Of a stretch of 64,000 nt of DNA, positions 1 through 64,000 are shown one piece after another. The translations under genes and the position numbers were made by a program. Source of the DNA: Anaerolineae bacterium (GTDB lineage: Bacteria; Chloroflexota; Anaerolineae; DUEN01); NCBI GenBank assembly GCA_025060615.1, contig JANXBS010000002.1, forward strand, positions 194,860-258,859, written 5' to 3'. The notes beneath the pieces are model-generated. The model was given only the letters and a program-made list of their open reading frames with translations. It was not told the origin of the DNA and did not search any database. How positions within the stretch are numbered: position 1 is the stretch's first letter; each line of letters starts with the position of its first letter.

Positions 1-353
1 ATCAAATCGGGCAGGAGGAACTCGAGGAGGACACCTGGATTGATCTGACTCTACACGAGCCGGTTGAGCCCGAATTCCGCGTCGGCCAGATGGGGTTGGG
101 GTACGAAGAACGCCAGGGGCGCGTCGTCGTCATTGTACAGGAGCTGCTGACGGAGGAGGAAGCAGAGGTACGCGAGCCGATGGTGGCTCGCTTCTGGATG
201 AACAAGGCCCAGGCCCGAGCACTGAGCCGACATGCCGCTGAGGTCGTCGCCGCTGGCCGCCCGACTTGCCCGTTATGCGGCAATCCTATCGACCCCGTCG
301 GCCACTTCTGTCCACCTAGTAACGGCCATCATCGACTTCGAGAGATCCATTAA
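1..353 (+). CDS. DUF3090 family protein, 3' part
   Basis: This gene enters from the left edge, so its start is not seen; the reading frame is open from base 3 to the TAA at 351-353. The visible 116 residues carry the motif FRVGQMGLGY, a stretch of acidic strand-forming sequence, the helix ALSRHAAEVVAAGRP, and a C-terminal CPLCG...GHFCP...NGH segment that looks like a small metal-binding knuckle. This tail is typical of DUF3090 proteins, which are known from Actinobacteria and Chloroflexi and have no settled biochemical role. In several genomes the family sits near a histidine phosphatase and SCO1664-type proteins, but the upstream context is outside the window. Recognition rests on the C-terminal signature. 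Confidence 0.85.
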   Translation, partial: QIGQEELEEDTWIDLTLHEPVEPEFRVGQMGLGYEERQGRVVVIVQELLTEEEAEVREPMVARFWMNKAQARALSRHAAEVVAAGRPTCPLCGNPIDPVGHFCPPSNGHHRLREIH

Positions 354-363
354 CCTTCCAACG

Positions 364-394
364 GTCAGACGCCGATGTAAATTCAGCGTCTGAC
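364..394. terminator. hairpin between convergent genes
   Basis: A perfect 9-bp stem (GTCAGACGC with GCGTCTGAC) with a 13-nt loop lies between the end of the DUF3090 gene and the end of the minus-strand ABC ATPase gene. It has only a weak T-rich tail on either strand. It probably acts as a shared bidirectional terminator. Confidence 0.55.
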
Positions 395-403
395 TGTTCT
401 CAT

Positions 404-1252
404 TCATCTCCCTCTCCATTCAGCGCCGTTGTCTGCCAACACGCCGATCGCTTGACGCACCTGTCCAGCGAGGGCAGCAAAGCGTTCGTGAGCCATCATC
501 TGCAGCGTGCGCGGCCGCGGCAGATCCACGGTGATCTCCCTAGAGATGCGACCGGGTGGCCCTTCCATCACCAGAACCCGATCCGCTAGAAACACCGCCT
601 CGGCGATGCTATGGGTGACCATGACCACTGTGGGGCGACGCAGCAGCCAGATTCGTTGCAGCTCCAAGTTCATGCGCTCACGCGTCAGCGCGTCCAGCGC
701 GCCGAATGGCTCATCCAATAACAACAAGGTGGGCTGATGCACCAGGGCGCGCGCAAGAACCACTCTCTGTTGCATCCCACCCGACAGTTGGCGCGGATAG
801 ACCTCTTCATGCCCTTTTAACCCCACCAGTTCGATTAGGGATTGGGCTCGCGCCTTCGCCTCTTCCGCTGGGACGCCGGCGATCTCTAGCGGCAGCATAA
901 CATTGGCGAGCACCGTCCGCCACGGCATCAGATTCGCTCTCTGAAAGACGAAACCAATACGCCGGCCAGGTGCTGTGATCGGCTCGTTTCCCAACATTAC
1001 CCACCCACGCGTCGGCGTCAACAGCCCCCCCAGGATGTGCAGCAACGTGGTCTTGCCGCATCCCGAAGCGCCCACCACGCATACAAATTCGCCGGGACAA
1101 ACCTGCAAAGAGATATTATCCAGCGCTAAAACAGGGCCACGAGCGCCATTGTAGGCCTTGGTCAGCTCTTCAGCCCGTAGCAGCACCTCATCGTAGCTGG
1201 TATCCAGGCATACCGGCTCTTCGGTTAGCTTAGTGCACCTTTGATCGCTCAT
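404..1252 (-). CDS. ABC importer ATPase (nitrate/sulfonate/thiamine-precursor family), likely riboflavin uptake
   Basis: The 282-residue protein is the ATP-hydrolysing subunit of an ABC importer. It shows Walker A GASGCGKTT, the Q-loop region FVFQRANLMPWRTVLANV, the signature LSGGMQQR, Walker B LLLLDEPFGALD and the H-loop VTHS, as in the SsuB/TauB/ThiZ group. The start is placed at the ATG at 1252 because it overlaps the stop of the lipoprotein gene as ATGA, a typical translational-coupling junction. A longer reading frame upstream would run deep into that gene. It is the last gene of the permease-lipoprotein-ATPase operon behind the FMN riboswitch at 3451-3611, so riboflavin or a flavin precursor is the likely cargo (inference). 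The cargo cannot be read from this subunit alone. Confidence 0.92.
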   Translation of the reverse strand: MSDQRCTKLTEEPVCLDTSYDEVLLRAEELTKAYNGARGPVLALDNISLQVCPGEFVCVVGASGCGKTTLLHILGGLLTPTRGWVMLGNEPITAPGRRIGFVFQRANLMPWRTVLANVMLPLEIAGVPAEEAKARAQSLIELVGLKGHEEVYPRQLSGGMQQRVVLARALVHQPTLLLLDEPFGALDALTRERMNLELQRIWLLRRPTVVMVTHSIAEAVFLADRVLVMEGPPGRISREITVDLPRPRTLQMMAHERFAALAGQVRQAIGVLADNGAEWRGR

Positions 1253-2292
1253 GATGCCTCGACAAAACGATTGGTAAACAGCTTGCCGACATCTACCTCG
1301 ACGTCCACCAGTCCCATCTCCCGCATAAAGCGCGCCGCCTGGGCCCATCGCTCCGGATCCGACCACCCCAAAACCTTGCCCGTGGGAGGACGCCATTCGT
1401 CCAGGACGGTGTTGAAGATAGCCCGGTTGACCGGCTCATTCTCTCCGCCTGCCTCGGGCACCGCCTGGATGGAGATGGCAAAGGCCTCATCGGGATGGTT
1501 TAGCGTGTCTTCTAGCCCTCGTAACAGCGCTCGGACCATACGCTGTACCAGTTCAGGGCGTTCCCGAATGGTCTTTTCATTCGTCACTAGCCCATTTGAC
1601 GGCAAGTTAATGTAATCGGAAACCTGGATCACGTCCACTTCTCGGCCGGCCTGTCGAAGCTTGACTGGCCCGTTCACCGCGTAGTCGAGCGCAGCGTCTA
1701 CCCGCCCCTGTGCCACCGCTTCCGCTTGGGTGAAACCGATACTCTCTAGCGTCACTTTTGACTCGTCTATGCCTGCGGCATACACTAGCGCCTTCCAAGC
1801 GATGAAACTGGCGCCAAATAGTCCCGGGATGCCTACCCGATGTCCCTCCAGCGCCTTGGGCGTGTTAAGCCCCTTCTCCTTCAGGGCGAAGACCACAACT
1901 GGGAACCGATTGTACCAGGTCATTACATAGATCACTGGCAGTCCCTGTGCTTGCGCCAGGATCACCTGCTCGCCACTGGCCACCGCGAACTGCAGCTCAT
2001 CTGTTCCTACCAATTTGATAAAATCCGTCTCGAAGCCATGTTGGAAGACCACTTCAAGGCCCTCTTCGGCGAAATATCCCTTCTCCCTTGCTACATAGAA
2101 CGGCGCGAACTGAACGCTGGGGATGTACCCCAAGCCGAGCGTCAACTTCTCGATCATGGGTGTGCTCGTCATTTCTGTAGCCACCGGTGTCATCATTTGA
2201 GAGGGGATGGAGGTAGGAGGGACCAATATGCATCCAGCCATCGTCATCCATAGGGCAAAGAACACAGCGATCAGCAAGTTGCGTCGTGACAT
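1249..2292 (-). CDS. ribY: ABC importer substrate-binding lipoprotein, NMT1/ThiY-like, probable riboflavin binder
   Basis: This 347-residue secreted protein binds the substrate of the ABC importer. The start at 2292 has AGGAGG six bases upstream and gives a signal peptide with a lipobox (MAGC), so it should be a membrane-anchored lipoprotein. The mature part begins with LGYIPSVQFAPFYVAREKGYF and continues with FKLVGTDELQFAVASGEQ-type sequence, which is the NMT1/THI5-like periplasmic fold used by ThiY and related binders. ThiY-like proteins bind pyrimidine precursors of thiamine, but here the operon is led by an FMN riboswitch, not a TPP riboswitch. RibXY-type riboflavin importers of this kind have been described in Chloroflexi, so RibY is the best call. 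The symbol is an inference from context. Confidence 0.85.
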   Translation of the reverse strand: MSRRNLLIAVFFALWMTMAGCILVPPTSIPSQMMTPVATEMTSTPMIEKLTLGLGYIPSVQFAPFYVAREKGYFAEEGLEVVFQHGFETDFIKLVGTDELQFAVASGEQVILAQAQGLPVIYVMTWYNRFPVVVFALKEKGLNTPKALEGHRVGIPGLFGASFIAWKALVYAAGIDESKVTLESIGFTQAEAVAQGRVDAALDYAVNGPVKLRQAGREVDVIQVSDYINLPSNGLVTNEKTIRERPELVQRMVRALLRGLEDTLNHPDEAFAISIQAVPEAGGENEPVNRAIFNTVLDEWRPPTGKVLGWSDPERWAQAARFMREMGLVDVEVDVGKLFTNRFVEAS

Positions 2293-2402
2293 ATAATCCT
2301 CCTGACCTAAAAATCCTGCAGACATATAAACCCGTTAAGTAGGACACCGGTTCTCAACTTGGCGTTGAAGCATACCCCATTCCTCAAAACCTCCCAAACA
2401 GG

Positions 2403-3236
2403 TCACTCAATCCGCCGCCATCGCAGCAGCCATAGCTCCAGCCAACTCACAGTCAGATACAGGCTGAGCGCGATAAGGATCAACGTGAAGAGGGCCACAA
2501 AGAGCAATGGCGTATCCAGGATCCCGCGCGCCAGATTCAACAGAAACCCCAGCCCGCGATCAGCTCCCACGAACTCCCCTACCACAGCCCCGATCACCGC
2601 CAGCGTGACTGCCACCTTTAGCCCTCCGAATAGCACTGGCAGTGCAGCCGGCACCTCTAGCAACCGAAACGTCTGCCAGCGTGTGGCTCGCAACGACCGC
2701 ATCAACGCCAACAGGTCTGGCTCAACGGAACGGATGCCGATCACTGTATTGACCAACATAGGAAAGAAGACGGTCAGCGCGCAGATCAGCACCTTGGAGA
2801 GTGCCCCAAAGCCGAACCAGATCACCACCAGCGGGGCGATAGTCACTACAGGCACCGATTGCGAGGCGATGATGTAGGGGGATAGAAGGCGCTCTAACAG
2901 GGGGGATTTAGCCAGCCCGTAGCCGATCACCAATGCTGCGGTGAGGCCCAAGCTTAGGCCCCCTGCGATCTCGAGTAGGGTGATTCGAGTATGCCGCCAT
3001 AAGGTTCCATCCATCACTACGACTAGAAACTTATCCCACACGCGTCCTGGCGATGGCAGGATGAACGAGGGATATCCTCCCACCCGTACCAACAGTTCCC
3101 ACATTCCTAGGATGAGCGCCAATATTACCGGCGCCAACAAGACCTCGACGTTTCTGATCACTCGTTGCCATATTTGGGGGAGCTTTACTGCTAACGTCTG
3201 CCGTTCCCAGCTCCTTCGGCTCATCTGAATCGTCAT
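2403..3236 (-). CDS. ribX: ABC importer permease, probable riboflavin transporter subunit
   Basis: The 277-residue membrane protein belongs to the binding-protein-dependent permease family (SsuC/ThiX-like). It has about six hydrophobic segments and, near residues 185-205, the EAA-type loop that docks the ATPase (MRSLRATRWQTFRLLEVPAA). The start ATG at 3236 is preceded by GGAGG at a good distance. It is the first gene of the operon, and the leader upstream contains two intrinsic terminators and the FMN riboswitch. About 110 bases separate it from the lipoprotein gene. The RibX assignment depends on the riboswitch and on known ThiXY-like RibXY systems; the protein alone would be annotated as a nitrate/sulfonate/taurine-type permease. 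Confidence 0.85.
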   Translation of the reverse strand: MTIQMSRRSWERQTLAVKLPQIWQRVIRNVEVLLAPVILALILGMWELLVRVGGYPSFILPSPGRVWDKFLVVVMDGTLWRHTRITLLEIAGGLSLGLTAALVIGYGLAKSPLLERLLSPYIIASQSVPVVTIAPLVVIWFGFGALSKVLICALTVFFPMLVNTVIGIRSVEPDLLALMRSLRATRWQTFRLLEVPAALPVLFGGLKVAVTLAVIGAVVGEFVGADRGLGFLLNLARGILDTPLLFVALFTLILIALSLYLTVSWLELWLLRWRRIE

Positions 3237-3287
3237 CCTGTGCCTCCTAAGCCAAAATCCTTACACGTCTGGCCTTTACATGAAAAC

Positions 3288-3312
3288 GCCCGAAGGCAAT
3301 AGGCCTTCGGGC
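3288..3312 (-). terminator. second leader hairpin ahead of permease gene
   Basis: A perfect 10-bp stem (GCCCGAAGGC with GCCTTCGGGC) with a 5-nt loop is followed on the minus strand by GTTTTC. It lies 50 bases before the permease start and downstream of the main attenuator. It may be a back-up terminator or an expression-platform hairpin. Confidence 0.6.
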
Positions 3313-3359
3313 AGAGCAAAACACACTACGCCGCTATGGCTAGGCCAGCTCGAGTGCCG

Positions 3360-3392
3360 AAAAAACCCCGGAGATCGTATAGACCTCCGGGG
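3360..3392 (-). terminator. intrinsic terminator, expression platform of FMN riboswitch
   Basis: On the minus strand an 8-bp stem (CCCCGGAG with CTCCGGGG) is followed directly by six T residues. It lies about 60 bases after the FMN aptamer. This arrangement fits transcription attenuation: flavin-bound aptamer, terminator formed, transporter genes off. Confidence 0.8.
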
Positions 3393-3450
3393 CATGCTAT
3401 CCATAGCACTCGCTTGCCGCTAGGGCGTAGCTCGTGCGGCATCCAACGAT

Positions 3451-3611
3451 CACCTTCTTCCATCCGGACTATACCGTCGGCTCCGGCCTCTCACCGGATC
3501 CACCGCCAGCCCTCACGGGCTTCAGCGGGTCGCGGGCTCGGTCTTCACGGACCATACCACCGATCGGGAATTGCCCCACTTACAGCGGGACTCACCCTGC
3601 CCCGAAGGTGT
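3451..3611 (-). ncRNA. FMN riboswitch (RFN element)
   Basis: Read on the minus strand this is a full FMN aptamer. In order it shows the P1 strand CACCTTC, GGGGCAGGGTGA, AATTCCCGATCGGTGGTA, CCGCGACCCGC, GGTGAGAGGCCGGAGCCGAC, GGTATAGTCCGGATG, and the closing P1 strand GAAGGTG. These are the strongly conserved segments of the RFN element. It sits between a good promoter and a terminator hairpin and controls the ABC importer genes at 404-3236. Binding of FMN is expected to reduce their transcription. The family assignment is read directly from sequence; the mode of control is inferred from the hairpin order. Confidence 0.95.
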
Positions 3612-3640
3612 GAACCATATTCAATTGTCAGCTCGTGAAA

Positions 3641-3668
3641 AGTATAGCCGAAAACAGCCAGTTGTCAA
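3641..3668 (-). promoter_or_regulatory. sigma-70-type promoter of FMN riboswitch transcript
   Basis: On the minus strand TTGACA and TATACT are separated by 16 bases. Transcription would begin near 3634, about 20 bases before the aptamer. Confidence 0.8.
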
Positions 3669-3708
3669 GCGTTTTTCACAAGACTGAAGCAAAGTCACCG
3701 CTCACCGA

Positions 3709-4701
3709 TCAGTTAACCCCGATGCCATGCCACATAACGGCCTGCCCATCGAGCAAGATGCTCACCCGATGGTCACGGGCACTGGCCTCAGCTCCCTGCG
3801 TGATCCGTTCTCCGGCTACTACGGGTAGGGCGTGGTAACCGGCGCGCTGCAACAGGGTGGCTCGTCGTCGTGCTCGCTCAACGTCACCCTCATCCAATAC
3901 GGCTGAAACCTCCACTGCCAGCCATACCTCGGGTGCCTCCGGCACAGTTCGCAAGCGACCGTTGACGAGCAGGTCTAGGCGGAATACATCTAACACTTCC
4001 TCGTCAGAGAGCCTCTGCTCTAAAGCCTCCTCCAGCGCTTCAGGCACTACGGCGCGTACTCGTCGCAGCCATTGACCGAAATATCCTCCCACATGGTCGC
4101 GGTAGGTGCTTTCCAAGACGCGCCCTTTGAGGTCTCCCACAATGTCTTCAATCCGTTTCTGGCTTTCTACTAGGGCAGCCACTTGCCGGGTTAAACTTTG
4201 CATTTGCTCAGTCAAGGCCTGGACTTGAGTGATTAGGGTTGCGACGATCTCCTCCAGGCGTTGCAGCCGTTCCTCAACGTTAGCTAGACGCTCTTCATGG
4301 CGAAGCTGGATCTCTTCCAGACGGGCTAGACGCTCCTCAGTGCGCTGCTGCGCCTCCTCCAGGCGAGTCAACCGCTCCTCAGTGCGCTGCTGCGCCTCCT
4401 CCAGGCGAGTCAACCGCTCCTCAGCACGCCGCTGTGCCTCAGCCAAAGCTGCTACCGTCTCCTCCAGACGAGTCAACCGCTCCTCAGCACGCCGCTGTGC
4501 CTCAGCCAAAGCCGCTACCGTCTCCTCCAGACGAGTCAACCGCTCCTCAGCACGCCGCTGTGCCTCTATCAACCCACGGACAAGTTGGGGCAAGGTCAAC
4601 AACTCTTCAGAGAGCAATAGCGTGCGCAACTCGGTTCGCCACTCAGGATGCGTTGTAAGCAACTTTACCAGATCATGAAAATCCTGCACTTCAAAAGCCA
4701 T
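3709..4701 (-). CDS. coiled-coil protein with PD-(D/E)XK-like C-terminal domain
   Basis: The 330-residue protein has three parts. Residues 1-45 form a short helical head. Residues about 45-185 are an uninterrupted coiled coil made of near-identical units such as AQRRAEERLTRLEE, repeated with a 14- or 21-residue period. Residues about 190-330 are globular and contain FRLDLLVNGRL and WLAVEVSAVLDEGDVERA, resembling DUF3782-type, PD-(D/E)XK-superfamily sequences. The last residue of the usual E-x-K motif is not lysine (EVS), so nuclease activity is doubtful. No signal peptide or membrane segment is seen. The start has GGGAGG eight bases upstream. Such proteins are common in Chloroflexi and cyanobacteria and often carry variable repeat numbers. 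Function is unknown. Confidence 0.85.
   Translation of the reverse strand: MAFEVQDFHDLVKLLTTHPEWRTELRTLLLSEELLTLPQLVRGLIEAQRRAEERLTRLEETVAALAEAQRRAEERLTRLEETVAALAEAQRRAEERLTRLEEAQQRTEERLTRLEEAQQRTEERLARLEEIQLRHEERLANVEERLQRLEEIVATLITQVQALTEQMQSLTRQVAALVESQKRIEDIVGDLKGRVLESTYRDHVGGYFGQWLRRVRAVVPEALEEALEQRLSDEEVLDVFRLDLLVNGRLRTVPEAPEVWLAVEVSAVLDEGDVERARRRATLLQRAGYHALPVVAGERITQGAEASARDHRVSILLDGQAVMWHGIGVN
4340..4575. repeat. in-frame tandem repeats of 42 and 63 bp within coiled-coil gene
   Basis: The block CGAGTCAACCGCTCCTCAG recurs at least four times. Between 4430 and 4570 two 63-bp units are almost identical; between 4340 and 4425 the period is 42 bp. All units are multiples of 21 bases, keeping frame and coiled-coil phase. 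Such near-identity suggests recent expansion by slippage or unequal crossing-over. Confidence 0.85.
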
Positions 4702-4811
4702 CCGTTTCCTCCCGGCTATTTGCCATATTGTGAATAGCGGCTATGCGGGCCCCTACGAAACGCTCTAGCCTTCTCCCACCCAGACGAGTTCTGCGGCACC
4801 CACTAGCAAAG

Positions 4812-4840
4812 ATTCTGCCGCAACTTACTCTGAAAGTCAA
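4812..4840 (-). promoter_or_regulatory. possible promoter for coiled-coil nuclease-like gene
   Basis: On the minus strand TTGACT and CAGAAT are separated by 17 bases, about 110 bases before the gene start at 4701. The -10 element is weak. Nothing else was recognised in the 4702-4940 spacer. Confidence 0.4.
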
Positions 4841-4944
4841 AAAGATACAATTACTATCATAAGCTACCACCCCCTAACCCCAGAAACCATCAGGATATAC
4901 GAAAAGGACCACCCGTACATGCGCAGGCCGTTCCAGATCGTGCG

Positions 4945-4975
4945 TTGGCCTCTCTTGATATCATTATGCTATAAT
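4945..4975 (+). promoter_or_regulatory. possible promoter for the coiled-coil/selB operon
   Basis: A perfect TATAAT at 4970-4975 lies 72 bases before the TTG start at 5047. TTGGCC at 4945-4950 is the best -35 candidate with a 19-base spacer, slightly long. Confidence 0.5.
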
Positions 4976-5046
4976 GAATTGTGATCGCTTCTCGGAAGAA
5001 ACGCGACCTATACGCTGTCTAGAGGCTATGTCGTAAGGAGGAAGTA

Positions 5047-6252
5047 TTGGACACGGCACAACTGAACCAGATGGTGGCCTGGCTAGATGAGGAACACCGC
5101 AAGGATCGAGCCGAAATCACCAAGCTCCGACAACAACTGGAAGCCCAGGCCATCGAAGTCCAAGAGCAAACGCGCCGCATCCAGGAGCTGGAAGGGCGAC
5201 TAGCTAGCGTTCAGGCACAACTGGCCCGCTTTGGCCAGATCGAGCAGGCCATTGAGCAAATGCGAAGCGAAGTAGCGCTGATGCTGGATCGCATCCAAGA
5301 GGACCTAATGCGATCCGAGCGAGAATCCGAGCGAGCGCGCCTGTCCGACCGTGAGGCTATGGCGCGCGCTATCAGCGAAATCCGCAAGGAGCTGACCCGC
5401 ATCGGCCGCATCGAAGAGGAGCTGAGCGTGCGCAAAGTGGAAGATCAGCGCCTAACAGAAGCGGTGATGGACTTGCGCCAACAGGTGACCACGGTGGCCA
5501 AAAATGTAGATGAGCGCACCCGCAGCATCCCGTATATACTCGAACAGCGCAATCAGGATGCTAAACGGATCACCCAGCTCCAACAGGAGACCATCGAACT
5601 GTTCAAACGGATTGACGCCGTCGCCAACCGACTGCCTGTGCTGGAGATGAATATCCAGCGAGCTGTCAAAGAGGTGGAGACGATTTCGCCCGTTCCTGCA
5701 GAGCTGAAGCGCGCCCAGGAATCGTTCATCGAGCAGATGAAGCTGGCGCAAATCGAACAGGAACGGCAACTGCGCGGATTCCAGGATGAGATGGCCGGCT
5801 ATCGGGATGAGATCGAGGCGCAACGCAAACAATTAAAAGAGATGGCGGAGACCGTCGAGCAGGGCAAACGCGCCGTTCAAACCATCGAGCAATTTCAACA
5901 GGCCATCCGGCGCGAGCAAAGTCAGGTCACAGAACTCCAGCGGCTGGCCGAGGAACGCCAGCGCAGGGAGTGGGAAATCTTCCAAGCCGAGTACGAGAAG
6001 CGATGGCAGAGGGAACTGCTGAACTGGCAGCAGCGCTGGCAACAACAGGAGCAGTTTAATCAGGAGATCATCAAGCGGTTTCCTCCTTTGGAAATGCAAC
6101 TGAAACTCCATGCGGCTCAGATCGAGCATCTGTGGCATGTACAGGAGGAGCTCGGCGCCCACTGCCTGCACGAGGCCCAGCGATGGCTGGACACGTTGGA
6201 AACCGCTCTGGAACAGCGTGATCAGCTTAAAAGCAACCAGGAGCCCAAGTAA
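5047..6252 (+). CDS. long coiled-coil protein of unknown function
   Basis: The 401-residue protein is almost entirely charged heptad sequence rich in E, Q, R and L, predicted to be a continuous coiled coil, without signal peptide, membrane segment or recognisable catalytic motif. The TTG start at 5047 is chosen because GGAGG lies just upstream (GTAAGGAGGAAGTATTG) and the N-terminal residues continue the helix. It ends three bases before selB, so the two are surely cotranscribed. Structural, scaffold or SMC-hinge-like roles are possible, but nothing in the sequence distinguishes them. The tight coupling with selB is the only functional hint, and it may simply reflect a housekeeping operon. Confidence 0.8.
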
Positions 6253-6255
6253 CGT

Positions 6256-8193
6256 ATGCACGTGATCGGCACCGCCGGACATGTAGACCATGGCAAGTCC
6301 ACGCTTGTGCTGGCCCTCACCGGCATTGACCCCGATCGTCTTAAGGAAGAGAAAGAGCGGCAGATGACTATCGACCTAGGGTTCGCCTGGTTGCGGCTAC
6401 CCGATGGTCAGATCGTGGGCGTGGTAGATGTGCCTGGGCATATTGACTTCATCCAGAACATGCTAGCTGGCGTGGGGGGAATTGACGCCGCGCTATTGGT
6501 GATCGCCGCTGACGAGGGGGTGATGCCGCAAACGCGTGAGCACCTGTCCATCCTTGACCTGCTGGCGGTGCCCGGCGGGCTTATCGCCCTGACCAAGTTA
6601 GACCTGGTGAACGATCCCGAGTGGCTCGACCTGGTCCAGGAGGACATCTGTCAAGTTATACAGAGGACCTGCCTGGCCCATGCTCCAATCGTGCCGGTAT
6701 CGGCGCGCACAGGCCAAGGGTTAGATGCGCTGAAGGCGACTTTGGTGGAGGTGCTGGCCGCAGTGCCGCCACGACGCGATGTGGGCCGGCCCCGCCTGCC
6801 CATTGATCGCGTCTTCAGCCTGACCGGCTTCGGCACCATCGTCACGGGCACCCTCAGCGATGGCTCGTTCGAGGTGGGACAGGAGGTGGTGATCGTGCCT
6901 GGCCGCAACGGCGAGCCGATTAAAGCGCGCATCCGTGGCCTGCAGACATATCATCAAAAGACCGAACGAGCCTTGCCCGGCAGCCGCGTCGCGATTAATT
7001 TGACCAATGTACATCCAGACGAATTGGCGCGCGGCATGGTGGTGACCCGTCCGGGCCTCCTCACGGTGAGCACATTGATAGATGTGCGCCTCCGCATGTT
7101 GCCGGATGCGCCGTTGCCGGTGCGCCACAACCAGGAGGTGGCCTTTTTCACTGGTGCAGCGGAAGTGATGGCGCGCACGCGACTGCTAGACGCCGAAACG
7201 CTTCAGCCCGGTAGCGAGGGATGGGTTCAACTGCACCTAGCGAAGCCGGTGGCTGTGCTCCCAGGCGATCGCTTCATCCTGCGTCTGCCATCGCCTAGCT
7301 ACACGTTGGGGGGCGGCGTCATCGTGGATGCGATGCCGCGCCGTTGGCGTCGTTTCCGGCCAGAGGTGATCCGACGATTGGAGACGCTGGCCCATGGTTC
7401 GCCTGCCGAGCAGCTTCTGCACGTTCTGGAGCAGGTGGAACCGATCACTAGCGCCGAGCTGATCGCCCGCTGTTTGCTGCCCGCCGAGACTGCCCTCGCC
7501 GCCCTCCAGGAGTTAGCACAGCGAGGTGCCGTCGAAGCGCTGGCCGGTGGCCCTCTGCGCATTGAACAGGGCGATCAGTTGCTTATCTCGGCCAACGGAT
7601 GGCGAGCCTGGCGCGAACGGCTCCTCAAGGCCCTAGAGGATTATCACGCCCGTTACCCGCTGCGGCCAGGAATCCCCCGCCAGGAGCTTAAGGGGCGACT
7701 AGAGACCGGCCAGCTCATCCTGAGCACCCGCGCCTTTAATGAGATTATGGCCCGCGCAGCGGCGGAAGGGATTGTGGAAGAGGAAGGCACGCTGGCACGT
7801 CGGGCCGGCTTCCGTGTGGCCTTCACACCCGAGCAGGAGCAAGCGATCCGCTCTCTGCTATCCGCTTTCGAGCAGCAGCCATATACACCCCCCTCCGTCG
7901 CCGATGCTGTGGCCAGCGTCGGGGCTGACGTGTTCCAAGCGCTAGTAGACCAGGGCCGGCTGGTAAAAGTAAGTGAGGACGTGGCTTTCAGCGCGTCGGT
8001 GTACCGGCAGATGGTGGCCGAGATCCGGGCTTTCATCGAGCGCGAGGGGAGCATCACGGTGGCTCAGGCGCGTGACCTGCTTCAGACCAGTCGTAAGTAC
8101 GCGCTGGCGCTGATGGAATATCTGGACGCGCAGCGGATTACGCGCCGTGTCGGTGACGTACGCGTGCTGCGAGAGAAAACAGGGGAGGGATGA
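6256..8193 (+). CDS. selB: selenocysteine-specific translation elongation factor SelB
   Basis: The 645-residue GTPase delivers selenocysteyl-tRNA to UGA codons that carry a SECIS element. The N-terminal G domain shows GHVDHGKST (G1), DVPGH (G3) and TKLD (G4). Two EF-Tu-like beta-barrel domains follow, with the typical [19 protein letters not shown] segment near residue 185. The C-terminal part from about residue 390 is made of winged-helix repeats that bind SECIS RNA; the end ([24 protein letters not shown]) is the classical last winged helix. Length fits bacterial SelB. No selA, selD, tRNA-Sec or clear selenoprotein gene was found in this window, so those must lie elsewhere if the pathway is active. 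It is translated right after the coiled-coil gene. Confidence 0.95.
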
Positions 8194-8196
8194 ACA

Positions 8197-9756
<1,560 letters not shown>

Positions 9757-9762
9757 TAGCGT

Positions 9763-9791
9763 TTGCCCAGGTCTGGAGGCGATGCTATAAT
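9763..9791 (+). promoter_or_regulatory. promoter upstream of gatC
   Basis: TTGCCC and TATAAT are separated by 17 bases. The predicted start of transcription, near 9798, leaves a leader of about 100 bases before gatC. Confidence 0.7.
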
Positions 9792-9895
9792 GCATGTGCC
9801 TCGCTGACAGCGCCGTCACGTGCTCCGGTTGCTCTACCTCACCGATGACGGTGGCCGTCCGGTTGATACATAAGATCACCCACAGGTTGGCTGCC

Positions 9896-10183
9896 ATGTC
9901 CCTGACCCTCGCAGACGTCCGATACATCGCCGAGCTAGCCAAACTAGGCCTGACGCCGGAAGAAGAGGAGCGCTTCCGGGATCAACTCTCCGCTATCTTG
10001 GACTATTTTGCCCGCCTGCAGGAGGTGGACACCTCTGCCATCCCAGCGACGGCGACAGTGCTACCCGTGCGCAATGTGATGCGCGAGGACGAGGTACAGC
10101 CATCGTTAAGCCGGGAGGATGCGCTGTTTAATGCGCCGGATGCCGTAGAAGGCTGCTTCCGCACGTTGGCCGTGCTCGAATAG
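9896..10183 (+). CDS. gatC: Asp-tRNA(Asn)/Glu-tRNA(Gln) amidotransferase subunit C
   Basis: GatC is the small stabilising subunit that wraps between GatA and GatB. The 95-residue protein shows the family pattern [32 protein letters not shown] and the C-terminal [12 protein letters not shown]. The ATG at 9896 gives the normal family length; a start about 100 bases further upstream would add unrelated residues. The ribosome-binding site is weak. gatA follows after 41 bases, while gatB is five genes downstream at 15592. Confidence 0.92.
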
Positions 10184-10224
10184 CGAAAGGCTCAGCGCCC
10201 AGCGAGGGAAAGAAGGGGGGAAGC

Positions 10225-11697
10225 TTGGATCTTCACGCTTTGACCATCCATGAAGCCCAGGACTTGCTGCGACGGGGAGAGATCTCGTCCACTGAGCTCA
10301 CCCGCGCGATCCTGGATCGCATCTGTGCGCTGGACAACGATATCAAGGCCTATCTCACCCTCACGCCGGAGCTAGCGATGGAGCAGGCGGCCGAGGCGGA
10401 TCGGCGAAGAGCAGCAGGGGAAGACACGCCGCTGTTGGGCATCCCGTTAGCCGTCAAAGACGTGCTCTGCCTAAAGGGAGTGCCTACCACTTGCGGCTCA
10501 CGCATCTTAGAGGATTTCATCCCTCCCTTCGACGCGACCGCGGTGGCCCGGCTGCGCGAGCTGGGCGCCGTCTTCCTGGGCAAGACCAACACCGATGAGT
10601 TCGCGATGGGCTCGTCGACAGAGAACTCGGCTTTCTTCATCACTCGTAACCCGTGGGACCTCTCGCGTGTACCCGGCGGCTCCAGCGGGGGCAGCGCGGC
10701 CGCCGTCGCCGCAGGCCTCTGTCTGGGTGCCTTGGGCACCGATACAGGCGGCAGCGTGCGCCAGCCGGCTGCGCTCTGTGGCGTCGTCGGCCTCAAGCCC
10801 AGTTATGGCCGGGTCTCCCGTTATGGCCTAGTTGCCTTCGCCTCATCGCTGGACCAGATTGGCACCTTCGGCAAGGACGTGATGGATGCCGCTATCCTGC
10901 TCCAGGCTATCGCCGGCTGGGACCCTCGCGACTCGACCTCCATGGATTTGCCGGTGCCCGATTACGTAAGCGCCCTCCAGACGGGAACGGATGTGCGGGG
11001 TCTACGCATCGGGGTGCCACGGGAGTATTTCGTCGAGGGGATGCAGGCGGACGTGGAAACAGCCGTGCGAACTGCCATCCGCCGATTGGCCGAAATGGGC
11101 GCAGAGGTGGTGGACATCTCACTGCCACACACCGAGTATGCCCTGCCCGTCTACTATTTGATTGCCCCAGCGGAGGCCTCGGCCAACCTGGCCCGTTACG
11201 ATGGCGTCCGCTACGGCCTCTCCGTCCCTGCCGACGACGTCTGGGAAACCTATCGCCGCACCCGCGGCCAGGGGTTCGGCCCAGAGGTCAAGCGCCGGAT
11301 CATGCTGGGCACATACGCGTTATCCGCCGGTTACTACGACGCCTACTACCTGAAGGCCAGCCAGGTGCGTACGCTGCTCAAGCGAGACTTCGACCTAGCC
11401 TTCGATCAGGTAGATGTGATCGTCTGCCCGACCAGCCCGGTAACGGCCTTCCGGATCGGCGAACGAACCGAGGATCCGTTGGCTATGTACCTGGCCGACA
11501 TCTTCACCCTCTCGGTGAACCTAGCAGGGGTGTGCGGCATCAGCATCCCTTGTGGCTTTGACGGGCAGGGGCTTCCCATCGGTTTGCAGATCATCGGGCC
11601 GGCCTTCGGCGAGGAACGCATCTTGCGTGTGGCGCATGCCTACGAACAGGCTACCGAATGGCACAGGCATCGCCCCCCTCTGCCGGTGCTGGCGTGA
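10225..11697 (+). CDS. gatA: Asp-tRNA(Asn)/Glu-tRNA(Gln) amidotransferase subunit A
   Basis: The 490-residue amidase releases ammonia from glutamine to convert misacylated Glu-tRNA(Gln) and Asp-tRNA(Asn). The amidase signature is complete: the catalytic lysine in [10 protein letters not shown], the serine-rich core [13 protein letters not shown] and the nucleophile region [12 protein letters not shown]. The C-terminal half keeps [15 protein letters not shown] start at 10225 is chosen because AAGGGGGGAAG precedes it and the product begins with the expected helix. It should be cotranscribed with gatC. Its presence suggests that the organism makes at least one amide tRNA by the indirect route. 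Confidence 0.95.
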
Positions 11698-11722
11698 ACA
11701 CCCTTCTTTGAGGTTGTGACTA

Positions 11723-12715
11723 ATGAAGGTCATCATCCCGCTGGCGGGATTCGGCACTCGTCTGCGTCCACATACGTATAGCAAGCCCAAGCCGCTTGTG
11801 AACGTGGCCGGTAAGCCCGTGTTGGGACACATCCTGGACAAGCTGGCCGGCTTGGAACTGGAAGAGGTGATCTTTATCGTCGGCTATCTGGGCGAGCAGA
11901 TCAAGGAATACGTAGATACGCATTACCAGTTTGCAGCGCGCTACGTCGAGCAGAAGGAGCTACTGGGACAAGCACATGCCATCTGGCTGGCGCGAGAGCA
12001 CGCCCAGGGCGAGATATTCATCATCTTCGTGGACACGATCTTCGAGACCGATCTGCTGGCAGCGCGGGCGATGGACGCGGACGGAGTCCTATATGTCAAA
12101 GAGGTTGAGGACCCACGCCGCTTTGGGGTAGCAGTAATCGAAAATGGGCGCATCGTGCGCCTGGTAGAGAAGCCGACGACGGACGAGCACCGCCTAGCGG
12201 TGATCGGAGTGTACTATATCCGGGATGGCCAATGGCTGACCCGGGCCATTGATGAACTCATGACCCGCGGCATACAAACCAAGGGGGAATACTATCTGGC
12301 CGACGCGCTGCAGTTAATGATTGACCAGGGCGCACGCTTGATCCCTCAGGAAGTGGAAGTCTGGGAAGATTGCGGCAAGCCAGAGACGGTGTTGCACACC
12401 AATCGATACCTCCTGTCGAAGCTGCAGGACAACGGCCATAAGGCGAAGTTGATCAACAGCATGGTCATCCCGCCCGTCTACATTGCGCCGACGGCTCACG
12501 TGGAAAACTCCGTCATCGGCCCCTACGCCACCATCGCAGACCATGCTTACGTGTGTAACGCGTTGATCCGGGATTCCATCATTGACGAAGGCGCGCAGAT
12601 CTGCAACACCATGTTGGAGGGATCACTGATCGGCAAGAACGCATTGGTGCGCGGTCGCTATCACCGGCTAAACGTCGGCGACTCTTCTCAGGTGGACTTC
12701 AGCGGGGCGGATTAG
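11723..12715 (+). CDS. sugar-phosphate nucleotidyltransferase with beta-helix tail
   Basis: The 330-residue protein transfers a nucleotidyl group to a sugar 1-phosphate. The N-terminus IIPLAGFGTRLRPHT is the NTP-binding loop of the RmlA/GalU/GlmU fold, and KPKPLVNVAGKP completes it. The C-terminal quarter (MVIPPVYIAPTAHVENS, VIGPYATIAD) contains hexapeptide turns of a left-handed beta helix. The sugar and nucleotide cannot be fixed: glucose-1-phosphate thymidylyl- or uridylyltransferase are both possible. It lies 25 bases after gatA. A second, RmlA-like paralogue sits in the exopolysaccharide operon at 43239. Confidence 0.88.
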   Translation: MKVIIPLAGFGTRLRPHTYSKPKPLVNVAGKPVLGHILDKLAGLELEEVIFIVGYLGEQIKEYVDTHYQFAARYVEQKELLGQAHAIWLAREHAQGEIFIIFVDTIFETDLLAARAMDADGVLYVKEVEDPRRFGVAVIENGRIVRLVEKPTTDEHRLAVIGVYYIRDGQWLTRAIDELMTRGIQTKGEYYLADALQLMIDQGARLIPQEVEVWEDCGKPETVLHTNRYLLSKLQDNGHKAKLINSMVIPPVYIAPTAHVENSVIGPYATIADHAYVCNALIRDSIIDEGAQICNTMLEGSLIGKNALVRGRYHRLNVGDSSQVDFSGAD

Positions 12716-12775
12716 TTTGATACAACTGCCCTTCCAGTGGACTGCAAGGGTGCAGCGCAGGCAGGAGGATCGAAG

Positions 12776-13888
12776 ATGATCGTCGGAACTGTGCGCGAGG
12801 TCAAAGATAACGAATATCGGGTTGGCCTAACCCCGGGTGGCGTGGCTTCCCTCGTGCAGGCCGGACATCAGGTCCTAGTCGAACGAGGGGCCGGCGAGGG
12901 CTCCGGTATCGCTGATGAGGAGTATGCAGCCGCGGGAGCCAAAATCACGCCTACGGCGGCTGATGTCTGGGGGGAAGCTCAGTTGATCGTGAAGGTCAAA
13001 GAGCCGACTCCACCGGAGTACGAATATCTGCGCCCAGGCCTGGTACTGTTCACATACTTGCATCTGGCCGCAGACGAAACGCTGACGCGACATCTGATGC
13101 AAAGCGGGATCACGGCGATCGCTTATGAGACGGTGGAGCTGGCTGATGGCTCGCTGCCGCTCCTAGAACCGATGAGCGAGATCGCCGGCCGTATGTCCAT
13201 CCAGATCGCCGCCCATTACTTAGAAAAGATGAATGGCGGCCGCGGTAAACTGCTGGGCGGCGTGCCCGGGGTGCGCCCCTGCGACGTGGTCATCATCGGT
13301 GGTGGAACCGTCGGCACAAACGCGGCCCAAGTAGCACTGGGCATGGGCGCCCATGTCACTGTCCTAGACGTGAACCTGGAACGTCTGCGCTATCTGAGCC
13401 ATATCCTGCACGGGAGCCTGACGACCCTCTACTCGGACCCACATACCATCGCCAGCTCGGTGGTGTATGCAGATGTGGTGATCGGCGCAGTCTTGATCAA
13501 GGGCGGCAGGGCTCCTAGGCTGGTCACCCGTGAGATGGTAGGCACTATGAAGCCTGGCAGCGTGATCATAGACGTAGCGGTGGATCAAGGCGGGTGCGTG
13601 GAGACCAGCCACCCCACCACCCACAGCCATCCGACCTATTTCGTAAATGGCGTGTTGCACTACGCGGTAGCCAACATGCCAGGAGCGGTGCCGCGCACGT
13701 CTACCTTCGCCCTGGCTAACTCCACCATCCCATATGTGCGCCAGCTCGCCACGCTGGGATTTGAACAGGCGGTCCGACGAAACCCCGCCCTGGCGCGCGG
13801 GGTGAACGTCCATCGAGGTCAGATCACTTATCCGGCGGTAGCACAGGTGTTCGGCCTGAGCTATCAGCCGTTGGAAGAAATCCTTTAA
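12776..13888 (+). CDS. ald: alanine dehydrogenase
   Basis: The enzyme interconverts L-alanine and pyruvate plus ammonia with NAD. The 370-residue length matches the family. Visible signatures are the N-terminal [17 protein letters not shown] with its substrate-binding Arg and Lys region, [11 protein letters not shown], the catalytic-histidine segment TYLHLAADE, and the NAD-binding [18 protein letters not shown]. The ATG at 12776 is used because GCAGGAGG lies seven bases ahead; an upstream in-frame start would add thirteen unrelated residues. Together with the next gene (aminotransferase) and glutamate dehydrogenase at 17261 it forms an amino-nitrogen group. Confidence 0.95.
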
Positions 13889-13905
13889 GCTCATGGAGGC
13901 GACGA

Positions 13906-15066
13906 TTGCGAGATTTCGTATCTGAGCGCGTGCGCCGTGTCCCCCCCTCGGGGATCCGACGTTTCTTCGACATCGTGGCAACTATGCCTGACGTGATCTC
14001 GTTGGGCATCGGCGAACCCGACTTTGTAACCCCTTCGCACATCTTAAAGGCCGGCATCCAGTCACTCCAGCGCGGGGAGACGCACTACACGTCCAATTCA
14101 GGCACCATCGAGCTACGGGAGGCAATTGCCCGCGATCTGGAGCGGCGTTATGGCGTCCGCTATGATCCCGAAAAGGAGATTTTGATCACCGTCGGGGCAT
14201 CAGAAGGGCTTTACCTGGCCGCCAATGCGTTCATAGATCCCGGGGATGAAGTGATCGTCCCGCAGCCATGCTTCGTGGCATACACGGCCGAGGTAATGCT
14301 GGCCGGTGGTGTGCCGGTGCCCATCGCAACGCGGGTGGAGGATCGCTTCCAAGTCACCCCGGAGCAGGTGGAGCGGGCGATTACGTCGCGTACCAAGGCC
14401 ATCTTGATAGGATACCCCAATAACCCCACCGGCGCGGTGATGAGCCGCGAGAACATGTTGGCCGTCAGCGAGGTGGCCAAACGCTATGACCTGTTGGTCA
14501 TCTCCGACGAGCTATACGACCGCCTGGTCTATGGCGTGGAGCACGTGTGCGTTCCGGCGCTACCGGGGATGTGGGAGCGCACCGTGTTGCTTGGGGGATT
14601 CTCCAAGAACTACGCGATGACCGGCTGGCGGATTGGCTACGCAGCCGCGCCAGCCGAGCTGCTAGCTCCAATGCGCAAGATCCACCAGTATACGATCATG
14701 TCGGCCCCCACCATGGCACAGGCGGCGGCGCTCGCCGCGCTCTCCGACAGCGAAGACTGCGTCCAGCAGATGGTCGCCGAGTACAATCGGCGGCGGCGGC
14801 TGATCGTAGATGGGCTGAACAGCATCGGGATGCCTTGCTTCGAGCCCCAAGGGGCGTTTTATGCCTTCCCTTCGGTGGCGCGGTCTGGGATGACCGATAC
14901 AGAGTTCGCCGAGCGCCTGCTAGCGGAAGAGAAAGTAGCGGTGGTACCAGGCAGCGCTTTCGGCGCAGGCGGCGCGGGCTACGTGCGTTGCTCCTATGCC
15001 ACGGCGTATGAGAAGATCGAGATCGCGCTGGAGCGCATGGCACGGTTCGTGCGACGGCACGGCTAA
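13906..15066 (+). CDS. class I/II pyridoxal-phosphate aminotransferase
   Basis: The 386-residue enzyme belongs to fold type I aminotransferases of the aspartate/aromatic group. Recognisable parts are the N-terminal arm, LGIGEPDFVTP, the cofactor-stacking region TVGASEGLYLAANAF, YPNNPTGAV, SDELYDRLVY and the Schiff-base lysine in GGFSKNYAMTGWRIGY. The C-terminal RCSYA carries the carboxylate-binding arginine. A TTG start at 13906 follows GGAGG by six bases. The gene is 17 bases behind ald, so the two are likely translated from one message. Aspartate, alanine or aromatic substrates are all possible. Confidence 0.9.
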   Translation: MRDFVSERVRRVPPSGIRRFFDIVATMPDVISLGIGEPDFVTPSHILKAGIQSLQRGETHYTSNSGTIELREAIARDLERRYGVRYDPEKEILITVGASEGLYLAANAFIDPGDEVIVPQPCFVAYTAEVMLAGGVPVPIATRVEDRFQVTPEQVERAITSRTKAILIGYPNNPTGAVMSRENMLAVSEVAKRYDLLVISDELYDRLVYGVEHVCVPALPGMWERTVLLGGFSKNYAMTGWRIGYAAAPAELLAPMRKIHQYTIMSAPTMAQAAALAALSDSEDCVQQMVAEYNRRRRLIVDGLNSIGMPCFEPQGAFYAFPSVARSGMTDTEFAERLLAEEKVAVVPGSAFGAGGAGYVRCSYATAYEKIEIALERMARFVRRHG

Positions 15067-15101
15067 ACCGGATAAGCCCTTGGGGAGGAGGAAGAAAAGC
15101 C

Positions 15102-15587
15102 ATGAAGGGCAACGATCGGATCATCGAACGTCTGAACGACTTGCTGGCCGATGAGCTGACAGCCATCAACCAGTACATTGTGCACTCAGAGATGTGTGCC
15201 AATTGGGGTTACGAACGGCTGCATGAGGCCAACGAGAAGCGCGCCATCGAGGAGATGAAGCATGCGGAACGGCTCATCAGCCGCATTATCTTCCTGGAGG
15301 GCCAGCCGATCGTCAGCCGATTGAACGCAGTGCATATCGGCGCTGACGTCGCAGCACAGCTCGACTACGACCGATCCGCCGAGGAGGGAGCCATCAAGAT
15401 GTACAACGACTCCATTCGGCTGGCAGCCGAACTCGGTGACAACGGCACGCGCGAGTTATTGGAGGAGATCTTGAAGGATGAAGAAGACCACATAGATTGG
15501 CTGGAGGCCCAATTGGATCAGATTCGACAAATGGGGCTTCAGAATTACCTATTAGGGCAGATCGATCAACCGCCCAGTGGTGGATGA
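15102..15587 (+). CDS. bfr: bacterioferritin
   Basis: The 161-residue four-helix protein stores iron in a 24-subunit shell. The ferroxidase ligands are visible: Glu in [11 protein letters not shown], Glu and His in EEMKHAERL, the Glu of [11 protein letters not shown], and Glu and His in [12 protein letters not shown]. The methionine of EEMKHAE is at the place of the haem-ligating Met52 of known bacterioferritins. The start has GGGGAGGAGG upstream, a very strong ribosome-binding site. It ends only four bases before the gatB start. Confidence 0.95.
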
Positions 15588-15591
15588 GGCC

Positions 15592-17034
15592 ATGAGTGCC
15601 CGCTACGAAGCTGTCATCGGCATGGAAGTCCATGCCCAGATCCTCACCGCCTCTAAGATGTTCTGCGGCTGCAGCGCCGACTATGCTGCTGCGCCCCCAA
15701 ATACCCATGTCTGCCCGGTCTGTTTGGCCATGCCCGGCGTGCTGCCGGTGATCAACCGGCGCGCGGTGGAGCAAACCGTGCGCACTGGCTTAGCGCTTAA
15801 CTGCCAGATCTCACCCGTGGCGGTCTTCGCCCGGAAGAACTACATCTACCCAGACCTACCCAAAGGATATCAGATCTCCCAGTATGAGCTGCCCTTGTGC
15901 CGTGACGGCTGGCTGATGATCGAGCTGTCCGATGGCCAACAGCGGCGCATCGGCATCCGCCGTGCCCACCTGGAAGAAGACACTGGCAAGCTGATACACA
16001 TGGACGGCCACTCCCTGATCGACTTCAACCGGGCCGGAGTGCCCCTATTAGAGATCGTGAGCGAGCCCGACATGCGCTCCGCAGAGGAAGCTTACGCCTA
16101 CGTGGTGCGCCTGCGCCAAATCCTGCGCTACCTGGGCGTATCCAGCGGCGACATGGAGAAAGGGGCTATGCGCTGCGAAGTGAATGTATCGGTGCGGCCA
16201 GCAGGCTCCACCCAGCTCGGCACGAAGGTGGAGATCAAAAACCTGAACTCGTTTCGGGCTGTCCGCCTCTCGCTAGAATACGAGATTAATCGGCAGATCG
16301 CCCTGCTGGAAAAGGGAGAGGCAGTGGAACAGGTGACGGTCGGATGGGATGAGGCTCGTGGCCGTACGGTGGTCCAACGAACCAAGGAGTCGGCTCATGA
16401 CTACCGTTACTTCCCAGAGCCCGACTTGCCGCCGTTAGAGCTGAGCGCGGCATGGGTGGAAGCGCTGCGTGCCAGCCTGCCTGAACTCCCCCTTGCGCGC
16501 AGGGATCGCTTGATGAGCGCCTACGGCCTCTCTCGGCAGGAGGCCAATCTGCTGACAGACGAGCGGACAGTGGCCGATTTCTTCGAGGCGGCGGTGCAAG
16601 CGTACCCGGGCGAGCCGCGCGCGATGGCTAACTGGATCATGGGAGAGCTATTTCGCCTGCTCAACGCCGCCGGTATCGAGATCACTGCATCACAAGTGAC
16701 GCCGGCCGCCCTGGCTGAACTGCAGACGCTGGTGGATCAAGGCGTTATCAACCTGAACACGGCCAAGCGAGTGCTCAACACGATGTTTCAGACAGGTCAG
16801 ACAGCTGCTACCATCGTGCAGGCAGAGGGGTTGGCTCAGGTCAGCGACCAAGAGGCGCTGGCAGCCGTGATCACCCAGGTCCTCGCGGAACACCCGGAGG
16901 AAGTAGCGCGCTACCGGGCGGGCAAGACGACCGTCCTGAGCTGGCTGATGGGCCAGGTCATGCGGGCTACGCGCGGCCAGGCCAATCCGCAGGTGGTACG
17001 GCGCCTGCTGCAGCAGGCCCTCGACCAAGAATGA
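15592..17034 (+). CDS. gatB: Asp-tRNA(Asn)/Glu-tRNA(Gln) amidotransferase subunit B
   Basis: GatB binds the misacylated tRNA and activates the acid side chain with ATP before amidation. The 480-residue protein shows [15 protein letters not shown], the zinc-binding cysteines of FCGCSADY and [38 protein letters not shown] and [17 protein letters not shown]. The tail is the YqeY-like GatB/E domain. The ATG at 15592 is preferred to a GTG 15 bases earlier that overlaps bfr. Subunits A and C are encoded 4-6 kb upstream, with four unrelated genes in between. Confidence 0.95.
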
Positions 17035-17260
17035 AAGCTGGGCCATATCTTCAAGTCCCATGGAGAGGCCTGGGGCGAGATGCCCTTCTAGAAAACCTCT
17101 TTTGTGCTCTTTATTTGCCGATCTTGGCCTCTGAGTCCACCGAATGACTAAGAGAAAGCAGGTAAAGGGCTGAAAAACCCATCTAATGGCGGGAGTTCCC
17201 TCTACGTCATCTCTTCTCAGAGAGGGGCTCTGGAGATAAACACAGATCTTGGAGATCAGA

Positions 17261-18565
17261 ATGAGCAACGGAGCTACCGTGATGAAGGGGGTTGAGCCAG
17301 CAGAGGCGGCTCCTCTGCAAAGGCTAGATCCACTGCAGATGGCGCAACGACAATTTGACGAGGCGGCCGTCTACCTTCCAGAGATCCCACCTGGCTACCT
17401 CGCCAAGCTGCGCGTGCCTGAACGGGTGCTCGTGGTGAACTTCCCCGTGATCATGGACAATGGGGAGATCCGCATGTTCACGGGCTATCGGGCACAGCAT
17501 TCCACGGCTTGCGGCCCGGCCAAGGGCGGCATCCGCTATCATCCGTCGGTCACCCTGGAAGAAGTGTGCGCCCTGGCGATGTGGATGACCTGGAAATGCG
17601 CCGTGGTAGGCCTCCCGTATGGCGGCGCTAAAGGCGGCGTCGTCTGCGACCCCAAGCAACTCTCCCCACGCGAGCTGGAGCGCCTGACACGACGCTACAC
17701 TGCCGAGATCTCCCTCATCATCGGCCCTGATCGCGACATCCCAGCACCAGATGTGAACACCAATCCCCAGGTTATGGCCTGGCTCATGGACACTTACAGT
17801 ATGGGCGTCGGCCACGCAACGCCGGGAGTGACCACAGGCAAGCCGCTGGAGTTGGGCGGCTCGCATGGACGTAACGAGGCCACTGCGCGGGGTACGCTAT
17901 TCTGCATCCGCCGGGCAGCTCGCAAGATCGGGCTTGACCTGCACGGCGCACGCGTGGCCATCCAGGGCTACGGTAACGCCGGCTCCATCGCGGCCCAACT
18001 TCTTCACCAGGATGGTGCCAAGATCATCGCCGTCAGCGACTCCCGAGGTGGCATCTTCAACCCGCATGGGCTCGATCCCGTAGCCGTCCTGCGCCATAAG
18101 CAGGAGAGCGGCTCTGTCGTGGGATTCCCCGACGCCGACGCCATCACCAATGAGGAGCTGCTTACACTGCCTTGTGATGTGTTAGTGCCGGCTGCCCTAG
18201 AGAAGCAGCTACATGCCGGCAACGCTGACCGCGTGCAGGCGAAGATCATCGCTGAGACAGCCAACGGCCCAACAGAGCCTGAAGCAGACCATATTTTCTT
18301 CGACCGCGGCATCTTTGTGATCCCGGACATCCTCTGCAACGCGGGCGGCGTTACGGTTTCATACTTCGAGTGGGTGCAGGACCTTCAGTTTTTCTTCTGG
18401 GATGAGGCCCAGGTAAACCAAAACCTGGAGCGGGTCATGAACCGCGCCTTTGACGCGGTGATGGCCATCGCCGAGGAGAAGCGGGTGCACAACCGCCTGG
18501 CCGCCAATATCCTGGCCATCCATCGGGTGGCGCGCGCGACGATGCTGCGGGGGATTTACCCGTGA
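17261..18565 (+). CDS. gdhA: glutamate dehydrogenase
   Basis: The 434-residue enzyme reversibly makes glutamate from 2-oxoglutarate and ammonia. The signature region is complete: GGIRYHPSVT, the catalytic lysine in LPYGGAKGGVV, the conserved aspartate in PAPDVNTN, and a Rossmann domain with IQGYGNAGSIAA. Length fits the hexameric family. The ATG at 17261 has GGAG six bases ahead; a TTG four codons upstream is less likely. The 226-base spacer before it shows no gene. Its stop overlaps the next gene as GTGA. NAD or NADP preference cannot be read safely. Confidence 0.95.
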   Translation: MSNGATVMKGVEPAEAAPLQRLDPLQMAQRQFDEAAVYLPEIPPGYLAKLRVPERVLVVNFPVIMDNGEIRMFTGYRAQHSTACGPAKGGIRYHPSVTLEEVCALAMWMTWKCAVVGLPYGGAKGGVVCDPKQLSPRELERLTRRYTAEISLIIGPDRDIPAPDVNTNPQVMAWLMDTYSMGVGHATPGVTTGKPLELGGSHGRNEATARGTLFCIRRAARKIGLDLHGARVAIQGYGNAGSIAAQLLHQDGAKIIAVSDSRGGIFNPHGLDPVAVLRHKQESGSVVGFPDADAITNEELLTLPCDVLVPAALEKQLHAGNADRVQAKIIAETANGPTEPEADHIFFDRGIFVIPDILCNAGGVTVSYFEWVQDLQFFFWDEAQVNQNLERVMNRAFDAVMAIAEEKRVHNRLAANILAIHRVARATMLRGIYP

Positions 18566-19842
18566 GCTCTGACGCCGCGGATGTGATCACGCTAGACCTA
18601 ACGGCCATCGCTCACGGCGGTGAGGCGTTCGGCCGCCACGAGGGCAAAATCGTCTTCGTGCCCTATACGCTGCCCGGCGAGCGAGTGCAGGCTCGCCTAG
18701 TGGAAGAGCACGCGCGCTGGGCGCGAGCCGAACTGGTTGAGGTGCTCACAGCCGACGACGACCGAGTGGAGCCACCCTGCCCCTACTTCGGCCCTGGCCT
18801 TTGCGGCGGCTGTCAGTGGCAACACATCCGCTACGAACGCCAGCTTGTGCTCAAACAGGAGATCGTAGCCGATCAGTTGCGCCGCTTGGGACACCTCTCC
18901 GATCCCCCAGTGCGGCCTACCCTCTCCGTCGGGCAGCCGTTCGCCTATCGCAACCACGTGCAGTTCGCGGTCCACCCGGAAGGCAGGTTAGGGTTTGCGC
19001 GGGCGGGCAGCCACGAGATTATCCCCATCGAGCGATGTCTGCTGCTACACCCACTCTTGGATGAGCTCTTCAGCGCACTTCAGTTCGACGAGGAAGAACC
19101 TGGGCCCACGCTGACCGAGTGGCTGCAACGTCTCAGCCTACGCGCCGGCGTGACCACCGGCCAGCAATTGGTGCTGTTTGAGGGGCGCGGCGATGAGCCA
19201 CCCGAGCTTGAGGTAGACCTCCCAGTCTCGTGCGTGTTTCTCGCCCGAGATGGACGGCTACAGCCACTGATCGGGCCGCCATATATCGAGGAGCAGGTCG
19301 CTGGCAGGGTCTATCGCGTCTCGGCCACGAGCTTTTTTCAGGTAAACACTGCTGGCGCCGAGGTGCTGGTCGGTCTGGTGCGTCGTTACCTAGACCCCCA
19401 GCCGAACGATACGCTGCTAGACGCTTACTGTGGCGTAGGGCTCTTCGGCCTGGCCTTGAGCGACCAGGTGAGCCATCTGATCGGGATCGAGGAGAACCCT
19501 TACGCCTGCGAGGATTTCGCTTGGAACGCCCGTGATCTCCCCCCCGAACGGGTGACCCTACACGAGGGGCCAGCGGCGGAGGTGCTGGCTGCGCTGAATC
19601 AGCCGATAGACCTGGCTGTGGTAGATCCGCCGCGCTCGGGCGTAGGCCAAGAGGCGCTGCGGGAGTTGGCTCGCTTGGGGCCGCGGCGTATCGTCTACGT
19701 CTCGTGCGATCCAGCGACACTGGCCCGTGATGTGGAGTTTCTACAGGCCGGCGGATACGAGCTGGTTGAGGTGCAGCCGGTAGACTTGTTCCCTCAGACC
19801 TTTCACGTGGAATCAGTGAGCCTATGGGTGCGCAAAGCTTAA
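18562..19842 (+). CDS. rlmD: 23S rRNA (uracil-C5)-methyltransferase, RlmD/RumA family
   Basis: The 426-residue enzyme methylates C5 of a uridine in RNA with S-adenosylmethionine. The N-terminal TRAM domain (TLDLTAIAHGGEAFGRH, VPYTLPGERVQ) is followed by an iron-sulphur motif, CPYFGPGLCGGCQWQH. The catalytic part contains FFQVNTAGAE, LDAYCGVGLFGLAL and DPPRSGVG, and ends with the nucleophile region VYVSCDPATLARD. It starts with GTG inside the gdhA stop (GTGA overlap), which implies translational coupling. The exact target (U1939, U747 or tRNA U54) cannot be told from sequence alone. Confidence 0.9.
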   Translation: MSSDAADVITLDLTAIAHGGEAFGRHEGKIVFVPYTLPGERVQARLVEEHARWARAELVEVLTADDDRVEPPCPYFGPGLCGGCQWQHIRYERQLVLKQEIVADQLRRLGHLSDPPVRPTLSVGQPFAYRNHVQFAVHPEGRLGFARAGSHEIIPIERCLLLHPLLDELFSALQFDEEEPGPTLTEWLQRLSLRAGVTTGQQLVLFEGRGDEPPELEVDLPVSCVFLARDGRLQPLIGPPYIEEQVAGRVYRVSATSFFQVNTAGAEVLVGLVRRYLDPQPNDTLLDAYCGVGLFGLALSDQVSHLIGIEENPYACEDFAWNARDLPPERVTLHEGPAAEVLAALNQPIDLAVVDPPRSGVGQEALRELARLGPRRIVYVSCDPATLARDVEFLQAGGYELVEVQPVDLFPQTFHVESVSLWVRKA

Positions 19843-19869
19843 TCGCCTATCCAAGCCTTCCGCGCTGGC

Positions 19870-20628
19870 TTAAACTAGTATATGTGTTTGCCCGGCATAA
19901 GGCAACCACCATCTCCCCCCAAAGTGCGCGCGCACTTCTTCCTCATACAACTCTAGCGCTTTCGGCTCACCGCGGTTCCGATGCACTAGGGCTAATGCAT
20001 GACATCTGGCTGCGGCTGCGACTTGCGCTGCCTGCCCTACGCTTGAGTGTTGATACATGTCAGCGCGTGGATACAGGTATGTCGCTTCATGGATGAGCAA
20101 ATCACAGCCGCGCGCCAACTCTTCGACCTCGCGGCTGAGGCCAGTGTCTCCGCTGTAGACCAACGAGCGTCCAATGTCGGGAAATTCTAATCGGTAAGCG
20201 TAGCAGGGATGCGCGTGGTTGGTCAGAGCTACGCGCAGGATCACATCTCCCCTCGGTGAGACCCAAAGGCCCTCAGGCTCTAGCGCCTGAAAGCAAACCC
20301 AACTGCGCAACTGCTTGGACAGTTCAGGGTAAATCAGCAAGACAAGCTGTTTCAACACCTCTATCGATTGCGGCGATCCGATCACAGTCAGAGGCGTCTG
20401 GCGGAACAATAACATAGGCCAGCCCAGCGTATGATCGCCGTGGGTATGGGTGATCAACAAGAGGTCCACATGATCAGCTTCCAGGCCATGCCGACCTAGC
20501 TGCACCATAATCGTCGGCCCAGCATCGATCAGGATAGCCTGTTTACTCGTACGCACCAGAAGCGCCGTGTGATCTCCAGGGCTAGCTGGCGTGGCTGAAC
20601 CTATTCCTAGGAAAGTAACCTTAACCAC
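19870..20628 (-). CDS. MBL-fold metal-dependent hydrolase, RNase Z-like
   Basis: The roughly 252-residue protein has the metallo-beta-lactamase fold of the RNase Z/ElaC branch. It begins with KVTFLGIGSATP, holds the metal motif THTHGDHTLGWP, the later ligands in NHAHPCYAY and YSGDTGLS, and ends with HRNR. A GTG start at 20628 is preferred because GAGGGGAAG lies directly upstream and the product then starts like its relatives; upstream in-frame starts at 20679 or 20733 would add up to 35 unrelated residues. tRNA 3'-processing is possible, but the family has many small-molecule hydrolases. It is convergent with the rRNA methyltransferase gene. Confidence 0.82.
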   Translation of the reverse strand: MVKVTFLGIGSATPASPGDHTALLVRTSKQAILIDAGPTIMVQLGRHGLEADHVDLLLITHTHGDHTLGWPMLLFRQTPLTVIGSPQSIEVLKQLVLLIYPELSKQLRSWVCFQALEPEGLWVSPRGDVILRVALTNHAHPCYAYRLEFPDIGRSLVYSGDTGLSREVEELARGCDLLIHEATYLYPRADMYQHSSVGQAAQVAAAARCHALALVHRNRGEPKALELYEEEVRAHFGGRWWLPYAGQTHILV

Positions 20629-20733
20629 AGCTTCCCCTCGCAACGAAGGCAAATCTATGTTAAATAGAGGCACTTTCATCGTCAATAGAGAAACAGGCGC
20701 ATGGCGTTGACGATCGGTGCAGGCGTTGAACAC

Positions 20734-20769
20734 ACAAGCGCCCGCGGAGGAGTTTCCGCGGGCGCTTGT
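20734..20769. terminator. perfect 15-bp hairpin after lipoprotein gene
   Basis: A perfect 15-bp, GC-rich inverted repeat (core AGCGCCCGCGG) with a 6-nt loop sits between two minus-strand genes. There is no T tract on either strand. It could terminate upstream transcription or protect an mRNA end. Confidence 0.55.
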
Positions 20770-20803
20770 ATCTGCCGACTTCGCCCTGCGAGAGAGCCAT
20801 CGG

Positions 20804-22015
20804 CTATGGTGACCCGATGTTGATCATCACCTGTGTGGTCTGACTCTGCGCGTCCCAGGTCAGTGTAACGGTGAGGGACTCGCCATCCTTGGAAAAGCTA
20901 AGGACAGCCATCTCCGGCATCGAGATCGCCCCATCGCTTGGCTGCCATCCTGCATTTGCTAACGCTTGCTCGTAGAAGGCTCGCGTCTCGTCCAGCGGCT
21001 TTGGCACGGTCAACATGATCATTTGGGCTGTGCTCATCTGCACCGACGCGCCTTCCGGCATGGGGAGCTGGCCACCTTGGAAGCCGGAGATTTCTGGCCC
21101 TCCGGCCCCGGCGGGCGGCTCGATCCGGATCTCTGCCCCGACATCGTACACCTCATAAGTTGCCTGGTATTCCCAACTCTGTTCGGATTCGTTGGCGGGG
21201 CGGGCACTCCACTTTGCCTCAAACGCGTACTTCACCAGATATCCGCCGTCCTGGGCGATCCAAACATCCCCCTCATATACCTCGACGGTAATCTGGTCCT
21301 GCAACTCCAAAGCGGCTGACTTTTCCTCGCCCGTAGCGACGCTCATAGCTGCTAGGCTCTGGAGAAGGGCATTGACCTGCGCTTTGTCCAGGCTGAATCG
21401 GTAGTGATCGGTCTTGATGCCATGGATCTCCTCACCGCGAGCGACGAGCTCATAGCTGCTGATGTCTTGTGAGATCGTTCGCGGGTCGAGGATAGGTGGG
21501 ATGGTTTCACCCTTCTCGAGAGTCATTTGGAGCCATTGATCGCCGACACGCATCCACTGCTTATCGCCGATCACAATGAACTCCATTTCGTTCTTAGCGA
21601 TCTCAGAGGTCGTCTCAGAGCCCGTCGTGGTCCAGACAAGTCGAGACGCCCGATCATCAGGCACATATTCACCTAAAATCACGAGGGTGCCCGTCGTAAC
21701 GTCGCTGCCCATAACCCCTTTCCAAGCCGTCTCCATCCTGGCCCGATAGGGCCCCAAACGCTCGAGTGCCATCGCGGCCTGGGACAGATCCACACCCTCT
21801 TCTAGAGCTTGAGAGACGGGAGTAGATGTTGGCGTGGCTGTCGCAGGCACAGGGGTCGGCGTGGGCGGAATGGGCGTGGCAGTAGGCTGAACTGCTGTTG
21901 CTGCAGGCGTGGGTGTTGGCTCAACCGTAGGCGCGGCCCTTCTACGGCCGCCGCAGCCAACGATCACGACAGCAATCAAGAAGGTTAACAATATGAGACG
22001 CGCAACACGATACAT
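20804..22015 (-). CDS. LolA/LppX-like lipoprotein with Pro-Thr linker
   Basis: The 403-residue protein starts with a signal peptide and lipobox (VIVGCGG), followed by a linker of about 45 residues dominated by P, T and A that should span the cell wall. Residues about 75-320 form a beta-rich domain with lines such as EFIVIGDKQWMRVGDQWLQM and SYELVARGEEIHGIKTDHYRF, resembling LolA/LppX/RseB-type lipoproteins. The last 75 residues (MSTAQMIMLTVPKPLDETRAFYEQAL) look like a separate alpha-beta domain. The function is unknown; binding of lipid or other hydrophobic ligand is plausible. A minus-strand promoter lies at 22093-22120. Confidence 0.8.
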   Translation of the reverse strand: MYRVARLILLTFLIAVVIVGCGGRRRAAPTVEPTPTPAATAVQPTATPIPPTPTPVPATATPTSTPVSQALEEGVDLSQAAMALERLGPYRARMETAWKGVMGSDVTTGTLVILGEYVPDDRASRLVWTTTGSETTSEIAKNEMEFIVIGDKQWMRVGDQWLQMTLEKGETIPPILDPRTISQDISSYELVARGEEIHGIKTDHYRFSLDKAQVNALLQSLAAMSVATGEEKSAALELQDQITVEVYEGDVWIAQDGGYLVKYAFEAKWSARPANESEQSWEYQATYEVYDVGAEIRIEPPAGAGGPEISGFQGGQLPMPEGASVQMSTAQMIMLTVPKPLDETRAFYEQALANAGWQPSDGAISMPEMAVLSFSKDGESLTVTLTWDAQSQTTQVMINIGSP

Positions 22016-22092
22016 AACTTTGCCTCCAGATCATCTTAGCCTGTAGCAATGAAAGAGTTTTCGAACGCGATAAGATGAGGTAAAGATGGCTT

Positions 22093-22120
22093 AGTTTATC
22101 ATAGAAGGCTGCGATGTCAA
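22093..22120 (-). promoter_or_regulatory. promoter for LppX-like lipoprotein gene
   Basis: On the minus strand TTGACA and TAAACT are separated by 16 bases, about 75 bases before the ATG at 22015. Confidence 0.55.
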
Positions 22121-22164
22121 AAAGTTTGATCGCTTGATTTGATGCCTATAGAGGTCTGCAGCAA

Positions 22165-22193
22165 TTGCTCAACCTAAAGGGCTGTGCTATGAT
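22165..22193 (+). promoter_or_regulatory. promoter for DUF2723 glycosyltransferase gene
   Basis: TTGCTC and TATGAT are separated by 17 bases. Transcription would start near 22200, only a few bases before the ATG at 22203, so the message is likely leaderless or nearly so; no ribosome-binding site is visible. Confidence 0.6.
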
Positions 22194-22202
22194 CCGCTCG
22201 TC

Positions 22203-24113
22203 ATGAAACGCGTTCGGTCCTTACTTGACGCCGGGATTGCACTAGGGCTCAGCCTGGTTTACCTGGCCTTCTACTCGCGCACGACGGCCCCTTCCATCGT
22301 TGCCCTCTTCGACGATAGCTTGGAGTTCCAGGTGGTCCTGCCCACGCTGGGGATCGCCCATCCCACAGGGTACCCACTCTATACACTGCTCGGCCATCTC
22401 TTCACTCGGCTGCCTCTGGGAGAGCCGGCGCATCGAGCTAACCTGTTCTCGGCGGTGACGGCTGCGGCGACCATCAGCTTGCTCTTTCTGGCCGGACGCG
22501 AGCTCACCGGACGCCGGCTGGCCGCGGCGTTAGCAGCGATTCAGTTTGCCCTGATCCCCGTCTGGTGGGCTCAGGCCACCGTAGCCGAGGTATACGCGTT
22601 GCACGGGCTATTACAGGCCCTGCTCTTGTGGCTGACCTTGCGGTGGGTGCACGATCGTGGGAGGGTATGGCCCGTAGGGCTGGCGCTGGGATTGGGTCTA
22701 GCCCATCATCGGATGATCCTGTTGATCGTGCCGGCGATCGCTCTGTGGCTGGCGAAGCACCGGGACAGGATGCAATACCCGCCGAGATCCTGGCTTGTTG
22801 CCGCTGGCGCTACGGTAACTCCATTGCTCCTCTATGCGTACCTGCCGCTGCGCGGCCGCGTCCTTACCTCCTTAGACGGCACGTATCGCAACGACTGGGC
22901 AGGGTTCTGGGCCTGGGTCACCGCTCGTGACTACAACGTGTTTCTGACAGACAATCCATTTTCCCTTGAACGAGACGCCCGCTTCTATCTTGACCTGGCG
23001 CGCGAACAGATCGGCATGGGGACAATAGGGCTGGCGCTGTTGGGGCTAATTGCGCTAGGGCTGGGGCTCGTCGGCTATGACCGCCGCCAGGCGCGCTGGG
23101 ATGGGCTCTGTCTGACCGTCTCCCTGGCCGCCACCTACGGCTTTGGCCTGGCCTACCAGGCTGCCGACGTTGAGGTGTTCTTCATCCCGGCCTTCCTAAA
23201 CACCAGCCTGGCCGTAGCGGCTGGTGTAGCCGCATGGCAAGCCGGATGGGAGCACCTGTCCCCAAGGTTTCTTGGGGCTTCCCAACCCCTGGGATGGGCA
23301 GGACGAGAGATCCTCGCCGGCTATCTGGTCCTGATAGGGGCCTGGCTGATTGCCACGCTGTCTCCAGCCATCGCCCGCTTCCCGCAGATGGACCGCAGCC
23401 GTCAATGGGAGGTCCATGAGCTGGGCGAGGATGTGCTGAGCCAGCCGATGCCCGAGGGCTCGGCCATCGTAGGAATCCTGGGGGAGACGACGCTCATCCG
23501 TTACTTTCAATACGCCCACGGGCTACGGCCGGATGTGCAGCCCGTTGCAGCCGATCGTGAGGTGGATCGGCTGACAGCGGTGGAACGGCTGTTAAATGAG
23601 GGCCGGCCTGTGTTCCTGACGCGGCCCTTGCCGGGTGCAGAGACGCGTTACTCGCTGGGGGCGGTAGGGCCGCTCGTCCGAGTCTGGCCTAAGGGCGCAG
23701 CGGCGTGGGATGCGCTTCCCGGCCAGACAAATCAAGCGCTGGGACTGGGGATCCATCTGATCGGCTTCCTGATGGAAGTCAAAACCTCACGCCTGGGCCG
23801 TGCGGTACGCCTGACGGTCCACTGGCAGACGGAAATCCCCATCGAGGAACCGCTGAAAGTCTCGGCGCGACTGGCGACGCCAACCGATGACAAGGTGGTA
23901 GCCGCCGACTATGAGCCTGTTCATTTCGCCTATCCCACCACCGCCTGGCTGCCAGGCGAAGTGATCCAGGATGTGTACGATCTGCAGGTGCCGCCCTCGG
24001 TCGCCGGTGGCACATACGAGGTGCTGCTGATCCTCTATCGGGCAGTGGACGGGAGCGAAATTGGCCGGGCCGGCTTGGGAACCATCGAGCTGCCCCCGCC
24101 GCAGCGTTGGTGA
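22203..24113 (+). CDS. DUF2723 membrane glycosyltransferase (GT-C-like)
   Basis: The 636-residue integral membrane protein belongs to DUF2723, a family related to protein O-mannosyltransferases and to TMEM260. The first luminal loop contains the acidic SIVALFDDSLEFQVVLP and GIAHPTGYPLYTLLGHLF, which are diagnostic, followed by about ten membrane helices to residue 390. Residues about 400-510 form a soluble region, and the last 120 residues a predicted beta-sandwich (LTVHWQTEIPIEEPLKVSAR, WLPGEVIQDVYDLQVPP). That last domain resembles the tails of the two GT39-like proteins at 58227 and 60610. It probably transfers a lipid-linked sugar outside the membrane; donor and acceptor are unknown. Confidence 0.85.
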   Translation: MKRVRSLLDAGIALGLSLVYLAFYSRTTAPSIVALFDDSLEFQVVLPTLGIAHPTGYPLYTLLGHLFTRLPLGEPAHRANLFSAVTAAATISLLFLAGRELTGRRLAAALAAIQFALIPVWWAQATVAEVYALHGLLQALLLWLTLRWVHDRGRVWPVGLALGLGLAHHRMILLIVPAIALWLAKHRDRMQYPPRSWLVAAGATVTPLLLYAYLPLRGRVLTSLDGTYRNDWAGFWAWVTARDYNVFLTDNPFSLERDARFYLDLAREQIGMGTIGLALLGLIALGLGLVGYDRRQARWDGLCLTVSLAATYGFGLAYQAADVEVFFIPAFLNTSLAVAAGVAAWQAGWEHLSPRFLGASQPLGWAGREILAGYLVLIGAWLIATLSPAIARFPQMDRSRQWEVHELGEDVLSQPMPEGSAIVGILGETTLIRYFQYAHGLRPDVQPVAADREVDRLTAVERLLNEGRPVFLTRPLPGAETRYSLGAVGPLVRVWPKGAAAWDALPGQTNQALGLGIHLIGFLMEVKTSRLGRAVRLTVHWQTEIPIEEPLKVSARLATPTDDKVVAADYEPVHFAYPTTAWLPGEVIQDVYDLQVPPSVAGGTYEVLLILYRAVDGSEIGRAGLGTIELPPPQRW

Positions 24114-24227
24114 CGTTCTCTACCGGATGTCAGTTCACCGTCCGATGAACGTCGGGCGGCCTTACCGTGCCAGCGCGAAGGTTAAGACACACCTGCGCGG
24201 CGCATTGGTCTTACAGGAGGTGTTGGC

Positions 24228-26123
24228 ATGCGAAGCAGGCTATTGAGCGCAGCGGGGTTGCTGATCGCGCTGCTCCTGATGACTGCCGGGCTGGCTCAGG
24301 CGCAGGGGAAGACGCTGTACTGGGACCGATGGGATGTAGACATTACGATCCGCCCTGATGGCACGTTCCGCGTCGTGGAGCAGCAGACAATCGAATTCAC
24401 CAGCGGCACCTTTCAATTCGGGACGCGCGGCATCGAAACTAGCCGTCTAGATCGCATCTCGGAGGTGGAGGTAAGCGAAGGGGACCGCTCCTTCCGTGAA
24501 AGTGATAGCCAGGAGCCATGGACGTTCACCACCTACATGGATGGAAGCGAATTCAAGATCCAATGGTTTTTCCCGCCCACTTCGGACAGCCGCCACACGT
24601 ACACCATCACCTACACCGTGAGCGGCGGCCTGCGCTATTACCCAGATGGCGATCAACTGTGGTGGAAAGCGGTGGTCTCTAAACGCTCGTTTCCGGTCTA
24701 CGCCTCGCAAGTAACGGTCCGCGTGCCAGAACCGGCGGAGATCCAGAACTGGGATGCCTACGGCACGCCCGCCCGCGCCCAAAAGTTGGACGCTCGGACC
24801 GTCGTCTTCGAGGCGGCGGAGGAGATCCCGGCCGGTCAGGAGTTCGAAGTGCGCGTACAGTTCACGCCGGGGGTAGTAGCTGGACAGCCTTCGGCTTGGC
24901 AAGCGCAGGCCGACTCGGAGGCGGCCGCCCAGGAGCGACAGGCGAGATGGCGCCCAGTGATCAACCTGACGATGCTGGCGTTGGGACTGCTCTTCCTCTT
25001 GGGTGGGCCGGCCGTGCTCTACCTGCTCTGGTACACGCACGGTCGCGATAGGCCCGTCAAGCTGCCTGCGGATTACCTGATCGAGCCGCCATCAGACATT
25101 CCGGCTGGGATGGCCGGTACACTCCTTGATGAGCGAGCAGACATGGAGGACATCATCGCCACGATTGTGGACCTAGCCCGCCGCGGCGTGATCACCATCG
25201 AGGAGGTCGAAGAACCAGGCCCCCTGGGCATCGGGGCGCACAAGGACTTCATCTACCGACTCCAAGGACCACGTGAAGGGCTTCTCCCGTATGAACAGAC
25301 TTTAATCCAAGAGTTTTTCGGCAACCAGGCCGAGCGACGGCTGTCTGAGCTGAAGAACAAGTTTTATACGGCGATTCCGAAGATTCAGTCCCAGCTTTAC
25401 CAAGAGGTGGTGCAGGCCGGGTACTTTAAAGCAAACCCGGAAAGCGTGCGCGGCCTGTACGCGGGGTTGGGGATCGCTGGATTGATTGCCTCCGCCATGT
25501 TAGGGATGTTCCTAATCGGGGCGCTCGCAAGCTACGCTGATTTCGCTTTTTGCCCATCCGTAGGGTTAGGCGCCACTTTTCTTGGATTGATCGTGCTGGC
25601 CCGCGCCATGCCGCGCAAGACGGCTGAGGGCTCGGAGGCGGCCGCGCGCTGGCGGGCGTTTCGCCGATACCTGGAGCACATTGAGAAGTACACCAATCTG
25701 GAGGAGGCTCAGGAGGTCTTCGAGCGTTATCTGCCGTATGCCATCGCCTTCGGGGTGGAGAAGGAGTATGTGCGCAAGTTCGCCGCGGTGAATGCGCCGG
25801 CTCCCACCTGGTATGTGCCCTATCCGCCGCAGCCGGTTGAGCGCCCCTTCATGCGCCCAGGCGGACCTCAGAGAGATCGCGTCCCAGGCCGCGCATCCGA
25901 AAGGCCCTCCTTGGAGGGATCGGAAGAAGGGACTCCCTCGCTGGAAGGGATGACGCGCGGGACGTTCCAAGGACTGGAAGCCATGACCAGCGGGTTGTTT
26001 ACAATGCTGAACTCCGCGGCGACGGTGCTGAGCAGCCAGCCGGCTTCAAGCCGAGGTGGCTGGAGTGGAGGAGGCTCCTCTGGTGGGAGAGGCAGCGGAG
26101 GCGGCTCAGCCGGGTTCGGATGA
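24228..26123 (+). CDS. DUF2207 membrane protein
   Basis: The 631-residue protein has a cleavable signal peptide, an extracellular beta-rich DUF2207 domain (WDVDITIRPDGTFRVVEQQ, DQLWWKAV, EPAEIQNWDAYG), a membrane helix near residue 245-270, a cytoplasmic helical part (MAGTLLDERADMEDIIATIVDLARRGVITIEE) and two more membrane helices around residues 395-445. The end is a glycine-serine tail (GGSSGGRGSGGG), usual in this family. An AGGAGG sits before the ATG. It heads a five-gene cluster with zinc-ribbon, YccF, coiled-coil and SPFH proteins. The molecular role of DUF2207 proteins is unknown. Confidence 0.88.
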   Translation: MRSRLLSAAGLLIALLLMTAGLAQAQGKTLYWDRWDVDITIRPDGTFRVVEQQTIEFTSGTFQFGTRGIETSRLDRISEVEVSEGDRSFRESDSQEPWTFTTYMDGSEFKIQWFFPPTSDSRHTYTITYTVSGGLRYYPDGDQLWWKAVVSKRSFPVYASQVTVRVPEPAEIQNWDAYGTPARAQKLDARTVVFEAAEEIPAGQEFEVRVQFTPGVVAGQPSAWQAQADSEAAAQERQARWRPVINLTMLALGLLFLLGGPAVLYLLWYTHGRDRPVKLPADYLIEPPSDIPAGMAGTLLDERADMEDIIATIVDLARRGVITIEEVEEPGPLGIGAHKDFIYRLQGPREGLLPYEQTLIQEFFGNQAERRLSELKNKFYTAIPKIQSQLYQEVVQAGYFKANPESVRGLYAGLGIAGLIASAMLGMFLIGALASYADFAFCPSVGLGATFLGLIVLARAMPRKTAEGSEAAARWRAFRRYLEHIEKYTNLEEAQEVFERYLPYAIAFGVEKEYVRKFAAVNAPAPTWYVPYPPQPVERPFMRPGGPQRDRVPGRASERPSLEGSEEGTPSLEGMTRGTFQGLEAMTSGLFTMLNSAATVLSSQPASSRGGWSGGGSSGGRGSGGGSAGFG

Positions 26124-26182
26124 TGTGATGAGTCGGTGAGACAGCCCAGCGACACAGCGACAATAAACACACGGAGGGGACT

Positions 26183-26707
26183 ATGGTCGGCATGGGCCGG
26201 GTGACCGGAGTCATCTTGGCGATCGCAGGCATCGTGCTCGGCTTAGGAGCGGGCGCGTTTCTGGCCTCAGGCGTTATCACAGGTCGGCTCAGCTTGTCAG
26301 CCGGGCTATTGGGGATAGTGCTCATTCTGCCAGCGGTGTTGATCCTGGTGGGGGTAGGAAGTTATGTGGCCATCCGCGGCCGCCAAGAGGCCATCGAGTT
26401 CGCCGAGGTAGAACGGGAAAAGCAGGTGCTGAACCGGGTGCTCACCCAGGGTCAGGTGCGCATCTCAGATATCGCCCTGGACATGAACGTGACACGCGAG
26501 CAGGTGGAAACGTGGGTGCGCGACCTGGTGGGGAAAGGGCTGTTCAGCGGCGCGATCAACTGGAGGGATGGGATCCTCTACTCCCGCGAGGCCAGCCAAC
26601 TGAAGGCTGATCGAAAATGTCCGAACTGCGGTGGGCAGGTGGAGCTGGCTGGCAAAGGAGTGGTGGTCTGTCCCTATTGCGGGTCAGAGGTGTTCCTCTC
26701 GCGATGA
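26183..26707 (+). CDS. two-helix membrane protein with winged helix and zinc ribbon
   Basis: The 174-residue protein starts with two hydrophobic segments (about residues 8-30 and 38-62). A soluble part follows with a helix-turn-helix-like stretch (QVRISDIALDMNVTREQVETWVRDLVGKGLFSG), similar to PCI/winged-helix modules, and a C-terminal zinc ribbon CPNCGGQVE...CPYCGSEVF. The arrangement suggests a membrane-tethered adaptor or regulator. It stands 60 bases after the DUF2207 gene and nine bases before the YccF gene and is presumably in the same operon. No named family was recognised. Confidence 0.8.
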   Translation: MVGMGRVTGVILAIAGIVLGLGAGAFLASGVITGRLSLSAGLLGIVLILPAVLILVGVGSYVAIRGRQEAIEFAEVEREKQVLNRVLTQGQVRISDIALDMNVTREQVETWVRDLVGKGLFSGAINWRDGILYSREASQLKADRKCPNCGGQVELAGKGVVVCPYCGSEVFLSR

Positions 26708-26716
26708 GGAGGCAGT

Positions 26717-27148
26717 ATGTCTTCCGGTCAGGTAACCGTACGCGCTAGTCCAGGTCTGCCCCTTCTGATACGAGTGCTGTGGTTCATCCTCATCGGTTGG
26801 GAGCTGACAGGGGCTTGGATTCTGATCGCCTGGTTCCTTAACCTGACGATCGTAGGCTTGCCGTTGGGGTTGTGGATGCTAGATCGAGTGCCACAGGTGT
26901 TGACGCTGAAACCTAGCGGTGGAGTGGTCGTCACACAGTCCCGCAGCGGCCAGATGGGGGTGCAGTACGGAAACGTCCCACAGCGTAGTTGGCTGATCCG
27001 GCTCCCATACTTCCTGCTGATCGGATGGTGGCTAAGCCTGATCTGGGCCGGGATTGCTTGGCTGCTGTGCGCTACCATCATCGGCCTGCCCATCGGTGTC
27101 TGGATGTTGCATCGGCTGCCCACGGTGACTACGCTGTGGCGCGGGTAA
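26717..27148 (+). CDS. YccF domain (DUF307) inner membrane protein
   Basis: The 143-residue protein carries two copies of the YccF unit: LIRVLWFILIGWELTGAWILIAW...TIVGLPLGLWMLDRVP and LPYFLLIGWWLSLIWAGIAWLL...TIIGLPIGVWMLHRLP. Each unit is a hydrophobic pair ending in the conserved GLP(I/L)G-WML-R-P turn. YccF proteins are inner-membrane components of unknown function that often neighbour SPFH or DUF2207 proteins. AGGAGG lies close upstream of the ATG. Confidence 0.88.
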   Translation: MSSGQVTVRASPGLPLLIRVLWFILIGWELTGAWILIAWFLNLTIVGLPLGLWMLDRVPQVLTLKPSGGVVVTQSRSGQMGVQYGNVPQRSWLIRLPYFLLIGWWLSLIWAGIAWLLCATIIGLPIGVWMLHRLPTVTTLWRG

Positions 27149-27220
27149 ACTGACGACGAGGCAGGGCAGAAGACTTAGCCTCATCGCCATTGGCCTTTTG
27201 TCCAAACTGGAGGGTCGCAG

Positions 27221-27742
27221 ATGAGCTCGATAGATCGAATGAAATCACAGATGAGCGCGCTTGAGCGCGCGCTGGCGGGGCTGCCGGGCGTTCAGGGGTA
27301 CAAGGAGAAAGAGCTGCGCCGCGCGGCAGATCGTCAGGTACGGGAGGCGCTAGTCCAATTGCTAGAGGATCAGCGGAGCCGGATAACGGCGCTTCAGCTC
27401 GACCTAGTACAGAGCGGCAGGCTGGAATGGGTAGATGACCTAGAGCGGGCCATCGGCAAGCTGCAACTGTTGATGGATCAGGCGAAGACAGCCGCGTATG
27501 GTTACGCCGGCTTCTTCGATGCTGACAAGGTACGCGAGGCCGAGCTAGAGGCGCTCGCTCAGTTCGATCAGGAGATGATACGCCGAGCAGGTGAGTTGCA
27601 AGAAAGGATCAGCTCGATAGCGCAGGCGATGTCAAGCCAGGAAGACCTTGGTCAGGCCATGCGTGATCTCATCAACTTGCTGGCCGATCTCAACCAGCAA
27701 TGGCGTCACCGCAGCGAAGCGATGCACCGCGCGGTCGAGTGA
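27221..27742 (+). CDS. helical coiled-coil protein of unknown function
   Basis: The 173-residue soluble protein is all helical, with heptad patterns across most of its length and no cysteine or obvious catalytic residue. Its sequence (RMKSQMSALERALAGLPGVQGYKEKE, then ELRRAADRQVREALVQLLEDQ) is not one I can assign to a named family. It lies between YccF and the SPFH gene, 72 bases after the former and preceded by GGAGGG. An oligomerising partner of the SPFH protein is a reasonable guess. Confidence 0.75.
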   Translation: MSSIDRMKSQMSALERALAGLPGVQGYKEKELRRAADRQVREALVQLLEDQRSRITALQLDLVQSGRLEWVDDLERAIGKLQLLMDQAKTAAYGYAGFFDADKVREAELEALAQFDQEMIRRAGELQERISSIAQAMSSQEDLGQAMRDLINLLADLNQQWRHRSEAMHRAVE

Positions 27743-27904
27743 ATGAGACGACTAGAGCTTCGTTAAGCCGAAGGGATCCTTCGTTTCCTAGTCCTCTTCA
27801 TTCCCCTGCTCCTTTCCTCAGAAACCGGGGAAAGGGGTCAAGGGCCGCAATGGGCGGGATTAAGGCATTATGATGTTCCTTAAGCAAAGAAAGGAGCGTG
27901 CGAG

Positions 27905-28960
27905 ATGCCGAGGATTTTCGATGTGGTGGAGGCCCCTAATCAGCGGGAGAATGATATCGTGGTGCGCGTGCCTGAGGTGGGGGCCGGCGATTTCCGGATC
28001 GGTTCTCAGGTAATCGTGCGGGAGAGCCAGACGGCGGTCTTCTTCCGGGATGGCAAGGCGTTGGACACGTTCGGCCCTGGACGTCACACCATCACCACGG
28101 CCAACATCCCTCTGCTGATCAATCTGCTAGGGTTGGCCTCCGATGGGCGTAGCCCCTTCACGGCCGAGGTGTATTTCGTTAACATGCGCGAGTTCCTCGA
28201 CATGAAGTGGGGCACGCCAGAGCCGATCGCTCTCCGCGATCCCGATCTGGGGCTGGTGCGTCTGCGGGCGTTCGGTACCTACTCGATGCAAGTGAATGAC
28301 CCACAGATGTTCGTCGCCAAGATCGTAGGCACCCAGGGGATTTACCAGACCAGCCAGATCGAGAACTTTCTGCGCGGGATCATCGTGGCCAGCTTAACTG
28401 ATCTGCTGGGGGAGAGCCGGAAAGGGCTGTTCGATCTACCCGCATACTTCGATGAGATAGGCGCCGGCATCAAGGCGAAGATCCAAGATGCCTTCCAACA
28501 GGTCGGTCTGACGCTGAAGCAGTTCTACGTGAGCTCGATCAGTCCCACGGAGGAGACGGCCAGGGCCATTGACGAGCGGGCCAGCATGGGCGCGATCGGC
28601 AACATGCAGGCATATCTGCAATTTCAAGCGGCGCGGGCGATGCGCGATGCAGCGGGGGCGGAGGGCGCAGCCGGCGGCACGATTGGCGCCGGGATGGGAC
28701 TAGGCGCTGGCATCGGCCTAGGGGCGGCCATGGCCCAGGCGATCTCCCAGGCGCTGAGCCCGCAGACGCGACAGGCGATAGAACAGCCTATAGCAAGTAG
28801 CATGCCGGAGGTGATGACGCCGGCCGAGGCCGCGGCGTATCTGCGCGTCTCAGAAGCAGACATCATGGCCCTGATTGAGAGCGGGGAGCTGAAAGCCCGC
28901 CGCATTGGCAACCAGGTGCGCATCAGCAAAGCGGCGCTGAACGAGTTTCTCAAAGGGTAA
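27905..28960 (+). CDS. SPFH/band 7 protein fused to an excisionase-type helix-turn-helix
   Basis: The 351-residue protein has an N-terminal SPFH domain without a signal anchor (about residues 15-215: IVVRVPEVGAGDFRIGSQVIVRESQ, TFGPGRHTI, FLRGIIVASLTDLLGE, FYVSSISPTEETARAID), a glycine/alanine-rich linker (about 245-275), and a C-terminal MerR/excisionase-like domain (MTPAEAAAYLRVSEADIMAL, RRIGNQVRISKAALNEFL). SPFH proteins assemble into membrane-associated rings. The HTH_17 module normally binds DNA or, in such fusions, may act as a protein-binding tag. It closes the DUF2207 cluster and is followed by a strong terminator. AAAGGAGCG precedes the ATG. Confidence 0.88.
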   Translation: MPRIFDVVEAPNQRENDIVVRVPEVGAGDFRIGSQVIVRESQTAVFFRDGKALDTFGPGRHTITTANIPLLINLLGLASDGRSPFTAEVYFVNMREFLDMKWGTPEPIALRDPDLGLVRLRAFGTYSMQVNDPQMFVAKIVGTQGIYQTSQIENFLRGIIVASLTDLLGESRKGLFDLPAYFDEIGAGIKAKIQDAFQQVGLTLKQFYVSSISPTEETARAIDERASMGAIGNMQAYLQFQAARAMRDAAGAEGAAGGTIGAGMGLGAGIGLGAAMAQAISQALSPQTRQAIEQPIASSMPEVMTPAEAAAYLRVSEADIMALIESGELKARRIGNQVRISKAALNEFLKG

Positions 28961-28969
28961 TCAACAGCT

Positions 28970-29008
28970 AAGGGGTGAGCGAAGGCACTACCTTCGCTCA
29001 CCCCTTTT
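28970..29008 (+). terminator. strong intrinsic terminator after SPFH gene
   Basis: A perfect 16-bp stem (core GGGGTGAGCGAAGG) with a 5-nt loop is followed by TTTT. It ends the DUF2207-SPFH operon. The minus-strand side has no T tract, although the stem would also stop or cap the RNA coming from 29361. Confidence 0.9.
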
Positions 29009-29361
29009 AGGGACAAAGAGACCCCAAGCAACCTTCCAGCTTCTCACCGCTCCGGGTAGCTCCCACTGCCGTTCGCCGCTTCCGCAGCAACTGCTCAGTG
29101 TCACCTACCACACCTCTCTCTGCTTTCGCTTTCTGGACATCCCCTCTGCGCTCTCTTGCGAGACCACAGCTACGGGATTGCCAGTAGCTTTATCGCTTTG
29201 AGAGGCCTCCGCCGGCTTTGCCTGTTAGAGCCTCAGGTAATTCCTTACCTGATATCAGCTCTTCCAACGGCTAAACCGACCTCGGTTCCGATGAGCGCTT
29301 TCCAATTGCTTGGGGTTCTCTCCCCCTTGGAGATGCTCCTCACGGCCCATCTCCTCAGGGC
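29008..29361 (-). ncRNA. large structured RNA, HEARO/omega-RNA-like, standalone
   Basis: No open frame explains this block, but on the minus strand it has a strong promoter and dense complementarity. A long closing helix pairs ACCCCAAGCAA (29306-29316) with TTGCTTGGGGT (29021-29031) across 290 bases, extended by AGAGA/TCTCT. Inside are the hairpins AGAGC...CAGGTAAGGAATTACCTG...GCTCT, GCTAC...GTAGC, TCTCGCAAGAGA, AGCGAAAGC, and GGTAG/CACTG...CAGTG/CTACC closed by a GGAA loop. The elements CGGAACCGAGGT, TAGCTGTGGTCT and GGGAGCTACC recall HEARO RNAs, the omega RNAs of IscB/IsrB. No IscB/IsrB gene is nearby. A structured RNA is well supported; the family name rests on my memory of the consensus. 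Confidence 0.7.
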
Positions 29362-29367
29362 ATTTAT

Positions 29368-29396
29368 AGTATAACTGAAAAATAGGCTCTTGTCAA
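29368..29396 (-). promoter_or_regulatory. consensus promoter of the structured RNA
   Basis: On the minus strand TTGACA (29391-29396) and TATACT (29368-29373) are exactly 17 bases apart, within an AT-rich spacer. Transcription should begin near 29361. It is among the best promoters in the window and no protein start follows it. Confidence 0.88.
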
Positions 29397-29672
29397 TACC
29401 CGCGCGCGAAAATTAAGCTTTATTGGAGAGAGAAACAGAGGTTGTTGTAGAGAGATAGGACAAGTGGAAAGCCAGTTTCCCTTGGCTTAGGTCCCCTAAT
29501 TGTCGTGTTGAGTTAAGCGGATGGCCCTACATGTTGTGTTTGTTGTTTCTCTGAGGCTGCGGATATGTCTCAAGCAAAGGACAGACGTTGGGGATAGCCT
29601 GGGGAGAAGCGAGGAAAAGGATGGAGAAATGGACACGAGTTCTCACCTGCTATCCCCACCTCCTCCACAGGC

Positions 29673-30311
29673 TCAATCGCTGTCCGCTTTCGCGCTGATG
29701 AAGGTTGGCATTTCCATCCGGCTCAGCAGAGACGCCATGAGCATCGTGTGGGCGCTCCACTCAATGCGCTCCAGCACATCGAACGCATCGTTCAGGTCGC
29801 GGCCAACGGTCACCACGCCGTGCCAGGCTAGGATCAGCCCCAGCCCGTGCTGGCTCAGCGCGCTCCGACGCGAAGCCAACGCAGCTACTACCGCCTCGGC
29901 CAGCTCTGGGGAGTGCGCCGGCACCGGGCGTATCACCGGGATCTGCCCGAATTTCTCCGTGTAGCCGTTGGTCGGGACGATAGGCTGGCCTAGCGCTGCG
30001 AAGACGTTGGCGTATTTGGGGTGTGCGTGGATCACCCCGTTTACCTCGGGAAACGCGTCGTAAATCGCTAGATGCATTGCGCTCTCCCGAGAGAGCATTC
30101 CCTCGCCGGCGATCATCCGGTGTTGACTGTCCAAGACCACTACCTGCTCAGGCTGTAAATTCCACTGATACTTGCTGCCGGCATAACGGGGGCTCATGTA
30201 GATGTAGCCGTCCACGCGATGGCTGACGTTTCCGCCAGCTGAGTTCGTGAGAAAGCGTTCATACATGAGCCGCCCGATCTCGACCACTTGTCGTCGCGGA
30301 TCTATCGACAT
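29673..30311 (-). CDS. class II aldolase (fuculose-phosphate aldolase-like)
   Basis: The 212-residue protein belongs to the zinc-dependent AraD/FucA aldolase family, which cleaves or epimerises sugar phosphates. Seen are SAGGNVSHRVDGYIYMSP, the acid residue in MLSRESAMHLAIY, the metal ligands of IHAHPKYANVFAAL, and a third histidine in LAWHGVVTVG. The ATG at 30311 has AGGAGG six bases upstream, so a longer frame reaching 30380 is rejected. The natural substrate is not known; fuculose, rhamnulose or methylthioribulose phosphates are used by relatives. The gene stands alone. Confidence 0.88.
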   Translation of the reverse strand: MSIDPRRQVVEIGRLMYERFLTNSAGGNVSHRVDGYIYMSPRYAGSKYQWNLQPEQVVVLDSQHRMIAGEGMLSRESAMHLAIYDAFPEVNGVIHAHPKYANVFAALGQPIVPTNGYTEKFGQIPVIRPVPAHSPELAEAVVAALASRRSALSQHGLGLILAWHGVVTVGRDLNDAFDVLERIEWSAHTMLMASLLSRMEMPTFISAKADSD

Positions 30312-30501
30312 GGAAAGCCTCCTGTCATTTTGCCTTGCGCTTGCTTTTCCATTATCATCCCAAACCAATGGATTGCGCAAATGATGGCCTTAGGAGCAAG
30401 CTCTTCACGGAGCACCATGTTTGGCCTCAGGAGCGAAGGTTTTCTATGCGTGAAGTTCATAGCTGTTACCACGCAAGCGAAAGCGGAGGCAGTTAAGTAT
30501 A

Positions 30502-31146
30502 ATGATCGCGTTTCTCTCCGACATTCATGGGCATCTGGCTGCATTGGAGGCGGTCTTGGCGGACGCGCGCCGACGAGGGGCGCGCCGCTTCGTCTGTTTA
30601 GGCGATGTGGAAAGCAATGCCTGTCTGGACAGGCTGGCGGAGGTGGGGGCCATCTGCGTGTTTGGGAACTGGGAGGTGTCTGGCTGGCTCCGATGCGCGC
30701 CGCATCACCAGTCGTGGATTCGCACGTGGCCACCCGTCTGGGCCGAGGATAGCTGGGTCGCTGCACATGCTTCGCCTGACTGGCCACCGGAGGCGAACAC
30801 CGTGGATGCTACGGCGGTGTATCAGTCGCAAAGTGGCCTCTATTGGCTGGACCTCTTCCCGCCTATGCACCGGGATGCTTGGGCCCGTCGGCGAGCTCTG
30901 GCCGTGCTGGAGGCGATGGGCGCGCGAGTGGCATTCCATGGCCACACCCACGTGCAGGAGGCGTGGCGATGGAAGCCTGGAGGCCAACTGGAACGCATCC
31001 TGAGCTCCGAATTCCAGGTGCCGGCGGATGGGAGCCGTTACCTGGTCGGCGTGGGCAGCGTAGGAAACCCGCGCGATGGCCGCGGCGCCTGTTATGCGCT
31101 GTGGGATCCAGCCGGCCGGGTGATCCTGGTACGGCTGCCAGTTTAG
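30502..31146 (+). CDS. YfcE/MJ0936-like metallophosphoesterase
   Basis: The 214-residue protein has the calcineurin-like phosphoesterase motifs in order: FLSDIHGHLAALEAV, CLGDVESNA, FGNWE (in place of the usual GNHD), HASP and FHGHTHVQ. The GNWE variant has Trp-Glu in place of His-Asp, so one catalytic residue differs from the standard motif, although such variants exist in this branch. It probably hydrolyses phosphodiesters. The gene is divergent from the aldolase gene; GGAGG occurs 12 bases upstream of the ATG. Confidence 0.83.
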   Translation: MIAFLSDIHGHLAALEAVLADARRRGARRFVCLGDVESNACLDRLAEVGAICVFGNWEVSGWLRCAPHHQSWIRTWPPVWAEDSWVAAHASPDWPPEANTVDATAVYQSQSGLYWLDLFPPMHRDAWARRRALAVLEAMGARVAFHGHTHVQEAWRWKPGGQLERILSSEFQVPADGSRYLVGVGSVGNPRDGRGACYALWDPAGRVILVRLPV

Positions 31147-31218
31147 GCGAAAGATATATGGATGACAGATGATGGAACCATCCATTACCTGTCATCCACT
31201 GCTCGTTGTTTATGGTTC

Positions 31219-34188
31219 CTATCGCTTGATCAGCGGTAGGTAGATTAGGCGGGGCAATGCCAGCCTGAGCGCTGGATCGCCCAGGAGGGTATAGGTGTCA
31301 ATCAGGTCGCGATAGAGCGCAGTGCTGTTATACAGATGGAGCTTGCCAGCGATGATAGCCAGACCTAGGCGGGTGGTGTTGTCCCAGAAGACGGCATCGT
31401 AGAAGCCAATGTTCAGGTAGTCGTGGCCGACGGCGAGACCCAACCCTGTCGCCGACCAACTGGCAATGGCTCCACCTCTCTCGTAGCGGACCAACCCTTC
31501 GGCAAGAGAAGATCTTCTCGGATCGACGAAATAACCTTCCCAACAGGTCATAGGTAGCATCACTGGCAATTTATTTTCATTATTTAATTCTTGCACCTCG
31601 TACATCAACCTAAGCAGTCCTTCGCGTGCCCAGCTTTGTGGAGAGCCATGGCCTACATAATTAACGAAAAGTTGGCCAGCATTAATACTGCTGACGATAG
31701 CCTTGCGCGCATCGTCTTCGGTGGTGTGCGTCTGACCATAATAGACTTTGTTGATCCTATAGGAAGAAGGAATGCGGTCAGCGGCCCGATCAGACAAGAA
31801 GTAAAAATCGCCAGCATCATCAGGATTATCAGAGACGAAGAGGAGTCGTTGGTTCCAATCGCCAAGAGGTGAATTGTTCTCGTAGGTGAGGATATTGTTC
31901 TCGTAGGTGAGGATTTTGTTGACGATAACGGTCGCCTCGGCCGGACTGTTAACGGGCAGACGGCCGATGGCCATATCGGGCAGCGGATCGTTCCCGACGA
32001 TGGTGACGAAGCGGTTATCGGCAGCCGTCTCTCCCAGCCAGGGGTCCACAAGTTCCAAATAGGGTGGGATGAAGGTGGGGACGCCGGTTTGCATATAATC
32101 TCGCATGTCGAAGGTGCCATCGCCTACCAAAAGGACGTAGGTGGGCGCTGGGGAGGGCCAGTTGGCGTAGGCATAGGCCAGGAAATCGCGGATGGCCTCG
32201 GCGCTAGGAAGGCCGCCGTTAAACTCGTCGTAGATGTCTTGCACGTCTATCACTTGCACGCGCAGCCCCTGAGCAGCGCGATGGGCGGCTAGGGGTTGGA
32301 TCGCGCTCAGAAAGTTCGCATGCGAAATGATGAGATAGTCGGCGCCGTTGGGGGGATTGCGCAGGGTGGACGGCGTATCGGCGAGGATGCCAGCTGGCGA
32401 AAGGAATTGGTCGGGTGTGGCGATGGCATAGGCTCTCGACGAGGATACTATGTCCTCAAAGCGAGCAGTGAATGTGGAGCCAGATGACTCCATCACGGCG
32501 CCCTCGATCCGTGCCGGCCGCAGAGGATCGGTGATATCGAGGATGAGCGGGTCGTTGCGGGTGAGCCCGGTGATCCGGTACTCCCAGGTACCGGATTGGT
32601 CCTGACTGAACTCCAGGTACTGGCCTTGGGTATTAAAAGTGCGATAGTAGGTAAGCTGAAACCAGTTTAAAGCGATCCTCTCAGTAGCGTCGCTGACATC
32701 TCCGGGTAATTCAATGCGGATTTCATTTGTCCCTTCCATCAAGTAACTCTGAGGGAATGAAGCCGACTCTAAAAGTTCGGTTGTTCCATCCCATCGGGCA
32801 TCTTGGACCAGATGGCGGTTAACGTAAATCCGGACGTGATGATCTGGGGTTATTCTATCATTTTTAGTAACTCCCCAGATCGAGAGCAGGAGGGTTGCCA
32901 TGTAGTCTCCTATGGCTGGAGCCGATACAGTCACAGTATAGGTTTTAAAGGCTAGCTGGTTCGGCTGCGCCTGCACATAGTCCCAATACCAATGATCAAC
33001 TCCAGGCTGCATAGGCAGATACGGCCGGTACCAGTGGTTTTCCTCTCTGTGTAAAAGTTTCGGGAAACAAGTTGGAATAGCTCCTCTACCGGTAGGTGAG
33101 CCATTGCGGGGCTGCCAGCGTAGCCCAAAGGAGCCTCCGTACCTCAACCAGTAGACATTCGTGCCGGTGTAGCGGGTGTTAACAGCGCGCCCGTAGAACA
33201 AGATGGCGTCTTTGGGGTCAAAACGGCCATCGGACTCGCCAGTGACCCAGAGAGCGACCTCAGCGTTGCCGTTCCCGCCGTCAAACATCCTGAATGTGCG
33301 CGGGTCAAGGGTTCCCACAGGCAGGCCGGCGTTTTGCAGGTCAGCATAGGTGAGACGATAAATGCCAGTCCGGTTGACGAAAACCTTGTACACGCTGGTG
33401 GAGGTCAGGCTTAAGCCTTCCCCCTCCCTGGGTCCCTTCCCCTCTCGTTTAGATGTAGATGGAAGGGGGGGATGGCGAAAGCGCCGAGCCTGCTCGTAGT
33501 TGACCAACGCATTGCGCAGTAGCGGCTCGAAGGGGCCTTCGGCCGGAGCCGAGAGGGCGGTCGCCAAGATGCCGCCCTCGAAGCGCAGGCGGATGTGCAG
33601 ACGGCGATGATAGCGCAGCTCCTGGGTGACCGGGTTGTATTGGGCAGGGTGGATCACCACCTCGACGAACCGCTGGTCCCGCAGCCAGCCGATCTCGCCT
33701 AGCTCCGCCGGCGACTCGGGGAGGAAGCGATCCGTGCTGTATATGGTAGGGTCCGGCGAGTAGTCCCACTCCAGATCAGAGCTGGACGGGAACTCGGCCA
33801 GGGGGTCCATCTGCCGGAGCCTTTGCCGGGGCGCCGGGGCGATGCGGAGGCCGCGGTAGAATTCCGTCGCCTCAGGGGTCACCTCTAGCTTGACTGTGGC
33901 CTCGGCGGGGATGCCGACTAAGAATCGTCGCTCGGGCAACGCCGGCCAGCCGGGAAGCCCCAGCGAGCCGTATTCTGGGACGGTGATCCGTTGCCAATGC
34001 TGGCCGTCTAAGGTGACTTCGTTCGTGGCGAAGCCGGGAATGCTGATCTCCAGGTCTAATCCCTGGGTGTCATCCCCGTCTTTGGCTTGCGCTGAAAGGC
34101 CCCCAGCGACGAACCAGAACATCGTCAGGGGCAACAGGAACATGTGAATGGCAAATCGCAACCTGTTGCTGAATCCCCACACTGTCAT
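31219..34188 (-). CDS. secreted C25-family cysteine peptidase (gingipain-like)
   Basis: The 989-residue protein starts with a signal peptide (cleavage near GGLSAQA). Residues about 45-260 form a beta-rich propeptide-like domain. The peptidase domain follows from about residue 630: LLVGDGTFDMRDYMQ, the catalytic histidine in NYVGHGSPQSW and the catalytic cysteine in PMTCWEGYF. The end, PRLIYLPLIKR, matches the tail of the FG-GAP protein at 47512 and may be a sorting signal. A 21-bp tandem duplication at 31874-31915 repeats seven residues (ILTYENN). Its ATG overlaps the stop of the small BrnT-like fragment. C25 enzymes often mature other secreted proteins; the nearby RiPP remnants make a peptide-processing role worth considering but unproven. 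Confidence 0.88.
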   Translation of the reverse strand: MTVWGFSNRLRFAIHMFLLPLTMFWFVAGGLSAQAKDGDDTQGLDLEISIPGFATNEVTLDGQHWQRITVPEYGSLGLPGWPALPERRFLVGIPAEATVKLEVTPEATEFYRGLRIAPAPRQRLRQMDPLAEFPSSSDLEWDYSPDPTIYSTDRFLPESPAELGEIGWLRDQRFVEVVIHPAQYNPVTQELRYHRRLHIRLRFEGGILATALSAPAEGPFEPLLRNALVNYEQARRFRHPPLPSTSKREGKGPREGEGLSLTSTSVYKVFVNRTGIYRLTYADLQNAGLPVGTLDPRTFRMFDGGNGNAEVALWVTGESDGRFDPKDAILFYGRAVNTRYTGTNVYWLRYGGSFGLRWQPRNGSPTGRGAIPTCFPKLLHREENHWYRPYLPMQPGVDHWYWDYVQAQPNQLAFKTYTVTVSAPAIGDYMATLLLSIWGVTKNDRITPDHHVRIYVNRHLVQDARWDGTTELLESASFPQSYLMEGTNEIRIELPGDVSDATERIALNWFQLTYYRTFNTQGQYLEFSQDQSGTWEYRITGLTRNDPLILDITDPLRPARIEGAVMESSGSTFTARFEDIVSSSRAYAIATPDQFLSPAGILADTPSTLRNPPNGADYLIISHANFLSAIQPLAAHRAAQGLRVQVIDVQDIYDEFNGGLPSAEAIRDFLAYAYANWPSPAPTYVLLVGDGTFDMRDYMQTGVPTFIPPYLELVDPWLGETAADNRFVTIVGNDPLPDMAIGRLPVNSPAEATVIVNKILTYENNILTYENNSPLGDWNQRLLFVSDNPDDAGDFYFLSDRAADRIPSSYRINKVYYGQTHTTEDDARKAIVSSINAGQLFVNYVGHGSPQSWAREGLLRLMYEVQELNNENKLPVMLPMTCWEGYFVDPRRSSLAEGLVRYERGGAIASWSATGLGLAVGHDYLNIGFYDAVFWDNTTRLGLAIIAGKLHLYNSTALYRDLIDTYTLLGDPALRLALPRLIYLPLIKR

Positions 34189-34334
34189 AAAGCTCCACGA
34201 GGATCACGAATCACGAAAGTCACAGAGTGATTGAAGAATATCTCTTCCACTTCTTCTTGGATGAGGTAATGCTTAATAGCCAACTTTTCGATCACGTCAG
34301 GCAGCCAGATGAAATTCAGTACGTAGCTAGCCAT
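34185..34334 (-). pseudogene. short BrnT-like toxin fragment
   Basis: A 49-codon frame begins at ATG 34334, with AGGAG immediately upstream, and encodes FIWLPDVIEKLAIKHYLIQ followed by EEVEEIFFNHSVTFVIRDPR. This resembles the N-terminal half of BrnT-like toxins (W...V.EKL..KH.V...EVEEVF.N). The usual C-terminal beta strands are missing, so it is probably truncated. Its stop overlaps the start of the C25 peptidase as ATGA, which suggests that the peptidase gene was joined onto it. It could still be translated. Confidence 0.5.
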
Positions 34335-34382
34335 CTCCTGCCAGGGCGGCCTTTAGCATAAAAAACCATCCCATGAAGTACG

Positions 34383-34420
34383 CCCTTCCCCCGTCGCTTC
34401 CTGCGACGACGGGAGAAGGG
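34383..34420 (-). terminator. hairpin after DUF2442 gene
   Basis: A 14-bp stem with one mismatch (CCCTTC.CCCGTCG) lies 15 bases after the DUF2442 stop. A closely related hairpin recurs at 35241-35273 in the duplicated copy. Confidence 0.5.
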
Positions 34421-34434
34421 CCGTGGATGGGGGC

Positions 34435-34728
34435 CTACCTGCGGCTTTGAAGCCACCGCTGCAATGAGCGCTGAGATTCCTGCGATGGGACCCCAGCCAG
34501 CAAATGGGCCACCTCGATGTCTTCATCCAGATCGGGCCAATGGATCCCTTCGCCACCTCCGATCAGCCGCCAATTGGCCCGTTCCTCGGGCGTCCCATGG
34601 AGCAGCCGCGGGAACCAGGCCAGAGGTACACTGATCGTGCGTCCGTCGTCTAGCTCTACAATCAGCTCTTCATCGGTGATTTTCACCCCTTGAGCTTGAG
34701 CTCGGTGTTCAATCACGGAAATACTCAT
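34435..34728 (-). CDS. DUF2442 protein, probable antitoxin-like partner
   Basis: The 97-residue protein matches DUF2442: VKITDEELIVELDDGRTISVPLAWFPRLL, then WRLIGGGEGIHWPDLDEDIEV. The family is small, often paired with DUF4160, and proposed to be an antitoxin. The start at 34728 lies within the end of the DUF4160 gene, with a 20-base overlap that implies coupled translation. The last 35 codons are repeated as a fragment at 35290-35385. Pairing and size point to a toxin-antitoxin-like module, which is an inference. Confidence 0.85.
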   Translation of the reverse strand: MSISVIEHRAQAQGVKITDEELIVELDDGRTISVPLAWFPRLLHGTPEERANWRLIGGGEGIHWPDLDEDIEVAHLLAGVPSQESQRSLQRWLQSRR

Positions 34729-34945
34729 GCCATGCCTCCAAAAATTCCTGCTCATGTTCCTCAACAAGATGCTGAAGGCGTCGTATCTCCTGGGGGCGAA
34801 ATCGCCCACTGGATTGTAAACGCACAGGGTTTAACCAAAACTTAGCGACTTTGTTCTCCCGCTCCACATGCACATGTGGGAATTCTGAACGGTCACCGGC
34901 ATAGAAGAAAAAACGGTACGGCCCTATATGCTTGACAGTAGGCAT
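34709..34945 (-). CDS. DUF4160 protein, probable toxin-like partner
   Basis: The 78-residue protein matches DUF4160: MPTVKHIGPYRFFFYAGDRSEFPHVHVERENKVAKFWL is the conserved first half, with the paired HVHV and VAKFWLNPVRL strands. It precedes and overlaps the DUF2442 gene. DUF4160-DUF2442 pairs are common in cyanobacteria and Chloroflexi and are suspected toxin-antitoxin modules, but no activity is established. The ATG at 34945 is chosen by family length; two further in-frame starts lie upstream. Confidence 0.85.
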   Translation of the reverse strand: MPTVKHIGPYRFFFYAGDRSEFPHVHVERENKVAKFWLNPVRLQSSGRFRPQEIRRLQHLVEEHEQEFLEAWHEYFRD

Positions 34946-34979
34946 TTTGTAAGTCATCTCTCCGGGCCATATCCCCACT

Positions 34980-35010
34980 CTCCCCCATGGGTCATTTGCA
35001 CCTGGGGGAG
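34980..35010. terminator. hairpin upstream of DUF4160 gene
   Basis: Arms CTCCCCCA and TGGGGGAG enclose a 15-nt loop that can pair further (GGT/ACC). It lies between the truncated peptidase copy and the DUF4160 gene. It may stop transcription coming from the RiPP remnant. Confidence 0.45.
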
Positions 35011-35156
35011 AGTGCTAGGATACCCTTTCTACCGTCATCTCCATTCCCAACCTGTGCTGAAAGGCCCCCGGCGAAGAACCAGAACATTGCCAGGGGCAAC
35101 AGAGACATATGAATAGCGAATCGCAGCTTGTTTCTGAATCCCAGGGTCGTGGCCAT
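34992..35156 (-). pseudogene. truncated copy of the C25 peptidase 5' end
   Basis: The frame from ATG 35156 encodes RNKLRFAIHMSLLPLAMFWF and then FAGGLSAQ, nearly the same as the signal peptide of the peptidase at 34188. Nucleotide similarity extends from about 35060 to 35156. After about 36 codons the homology ends and the frame stops at 34992. It is a remnant of a partial duplication. If translated it would give a 54-residue secreted stub. Confidence 0.85.
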
Positions 35157-35240
35157 TATCTTTCGAGACTTCTGCGTTTCACTATAGGCGGGAAAAGGCC
35201 CGTGTGATTTGTAGGAAAACTGCGAGCAGTTCTCCACAAA

Positions 35241-35273
35241 CTTCCCCCGTCGCCTATGTGGCGACGGGGGAAG
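35241..35273 (-). terminator. perfect 14-bp hairpin in duplicated segment
   Basis: Arms CTTCCCCCGTCGCC and GGCGACGGGGGAAG enclose a 5-nt loop. On the minus strand the stem is followed by TTTG. It corresponds to the hairpin at 34383-34420 and probably ended the DUF2442 transcript in the source copy. Confidence 0.6.
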
Positions 35274-35289
35274 GGCCGGGGATGGGGGC

Positions 35290-35385
35290 CTACCTGCGGC
35301 TTTGAAGCCACCGCTGCAATGAGCGCTGAGATTCCTGCGATGGGACCCCAGCCAGCAAATGGGCCACCTCGATGTCTTCATTCAG
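35290..35385 (-). pseudogene. duplicated 3' fragment of DUF2442 gene
   Basis: This block is almost identical to 34435-34530 and encodes the last 31 residues of the DUF2442 protein (EVAHLLAGVPSQESQRSLQR). It has no start of its own. Its left part joins the truncated peptidase copy and its right end supplies the stop codon of the RiPP-like peptide gene at 35378. It marks one breakpoint of the duplication. Confidence 0.85.
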
Positions 35386-35542
35386 TAGGAGGTGTGCCAA
35401 GTGGGTAGCCTGCAACCACTTCCACTTCAACTTCGTACACGATAGAGGGGCGTTCATATGTTCGGCGCTGTTGACGCTCAGTGCGATTCAGCTCATTTGA
35501 GTGCTCAGTGCGGCGTTCCATATTGTTATTCTTATTATTCAT
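35378..35542 (-). CDS. 54-residue RiPP precursor-like peptide
   Basis: The gene starts at ATG 35542, preceded by AGGAGAAAGGAG, and encodes an Asn-rich N-terminus (MNNKNNNMERR), a charged leader (HSNELNRTERQQRRTYER) and a tail PSIVYEVEVEVVAGYPLGTP ending PTE. A leader followed by YE.P.I.YE..(V/L)EV.AG.PLG resembles precursor peptides that sit beside PqqD-like and radical-SAM maturases in Chloroflexi and cyanobacteria. The last codons and the stop come from the duplicated DUF2442 fragment, so the core peptide has probably been shortened or replaced. No cysteine is present. The call is an inference from layout and motif. Confidence 0.65.
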   Translation of the reverse strand: MNNKNNNMERRTEHSNELNRTERQQRRTYERPSIVYEVEVEVVAGYPLGTPPTE

Positions 35543-35547
35543 TCAAA

Positions 35548-35976
35548 TCACTCCTTTCTCCTAATAGTACTTGGCGGTGAAGAAGCGCCTCCCACCGCGC
35601 AATGGAAGAGATCCCCGTCCTCGATCAACGCTTCGCCGTGACAGTGCGTGCAATAATCCTTCAATTCGCATGTCATGCACTCGGGCAGGCGGCTCAAGGT
35701 GAGATCATACAGCTCCTTCTACACGGGCGACTCGCGCCAGATCGTGCGCAACGGCGCCTGGCGCACATTGCCAATCCGGATGCGCGCTCCCACGCACGAG
35801 AACACGTCCCCATTGGGGCCGATGGTGCATCCTAACCCCCCGATGCCGCAGAAGCGAAAGTCGGCGCCGCGCTGCTTGGGGTTCAGCCAGGGGGTCGGAT
35901 CCAGCTCTCGCCGGAAGAAGTCCAGTACTTGCTCGTCCGTCATCCGATGCGCCAATCTCCTAGAGAGTACGCTCAT
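35548..35976 (-). pseudogene. radical SAM/SPASM maturase remnant with amber stop
   Basis: The frame begins at ATG 35976, overlapping the PqqD stop. After about eleven residues (MSVLSRRLAHR) that look like a maturase N-terminus it passes straight into a C-terminal part (MTDEQVLDFFRREL). The radical-SAM barrel with its CxxxCxxC motif, about 300 residues, is absent. The SPASM end is present: CGIGGLGCTIGPNGDVFSC, then CMTCELKDYCTHCHG and FHC. An in-frame TAG at 35719-35721 splits it, yet the downstream 56 codons are still clean. An internal deletion plus a nonsense mutation indicate a recently inactivated peptide-maturation enzyme. Confidence 0.85.
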
Positions 35977-36248
35977 CACACGACTAGCACCTGCTTCTCC
36001 ACCAGTTCCTGGATAAATGTCTGTAAATCGGCCAGGGCTTGCTCTTCGCTCACCTCGTACTCGTCCACGAGAATCCTCGCGATGTCGGCCACGGTCCGTG
36101 ATCCGTCTATCAGTTCCCAGATGCGTCCACCGACCTCGTTGAGGACCATCACCTGGCCGGTGTCGGCCAGGACCAATACCGCCTCGTTTCCGATCATCCG
36201 TCCGGCGACTTGGGGATGCAGCCGTGGTCGCAGATCAACGGTGATCAT
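35976..36248 (-). CDS. PqqD-like RiPP recognition protein
   Basis: The 90-residue protein is a PqqD-type RiPP recognition element, a winged-helix-like fold that binds leader peptides and presents them to maturases. Typical segments are LADTGQVMVLNEVGGRIWEL and SRTVADIARILVDEYEVSEEQALADLQTFIQEL. It starts inside the end of the kinase-like gene (14-base overlap) and its stop overlaps the start of the radical-SAM remnant. It appears intact, although its enzyme partner is broken. PqqD itself serves PQQ synthesis, but the peptide and SPASM context favour another RiPP. Confidence 0.9.
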   Translation of the reverse strand: MITVDLRPRLHPQVAGRMIGNEAVLVLADTGQVMVLNEVGGRIWELIDGSRTVADIARILVDEYEVSEEQALADLQTFIQELVEKQVLVV

Positions 36249-37044
36249 CGATCACCCTCCAGAAATCGGGATCCTTGCGGAAGTAGAGCTCGAAGACCGG
36301 TACCTGAGTGGCCAGCCGGACACAGATGTCCACGACCTGGCGGCCCAGGTCTGGGTTAATGGCCACAGGGCGCGCACAGCTTGCCAGTTCCGCTACCGCT
36401 CGCGCCAGCGGCATAGGGGCGAGCCGGTGCTCCGGGGCCTTGCGCAGCCGATATAGCCCGGCCAGCGGGGCGCGAATGTTAGTTTGAGGGGTGTCTTGCA
36501 TCTCGCCACTGCGAAAGGGGACGCCGAAGGCCTGGAACGAGCCGTTGACCGGCTTCACGATCAGGATGTCGTCGCTGAGGATGATGTGCCCATCTGAGAG
36601 GCGGGTCGCCGTGGTCTTGCCGCTGCCAGAGACTCCGAAGAACAGAAAGGCGCGCCCATCTTTCACCACGCCAGCGGAGTGTAGCAGCAGCCCGCCGGCT
36701 CGCAGCGTACACCAGGCGTAGAGCGCGCGCAGGAAGTACTCGATGAGCCCCGTGGGCGCCATCACCAGGTGCCCCTCTCCCGTTGCCAAGTTCACGGCGC
36801 CCTTTTCCACGTAGGACTCGAAGGTCAATACTTCGTTCTGGAACGTGGTGTTGATCACCCAGGGGCCAGGCCGCATGGGCACGAATTGGACTCCCTCGCG
36901 CACGGCCACCTCTATCGCGAGGTCGGCGGGGGCATTGGGGGCCAGGAACTCCGCGTAGCGGGCCCGGATGCGCTCCGCCATATTGGCGTCGTCAACGCAT
37001 AACGCGACGCAGATATCGGCAATGGAGATGCGGATCTCGTACAT
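36235..37044 (-). CDS. HPr kinase-like protein of RiPP clusters
   Basis: The 269-residue protein resembles the HprK/P-loop kinase group often found with PqqD and radical-SAM genes. Residues about 95-160 hold LRAGGLLLHSAGVVKDGRAF and the P-loop GVSGSGKTT, followed by the Walker-B-like ILSDDIL. The N-terminal hundred residues are not related to HPr kinase. In lasso peptide and similar clusters such proteins phosphorylate precursors or have an unknown helper role. The gene is intact and starts the RiPP remnant operon. The exact reaction is not known. Confidence 0.82.
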   Translation of the reverse strand: MYEIRISIADICVALCVDDANMAERIRARYAEFLAPNAPADLAIEVAVREGVQFVPMRPGPWVINTTFQNEVLTFESYVEKGAVNLATGEGHLVMAPTGLIEYFLRALYAWCTLRAGGLLLHSAGVVKDGRAFLFFGVSGSGKTTATRLSDGHIILSDDILIVKPVNGSFQAFGVPFRSGEMQDTPQTNIRAPLAGLYRLRKAPEHRLAPMPLARAVAELASCARPVAINPDLGRQVVDICVRLATQVPVFELYFRKDPDFWRVIDDHR

Positions 37045-37254
37045 GGTCGTTATCGGTGAGCGAGACTTGGTTCGGCAAACACTCGGGTGGTGATGCCAAA
37101 GAAGCAGCTAAGCTCAGGCATCCGCCCATTCTGTCAGCAGGACTTAATTTTACAACAGAGTACAGAAACTAGACTACTTGATACTAGTCTGAACTTTACA
37201 ATTTGCTTACAGTTTCTCCCCACGGTGAGCCCAAACCCGCCTGGTGGGTGGCAT

Positions 37255-37923
37255 TTAGCCCTCTGCGATGGCCCGGAGGGCCTGGCGGTTGAGGATGGTG
37301 ATGCGCTTGCGGCCGATGTCAATGATGCCTTGCGCTTTGAGGTCGTTGAGCACCTGGGTGGCTGTCTCGCGGTAGGTCCCCACGGACTCCGCTAGGTCCT
37401 GGTGCGTTAGCCCAGTGATCACATCGCCCTGCTCCTCTGCCAGCCGGAGCAACAGCGACGCCAGGCGGGCGGGGATCCCCTTGAAGGCCATGTCCTTCAG
37501 CCGCTCCTCTGCGGCTCGCAGCCGGCGCCCGGTGATCTCCAGGACACGCAGCGCTATTTGCGGCTTGTTCAGGATCAGGCGCTCGAGGTCGGTCCGGCTC
37601 ATCACGCAGATCTGACAATCTTCGATGGCCTCAGCGAAGGTGTTGTGCATCTGCTGGCCGATCAGCGCCATCTCCCCGAAGATACTGCCGGGTCCTAACG
37701 TAGCGATCACCAGCTTCTTGCCTTCTGGTGAAATACGGTAGAGCTGAACCCGTCCCTGTTTTAAAATGAAAAGGACTTCCCCAATTTCCTCCGGACGGTA
37801 GAAAACCTTGCCCTTCTCTACAGAGCTAACGGTGGTGATGCGGTCGAGCTCTGCCATCTCCTTAGGGCTTAGATCCTGGAAGATCTCCATCTCTTGCAGA
37901 TAAGCGAGCTTGTCCAGGTCCAT
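37255..37923 (-). CDS. Crp/Fnr-family transcriptional regulator
   Basis: The 222-residue protein has a cyclic-nucleotide-binding fold (about residues 10-125: [51 protein letters not shown]) and a winged helix with recognition region [21 protein letters not shown]. The phosphate-binding cassette RxA of true cAMP binders is missing and there is no N-terminal cysteine cluster, so the signal is unknown. The ATG at 37923 fits the family; a TTG six codons upstream has no ribosome-binding site. About 200 bases separate it from the RiPP kinase gene, which may be a target. Confidence 0.9.
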
Positions 37924-37969
37924 AACCCAGTCTGCCTTCAAGATGCAGGTTAGCTGTCATTGGAATTCG

Positions 37970-39178
37970 TTACGGAATGAGCTTGAGCATCCGCCCGGCA
38001 TAGGCGAACGCTTCCAGAGCTGTGTCGATGTCCTCTTTGGTGTGCGCAGCCGTGACGTTGGCGCGAATGCGGCTGGTCCCTACGGGCACCGCTGGCGGGA
38101 GCACCGGTAGGGCGAACACCCCGTTATCTTGCAGCAGCTTGGTCATATAGATGGCGTTCTCGTCCGAGCCGACGATGACAGGGATGATGGGAGTCTGGGT
38201 ACAGCCCGTGTTAAAGCCCAGCGCCTTGAGCCCGCTGATGAAGTGCTCGACGTTGCGTTGGAGCTTGGCCCTAAGCGCGGGTCCCTCTTCCTCCATGACC
38301 TCGAACGCAGCGATGGCCGCGGCACAGATGGCCGGAGGCAGCGAGGCGGAGAAGACGAAGCCGCGAGCAGTGTGCTTCAGATAGGTGATGGTGTCCCGAT
38401 CAGCAGCCACGTATCCGCCGATGGCTGGGATGGTCTTAGACAGTGTGCCCATCTTGATATCTACCGTTCCCTCCATCCCGAAATGCTCCTCGATGCCGCG
38501 TCCGTTCTTCCCCAAAACCCCCAGACTGTGAGCCTCGTCCACCATCAAGCGCGCGTGATAGCGGCGGCATAGCTCCACCACCTCGGGTAGTGGCGTGATG
38601 TCGCCGTCCATGCTGTACACCGCGTCCACCACGACCAGGCGGGTCTGTTTATCTTGCGTCTTGATCAAGCATCGTTCCAGGTCCGCCATGTCGTTGTGTC
38701 GGAAGCGGAGGAACTCGGCGCGCGAGAGGAGACAGCCATCCACGATTGAGGCGTGATCCCACTTGTCGCAGATAACGGCGTCGTTGCGGCCGACCAAGGT
38801 TGAGATGGTGGAGACGTTGGTCACGTAGCCGCTTGAATAAGTGATGGCGTCATCAGTCCCCTTAAAACGGGCGATCCGCTCTTCTAGCTCGCGGTGAAGG
38901 GTGAGGGTGCCTCCCAACAGGCGCACGCCATGAGTTCCCGTCCCGAATTGTTCGATCGCCGCGCGGGCTGCCTGGTTGATCTTCGGGTGGTTGAGTAGGC
39001 CCAGGTAGCTGTAAGTGGCGAACATCAGCTTGGGCTTCCCGTCCACCCACACACGCGCGCCATCTATCTTTTCCACCGGCTGAAGATAGTAGTAGAGCCC
39101 TTCTTCCTTGCCCCATTCGACGCGTTTCACCACCTCTGCGATGCGCCAGTCCAGGGCGCTTTCTATCTTCATCTCCAC
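37970..39178 (-). CDS. alpha-oxoamine synthase family PLP enzyme (BioF/KBL/SPT-like)
   Basis: The 402-residue enzyme condenses an amino acid with an acyl-CoA. It shows the AOS-family features NYLGL-type [33 protein letters not shown] and the Schiff-base lysine in [14 protein letters not shown]. The group includes 8-amino-7-oxononanoate synthase, 2-amino-3-ketobutyrate CoA ligase and serine palmitoyltransferase, and these cannot be told apart here. GTG at 39178 is preferred because AGGAGG lies six bases ahead; ATG at 39172 is an alternative. No other biotin, threonine-degradation or sphingolipid gene is nearby. Confidence 0.87.
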
Positions 39179-39286
39179 GGGGTCCCTCCTGCCAAGATGG
39201 GGACGCTGCATGTGTATCTTATCACGCGTTTAGCATCGTACCGCAGAAAAAGCGAACGCGCAAATCGTCATTTTGAGCAGAGGTGG

Positions 39287-39299
39287 TATAATCGGGATA
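39287..39299 (+). promoter_or_regulatory. -10 element giving a leaderless DUF951 message
   Basis: A perfect TATAAT (39287-39292) ends six bases before the ATG at 39299, so transcription should begin at or next to the start codon. A poor -35 match (TCGTCA, 16-base spacer) lies upstream. Confidence 0.6.
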
Positions 39300-39511
39300 T
39301 GCCCATCGAGTTGCGGATCGGTGACGTAGTGCGGTTGCGCAAGCCTCATCCCTGCGGCAGCTACGAGTGGGAGATCGTGCGAGTGGGCGCCGACATCGGC
39401 ATCCGTTGCTGTCAATGCCGGCGACGGGTGCTCTTGCCGCGCCGTCAGCTCGAGCGGCGGATCAAGGCTTTCATTCGTCGCGGCGAGTCTATCGAACCTT
39501 CCGGAGGCTGA
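39299..39511 (+). CDS. DUF951 family protein
   Basis: The 70-residue protein matches DUF951 along its whole length: [40 protein letters not shown] and [15 protein letters not shown]. The conserved HPCGS and the CCxC knuckle suggest a small metal- or RNA-binding protein. DUF951 genes in Firmicutes often lie near chromosome-partition or translation genes, and the function is unknown. The start at 39299 matches the family N-terminus and stands right behind a TATAAT box, with no ribosome-binding site. Confidence 0.9.
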
Positions 39512-39773
39512 GAGAGCCTCTCAAAAGCCTTGGCCGGTTCTTTTTGCGTCGGGCTTCGTGGGCGCAAAGGCAGGGAGATATGCCCTAAGAGGGCACTTTT
39601 GGCTCCTCTGAAGCTGGTTTTCATACTTATCCGGATGAGTTTTGCAACACTCTCTATGCGGCTCCGAAGGGATGCGCTCATGATGGTAGTGTCCACCCAT
39701 CTTCCCTGCCAGCGTTGGCAAAAGATGCCTTGAGAACTCACTGGTATATCAGGCATACACTCCTTCAAAAGGC
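39512..39773. other. intergenic spacer before exopolysaccharide operon
   Basis: About 260 bases without a credible gene. AACTCAC near 39737 can pair with GTGAGTT near 39776, a loose 7-bp inverted repeat around the operon promoter. Nothing else was recognised. Confidence 0.5.
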
Positions 39774-39808
39774 TTGTGAGTTATCCCCTATTCTGGTAGA
39801 ATTAGGGG
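39774..39808 (+). promoter_or_regulatory. exopolysaccharide promoter with palindromic operator
   Basis: TTGTGA and TAGAAT are 17 bases apart. The -10 lies inside a near-perfect palindrome, CCCCTATTCT-gg-TAGAATTAGGGG (39785-39808), which also covers the AGGGG ribosome-binding site. A repressor bound here, or an mRNA hairpin, could control the operon. The predicted leader is only a few bases long. Confidence 0.55.
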
Positions 39809-39811
39809 AAC

Positions 39812-40924
39812 ATGCGAAGGGCAGACCTGAAGATCGCGATCGTCCATGACTGGTTGAACCAGGCCGGCGGGGCCGAGCAGGTGCTGGAGGCGCTCAAAGA
39901 GCTATATCCGGACGCTCCCGTGTACACCAGCATCTACGATCGGAAACGGATGCCACCAGTTTATCAGTCGTGGGACATCCGCACCTCGTTCATGCAACGC
40001 CTGCCCGGCGTGGCCAGAAATCATCAGTGGTACCTGCTGCTGTACCCGCTAGCCTTCGAAGGGTTCGATTTCAGCGGGTACGATCTGGTCATTAGCAACA
40101 AGAGCGCGTTCTGTCATGGGATCGTCACGCCGCCGGAGACGCTGCACATCTGCTATTGCTTAACGCCGACCCGGTTCGTATGGATGTACCAGTCGTATCG
40201 CCAGCGGGAGGGCTTCGGTGGCTTCTTCGATGCGGTTTTGCGCCTGTTGATGCCATGGTTGCGGCTGTGGGATCAGGCCGCTGCGCAGCGGGTAGATCAG
40301 TTCGCAGCGATCTCGCGGATAGTCCAGCAGCGAATTCGCAAGTTCTACCGTCGTGACAGCGAGGTCATCTATCCGCCGGTGAATACGGACCACTTCCGCC
40401 CCTCGGGTCGGCCTCCTGGTGACTATTTTCTCATTGTCTCGCGCCTGATCCCATATAAGCGCATTGATCTGGCAGTGGAGGTATTTACGCAGCTAAGGCT
40501 GCCGCTCTGGATTGTCGGAGATGGGCGTGATCGGCCGGCCCTCGAACGGAAAGCTGGTGCCAATGTGCGTTTTCTGGGCCGGGTTAGCGACGAAGAGCTG
40601 GTCACGCTCCTGCAAGGATGTCGGGCGTTCGTCCTACCGGGGTTGGAGGATTTCGGCATAGCGCCATTAGAGGCAATGGCTTGTGGCCGTCCAGTGATCG
40701 CTTATGCAGGCGGCGGCGCGCTGGACACGGTGATCGAGGGCAAGACGGGGGTGTTCTTTCGCGAGCAGACGCCAGAGGCTCTGGCACAGGCGGTACGGTC
40801 TTTCGACCCGGGTGATTTCGACCCGGCAGCATGTCGGGCACAGGCTGAGCGCTTCAGCCGGCCAATTTTTCAACGAGAGATCAAAGCCTTTATCGAGCGG
40901 CAGTGGTCGTTATATCGTTCATAA
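39812..40924 (+). CDS. family 4 glycosyltransferase
   Basis: The 370-residue protein is a GT-B-fold glycosyltransferase. The N-terminal domain begins with KIAIVHDWLNQAGGAEQVLEA, the acceptor side; the C-terminal domain holds the donor-site motif GLEDFGIAPLEAMACGRPVIAY with the paired EDFG...E residues, preceded by FLGRVSDEELVTLLQGC. It is the first gene of the exopolysaccharide operon (39.8-46.1 kb). The sugar is unknown; GT4 enzymes here commonly transfer mannose or rhamnose. No membrane segment is seen. Confidence 0.9.
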   Translation: MRRADLKIAIVHDWLNQAGGAEQVLEALKELYPDAPVYTSIYDRKRMPPVYQSWDIRTSFMQRLPGVARNHQWYLLLYPLAFEGFDFSGYDLVISNKSAFCHGIVTPPETLHICYCLTPTRFVWMYQSYRQREGFGGFFDAVLRLLMPWLRLWDQAAAQRVDQFAAISRIVQQRIRKFYRRDSEVIYPPVNTDHFRPSGRPPGDYFLIVSRLIPYKRIDLAVEVFTQLRLPLWIVGDGRDRPALERKAGANVRFLGRVSDEELVTLLQGCRAFVLPGLEDFGIAPLEAMACGRPVIAYAGGGALDTVIEGKTGVFFREQTPEALAQAVRSFDPGDFDPAACRAQAERFSRPIFQREIKAFIERQWSLYRS

Positions 40925-40934
40925 AGGGAGTATA

Positions 40935-41075
40935 ATGACGAAGCCACTGGAAGTATCGTCGGAAGCGATAGCCGCCTACCGAGCCACGCTGCGATTGCAA
41001 CTGATCTTCGAACAGACATCACAGGAATTGCTAGCCTTTGCCAATTGCTTAGAGTGGTTGGCGACTGGGAGTTGA
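40935..41075 (+). CDS. small protein of unknown function
   Basis: A 46-codon frame starts at ATG 40935 with GGGAG six bases upstream and stops one base before the next gene. The product (MTKPLEVSSEAIAAYRATLR..., ending LEWLATGS) would be amphipathic and helical, with no membrane segment. The ribosome-binding site and the tight packing in the operon support it, but no homologous family was recognised. Confidence 0.5.
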   Translation: MTKPLEVSSEAIAAYRATLRLQLIFEQTSQELLAFANCLEWLATGS

Positions 41076-41076
41076 C

Positions 41077-41784
41077 GTGGAACTGCGCGCCTATTGGGCC
41101 ATCGTTCGGCGGCGATGGTGGCTTCCCGTCGTCATCGTGGCGCTGACGGCGCTTTGGTGGTTGGCCGCCGAGCGGCCATGGCGGCCGAGATCTGTCACTT
41201 ACACCACCTCGCTCAGCTTCACCGTAGGCGTGAAGCTGGAGCCGCGCACTGGCGACTACTACACGTATGATCGCTACTACACCTGGCTGGCGGCGGAATA
41301 CCTGGCCGATGACCTGAGCGAGATCGTGCGACGCAGCGCTTTCGCTGCCGCGGTGAGCCGGCGCTTGGCCGATCAGGGTATTGCTGTGCCGCCAGGTGCC
41401 ATCCAGGGAAGCACGCAGGCTGGCAAGTTGCACCGGCTGTTAACGCTTTCCATTTCATGGGGAGATCCCAGCCAACTGGCGGCGATCGCCGACGCGGCGG
41501 CTGAGGTGCTCAGCGAGGAGGCCGGCACCTTTCTGCCGCAGACGTTGGCGGACGAGGTGGAGACACGTCTGGTGGATCGGGGAGCCATTGTACCGGTTAG
41601 CCCGGGGCTGCGGGAACGGCTGGACCTGCCCCTGCGTTTATTCCTAGGATTAATGGCAGGGCTGGCATTGGCATTCCTGCTGGACTATTTAGACGACAGC
41701 GTGCGCAGTCGAGCCGATCTAGAGGCGTTGGGGATTGCAGTCGTGGGAGAGATCCCGCGATGGAAAGGAAAGCGGAGAAAGTAG
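41077..41784 (+). CDS. Wzz-like chain-length regulator
   Basis: The 235-residue protein has the Wzz/co-polymerase layout: a short cytoplasmic N-terminus, a membrane helix (WWLPVVIVALTALWWLAA), an extracytoplasmic domain of about 150 residues and a second membrane helix (LRLFLGLMAGLALAFLLDYLDDSV). The C-terminal GIAVVGEIPR is the usual docking end for a tyrosine kinase. GTG at 41077 is the start, one base after the previous stop. It sets the length of polysaccharide chains together with the polymerase, which is not encoded nearby. Confidence 0.82.
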   Translation: MELRAYWAIVRRRWWLPVVIVALTALWWLAAERPWRPRSVTYTTSLSFTVGVKLEPRTGDYYTYDRYYTWLAAEYLADDLSEIVRRSAFAAAVSRRLADQGIAVPPGAIQGSTQAGKLHRLLTLSISWGDPSQLAAIADAAAEVLSEEAGTFLPQTLADEVETRLVDRGAIVPVSPGLRERLDLPLRLFLGLMAGLALAFLLDYLDDSVRSRADLEALGIAVVGEIPRWKGKRRK

Positions 41785-41832
41785 GCGCAGAGGGATAGGG
41801 ATACCTCCTTTGCGCTAGGTAAGGGGGAAACG

Positions 41833-42552
41833 ATGGAGCTGCGAGACTATCTGCGAATCCTACGAAAGCGTGGTTGGATCATCCTGGTGATCGCTGTGCT
41901 GGCGGCAGTGGGCGCTTTCGGGCTTAGCCAACTACAGGCGCCCGTATACCGTGCCAGTGTGAAGCTCAGCGTCGAGCCGGCTCGCTATGACTGGGGGCTG
42001 AGCAACACTGTCAAGGATATCCTGCGCAACTATGTGCTGAACCTGCGAACGCATAAAATGGCCAATCGCGTGATCGAGCGCGCCCAACTGGACATGAACT
42101 CCTATCAGTTCCTAGAGCGGGTGACGGTCTCCTCGGATTCTTCGAACTTCAGCTTACAGATCGACGCGGAGAGTCGCTCGCCAGAGGAGGCCAAGCTGAT
42201 GGCGCAGACGCTGGCGCAGGAGTTTGTAGAGGATCGCCAGCGTTGGAATCAAGAACAGGACAAGCGCGATCGCATCGAGGTCAAGATCGTAGACGACGTG
42301 CGCGATGCGCCCCAGGTGCGTCCAAAGCCGCTGTTAAACGCCATTGCTGCCGCGCTTCTGGGCGCGCTGGTAGGAGGCCTGGTCGTCTTCTTCCTGGAAT
42401 GGCTGGAGGCGGACATCCTGCGCTCCCCGGAGAGCGTCGAGCGGGTGTTGGGCGTCCCGGTCCTGGGCGCGATTCCCAGCCAGCTTGGTGAGCAGAAACG
42501 CCAACGGCGAATGGCCCGACGATACCGCGAGATAGCTCAGCCCACGACATAG
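41833..42552 (+). CDS. Wzz/YveK-like polysaccharide co-polymerase
   Basis: The 239-residue protein is a second member of the family: MELRDYLRILRKRGWIILVIAVL at the start, then LQAPVYRASVKLSVEP, an outer domain with a coiled helix, and the closing membrane helix AAALLGALVGGLVVFFLEWLE before SVERVLGVPVLGAIP. It shares the MELR.Y opening with the previous gene, consistent with duplication. It ends ten bases before the BY-kinase gene and should activate that kinase. Confidence 0.87.
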   Translation: MELRDYLRILRKRGWIILVIAVLAAVGAFGLSQLQAPVYRASVKLSVEPARYDWGLSNTVKDILRNYVLNLRTHKMANRVIERAQLDMNSYQFLERVTVSSDSSNFSLQIDAESRSPEEAKLMAQTLAQEFVEDRQRWNQEQDKRDRIEVKIVDDVRDAPQVRPKPLLNAIAAALLGALVGGLVVFFLEWLEADILRSPESVERVLGVPVLGAIPSQLGEQKRQRRMARRYREIAQPTT

Positions 42553-42561
42553 GTGGACGCA

Positions 42562-43242
42562 ATGCCTTTGAACCTGATCACTGTGACCGACCCGCGATCG
42601 CCTGTGGCGGAGGCATATCGCAGCCTGCGCACAAACCTGGAGTTCTCCAGTCTGGATCATCCATTGCAAACGATCCTGCTTACCTCGCCGGGCCCCGAAG
42701 AGGGCAAATCCACCACGTTGGCCAACCTGGCAGTCACGACAGCTCAGACAGGCCGGCGGGTGATCGTCGTGGATTGCGACCTACGTCGCCCGCGCCAGCA
42801 TGAGATCTTCGGGATCAGTAACGGGGTGGGCCTGACCACTATGATGCGCGATGAGGGCGCGCTGGCCCGCCCACCGCTTCAGGAGACAGAGGTCGCCGGG
42901 CTGTGGGTGTTGCCCAGCGGCCCGCTACCGCCCAACCCGGCCGAGTTGCTGGCCTCTCAGCGGATGAGCCAGATCATCCAACGGCTAAAGGAGCTGGCGG
43001 ATCAGGTGCTATTCGATGCACCGCCGGTAGTGGCGGTGACCGATGCGGCGGTGTTGGCGGGACGGGTGGATGGCGTGTTGCTGGTGATTGATGCCGGCTC
43101 CACGAAGCGCGAGCTGGCCCGACGTGCCAAGGAAGTACTGGAACGGGTGAACGCCCGCCTGATCGGAGCAGTGCTCAACAACGTAGCATTGGACAGCGCG
43201 CTGCACACCTATTATGCCTGGAACAAGGGGGAAGGCGCATGA
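42562..43242 (+). CDS. CpsD/CapB-type bacterial tyrosine kinase
   Basis: The 226-residue BY-kinase shows Walker A SPGPEEGKSTT, Walker A' VIVVDCDLRRPRQH and Walker B LFDAPPVVAVTDA. The activating segment SPVAEAYRSLRTN at the N-terminus is typical. The C-terminus has only two adjacent tyrosines (HTYYAW), fewer than the usual cluster, so autophosphorylation may be limited. ATG at 42562 follows AGGTGG; a GTG three codons upstream is possible. Its stop overlaps the next start. Together with the Wzz-like proteins it forms a two-part kinase system for exopolysaccharide export. Confidence 0.88.
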   Translation: MPLNLITVTDPRSPVAEAYRSLRTNLEFSSLDHPLQTILLTSPGPEEGKSTTLANLAVTTAQTGRRVIVVDCDLRRPRQHEIFGISNGVGLTTMMRDEGALARPPLQETEVAGLWVLPSGPLPPNPAELLASQRMSQIIQRLKELADQVLFDAPPVVAVTDAAVLAGRVDGVLLVIDAGSTKRELARRAKEVLERVNARLIGAVLNNVALDSALHTYYAWNKGEGA

Positions 43243-44303
43243 AGGGGCTGATCCTCAGCGGTGGCAAAGGCTCCCGTCTTTACCCGTTGACGTATACCAA
43301 CGCCAAACAGTTGGTGCCCGTGGCTAACAAGCCGGTGCTGTTCCGGGTGATCGAGACCATTCGAGATGCTGGCATCACCGACATCGGCGTGGTGATCGGG
43401 GATACGGGTCCGCTCATCCGTGAGGCCGTGGGCGATGGCTCGCGCTGGGGTGTGCAGATCACATATATCCAGCAAGAGGCTCCGCTAGGACTGGCGCATG
43501 CGGTCAAGATCAGCCGCTCCTTCCTGGGCGATGAGCGATTTGTCATGTTCCTCGGCGACAACGTAATCGAGGGAGGGATCAGCCCGCTCATCCGCCAGTT
43601 CGCTGAGAGCGATTGGAACTGTCAGATCGTGCTTACGGAGGTGGCTGAGCCTCAGCACTACGGCGTGGCGGAACTAGACGGCGATGGACGGGTGATCCGC
43701 CTGGAGGAGAAGCCCAAACAGCCGCGTTCGAACCTGGCGTTGGTGGGCATCTACATGTTCGACCATCACGTGTTTGAGGCGGTGGAGGCGATCAAGCCGT
43801 CCTGGCGGGGCGAACTGGAGATCACCGATGCCATCCAGTGGCTGATTGACGCCGGTTATCGGGTGTATCCGTACATTCATCGCGGGTGGTGGATTGATAC
43901 CGGCAAGCCGATTGACATGCTGGATGCCAACAACCGCGTTTTGGAAGAGCTAAAACCGCGCATTGACGGCTACGTCTCGCCGGATTCGCAGATCAAGGGG
44001 CGGGTGATCATCGAACGGGGAGCTCAGATCATCAGCAGCGTGATCCGCGGTCCCGCCATCATCGGCGAGGAGTCGAAAGTCATCAACGCCTACATCGGAC
44101 CTTATACGTCCATCTACCACCATTGCGTGATCGAGAACTGCGAGATCGAGCACTCCATCGTGTTGGAGCACAGCCGGATCGTGGACGTGCCGCGCATTGA
44201 GGACAGCTTGATCGGCCGCTATGTGGAGGTCACCCGATCGCAGGTCAAGCCGCGAGCGTACAAGATGACGTTGGGCGATCACAGCAAGGTAGGGTTGCTA
44301 TAG
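43239..44303 (+). CDS. rfbA: glucose-1-phosphate thymidylyltransferase, long form
   Basis: The 354-residue enzyme makes dTDP-glucose from dTTP and glucose 1-phosphate. Diagnostic pieces are LILSGGKGSRLYPLTYTNAKQLVPVANKPV, GDNVIEGGI, LEEKPKQPRSNLALVGIY and YPYIHRGWWIDTGKP. The last hundred residues add a left-handed beta helix (GPAIIGEESKVINAYIGPYTSI), so it belongs to the long RmlA-like group found in thermophiles and actinomycetes. It overlaps the kinase gene by four bases (ATGA). RmlB follows after one gene; RmlC and RmlD are not in the window. Confidence 0.9.
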   Translation: MKGLILSGGKGSRLYPLTYTNAKQLVPVANKPVLFRVIETIRDAGITDIGVVIGDTGPLIREAVGDGSRWGVQITYIQQEAPLGLAHAVKISRSFLGDERFVMFLGDNVIEGGISPLIRQFAESDWNCQIVLTEVAEPQHYGVAELDGDGRVIRLEEKPKQPRSNLALVGIYMFDHHVFEAVEAIKPSWRGELEITDAIQWLIDAGYRVYPYIHRGWWIDTGKPIDMLDANNRVLEELKPRIDGYVSPDSQIKGRVIIERGAQIISSVIRGPAIIGEESKVINAYIGPYTSIYHHCVIENCEIEHSIVLEHSRIVDVPRIEDSLIGRYVEVTRSQVKPRAYKMTLGDHSKVGLL

Positions 44304-44306
44304 CGT

Positions 44307-45110
44307 ATGTTCCGTTCCCTTCCCGCGCTGCGACAGGCGCTGAGCCAAATGGAATCCATCGAGCCGATGGGCTCGGCTGCGGCCGCGTTTGAGTTGGCTG
44401 GGCTGGCTCCTGTGTACCACGTGCCTGGGCGCGGGAGGGCAGAGGAGGAAGCCAAAGCGTTGGCTGCAGCGGTGGCGACCTTGGCCGATCGGATGATCCG
44501 TTTGGAGACAGCTTATCAGCACTGGCAGCCGTTCGAGCCAGGGCCGTACTTTGATCTGCGCTCGCTTCACGCTGCGTTAATGTGCCAGGTGGAGGAGGGA
44601 CGTGAGCTGGTGCGCGTGCGCCTCTATGCCGATCTGCTGGCGCCGTCCTTTCGCGAAGTGGAACGCTTCTGCGTGGAACGGTTCCTGCCAGTGGTGCGCG
44701 CCGGCCAGTCCTGTGCCTTGTCTCAACGCAAGGTATGGGCTGAGGAGCTGCTTCAGCGCGCGTGGCCTGCGCTGCAAGCCCGGCTGGCTCAGGCGGAGCG
44801 GGTCATAGGGCAGGCAGCCGATTTCCTGTTGGAGGCTGGGCATGTGGGCTTCCTGGCGACCTGGGGCGCGCTGGAAGAGCGACAGCGCACGGCTGTCCCC
44901 GAGGGCCTCTCTGCGCCCACATTGACACTTGATTTCACGTTCCCCCGGCCCCTTTGTCGGCATCCTCACCGGCAGCAGATCCTGCGACGTCGTCTGCAGC
45001 GCCGCCGATCGGCGGGCTATCCACTGCTGCGGCGCAGCGGGTTCGACCGCGCCTGGAGCGCGCGATGGGATGACAACGATGACGAGGGGGACCCGTGCGT
45101 AACTACTTGA
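44307..45110 (+). CDS. helical protein of unknown function in dTDP-sugar operon
   Basis: The 267-residue protein begins three bases after rfbA and runs 16 bases into rfbB. It is largely helical and rich in Ala, Leu, Arg and Glu, with no membrane segment, signal peptide or motif I recognise. The C-terminus is strongly basic (RQQILRRRLQRRRSAG) and then acidic (WDDNDDEGD). Its place inside a dTDP-sugar operon is the only clue. Codon usage is like that of its neighbours, so it is not an obvious insertion. Confidence 0.7.
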   Translation: MFRSLPALRQALSQMESIEPMGSAAAAFELAGLAPVYHVPGRGRAEEEAKALAAAVATLADRMIRLETAYQHWQPFEPGPYFDLRSLHAALMCQVEEGRELVRVRLYADLLAPSFREVERFCVERFLPVVRAGQSCALSQRKVWAEELLQRAWPALQARLAQAERVIGQAADFLLEAGHVGFLATWGALEERQRTAVPEGLSAPTLTLDFTFPRPLCRHPHRQQILRRRLQRRRSAGYPLLRRSGFDRAWSARWDDNDDEGDPCVTT

Positions 45111-46144
45111 TCACCGGAGGGGCCGGGTTCATCGGCTCCAACTTCGTGCGCTATCTGCTCGATCGTTACGATGACATCCGGGTGGTCGTGTTCGACAAGC
45201 TGACTTACGCCGGTAACCTCGACAACCTGCTCGACGTTCAGGAAGACCCCCGCTACCGTTTCGTCCGCGGCGATATCTGCGATCCAGAGGCGGTGGCCCA
45301 GGCGATCCGGGAGCACGAGATTGACACGATCGTGAACTTTGCGGCGGAGTCGCATGTGGATCGTTCGATCCTAGATCCGGACGCATTCATTCGCACCGAT
45401 GTATATGGAACCTACGTATTGTTAGAAGCCGCCCGTCGTTTTGGGCTGGAGCGAATGCACCAGGTGAGCACCGACGAGGTGTATGGCCATGTGCCGCCCG
45501 GCCACTCTTCCCGGGAGACCGATCCGGTGGCGCCGCGCAGCCCTTATGCCGCCAGTAAAGCCAGCGCTGATCTGATGGTGCTGGCTTACCACGTCACATA
45601 TGGGTTGCCGGTGACCATCACGCGCGGGGCGAACAACATCGGCCCATACCAGCATCCGGAGAAGGTGGTCCCGCTTTTTGCGACTAACGCCATAGACGAT
45701 TTGCCTCTGCCCGTTTACGGCGATGGCCGGCAGATGCGCGATTACCAGTACGTGCTCGACCACTGCGAGGCGATTGACCTCGTGCTGCGACGGGGTCAGA
45801 TCGGCGAGATCTACAACGTAGGCACCGGCCAGGAGATGGAGAACCTGGCGATGGTGGAGATCCTGCTGGATGAGTTGGGGAAGCCGCGCAGCTTGATCCA
45901 GCATGTGGAGGATCGGCCGGGGCATGATAGAAGGTACTCGCTGAACGTGGAGAAGCTCAAGGCATTGGGCTGGCAGCCGCGTCACACCCATGAGGAGGCC
46001 ATTCGCAAGACAGTACGATGGTATGTGGAGAACGAGTGGTGGTGGCGCAAGATCAAGAGCGGAGAGTTCCGTGCCTATTACGAGCGCCAATATGGCCGGC
46101 GTCGCATCCTCCGGCCGGAGGAAATCGTGCATTCATCAGAGTGA
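45095..46144 (+). CDS. rfbB: dTDP-glucose 4,6-dehydratase
   Basis: The 349-residue short-chain dehydrogenase/reductase converts dTDP-glucose to dTDP-4-keto-6-deoxyglucose. Seen are the NAD-binding LITGGAGFIGSNFVRYLLDR, NFAAESHVDRSI, STDEVYG, the catalytic YAASKASADLM and the family-specific RGANNIGPYQHPEK and RMRDYQYV-like region. GTG at 45095 is the start. The gene ends the exopolysaccharide operon and a hairpin follows. Its product feeds rhamnose and other deoxysugars. Confidence 0.94.
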   Translation: MRNYLITGGAGFIGSNFVRYLLDRYDDIRVVVFDKLTYAGNLDNLLDVQEDPRYRFVRGDICDPEAVAQAIREHEIDTIVNFAAESHVDRSILDPDAFIRTDVYGTYVLLEAARRFGLERMHQVSTDEVYGHVPPGHSSRETDPVAPRSPYAASKASADLMVLAYHVTYGLPVTITRGANNIGPYQHPEKVVPLFATNAIDDLPLPVYGDGRQMRDYQYVLDHCEAIDLVLRRGQIGEIYNVGTGQEMENLAMVEILLDELGKPRSLIQHVEDRPGHDRRYSLNVEKLKALGWQPRHTHEEAIRKTVRWYVENEWWWRKIKSGEFRAYYERQYGRRRILRPEEIVHSSE

Positions 46145-46175
46145 ATGGCAGGAAACGAGACGGCTGAAAGAAGAT

Positions 46176-46206
46176 CACAGGGCCGCCCTATTAGGGCGGC
46201 CCTGTG
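46176..46206. terminator. hairpin after rfbB
   Basis: A perfect 14-bp stem (CACAGGGCCGCCCT with AGGGCGGCCCTGTG) and 3-nt loop is followed by GTTTG, a short T tract. It likely ends the exopolysaccharide operon. Confidence 0.75.
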
Positions 46207-46317
46207 GTTTGTGGTGAGATGGGGCAAGACATTTGCATAGCTTGGGACTTGAATTAGACTGTGACATGGTGCGAGCGCAGGCGCGCTCGTGAAATCCAGG
46301 ATCAAGGAGTGATGGCG

Positions 46318-47064
46318 ATGACGGAGCAAACGATAATTGAGGAAAAGCTGAAACGGCCAGATTGGTCGAACGTGCGTCGAGTTCTCGTCATCATGGCCCA
46401 TCCAGATGACCCGGACATCACCTGCGGTGGAACAGTCATCCAGATGGCTCGACAGGGCATAGAAGTCACGTACATGATCCTGACCAATGGTGATAAGGGC
46501 AACCACAACCCGCTGATCACCCGTAACCAGTTGATCGCCATGCGCAAGGAGGAGCAGCGCGCGGCCGCGGCCCTCTGCGGCGTGAAGCAGGTGCTGTTCA
46601 TGGGGGAAGAGGACGGTTTCTTGCGTCCCACGCGCAGCTTACGCAAGCGCGTCACTCGCGAGATCCGTCGTTTGCGGCCGGATCTGATTATCTGCCCCAA
46701 CCCTGATCATTATCTGGTCGGCGACAACTACATCAACCATCCGGATCATCGCAACGCTGGCCTGGTGGCGCTAGAGGCCATCTTTCCTGCTGCCGATAAC
46801 CCCATGTTTTATCCCGATATGGACGATGAGGGGTATCTTCCGCACAAGATCAGCCAGTTGTATGTAGTGGGACATGAAGAGATGAACGTAGAAGTAGACA
46901 TCACTCAGGACATCGACTTGAAGATTCAAGCGATTCTTTGTCATAAGAGCCAGTTCGGCAATCCAGAGGAAGCTGCGCGAAGATGGCGTGAACGTTGGGG
47001 GGAAAGGCAGGCCGATGGCAGCATCCGTTACTTTGAGCGCTTCAAGGGTATGAGATTTCTATAA
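46318..47064 (+). CDS. PIG-L family deacetylase
   Basis: The 248-residue zinc hydrolase has the LmbE/PIG-L motifs: [16 protein letters not shown] with the metal-binding HPDD, and [10 protein letters not shown] with the second histidine pair. Relatives remove acetyl groups from GlcNAc-linked lipids or from thiol and antibiotic precursors such as GlcNAc-inositol. The start at 46318 has AAGGAG eight bases before it; the upstream ATG at 46312 is too close to that site. It lies just after the dTDP-sugar operon but behind a terminator, so it is separate. The substrate is unknown. Confidence 0.88.
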
Positions 47065-47078
47065 CAGGCTAGGATGAA

Positions 47079-47126
47079 CAAAGAGCGCAGAGGCCCGATA
47101 GGGTTTCCGGGCCTCTGCGCTCTTTG
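47079..47126. terminator. perfect 19-bp terminator hairpin after PIG-L gene
   Basis: Arms of 19 bp (core GAGCGCAGAGGCCCG) enclose a 10-nt loop. The right arm ends in CTTTG and lacks a long T tract. It probably ends the PIG-L transcript. Confidence 0.75.
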
Positions 47127-47511
47127 CTTAGTGGTTATTGGAAATCCACTAAATGAGCGAAGTCATCGCCTTTATCCACTCGATTTCTCGAGCCAAGGCC
47201 TGTCTAAGTAATCCCTATAGTTGGCTTTCCATCCCCTTCCTCCGACCTCTTCCCTAGGCTTAGGGAAGGGAAGATCCTCTTTCTCAAGGAGGCTTTGCGG
47301 CTGCGTAGCTGCGAAGCCTCTCTCTTTTCCATGGGTCTATGGGTGACTTTTGGCCTAGCCAGAATAGCCCATTGAGGATAAGTCCTAGCGTGATAATCTG
47401 GAGAACGTATCAGATCCTGTTAAGAGTTTTGGCTGTCCTGAAGAAGTGTATGGACAGGCTTTGATGTTTGACCTTATGAGAGAGGCCTCTGGGGGCAAAG
47501 GAGTTCTGATT
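47127..47511. other. long non-coding spacer with several hairpins
   Basis: No credible gene is seen in these 385 bases. Two further stems occur: CTTCCCTA-ggc-TTAGGGAAG near 47250 and a 13-bp stem at 47289-47320, followed by TCTCTTTTCC. The second looks like a terminator, although no gene precedes it on this strand. A small RNA or a gene remnant is possible. Confidence 0.4.
47289..47327 (+). terminator. orphan terminator-like hairpin
   Basis: The arms GAGGCTTTGCGGC and GCTGCGAAGCCTC pair over 13 bp in RNA, with two G-U pairs, around a 6-nt loop, and TCTCTTTT follows. No protein gene ends directly upstream. Confidence 0.5.
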
Positions 47512-49437
47512 ATGATTCGCAAGTTGATGGTGGTGCTAGGAGTCTTGGTCCTGGCTGCCGGCGTCGTCGTTGCCGATTACGCCCCGGATACCTCTTTGGA
47601 AGGTGCCAGTGCCTCGTTCTGGGGCGAAGCACTAGACGATGCCGGCGGCGCCGATGTGGCTGGAGCAGGCGACGTCAACGGGGATGGCTACGCGGATTTC
47701 CTGATCACAGCGCCGGGCAGGGACGCAGGAGCGCTCGACGCGGGGGAGGTTTACCTGTTCCTAGGCCGGGCCAGCGGATGGTCGCAAGACACGCGGCTCT
47801 CAGCAGCTAGTGCTTCGTTCCGAGGGGAGCGCGCTGGTGATGCGGCTGGCAACAGCGCGGCCGGCGTCGGCGATGTCAATGGCGACGGCCTGGAGGATTT
47901 CCTCATCGGCGCACCAAGCAATGACGAAGCCGGTCTTGAGGCTGGTCAGGCCTATCTCTTCTTGGGTCGTGCGCAGGGCTGGACGAGCGGTATCAGCTTG
48001 GCCCTGGCTGACGCCTCGTTCCTGGGCGAAAACCCTGGCGACGGCGCTGGATTGGATGTGTCACCTGCCGGCGACGTCAATGGCGATGGCCTCGCCGATT
48101 TCCTGATCAGCGCGCCTCACTACAACGGTGCTGCCGGCAAAGTCTATCTGATCCTGGGCAGATCGGCCGGATGGGCTCGCGACGTCAGCCTTGCCAACGC
48201 TGATGCCTCGTTTGTCGGGGAATACCCGGGGGACCTGGCTGGGCAGTCCGTTGCTGCCGCAGGCGATGTTAATGGCGATGGTTTAGGAGATTTCCTCATC
48301 GGTGCCTCGAGCAACAATGAGGCATCGAGCAGCGCAGGTAAGGTGTACTTAATCCTGGGGAGGACAACCGGATGGGCTGCTAACGTGAGCCTAGCGCGGG
48401 CTGACGTTTCATTTCTCGGCTCCATCCGAGATGAGCTGGTCGGTTTCCCTGTTGCTGGAGCTGGTGACGTGAACGGCGATGGCCTGGACGATTTCCTAGT
48501 AGGAGCGATCGGCTTTGGCGATGGGGTGAACGCGCCGGAGGGAGCAGGAAAGGTATATCTGATCCTGGGAAGATCCGGCGGATGGGGCGCCAGCCAGAGC
48601 TTAGCCGCAATCGCGGCCGGTAGTTTTGTCGGCGAGGACTATTACGATGGTGCTGGATGGTCACTGGCTGGTGGTGGCGATGTGAACGGTGATGGCCGGG
48701 ATGATTTCCTCATTGGCGCTCCGGATAACTGGGAGGCCGGCGAAGGGTTCGGACAAGTTTACCTGATCCTGGGAAAGGCCTCTGGATGGGCACAGAACGT
48801 CAGCCTGAGGGGGGCCGATGCCTCCTTCTGGGGGGAGCGGACGGGTAGTCGAGCGGGCTCGTCCCTGGCGATGGTGGGCGATGTAGATGGCGATGGCTTT
48901 GACGATTTCATGATAGGAGCCGAGGAGGATCATGAGTCGGATGACGGCGCAGGGCAGGCCTATCTGTTGCTTTCAGCGTATGGGACGGGGGTGGCCAGTC
49001 AGACGCAGTGCTTCGCGGCGGGTGATGTGCCGCGCTCGGACTTCGGCAGCACCGATGTCCAGATTGACTTCTCCGCCGGCACGGCGGGATGTGTAACCGT
49101 GGTCAAGCATCGCGAGCGTCCTGGTGATCTGGTGAATTCGGCTGCCGTCTGGTGGGAGATCAGCACCACCAAGACGGAATTCGTAGCCGCTCTGACTTTC
49201 TACTACGCCAACGGTGAAATCGCCGGGCTGACGGAAGGCGCGCTACAAGTGTTTTGGCGTCCCGATGCATCATCACCGTGGCAAGCCTTAGCTAGGCAAT
49301 CCCTTCACCCGATTTACAACAAGATCACAGTGGGGCAAGTCACCGCTTTTGGTCAATATACTCTCGCCGCCGGAGCGCCATTTGCGCCTACCAGTACAGC
49401 GCCGATTAAGATATACCTGCCGCTAGTCCGGCGATAG
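47512..49437 (+). CDS. secreted seven-bladed FG-GAP beta-propeller protein
   Basis: The 641-residue protein starts with a signal peptide (cleavage near VVVADYAPD). Seven FG-GAP repeats follow, each with a calcium-binding loop of the form DVNGDG..DFLI(G/S/T)AP and a GKVYLILGR(A/S)xGW strand. This gives a complete integrin-alpha-like seven-bladed propeller (about residues 35-490). A beta-rich domain of about 120 residues comes next, and the tail IKIYLPLVRR is shared with the C25 peptidase. ATG at 47512 has AAGGAG eight bases upstream. It probably binds a surface ligand or carbohydrate in a calcium-dependent manner. Confidence 0.9.
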   Translation: MIRKLMVVLGVLVLAAGVVVADYAPDTSLEGASASFWGEALDDAGGADVAGAGDVNGDGYADFLITAPGRDAGALDAGEVYLFLGRASGWSQDTRLSAASASFRGERAGDAAGNSAAGVGDVNGDGLEDFLIGAPSNDEAGLEAGQAYLFLGRAQGWTSGISLALADASFLGENPGDGAGLDVSPAGDVNGDGLADFLISAPHYNGAAGKVYLILGRSAGWARDVSLANADASFVGEYPGDLAGQSVAAAGDVNGDGLGDFLIGASSNNEASSSAGKVYLILGRTTGWAANVSLARADVSFLGSIRDELVGFPVAGAGDVNGDGLDDFLVGAIGFGDGVNAPEGAGKVYLILGRSGGWGASQSLAAIAAGSFVGEDYYDGAGWSLAGGGDVNGDGRDDFLIGAPDNWEAGEGFGQVYLILGKASGWAQNVSLRGADASFWGERTGSRAGSSLAMVGDVDGDGFDDFMIGAEEDHESDDGAGQAYLLLSAYGTGVASQTQCFAAGDVPRSDFGSTDVQIDFSAGTAGCVTVVKHRERPGDLVNSAAVWWEISTTKTEFVAALTFYYANGEIAGLTEGALQVFWRPDASSPWQALARQSLHPIYNKITVGQVTAFGQYTLAAGAPFAPTSTAPIKIYLPLVRR

Positions 49438-49576
49438 ACGACGGGATATGGACCACAGACTAGGGCATACTCACCGAGATGATGCTAGGTTGGGAGTGCT
49501 GGATCTATACTACCCAGGTCGATATGCTTATCGCCGCCAGTGGATCGCCCTCTTCTCTTGGCCATCCACGCCTCGT

Positions 49577-50227
49577 TCAGGTCCCTTGCGGGGCAATTTT
49601 TTGCCAGAAGGAAGAGTTCATCACTGTGGCACGCAACAACCTTTCCAACACCGGATCGGCAAGGTTAAGCTGGCGACGATCAGTGCAGTAGATGGCGATC
49701 CCCCAGGCGAAGTAGTCGCGCGGCGAGATGACAATAGACGGGGCATAACCCAGAGCATACGAGGCCTGGATGCGTCGTCCTACGGCCTGCCACTCGGGAG
49801 TGCACCCACCTCCTTCGGATAGCCAGAGACCGGCCGGCTCTCCATTACAGCCCAGCAGATGATCGAACAGCCGGGCCAGGGCAGAAAAGATGGCGGCTTC
49901 GTTATGGATCAAGTCCAGCAGGGCGATGCGGACGACGTTCACAAGCACACGGCGGCCGATCTGGGCGGGGCCGGGCTGGTACGTGCTGACTCCACTGCCG
50001 ATCACTACATGGCCGGTGGGTTGAACTGCCCACCAATCCAATAGTTCGCTCGGAAAGATCTGCAACCGATCGGCCAGTTTCAAGGCGGGAGCCCAGGCGC
50101 TGCGCCCTAAAGGGCTCTTGCTTGGCAAGATAGGCAAGCGGGTGCGGCTTTCCAGATCTAAGTGAATTTTGTCCCGGAGCAAGGCGCGGCATGCCCGTTC
50201 ACGCTGATCTACAATCGTGGTAGACAC
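49577..50227 (-). CDS. hypothetical protein
   Basis: The frame encodes about 216 residues without signal peptide or clear membrane helix. Segments such as LQIFPSELLDWWAVQPTGH, LIHNEAAIFSALARLFDHLLG and PSIVISPRDYFAWGIAIYC look like a folded alpha-beta protein, but I recognise no family. GTG at 50227 is favoured because GAGGGTGG stands before it; TTG at 50245 is an alternative. The gene is convergent with the FG-GAP gene and about 100 bases downstream of the LysM lipoprotein gene, possibly in the same transcript. Confidence 0.6.
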   Translation of the reverse strand: MSTTIVDQRERACRALLRDKIHLDLESRTRLPILPSKSPLGRSAWAPALKLADRLQIFPSELLDWWAVQPTGHVVIGSGVSTYQPGPAQIGRRVLVNVVRIALLDLIHNEAAIFSALARLFDHLLGCNGEPAGLWLSEGGGCTPEWQAVGRRIQASYALGYAPSIVISPRDYFAWGIAIYCTDRRQLNLADPVLERLLRATVMNSSFWQKIAPQGT

Positions 50228-50329
50228 ATTCCACCCTCTCGACAATTCGCCTGTGCGAGTGGGCTGTCCCCTTCAGCCCGGTGTTTCACCTTCTGCACCG
50301 CTGAATTTTAAGCCACGTTTAGCTTTCTC

Positions 50330-50887
50330 CTATTCATCTTCAGATAACCTTGGCCCATAGGGCGTCCAACGACGCCAGCCTGCACGTTGGGCATCCTCTT
50401 CCCGGCAGAACCATAGATCGGCCGCCCGCCAGGGATACAGCGGATCTTCGGGCAGAAGGTATAGACGGGTGCCATCCAGCCGCGCGATCACGGCTTTGAT
50501 CTCACAGCCGGGCGGCGGTTTCTCACAGCCGTTCACACAGCGTAGCGGCGTGGGTGTGGCAGTAGGCAGAAGCCTCCCAGAGATAGTGATGCGATCCGAG
50601 ATCAAAAGCCGCTGTCCTGGTTGGAGAAGATCGGGGTTCTTTAGCTCGTTGACCTGGATCAACGTCTCCATGTCCATGTTGAAGCGTCTAGCGATCAGCC
50701 AGAGTGTGTCGCCCGGCTGTACTTCGTAAAAAAACGGCGTGGGGGGCGTAGCCGCCGTTGACGCGGGGGTATCAACGCTTGGCACCGCGGGAGTGACCGG
50801 GACACACGCGGTTAGGGCCCATTGGCCCATGAGGCTACATATGCTGAGCACCCATAGCAGCCAGAACCGGGTCTGAGCCACTGGCAT
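50330..50887 (-). CDS. LysM-domain lipoprotein
   Basis: The 185-residue protein has a signal peptide with lipobox (ALTAC) and, at residues about 50-100, one LysM domain (FFYEVQPGDTLWLIARRFNMD, then NPDLLQPGQRLLIS) that binds peptidoglycan. The remaining part contains three cysteines near CVNGCEKPPPGC and a short C-terminal region of unknown fold. ATG at 50887 lies eight bases after the end of the PBP gene, so the two are cotranscribed; a longer frame inside the PBP gene is rejected. It presumably assists the PBP at the cell wall. Confidence 0.85.
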   Translation of the reverse strand: MPVAQTRFWLLWVLSICSLMGQWALTACVPVTPAVPSVDTPASTAATPPTPFFYEVQPGDTLWLIARRFNMDMETLIQVNELKNPDLLQPGQRLLISDRITISGRLLPTATPTPLRCVNGCEKPPPGCEIKAVIARLDGTRLYLLPEDPLYPWRAADLWFCREEDAQRAGWRRWTPYGPRLSEDE

Positions 50888-50895
50888 TTGCTTTC

Positions 50896-53535
50896 TCAGT
50901 TCAGGTCTGAGTTTGCTAGAGGCTGGATAGAAGCCTCTGGTGAGGCTAACACCTGCAGATAACGCCCATTGACCCAACCGATCAGTTGGGTCTCGATCAC
51001 GTAGACCTCGAACCATGGGCTGGGCCCCACTTGACGAGGACCGGCGCGGATCTCCACCGTTTGTCCTGGCAGCAATACCCCTTGCCGGGGGTTCGTAATG
51101 CCGGGGCCGCTGCGGATGTTGAGGCTGTGAATTCCTTGTGCCAGAGTAGCTCGGCTGCCAAGGGTAAGTGCAACCGTCGCCATAGTCTCTTGCTTCTCCT
51201 CTGGCTTGGCTATTGCTTCCGCCGTGGGCGGCGCCGGCTCAGGGATCTTGATCAGCCGCTTCGGTTCAGGGCGCGGCGGGAGCTGAGCTAGAGGCCGTGT
51301 GACTGGAGTGAGATCACACTCGCCCGCGCGACGCAGCGACAGGCCGAAGCGAGCGGCCCATTGTCGTGCGGCCGCTGCATCTTGCGAATTCTGAGGCAGC
51401 GGCACGAACGCTCCTGCCAGCCGCACGTGCTTAGGCATATCTTCCTTTAGGACCGGTAGACAATAACCTAACTGCTGGTCAAAGGGATCGGTGATGGACA
51501 ACGCCGGCACTGGCCGGTTCAAGTTCTCCGGTTGCGCGAAGACTTCCTCGTACGCCAGCGGGCAGTTCTGGTTGAAATTGCCGGGCAGAAGATCGCACAC
51601 AGGCGCTACATAGATGCCGGGTGGAGGGGTGAAATCCTGCGGCAGTGGCTTTCCCGCGTATCCCAGGCTATCGTGCAAGTTAGGAGTTGCCCAGATGACC
51701 TCCATAATGTCATGCCAAATCGAGCCAGCCATGCGAAAGCCATAGGAATTACGCATGGGCTTGCCGTTGCTGTTGCCCAGCCAGACCCCTACGGCCAGGT
51801 AGGGGGTATAGCCCACCGTCCAATTATCGCGCCAGTTGTCGGTAGTGCCGGTCTTCACAGCCGTCGGCTGGCTGGTATCTATCGGTGAGGTTCGACCGAA
51901 TATCATCTGACGGGTGCGCGTGTCACTGAGGATGCTGGTCACTTGATAGGCCGCAACGGGTGAGACTGCGTAGATCGGTGGATCAGGCGGTTGTGCGCGA
52001 AAGAGCATCCGGCCTGCGCTGTCGCGGATCTCAGTGACAGGAGCTAGAGGCACGTAGGCTCCGTTGTTGGCCAGGGTGGCGAAGGCATGGGTGAGCTCGA
52101 GCGGGGTGACTCCATAGCCACCGACGGCCAGGGAGAGCCCATAGTCCGTCGCTGATCCACGCCAGGAGGTGATACCCATCTTGCGCGCGGTGCTGAGCAT
52201 CGTCTCCACACCCAGAGCGTGCAACAATTTCACAGCCGGCACGTTTAGCGAGTTAGCCAGGGCCGCCCGTAGACGCAATGGCCCGTAGAAACGCCCTGTG
52301 ATGTTGCGAGGGGCATAACGCCGACCGCCGTAAAGGGGATAGCTGACGGGGGTATCCCAGATCACCGTAGCTGGAGTCCACCCATTGTCAAACGCAGCCG
52401 CGTAGAGCACTGGCTTAATAGCCGAGCCAGGCTGTCGCGGTCGCACGGCCATGTTGACCTGGCCACTGATCTGCTCGTTGTAATAGTCCACACTGCCAAC
52501 CATCGCCAGGATCTGTCCGGTGGGCGGATGCAGGATCACCACAGCTGCGTTGCTGACGCCATGGCGTGGTCCTACCTCGGCGATCTGGGCACGTGCGATC
52601 TGTTCAGCCAGCTCCTGATAGCGCAGGTCAATCGAGGTATAGACCTGAAGCCCCTGGCGCATCCCCTCGGGGCCATAACGTTCCAGCAACAGATCAAGCA
52701 CGTAATCCACGAAATGCGGCGCAAGCCGAGGCACCGACCGGGGGGAGGCCAGGCGGATCTCCTCAGCCAGGGCGGCTTGCATTTGCTCCTCGGTGATGTA
52801 CCCTTGCCGGCGCATCAGGTCGAGGACTTGACGCTGGCGTTCGCGCGCTGCGCTTGGGTTGACATAAGGGTTAAGGCGGTTGGGAGCCTGAGGCAGGCCT
52901 GCCAGGAGAGCGCTCTCAGCTAGCGTCAGCTCAGACACGGGTTTATTAAAGTAGACCTCGGCGGCGGCAGCTACACCGTAAGCCTGTTGGCCGTAGTAGA
53001 CAGTATTCAGGTACATCTCCAGGATCTCATCCTTGGAATAGCGCTGGCTGAGCTGCATCGCCAGTCGCGCTTCATGTACTTTACGCAGCAAATTCTGGCT
53101 ATAGCGCTCCTCTTCATTCATCAACAACAGGCGAGCCAGTTGTTGGGGGATGGTGCTGCCGCCGGAGACAATATCCCAGGCCTGCAGGTTCTGCCAGAGC
53201 GCCCGGGTTATGGCGAATACGTCCACGCCTTCGTGCAGGTAGAAATTCTTGTCCTCGGTAGCGATGGTGGCCTGGATGAGGGTGATGGGCACCTGGTCGA
53301 GCGAGACGACAGTGCGCCGACCGCGGTCTACGAGTTCATAAAGCAAGTTCCCATGGCGGTCGAAAATGCGCGTGGTCTGAAATGGGGGCGAGCCAGCCGC
53401 CTCGGTCAAGCGATCGAGAGCTTGGGCGGCTGGGGGGATGCCGCCGGCTGCGATAACCCTGATCGGGGCCATGGGCCAGGGCAAGAGGAAGACGATCAAC
53501 AATCCAACCACCACGCTGTGGATTCCTGCTTTCAT
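50896..53535 (-). CDS. class A penicillin-binding protein with SH3-like tail
   Basis: The 879-residue enzyme polymerises and cross-links peptidoglycan. After an N-terminal membrane anchor comes the GT51 glycosyltransferase (ATEDKNFYLHEGVD, GGSTIPQQLARLLL), then the transpeptidase with the nucleophile PGSAIKPVLYAAAF (SxxK), NSLNVP (SxN) and KTGTT. Residues about 790-865 form a bacterial SH3-like domain (LNIRSGPGITNPRQGVLLPGQ). Length and order match PBP1A/1C. The start is either 53535 or 53544. The LysM lipoprotein gene follows. Confidence 0.92.
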   Translation of the reverse strand: MKAGIHSVVVGLLIVFLLPWPMAPIRVIAAGGIPPAAQALDRLTEAAGSPPFQTTRIFDRHGNLLYELVDRGRRTVVSLDQVPITLIQATIATEDKNFYLHEGVDVFAITRALWQNLQAWDIVSGGSTIPQQLARLLLMNEEERYSQNLLRKVHEARLAMQLSQRYSKDEILEMYLNTVYYGQQAYGVAAAAEVYFNKPVSELTLAESALLAGLPQAPNRLNPYVNPSAARERQRQVLDLMRRQGYITEEQMQAALAEEIRLASPRSVPRLAPHFVDYVLDLLLERYGPEGMRQGLQVYTSIDLRYQELAEQIARAQIAEVGPRHGVSNAAVVILHPPTGQILAMVGSVDYYNEQISGQVNMAVRPRQPGSAIKPVLYAAAFDNGWTPATVIWDTPVSYPLYGGRRYAPRNITGRFYGPLRLRAALANSLNVPAVKLLHALGVETMLSTARKMGITSWRGSATDYGLSLAVGGYGVTPLELTHAFATLANNGAYVPLAPVTEIRDSAGRMLFRAQPPDPPIYAVSPVAAYQVTSILSDTRTRQMIFGRTSPIDTSQPTAVKTGTTDNWRDNWTVGYTPYLAVGVWLGNSNGKPMRNSYGFRMAGSIWHDIMEVIWATPNLHDSLGYAGKPLPQDFTPPPGIYVAPVCDLLPGNFNQNCPLAYEEVFAQPENLNRPVPALSITDPFDQQLGYCLPVLKEDMPKHVRLAGAFVPLPQNSQDAAAARQWAARFGLSLRRAGECDLTPVTRPLAQLPPRPEPKRLIKIPEPAPPTAEAIAKPEEKQETMATVALTLGSRATLAQGIHSLNIRSGPGITNPRQGVLLPGQTVEIRAGPRQVGPSPWFEVYVIETQLIGWVNGRYLQVLASPEASIQPLANSDLN

Positions 53536-53647
53536 GGTCTCCATCTCCAGGGGATATCCCCAACTTCTTCTCGCGGCTCATCCAGTGACCTATAGACAGA
53601 GCGAACTTAGCGGTAGAAACTACGGGTTCTGATCTACATGTTTAGCG

Positions 53648-56233
53648 TTACTGCCCACTCCGAGGCCCCAGGAGCGAGACGATGTAGGTCTGTAGGTATT
53701 TCTTGGCCACACGCTGCACATCCTCTGAGGTGACCTGACGGACGAGCTGGGGGTATTTCTCGTCCATCTCAGCGCCCACGCCCAACATCTCATACCAGCC
53801 CAGATACCAGGCGCGGCGCTCGGCGGTCTCGTGATCAATCAAGTAGTTGCCAACGATGGAGCTCTGGGCGCGAGCTAGCTCTTCAGCAGTGACGCCATGC
53901 TCCTTGATGTCTTCCAGGATCTGCAGGATCCCCTCCCGTGCCCGCTCTGCGTTTTCAGGCAGCACGATCACATACGTTGCGAGGTGGCTATCTGCTCGAC
54001 GGGACGGGAAGAAAGATCCTGTCGAATAAGCCAATCCTTGCCGATCGCGCAGAATCGAATAGAGACGGCTGCTCGCGTCACCGCCAACAATGGCATTGAG
54101 CACCTTCATGGCGGGATAGTCTGGGCTGCCGACGGCCGGGCCGGGGAATCCCACCATCATCCAGACCAGGTTGGACTCCTTCTCGGCGACGACCTCCCGG
54201 CTCTCAGCCAACTGCACCTGGAGCGGTGGCGCAGCCGGCAGCTCCGGCGCGCGCGGGAGGTCGCTCAAGCGTGCCTTTAACAACGCCAGAAGTCGCGAGG
54301 CATTGAAATCGCCTACGGCGGCGATGACCATGTTGTTAGGGACGTAGTGCTGCCGGTAAAAGCGCACGACGTCATCACGTGTGAGGGCCTGGACCGATTC
54401 CGCAGTGCCCAAGGAGGGATGGCCGTATCCGTGATCGCCGTAGAGCGCGCGCTGGAAGTTGTCGTAGATCACGTTGAAGTTCTGATCGGCCTCAGCACGG
54501 ATCTCGTTGAGCGTTTGATCTTTAAGACGTGCCAGCTCATCCTCTGCGAAGGCCGGATGGAGCAATACATCTAGGAAGATAGGCAAAGCCCGTTCCCACG
54601 TGTTCTCCGTGGCGACCAGGTACAAGTGCGCCATATCGGCGAGAACCCCCTGTCCCAGCATCGCGCCTAGGTTCTCGATCTCCTCGAAGATCTCCTCCTC
54701 GCTCCGAGTCTGCGTCCCTCGCAACAGCAGCCGCTGGGTCAGCGTGGCGATCCCCGCCTGCTCTGCGCTCTCCACTCGCGTGCCAGTGCCCACGAAAGCC
54801 TGAATAGCAACGACATCCGATGTATGATCCTCGCGCAGGATGATCTTCAGGCCGTTGTCGAGCGTCACTCCCTCGGCGATGGGCTGCGGCTTGGTTGGCT
54901 GCGCCTGCTCCGGCACCAGCACGATCTCCAGGTAACGGTTCAAATCAATGTACTTACGGGCGACCTCGACCACATCTCGGACCGTCAGACGGCGCACGCC
55001 ATCCGGGTAGGAGAGCGCGAACCGATAATCGCCGGCGACGATGGCATAAAACCCCAATGTCGAGGCCAGGCCGGCGTTCGTCTCATTGCTGAGCGCGTAC
55101 TCGGCGAGCAATACGGTCTTAGCCCGTTCCAGCTCCGCCTCGCTTAGTTCCCCATCGAGCACCCGTCCCAGCTCCGCCAGGATGGCCTCTTCCACCAGGG
55201 CGCGGTTCTCGTATGGGAAGGCGGCGTACACGCTGAAGATGCTGGGATCCTTCTGAGTGAAGAAGTTGGCTTGGATATCAGTGACTAGCTCCAGCTCCTT
55301 GAAGATGCGCTTATAGAATCGCGAGCCGCGGCCGTATGAGAGGATTGCCAGCAGCACATCCATCGCGTAGACATCTTGAGGCTGGCGGATCGAGGGAGCC
55401 GGCCAGCCGAAGACCAAGTATCCCTGGCTCACGTCGCGCCGGATCTCTTTGACGACCTTCTCCGCTCGCGGCGGCTCTGGCGTCACCTGAAGCGTAGGCA
55501 GTTCCTGCCGTTTCATGCCCCCAAACTTTGCCTTTACAGTGGTCAAGGTCTTCTCGGGGTCAAAGTCGCCGACGAGGACCAGGACCATGTTGTTGGGGAC
55601 GTAGTACTGGCGCATGAAGCGTAGGAAATCATCGCGGGTGAGCCGGCCCAGGCTCTCCGCGGAGCCGATCAGGGAGAGGCCGTAGGGATGTTGCTGGAAG
55701 AACTCCTGGTACAGCGTGAACGAGATGAATTGCTCCGGGTCATCTGAGCGCTGATCGAGCTCGCGCAGGACCACCTCTTTCTCGCGCGCGATCTCCGCTT
55801 CTGGGAAGGTAGCGTTCTGCGTGATGTCGGCCATCAAATCCAGCGCCTGCTCGGTGTGTTCGCTAGGCACGAGCACATAATAGTGCGTCCAATCGAAAGA
55901 GGTGGACGCGTTGGTGCGTCCACCCATGCTGGCCACTTCGAGGTCAATGGTGCCGGGCCGCTTTTCCGTCCCTTTGAAGACCATATGCTCGAAGAAGTGA
56001 GAAATGCCGTTGATCTCAGGTGTCTCATTGATGGAGCCGACATTGACCCACACGTCCACCACCGTAACCGGCGCGCCGTCACGGGGAACCATAAGGACCT
56101 GCAGTCCATTGTCCAGGGTAACCGCCTGGACTTGGGCGATGGGTTGTGCCTCTTGCGCAATAGTGGGGGGAGACGGCCAGAGGCAAGTGCTTAAAAAAAT
56201 AGCGATCAGCAAGATCGTCCATACCCGCTTCAT
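53648..56233 (-). CDS. secreted M16 metallopeptidase with two domains
   Basis: The 861-residue protein carries a signal peptide (ending near TIAQEA) and two M16 halves. The first has the inverted zinc motif HFFEH near residue 80 and the downstream glutamate in EIAREKEVVLRELDQ, so it should be active. The second (from about residue 430, VTLDNGLKIILREDHTSDVVAIQAF) lacks HxxEH and is the inactive half, as in pitrilysin-type and processing-peptidase-like pairs fused in one chain. It probably degrades peptides outside the membrane. A short spacer separates it from deoC. Confidence 0.9.
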   Translation of the reverse strand: MKRVWTILLIAIFLSTCLWPSPPTIAQEAQPIAQVQAVTLDNGLQVLMVPRDGAPVTVVDVWVNVGSINETPEINGISHFFEHMVFKGTEKRPGTIDLEVASMGGRTNASTSFDWTHYYVLVPSEHTEQALDLMADITQNATFPEAEIAREKEVVLRELDQRSDDPEQFISFTLYQEFFQQHPYGLSLIGSAESLGRLTRDDFLRFMRQYYVPNNMVLVLVGDFDPEKTLTTVKAKFGGMKRQELPTLQVTPEPPRAEKVVKEIRRDVSQGYLVFGWPAPSIRQPQDVYAMDVLLAILSYGRGSRFYKRIFKELELVTDIQANFFTQKDPSIFSVYAAFPYENRALVEEAILAELGRVLDGELSEAELERAKTVLLAEYALSNETNAGLASTLGFYAIVAGDYRFALSYPDGVRRLTVRDVVEVARKYIDLNRYLEIVLVPEQAQPTKPQPIAEGVTLDNGLKIILREDHTSDVVAIQAFVGTGTRVESAEQAGIATLTQRLLLRGTQTRSEEEIFEEIENLGAMLGQGVLADMAHLYLVATENTWERALPIFLDVLLHPAFAEDELARLKDQTLNEIRAEADQNFNVIYDNFQRALYGDHGYGHPSLGTAESVQALTRDDVVRFYRQHYVPNNMVIAAVGDFNASRLLALLKARLSDLPRAPELPAAPPLQVQLAESREVVAEKESNLVWMMVGFPGPAVGSPDYPAMKVLNAIVGGDASSRLYSILRDRQGLAYSTGSFFPSRRADSHLATYVIVLPENAERAREGILQILEDIKEHGVTAEELARAQSSIVGNYLIDHETAERRAWYLGWYEMLGVGAEMDEKYPQLVRQVTSEDVQRVAKKYLQTYIVSLLGPRSGQ

Positions 56234-56296
56234 GGAGTCGTCACCTCCTCTCGAGTCGGGGGAGCTTTATTTGACTCTCCAACGAAAAAACCGCCT

Positions 56297-57010
56297 CTAA
56301 AGGGAGACCGAGGGCGCTGCGGACGCGAGCTGTCCAAGCCGGCGTTTGCATTCCTCGAGGATTTCTACGGTCCGCGTGGCCCCTACACGTGTGGCGCCTG
56401 CCGCACGCGCTTCCAGCAACTGATCAAAGGTACGGATGCCCCCAGCTGCCTTCACCTGCACATGCGGCGGCGCGTGTTTGCGCATAAGCCTCAAATCTTC
56501 GAGGGTGGCCCCACCTGTACCGTATCCGGTGGACGTCTTCACAAAATCGGCGCCCACCTCGCCGCAGAGCTCGCACAGCCGAATCTTGTGTACATCTTGA
56601 AGGTAGCAGTTTTCGAAGATCACCTTCACGAGCGCTCCGGCCTCATGTGCTGCCTCGACCACAGCTCGGATATCCTGGCGGACGTACGCCCAATCGCCGC
56701 TAAGGACCTTGCCGATATTCACCACCATGTCCAGCTCGCGAGCACCCTCGCGCAGGGCTTGCTCCGCCTCGGCGACCTTGATGGCCGTAGTATGGCCACC
56801 ATGCGGAAAGCCGATCACCGTCGTTGGCTTGACGGTGCTGCCGGCCAGCAGCTCGGCGCATCGCTTCAGATAGTATGGCTTGATGCACACTGTGGCCACA
56901 TCGTATCGGAGCGCGAGGCGGCATCCCTCCTCTAGCTCCTGATCCGTCATCACCGGGTTCAGGAGCGAGTGGTCTATCATCTTGGCGATTTCCTCATATG
57001 TGTAATCCAT
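56297..57010 (-). CDS. deoC: deoxyribose-phosphate aldolase
   Basis: The roughly 237-residue TIM-barrel enzyme splits 2-deoxyribose 5-phosphate into glyceraldehyde 3-phosphate and acetaldehyde. It shows IDHSLLNPVMT, VCIKPYYLKRC, VIGFPHGG, the Schiff-base lysine in DFVKTSTGYGTGG and the phosphate-binding KAAGGIRT. Some relatives annotated DeoC belong to the DERA/FbaB fold with other substrates, but the motifs here are standard. It follows the sugar isomerase gene by 26 bases and is likely cotranscribed. Confidence 0.93.
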   Translation of the reverse strand: MDYTYEEIAKMIDHSLLNPVMTDQELEEGCRLALRYDVATVCIKPYYLKRCAELLAGSTVKPTTVIGFPHGGHTTAIKVAEAEQALREGARELDMVVNIGKVLSGDWAYVRQDIRAVVEAAHEAGALVKVIFENCYLQDVHKIRLCELCGEVGADFVKTSTGYGTGGATLEDLRLMRKHAPPHVQVKAAGGIRTFDQLLEARAAGATRVGATRTVEILEECKRRLGQLASAAPSVSL

Positions 57011-57036
57011 CACCTCTTCCTTTGCTCTTCAGTTCA

Positions 57037-57954
57037 TTAACTCGCTACAAACTGCCGGAGAAAGCGGGCGCTCTGGCGCAAGGCCGCCTTACGGCTCTCC
57101 AATGTTTTCTCGTAAGCGCGATCTTCAACCTCAATGCAGACGGGGCCCTCATAGCCGACATCGGTTAACACCGAAAAGAGCTGACCCCAGTTCACGTCAC
57201 CTAACCCTGGCAACTTGGGAGTGTGATATTGCAGCGGGGTGGCTAAGATGCCCACCTCGTCCAATCGATCCTGGTCCACTCGCGCATCTTTGGCATGCAT
57301 GTGGAAGATACGATCGGCGAACTCGCGCAGCGGTTTGATGTAGTTGATCCGTTGCCATACCAAGTGGGACGGGTCGAAGTTGAGGCCGAAGTGCTGGCTG
57401 GGGATCTCCTCAAACATGCGCCGCCAGATTGCAGGGCAGTAAGCCAAGTTCTTACCGCCCGGCCACTCATCGCGGGTGAACAGCATCGGGCAGTTCTCGA
57501 TGGCGATGCGAACGCCCTGGTCCTCCGCAAATTGGATTAGCGGCTTCCACACCTCCCGGAATCGCGGCCAGTTGTCTTCTACCGAGCGCGTCCAATCGCG
57601 TCCGATGAAGGTGTTCACCAAGTTCACACCCAACATCGCCGCAGCGCGGATGACCAGCTTGAGATGTTCGATGTAGACCGCAGCCTCGTTGGGATCGGGC
57701 GCAAGCGGGTTGGGGTAGTAGCCCAGCCCGCTAATGCTGACGCCAGCCGAGCTCATCAGCTCGCGCACGCGGGCGGCATCGGCCTCGGTGAAGTTGACCA
57801 CGTCAATATGGGTGACGCCAGCGTAGCGTCGCTCGGCCTTGCCTTTCGGCCAGCACATCAGCTCGACGCAGTCGAACCCTTCTGATGCCGCAAACTGGAC
57901 CACTTCTTCCAGCGAGAGATCTGGCAGGATCGCGCTGACAAATCCGAGCTTCAT
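57037..57954 (-). CDS. sugar phosphate isomerase/epimerase, xylose-isomerase-like TIM barrel
   Basis: The 305-residue protein belongs to the AP endonuclease 2/xylose isomerase-like barrel family. Metal-binding residues are visible in IAIENCPML (Glu), [10 protein letters not shown] (Asp, His), HMHAKDARV (His) and [10 protein letters not shown] (Glu). Family members isomerise inosose, hydroxypyruvate or ketoses. Its pairing with DeoC suggests a sugar catabolic role. A good promoter stands at 58062-58091. Confidence 0.87.
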
Positions 57955-58061
57955 AGCACGCCTCCCATAGGATCGATCAACTCGGTGTTCATTACGACCG
58001 CATTGATTCCACGCCGCTGCTTCCTGAAGCCAAAGCGCATTCTAAATGACCCGGCTTACGC

Positions 58062-58091
58062 ATTATATACCATTGCTATGCCTAATGGCAA
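58062..58091 (-). promoter_or_regulatory. promoter of isomerase-deoC operon
   Basis: On the minus strand TTGCCA and TATAAT are 18 bases apart, about 100 bases before the isomerase start. The rest of the 57955-58226 spacer holds nothing that I recognise. Confidence 0.65.
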
Positions 58092-58226
58092 CAGGCTGCC
58101 CAAACCAGAGTGATACACAAGTTAGTCAGCGAGTTTTTCAGAGCGTCTCTCACCAGTGTGGGGAGGGAGGGTGTGGCAAACAGATAGAAATTCGATGAAT
58201 GGGATCGCCCGACCGAAAGAACATTT

Positions 58227-60560
58227 TCATCGAAACTCAATCGTTCCTAGAAAAACCGTATCGTCCCGCACGGGGAAGTTAGCTACCATGACGGGTAACC
58301 GTGGGACCCCTGGGGTACCGGATCGGTAGAGCCCTACTCGGATCTGGTAGATCCCCAATGGCAGCCCCGGAGGCAAGCCCAAGCGAAACTCGCTGAGAAT
58401 GCGATCGCCTGTCTGCCAGCGATGCGTGGGGAATCGGCCCTCGTCCGGTGTCATATCAGCGCCAGCCACTTGTTGCCCTTCGCCGTTAAGCAAATGGACG
58501 AACGCAGTATAATCGGCCTCCGGCGTGTCAATGGCCTCCCATAGCAGCGTCACATGGAGCCAGTGTTGCCTAGCCAGTGATATCGAATCCGGGAAACCAT
58601 ATCCGATCAGGCGAATGGCTCTCCCGAAGACGGCCTCCACTGGGCGCAGTCCCAGCGATGCAACATCCAGGAGCCGCGTGGCGAATAACTCGACAGATCC
58701 CACCACGCGCGAGGCTGGTTCACCCTCTGTCATCTGCACCGGCAAGAGCTCCTGTGTGTGCGGATCCATAAAGCCCACATAGACTTGTGCTAGAAGGGGT
58801 GATCGGTCGCTGACGTTCCCCTCGATTGTCACCTGGTAATGATCGGGGTAAATGGCGCCGGGGCGCCAGAGGCTGGTGGGATGGCGTCCCCAGCCGGGAT
58901 GGGTGGTGACGTTGCCGATCACCCGGAGTTTGTGATCGAGCAATTGGACGAACAATACATAATCGGATGCCAGCGTCTCCCGAGCGCGCAGATAGAGCGT
59001 GACCGGCACCGCCTCGCCCCACCGGAAGCGCCTGGTCGGGACTTCAATCGCCAGCAGCTCGATCTGACCGCCATAGACCAGGTTGAGCGGCTGCGCATTG
59101 GCAGGGATCGCGGGAACTGGCCTGGGCGCGCCGTAACTGGCCGGCAGCAGCGTGGTCAAGACGTAGATGGAACAGGCCAGCAGCCCTATGGGCAAAGGCG
59201 TCAACATGAGCCATCGCCGCTGGACCGGCAGACGAGTCAGCCAGAAATCGAGTCCCAGCACCAGCCACGTAGCCAGCGCGCCGATGGCCGGGAAGAGCAA
59301 TCGTCCCTGGCTGCTTATAGCGAACGTCATCCAGTACAGCATCAAGCTTATGACCAGCGCCGCCCACACCAGCAGCAGAATTCGCACCCGCCAAGCCGGC
59401 TCCTGCACGAGCGCCGCGCGGCGCTCATGTAGGAGATTACCCAGGCTGAGTAAAGCGCCCGTCGCTGCGGCCAGCGTGATCGCATCCAGTGCCTGGTAGA
59501 TCCAACCCGGCATCGGGATGCTGAACCAGCCGAACAGCCCCCAGAACGAGTAGCGCAACCCGCGTAGCTCACCCCAGAAGCCCACCCAGGTCTGAGGCTC
59601 GGCGCGTAGTCCGCCGATGGTCAGCAGCCGGCCCACCGCCAGCCACTCGCCGTACAGCGTGTAGTTACGCCAGTACCACCAGCCGGCGATGGCTATGGCA
59701 GGGATCGAGACGGGCAACAACACTCGCCAGGGCAGCCAAAAGTCACGGCGCAGCCACGTCATCCCCAGCACAGCCATCATCGACAGCACTAGGAGCCCCA
59801 GCCCTTGGAGCTTGCTTAACCCTGCCAGCCCCAACAGCGTCCCCAACACCCCCCACTCCCACCAGTGGATCGGCCGCTCCTTCTCCCTGATCAGTAATCG
59901 CGCCAGCCAATATACCACGGCCGCGCTGATTGCGGTGACCATATTGTCGTTGGATACCGACGCGCTGATGAAGACAAACTGCGGGATGCTAGCGACGAGA
60001 AATGCAGTCAGCACAGGCAATGCATCAGAGCCGGGAAAGGCCCATTGAGCGATGCGATACGTCAAGAGCAGGGTCACACCGCCCAACAGCAGCGAGAACC
60101 AGCGGCCTATGTGCAAGGCCAGATTCGCCCCTTGCAAGGGCAGTGGGCGAGCGCTATAGAGCATCCGGTTTTTATTGCCAGGGAAAAGGGGATTACCCAT
60201 GTTGGCATGGGGGTTGAACTGGCTGATTTGATCGAAGTCGCTTTGGTCAATGCAGGCCGTCAGTCGTCCTACGAGGAAATAGTAGAGGGGCGGTTGGGTA
60301 CCCTCGTGAGCCCAAGGGCCGTCAGCCTCGATCGTCTGAATGGGTAGGCCATGTCCTTGGGCCAGGCGCCGGGCGAAAGCGTAGTGGTGGATCTCGTCGG
60401 GCGTCTCGAAGGGCGGCACAACCAAGCTATACCACAAGCCCAGGCCGAGGAACACGGCGATCGTCGCGACGATCGCCAGTCGTGGCCAGACGGCGAGTCG
60501 AATACGCTTGACAGCGATACTCCGCGCCTGTTTGGCTGTGAAAGGGTTGTCCGTTGCCAT
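58227..60560 (-). CDS. GT-C membrane glycosyltransferase (GT39/DUF2142-like) with beta-sandwich tail
   Basis: The 777-residue protein has an N-terminal membrane helix, a first loop with VVPPFETPDEIHHYAFARRLA (acidic catalytic-type residues) and EGTQPPLYYFLVGRLT, then ten or more membrane helices to about residue 480. This is the layout of lipid-carrier-dependent GT-C enzymes. The last 290 residues are two beta-sandwich-like domains with repeated WRPG/WQTGD turns (SLWRPGAIYPDHYQVTIEG, HRWQTGDRILSEFRLGLPP). The neighbouring gene at 60610 and the DUF2723 protein share such tails. It may glycosylate exported proteins or polymers. Confidence 0.82.
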   Translation of the reverse strand: MATDNPFTAKQARSIAVKRIRLAVWPRLAIVATIAVFLGLGLWYSLVVPPFETPDEIHHYAFARRLAQGHGLPIQTIEADGPWAHEGTQPPLYYFLVGRLTACIDQSDFDQISQFNPHANMGNPLFPGNKNRMLYSARPLPLQGANLALHIGRWFSLLLGGVTLLLTYRIAQWAFPGSDALPVLTAFLVASIPQFVFISASVSNDNMVTAISAAVVYWLARLLIREKERPIHWWEWGVLGTLLGLAGLSKLQGLGLLVLSMMAVLGMTWLRRDFWLPWRVLLPVSIPAIAIAGWWYWRNYTLYGEWLAVGRLLTIGGLRAEPQTWVGFWGELRGLRYSFWGLFGWFSIPMPGWIYQALDAITLAAATGALLSLGNLLHERRAALVQEPAWRVRILLLVWAALVISLMLYWMTFAISSQGRLLFPAIGALATWLVLGLDFWLTRLPVQRRWLMLTPLPIGLLACSIYVLTTLLPASYGAPRPVPAIPANAQPLNLVYGGQIELLAIEVPTRRFRWGEAVPVTLYLRARETLASDYVLFVQLLDHKLRVIGNVTTHPGWGRHPTSLWRPGAIYPDHYQVTIEGNVSDRSPLLAQVYVGFMDPHTQELLPVQMTEGEPASRVVGSVELFATRLLDVASLGLRPVEAVFGRAIRLIGYGFPDSISLARQHWLHVTLLWEAIDTPEADYTAFVHLLNGEGQQVAGADMTPDEGRFPTHRWQTGDRILSEFRLGLPPGLPLGIYQIRVGLYRSGTPGVPRLPVMVANFPVRDDTVFLGTIEFR

Positions 60561-60609
60561 TCGATTGCCTAGAAGAGCCTCTTGCCCGTATTATTATAAC
60601 GTCGGCTCT

Positions 60610-62664
60610 TCAAGGCAAATGGGGCAGGATAAGCGTCTGGCCATCCTCACTAATCTGGACGCCGGCCGATCGGGTGATAGGCAGCTTTTCCAGGGTCTCA
60701 GCATCGTACATCTGCACGGTGAGGAAGCAGCATCCCTGTTTATCCTTTGAGGGCTCCGGGCTCCTCACACCGCTATACTCGATGATCGTCTTACCCGGCC
60801 GCCATTGTGTGGTCGGTAGGGCGCCGTCGTACGGCTCTCGCTCGGTGATGGCGATCAACTCCTGTAGGCTGTCCTCGCTGTTGGCTATTAAGCGCAGGAT
60901 GTACTTGTAGCGCCGCTCAATAGGCTGAAGCGCCTGCCAATACAGCGTCACCGGTATGGCACTGCCCGGCGCTAACGGCCGGCCCACCTGGTATCCCGCC
61001 AGCCGCACTTGATCGGCGAAGACGACGTCCAGCGGGTATTGGATTGGGTTGGGGGGAGAATCTACCACTGGGACCTGGGGGAGGAACAGATACAGCTTCA
61101 GGTAGGTGTATGGGCTGTAAAAGCCGAGCTCTCCCACGCGAAAGGTATGGGCCTCCAGCCACTTTTCCACCCGTCTCTCGGGATCGCCGAAGGGGACCAT
61201 GCCGGATCTGGCCAGCCAGATACGTTGGTGGCGACGGCGCAACGCCTCTAGCAGCCCTTCGGTCTCCGTCCAGCTGCTGAATAACGGCATGCCTTGCCAG
61301 TGAGTGCCCAAGCCGGCCTCAGCTCCGTGCTCGATGAGGTCCACCGGCAGATAGTAACGGAAGAGCCGTACCATCTGGGGCGGATCCAGTAGCAGTAGAT
61401 CGCCTGGCTGGATCTCTTGGCGCAGATGGTCGCCCAGGCCTGAGAAATCATCCTTGCCGTATTGGGGCAACGTGAAGTAATGGACAGTGCTGAAGAGCGC
61501 GCCCCCTAGCAACAGGATGGCGATTGCGCCCCCCATCCACCGGCGAAACTGCCATAGCCGCCCCAGGCCAGCGGCAACCAGCAGCAGAAAAGCCCCGCTG
61601 ATCAGGCTCAGATGGCGGGCGTTCATGTAGACGGGCTGCACCTGGTTGATGATCGAGAGCAAAGCAACCGGGATCGCTAGGAAACACGGCAACAGCCAGC
61701 CCCCACACGTCCCCGGGCGCCCCGATCGGAGTCCCCAGAGCGCGCCGAGCAGCGCCACGCCTCCGAAGATTCCATCCAGCCACCACACTCGCGCGATGTC
61801 CACGCTCAGGCCCAAGCTGAACGCGTTCAGCAGATCGGGGATCAGGATGCGCAGCGAGACCGGCGCAAAGTTCGTGCCACTGCCACCCTGGCGGAGGATC
61901 AGCCAGCCCGCTGTGCTACCTACCAGAAGCCCTACCCCGATCACGCTGCCAGCCGACAGCAAGGCACGGCCTTGCCCTGTAGCAGCCATCCGGCGATAAA
62001 AGACGAGCGCGTGGACGGGCGAGAGCAGTATGGTCAGGTAATGAGTGCTGAGTAAGAGCGCCATCGTGAGTCCGTAGATGACTAGATGCTTGCGCTGAGA
62101 TGGCCGTCCGTCGGCCTCAGTCCAACGCAGCAGCACGTAAGTGCTCACCAGCGCCAGCAGGGCGACCAGGGTGTACATGCGCGCCTCCTGGCCATACCAG
62201 AGGTAGAAGGGATTGAAGGTGGCCAGCAGCGCGGCCCAATAGGGCGCAGAGGATGGGGCTACGTTCCAGCGGACGAGCAGCCGAGCGAAACTCCAGGCCA
62301 TGGGCACCAGCGCAGTAGAGGCCATCGCCGAGGGGAAACGCAGCACGAACTCGCTGGTGCCGGCTAGACGTATTAGCAGACCTAGCAGTGCGAAGTAGGC
62401 AAAGGGATGCTGATCAATCGTGGACACCTGGTGGAGGCCGTCGCTGAGGATCAGGGTACCGGCTAGCAGCGCGGGCCAGGCTGACTCGGCTCGCTGCAGG
62501 CTCAGGCTCTCATCCCACCACAGGTTTTTGGCATCCAGCTGCCAGGTCAGGCGTAAGAGCGCCAAGCCGGTGAGCAGCAACGGCCACCATTTGTTAGCTC
62601 GTCTCCGCAACCTATCTCGGGAGAAGTCGCTCATATTTGCCGCCGCTGCTAAGGGATCTACCAT
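60610..62664 (-). CDS. GT39-family membrane glycosyltransferase with beta-sandwich tail
   Basis: The 684-residue protein starts with a cytoplasmic stretch and a membrane helix, followed by the catalytic loop KNLWWDESLSLQRAE, where the Asp-Glu pair is usual for GT39 (PMT/ArnT-like) enzymes. HPFAYFALLGLLIRLAGTSEF and LRFPSAMAS complete the signature. About eleven helices extend to residue 430, then a soluble region and a C-terminal beta-sandwich (PVTLYWQALQPIERRYKYIL, TTQWRPGKTIIEY). Start may be at 62664 or ten codons downstream. It precedes the 58227 gene by 49 bases and both are probably cotranscribed. Confidence 0.87.
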   Translation of the reverse strand: MVDPLAAAANMSDFSRDRLRRRANKWWPLLLTGLALLRLTWQLDAKNLWWDESLSLQRAESAWPALLAGTLILSDGLHQVSTIDQHPFAYFALLGLLIRLAGTSEFVLRFPSAMASTALVPMAWSFARLLVRWNVAPSSAPYWAALLATFNPFYLWYGQEARMYTLVALLALVSTYVLLRWTEADGRPSQRKHLVIYGLTMALLLSTHYLTILLSPVHALVFYRRMAATGQGRALLSAGSVIGVGLLVGSTAGWLILRQGGSGTNFAPVSLRILIPDLLNAFSLGLSVDIARVWWLDGIFGGVALLGALWGLRSGRPGTCGGWLLPCFLAIPVALLSIINQVQPVYMNARHLSLISGAFLLLVAAGLGRLWQFRRWMGGAIAILLLGGALFSTVHYFTLPQYGKDDFSGLGDHLRQEIQPGDLLLLDPPQMVRLFRYYLPVDLIEHGAEAGLGTHWQGMPLFSSWTETEGLLEALRRRHQRIWLARSGMVPFGDPERRVEKWLEAHTFRVGELGFYSPYTYLKLYLFLPQVPVVDSPPNPIQYPLDVVFADQVRLAGYQVGRPLAPGSAIPVTLYWQALQPIERRYKYILRLIANSEDSLQELIAITEREPYDGALPTTQWRPGKTIIEYSGVRSPEPSKDKQGCCFLTVQMYDAETLEKLPITRSAGVQISEDGQTLILPHLP

Positions 62665-62886
62665 CCATTCGAGCCTTCTCGATTGGAAAGCTCATGGATC
62701 AGCCGCAGCCCATTATGCCATTCTCAAGGCAGCAAGCCAAATAGCGAAGAGGGTATTTACGCCAGGAGAGGTTGATCCGTCACCCAGAGGATCGGGCTGA
62801 CGAGAGCAGTGTATGTTATATTATAGCAAACAGCAAAAAAGGACGCACCGCACGATGGGCTGCCTTCTTTAAGCGACAAGAGATAG

Positions 62887-63726
62887 CTAGCGGGATCGGG
62901 AGTACCAGATCATCCCGATGATAATCGCCATCACCAGCACCAGTCCACTGATGACGATTCCCGGGCTACTACGCAACCGTTCAATGGGCGTCAAGGTAGG
63001 CTCGGGCGACGGCCCGGTGATGGGCGCTGAAGACCAGGTCATGATAAAGGCAACGATGTCGTTGATGTCTTGATCTGAAAGGGGCCCTCCTTGTTCCTGG
63101 CTCCAGGCCGGCATAGCGGTGCCGGCAACGCCGTTAGCGATGGTGGTTTTGATGCGCAGATCGGGGCGGATGGAAGGCCAGGCCTTGGCGAGGGTCGCGC
63201 CGACGCGCCCCTCGCCGTTAGGGCCATGGCAGACGGCGCAATTCTCGGCATAGAGCGTGGCACCACGATTGGGATCGCCCTCGATGTTGGGCGCGGGAGT
63301 AATCGGCGGACGAGGAGTGATGGCTGGAGTAGGCAGGGGCGGCCTTGGTCCTCCTGTTTCCCAACTCAAAATGAAGGCTACTAGCGCCTCAATCTCTTCA
63401 TCGCTGAGGGGACCGCCGTTCTTCTGGCTCCAGGCCGGCATAGGGGAGCCGGCAACGCCGTTCTCGATGACCGCCTTAACGCGCAGGTCAGGGCGGATGG
63501 AAGGCCAATTCTTCGCTAAAGTTGCGCCGACACGTCCCTCGCCATTAGGACCATGACAGACGGCGCAGTTCTCAGCGTAAAGCCTAGCGCCCAGCTCGAT
63601 CTGCTCCTGTGTGAGGCCCTGTGCATCGGTTCGCAAGTACCAGGCTCCCCAAAAGACCAGCGTGATCCATAAGGCCAGCCCAAGGTAACGGAAACGACCT
63701 CGGGATCGCATGGTTTCCCTCGCCAC
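62887..63726 (-). CDS. membrane-anchored di-haem cytochrome c
   Basis: The 279-residue protein has an N-terminal signal anchor, two cytochrome c domains of the class I type, and a C-terminal membrane helix. Each domain contains CAVCHGPNGEGRVGATLAK and a methionine ligand in MPAWSQ(K/E), and they are about 80% identical, so they arose by recent internal duplication. A proline-rich linker (PRPPLPTPAITPRPP) joins them. It starts three bases after the partial cytochrome gene at 63730. Such proteins feed electrons to terminal oxidases or to alternative complex III. Confidence 0.9.
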   Translation of the reverse strand: MARETMRSRGRFRYLGLALWITLVFWGAWYLRTDAQGLTQEQIELGARLYAENCAVCHGPNGEGRVGATLAKNWPSIRPDLRVKAVIENGVAGSPMPAWSQKNGGPLSDEEIEALVAFILSWETGGPRPPLPTPAITPRPPITPAPNIEGDPNRGATLYAENCAVCHGPNGEGRVGATLAKAWPSIRPDLRIKTTIANGVAGTAMPAWSQEQGGPLSDQDINDIVAFIMTWSSAPITGPSPEPTLTPIERLRSSPGIVISGLVLVMAIIIGMIWYSRSR

Positions 63727-63729
63727 GAG

Positions 63730-64000
63730 CTATTTCTGGGCCAGCAAGAAGGCGATCAAATCGTCCAATTGTTGCTGGCTAAGGGTCTGCCCAAAGATCG
63801 CCGGCATGACTGGTTGGTATCCCTCTACGATATAGGCATTCGGATTCACGATGGACTCGCGCAGGTATTGCTCTGCCGTCTTACCCGGCTCGCGGGTGGC
63901 GGCCACTTCGCCGATCCGGGTCAGGTTGGGACCCACCATGCCCGCGCTTAGTCCTTCGATGACATGGCAACCACCACAGCCGCTGTTCTGATATACCAGG
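63730..64000 (-). CDS. cytochrome c protein, 3' part
   Basis: The frame is open to the right edge, so the start is not seen. The visible 89 codons contain the haem motif CGGCHVIEGL near the edge, PNLTRIGEVAATR, YIVEGYQPVMPAIFGQ with a methionine ligand, and a final helix LDDLIAFLLAQ. This is the C-terminal domain of a class I cytochrome c, similar to the CtaC/CoxB-fused or c-subunit types of oxidase clusters. It is followed immediately by the di-haem cytochrome gene. Confidence 0.88.
   Translation of the reverse strand, partial: LVYQNSGCGGCHVIEGLSAGMVGPNLTRIGEVAATREPGKTAEQYLRESIVNPNAYIVEGYQPVMPAIFGQTLSQQQLDDLIAFLLAQK

Follow-up and report, generated by a model that had tools for sequence, protein, structure and literature searches.

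An uncatalogued structured RNA from an Anaerolineae bacterium, with relatives commonly encoded beside putative nuclease and HPRT genes

What kind of transcript is encoded on the minus strand between positions 29022 and 29361 of the window, by which we mean the whole 64,000-nucleotide stretch of DNA analysed here? The first-pass annotation had described a standalone HEARO- or omega-RNA-like RNA with its own consensus promoter. That there is a standalone structured RNA with a promoter of its own is supported by the promoter, the fold and the homologues. The promoter that had been pointed out, TTGACA-17-TATACT, is present on the minus strand at 29396-29368 (-35 hexamer TTGACA, 29391-29396; -10 hexamer TATACT, 29368-29373) and matches the consensus at 11 of 12 positions in a promoter motif scan for which sites with at least nine of 12 matches averaged 1.1 per 2.5 kb of shuffled sequence. 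From the promoter spacing we infer a transcript start at about 29361. Promoter, fold and covariance-model match together delimit the entire predicted RNA, from this start through the end of the closing helix P1, as 29022-29361 (minus strand), a predicted non-coding RNA of about 340 nt. The reported lack of a protein frame agrees with the ORF list, which holds no minus-strand ORF of at least 80 aa in the RNA body; a TTG-started minus-strand frame from 29031 overlaps the 3' end of the RNA only.

The neighbouring genes lie outside the RNA. Upstream there is a class II aldolase gene (29673-30380, minus strand), and the convergent neighbour (27905-28960, plus strand) encodes an SPFH/Band 7 protein whose C terminus carries an HTH_17 DNA-binding domain, an unusual pairing. 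Between the RNA and the SPFH gene we find the hairpin previously noticed on the 3' side, a perfect 17-bp hairpin without a U-run at about 28970-29006; because it directly follows the SPFH stop (28960), it is probably a terminator for both convergent genes. Short stretches resembling this hairpin were also seen by blastn in two other genomes (G001 and G043). A search of the whole window against Rfam at the gathering score gave nothing except an FMN riboswitch (3448-3613, minus strand, 93.9 bits), and no tRNA or tmRNA was found in the window.

The minus strand of 28960-29364 folds at -212.8 kcal/mol, compared with -143.6 +/- 5.4 kcal/mol for dinucleotide shuffles, and the fold z of the RNA is -12.8, with none of 100 dinucleotide shuffles as good. 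The many nested stems and long closing helix described at first sight are thus confirmed. P1 consists of 12 uninterrupted pairs between its 5' strand CCCCAAGCAATT (29304-29315, all 12 positions paired) and its 3' strand GGTTGCTTGGGG (29022-29033), the two strands being about 290 nt apart. An outer extension, AGAGA (29317-29321), pairs with TCTCT at 29021-29017 and is replaced by GGG(G)/CCCC in the homologues. Inward of P1 there is a 4x4 internal loop, GGAA/GGAA (29300-29303 opposite 29037-29034), which also occurs in G030, G063 and G068 and is partly altered elsewhere. This is followed by three and then seven more pairs, P2 and P3, whose 5' strands AGC-G-CTCATCG occupy 29289-29299 and whose partners lie at 29040-29038 and 29049-29043. 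All of these elements, and those that follow, are on the minus strand.

Inside P3 is a junction carrying three arms. Arm A (29211-29280), the size of which differs greatly among relatives, is formed by the helix GTCGGTTT/AAGCCGGC and a nested hairpin. Arm B (29112-29206) has the helix GCCTCTC/GAGAGGT, an internal loop AGCGATAAAGC / GCGAAAGC and the tip TCTCGCAAGAGA, while arm C (29055-29109) has GGTAG/CTACC and a nested hairpin. We do not claim a kink-turn in the arm-B loop, which reads GAUGAR/RGA in several relatives and GAUAAA/GAAA in the window. Outside the closing helix, a 5' hairpin (29323-29360) begins at the predicted transcript start. It comprises a CCCT/GGGG lower stem, a GA/AA loop and, at 29354-29329, the GGAGATG/CATCTCC upper stem, which is the hairpin already picked out in the first-pass annotation.

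A blastn search returned one short match (L004), in a genome of the same class, with the same layout as in the window: promoter, 5' hairpin, CCCCAAGTAATTGGAAAGCGC ... GCTGGAAGGTTACTTGGGG and T-run. The RNA is present in all three genomes of the order to which L004 belongs. A covariance model, R1, was built from two other genomes of this order with the window sequence left out, and it recovers the window RNA from end to end (positions 1-304) with 52 bits and E 1.4e-14, together with new copies in G001, G051, G359, G310 and G316. Searching a fixed set of 400 genomes from the phylum with a further model, R2, brought in G201, G068 and G099 as well as compact versions of 119-129 nt in family f77, which belongs to another class. 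More copies were recognised beside nuclease-HPRT genes in G002, G005, G010, G017, G031, G033, G270, G466, G468, G632 and G722, and also in three complete f66 genomes of 1.36-1.52 Mb; a complete f66 genome of 1,469,720 bp likely carries one, at L134 2382-2561. The search for further copies brought to light relatives across one phylum, apparently Chloroflexota, in two of its groups. Exact-pattern scans of genome and viral contigs were fruitless, giving 22 chance matches and none with the closing helix, so that the spread of the family was traced by covariance models. The pattern matches L008-L013, L018 and L019 were also due to chance. We rejected an R1 match in G091 (L054), which is a plain inverted repeat, and an R2 match in G252 (E 0.099). 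The window RNA had no blastn match among plasmids and phages.

The shortest copy, in G468, is about 115 nt long and the longest reach about 340 nt, with the closing helix conserved around a variable interior, and the fold z of the relatives ranges from -2.8 to -14.4. Hairpins of differing sequence occupy the equivalent 5' place in G001, G002, G030 and G051; the 5' hairpin is absent in G359, G201 and G099, where the RNA starts at the closing helix. Two RNA modules stand in tandem behind one promoter in G031 (L089, about 190-830, plus strand; joint fold z -14.4), and G643 has two compact copies (L070 and L092), one adjoining nuclease-HPRT genes and the other elsewhere. In some genomes tRNA genes lie closely upstream of the RNA (L075 5681-5921; L134 2106-2182).

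Compensatory changes were sought in the homologues and were found in the helices. In a seven-sequence alignment, which, having been fitted to the model, is biased towards its structure, 90% of cells are paired compared with 71% in shuffles, double changes occur in 62 of 93 pairs and none of 500 shuffles reaches any of these measures. Controls in which the structure was slid along the alignment gave 35-43% pairing. The register of P1 is fixed by its ends, and here C-G/U-A, A-U/G-C and G-C/C-G exchanges are seen between genomes; in G017 the helix is wholly rewritten with its pairing kept. P2 and P3 amount to 11 pairs in the family alignment, each of which is double-changed somewhere. A TTGACA-type promoter lies shortly upstream of all eight of the first copies, the window included, and the homologues are preceded by the same hexamer or by TTGAC. 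with a variable last base. In six of these eight the closing helix runs into a clear U-tract, the exceptions being the window and G051; as this is so in most copies, the helix probably also serves as a long-range terminator stem. A bulged-G type motif, AGUA/short helix/GAA, was noticed post hoc in the 3' arm of nine of 21 copies (0.7 expected from shuffling); the window copy lacks it.

Neighbours played no part in finding 16 of the copies, which came from genome-wide model or blast searches; 12 of these 16 have, within 0.4 kb, a pair of genes coding for HPRT and a 126-aa protein. The linked copies are those of G001, G030, G051, G063, G068, G090, G201, G310, G316, G359, G420 and G613, and the unlinked ones are those of the window genome (G000), G099 and G709 and the C20 copy of G643. 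The present genome does have the gene pair, at C19:71788 (L081), with the RNA on another contig (C2). Normally the RNA is convergent with the HPRT gene; the exception is G051, where it lies on the other side of the pair and diverges from the nuclease gene. The 126-aa protein is encoded in eight of eight clear RNA-positive genomes compared with about 133 of the 400 overall, for which the hypergeometric value of 1.3e-4 is optimistic, since the sampled genomes are related and kinship is ignored. Nuclease-HPRT loci with no recognisable RNA occur in G023 and G038. Structure, covariation, promoters, family and gene linkage are all established by computation.

The HPRT passes TIGR01203. The 126-aa protein has no Pfam match on its own, and a profile of its family matches the T7 endonuclease I structure 3cae with E 1.3e-5. 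The nuclease alignment (A9, to which the protein of this genome, L081 1501-1866, minus strand, contributes) shows conserved E15, P52-D53 and E64, with invariant E, PDF, E and K. The family thus resembles T7 endonuclease I (PF05367; PDB entries 3cae, 2pfj, 1m0d and 1fzr) in its profile and in the E, PDF and E positions. It differs in having ELTT where T7 endonuclease I has ExK, the usual lysine being replaced, and in being linked or fused to HPRT. We regard it as a putative T7-endonuclease-I-like nuclease. About a third of the genomes of the phylum have this linked nuclease family. Nuclease and HPRT are fused into one ORF in f77, and the fusion in f66 has a GAF domain as well, as in a 478-aa GAF, T7-endonuclease-I-like and HPRT protein from a complete 1.47-Mb genome (L134 2570-4006, minus strand). 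A reading of the nuclease as part of a defence system was set aside, the PADLOC matches being weak only.

In our view, the promoter, the closing helix with its U-tract and the conservation of the RNA across differing surroundings together indicate a trans-acting RNA rather than a leader, an antisense RNA or a guide. The linkage is kept despite a change of side and the fusion of the proteins, which favours a ribonucleoprotein with the nuclease-HPRT product. An uncatalogued family of trans-acting structured RNAs, probably working with this product, is accordingly the interpretation that we prefer, with somewhat more confidence than doubt. A sigma-A-type promoter would start the RNA at the 5' hairpin; at the other end, the 3' strand of the long helix P1, which in most relatives leads into a U-tract, would probably stop transcription and seal the ends together. 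The sequence-variable arms would fold within the frame set by this helix. The RNA would then act in trans, most likely as the RNA component of a ribonucleoprotein with the T7-endonuclease-I-like nuclease/HPRT protein or proteins. Expression, action in trans and the protein partner are in each case deduced from sequence. A more speculative extension, which we hold only as a long shot, is a phylum-wide particle in which a branched RNA clamped by its closing helix is bound by the nuclease and by a PRPP- and purine-binding HPRT (with a GAF sensor in f66), so that an RNA-controlled nuclease would answer to the purine or nucleotide state of the cell.

The chief rival in our ranking is a housekeeping-type trans-acting RNA, comparable to raiA/ModT, that has inherited its location; its partner would be another protein, the ribosome or RNA polymerase, and the adjacency to nuclease-HPRT would be conserved gene order. 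The linkage could indeed be of this kind, with no physical partnership. The own promoter and terminator, the normally single copy, the broad spread and the conserved frame with variable arms suit such an RNA well, as do the copies that lie elsewhere in G000, G099 and G709 and for one of the two in G643. For ModT, synteny with its neighbours has been judged a poor guide to function (PMC11706538). Against this, the adjacency holds across families and in both groups of the phylum, despite the side change in G051 and the protein fusion. We therefore see this explanation as a real possibility that is clearly the less probable of the two.

We consider it improbable that the element acts in cis, be it as a terminator or antisense regulator of the convergent gene or as a leader of the riboswitch type. 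Such a role would fit the usual convergent position about 10-80 nt from the HPRT stop, and in G051 a same-strand ORF does follow the RNA. However, the RNA has its own promoter, the gene downstream of it usually runs in the opposite direction, and the RNA is kept while its neighbours differ in G000, G099 and G051.

We give still less credence to the original proposal of an orphan HEARO or omega guide RNA that would serve, in trans, an IscB or IsrB encoded elsewhere. The RNA is standalone and highly structured, its size is roughly as expected and it has a promoter of its own, and it was on these features that the proposal could draw. However, RF02033 has no match at E up to 10 in 601 bases at the locus or in the whole genome, nor any in the relatives tested. 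This genome also lacks PF14239, the N-terminal family of IscB/IsrB, and the relatives yielded two sub-threshold matches, in G030 and G063 only, each covering 45 of 174 positions. A guide had been suggested at the 5' end, where we find a conserved hairpin or, in some relatives, no 5' part at all; as the hairpin starts at the predicted transcript start there is no room for a variable guide. Most copies are vertically syntenic across families and not transposon-like. Nor does any match to an RNA family point to a TnpB reRNA. We reject the HEARO/omega identity on the RF02033, PF14239 and guide-region results, and the window RNA is not a CRISPR-like guide RNA. An intron or a diverged housekeeping RNA of known type (6S, RNase P, tmRNA or SRP) is dismissed as readily, since, for all that a standalone, normally single-copy RNA with a strong promoter recalls one, Rfam with permissive filters gives only chance matches at the locus (none of them HEARO) and no family in the relatives tested, the window has no tRNA or tmRNA, and 6S RNA (RF00013) is separately present in 15 of 18 genomes, among them the present one, at G000:C1:303867-304047, with no 6S match at the window locus.

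The RNA family is previously uncatalogued and absent from Rfam 15. None of the papers searched describes an RNA of this kind or its nuclease-HPRT link. We know of no other combination in which a nuclease is joined or linked to HPRT. With neither a known RNA family nor a nuclease-HPRT-RNA system to match it, we rate the family as new in kind. A survey of non-coding RNAs in 50 genomes covers Dehalococcoides, for which its main text names the rdhA motif only (PMC11109978). Spread across much of a phylum and outside Rfam 15, the family would be among the few broad function-orphan non-coding RNA families beyond the well-studied phyla, and the nuclease-HPRT linkage gives it a specific, testable candidate partner.

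Comparison with known systems places the RNA as follows. It shares with the HEARO RNA (RF02033) and the IscB-IsrB omega RNA the character of a standalone structured RNA of a few hundred nucleotides; it differs in that a covariance match is lacking, as are a guide region and any sign of a mobile element, and its genome encodes no IscB/IsrB. Like 6S RNA it has a closing stem, its own promoter and a single copy; it is multi-branched, whereas 6S RNA is a rod with a central bubble. At about 600 nt, OLE is larger than the window RNA, as are ROOL and GOLLD. These three are likewise ornate bacterial RNAs, of which OLE is described as working as a ribonucleoprotein (PMC12286853, PMC9723947); the window RNA differs from them in its neighbours and has no match to their covariance models, or to that of raiA/ModT, at E 10 at the locus or in the relatives. 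The raiA motif or ModT RNA, too, is normally single-copy and standalone, has a conserved structure, is without an assigned biochemical function and has been shown to act in trans (PMC11706538). The present family occurs in different phyla from raiA/ModT and is set apart by its long-range closing helix and its strong nuclease-HPRT linkage. If orphan structured RNAs of the ModT type are regarded as one kind, the RNA described here would join that loose group.
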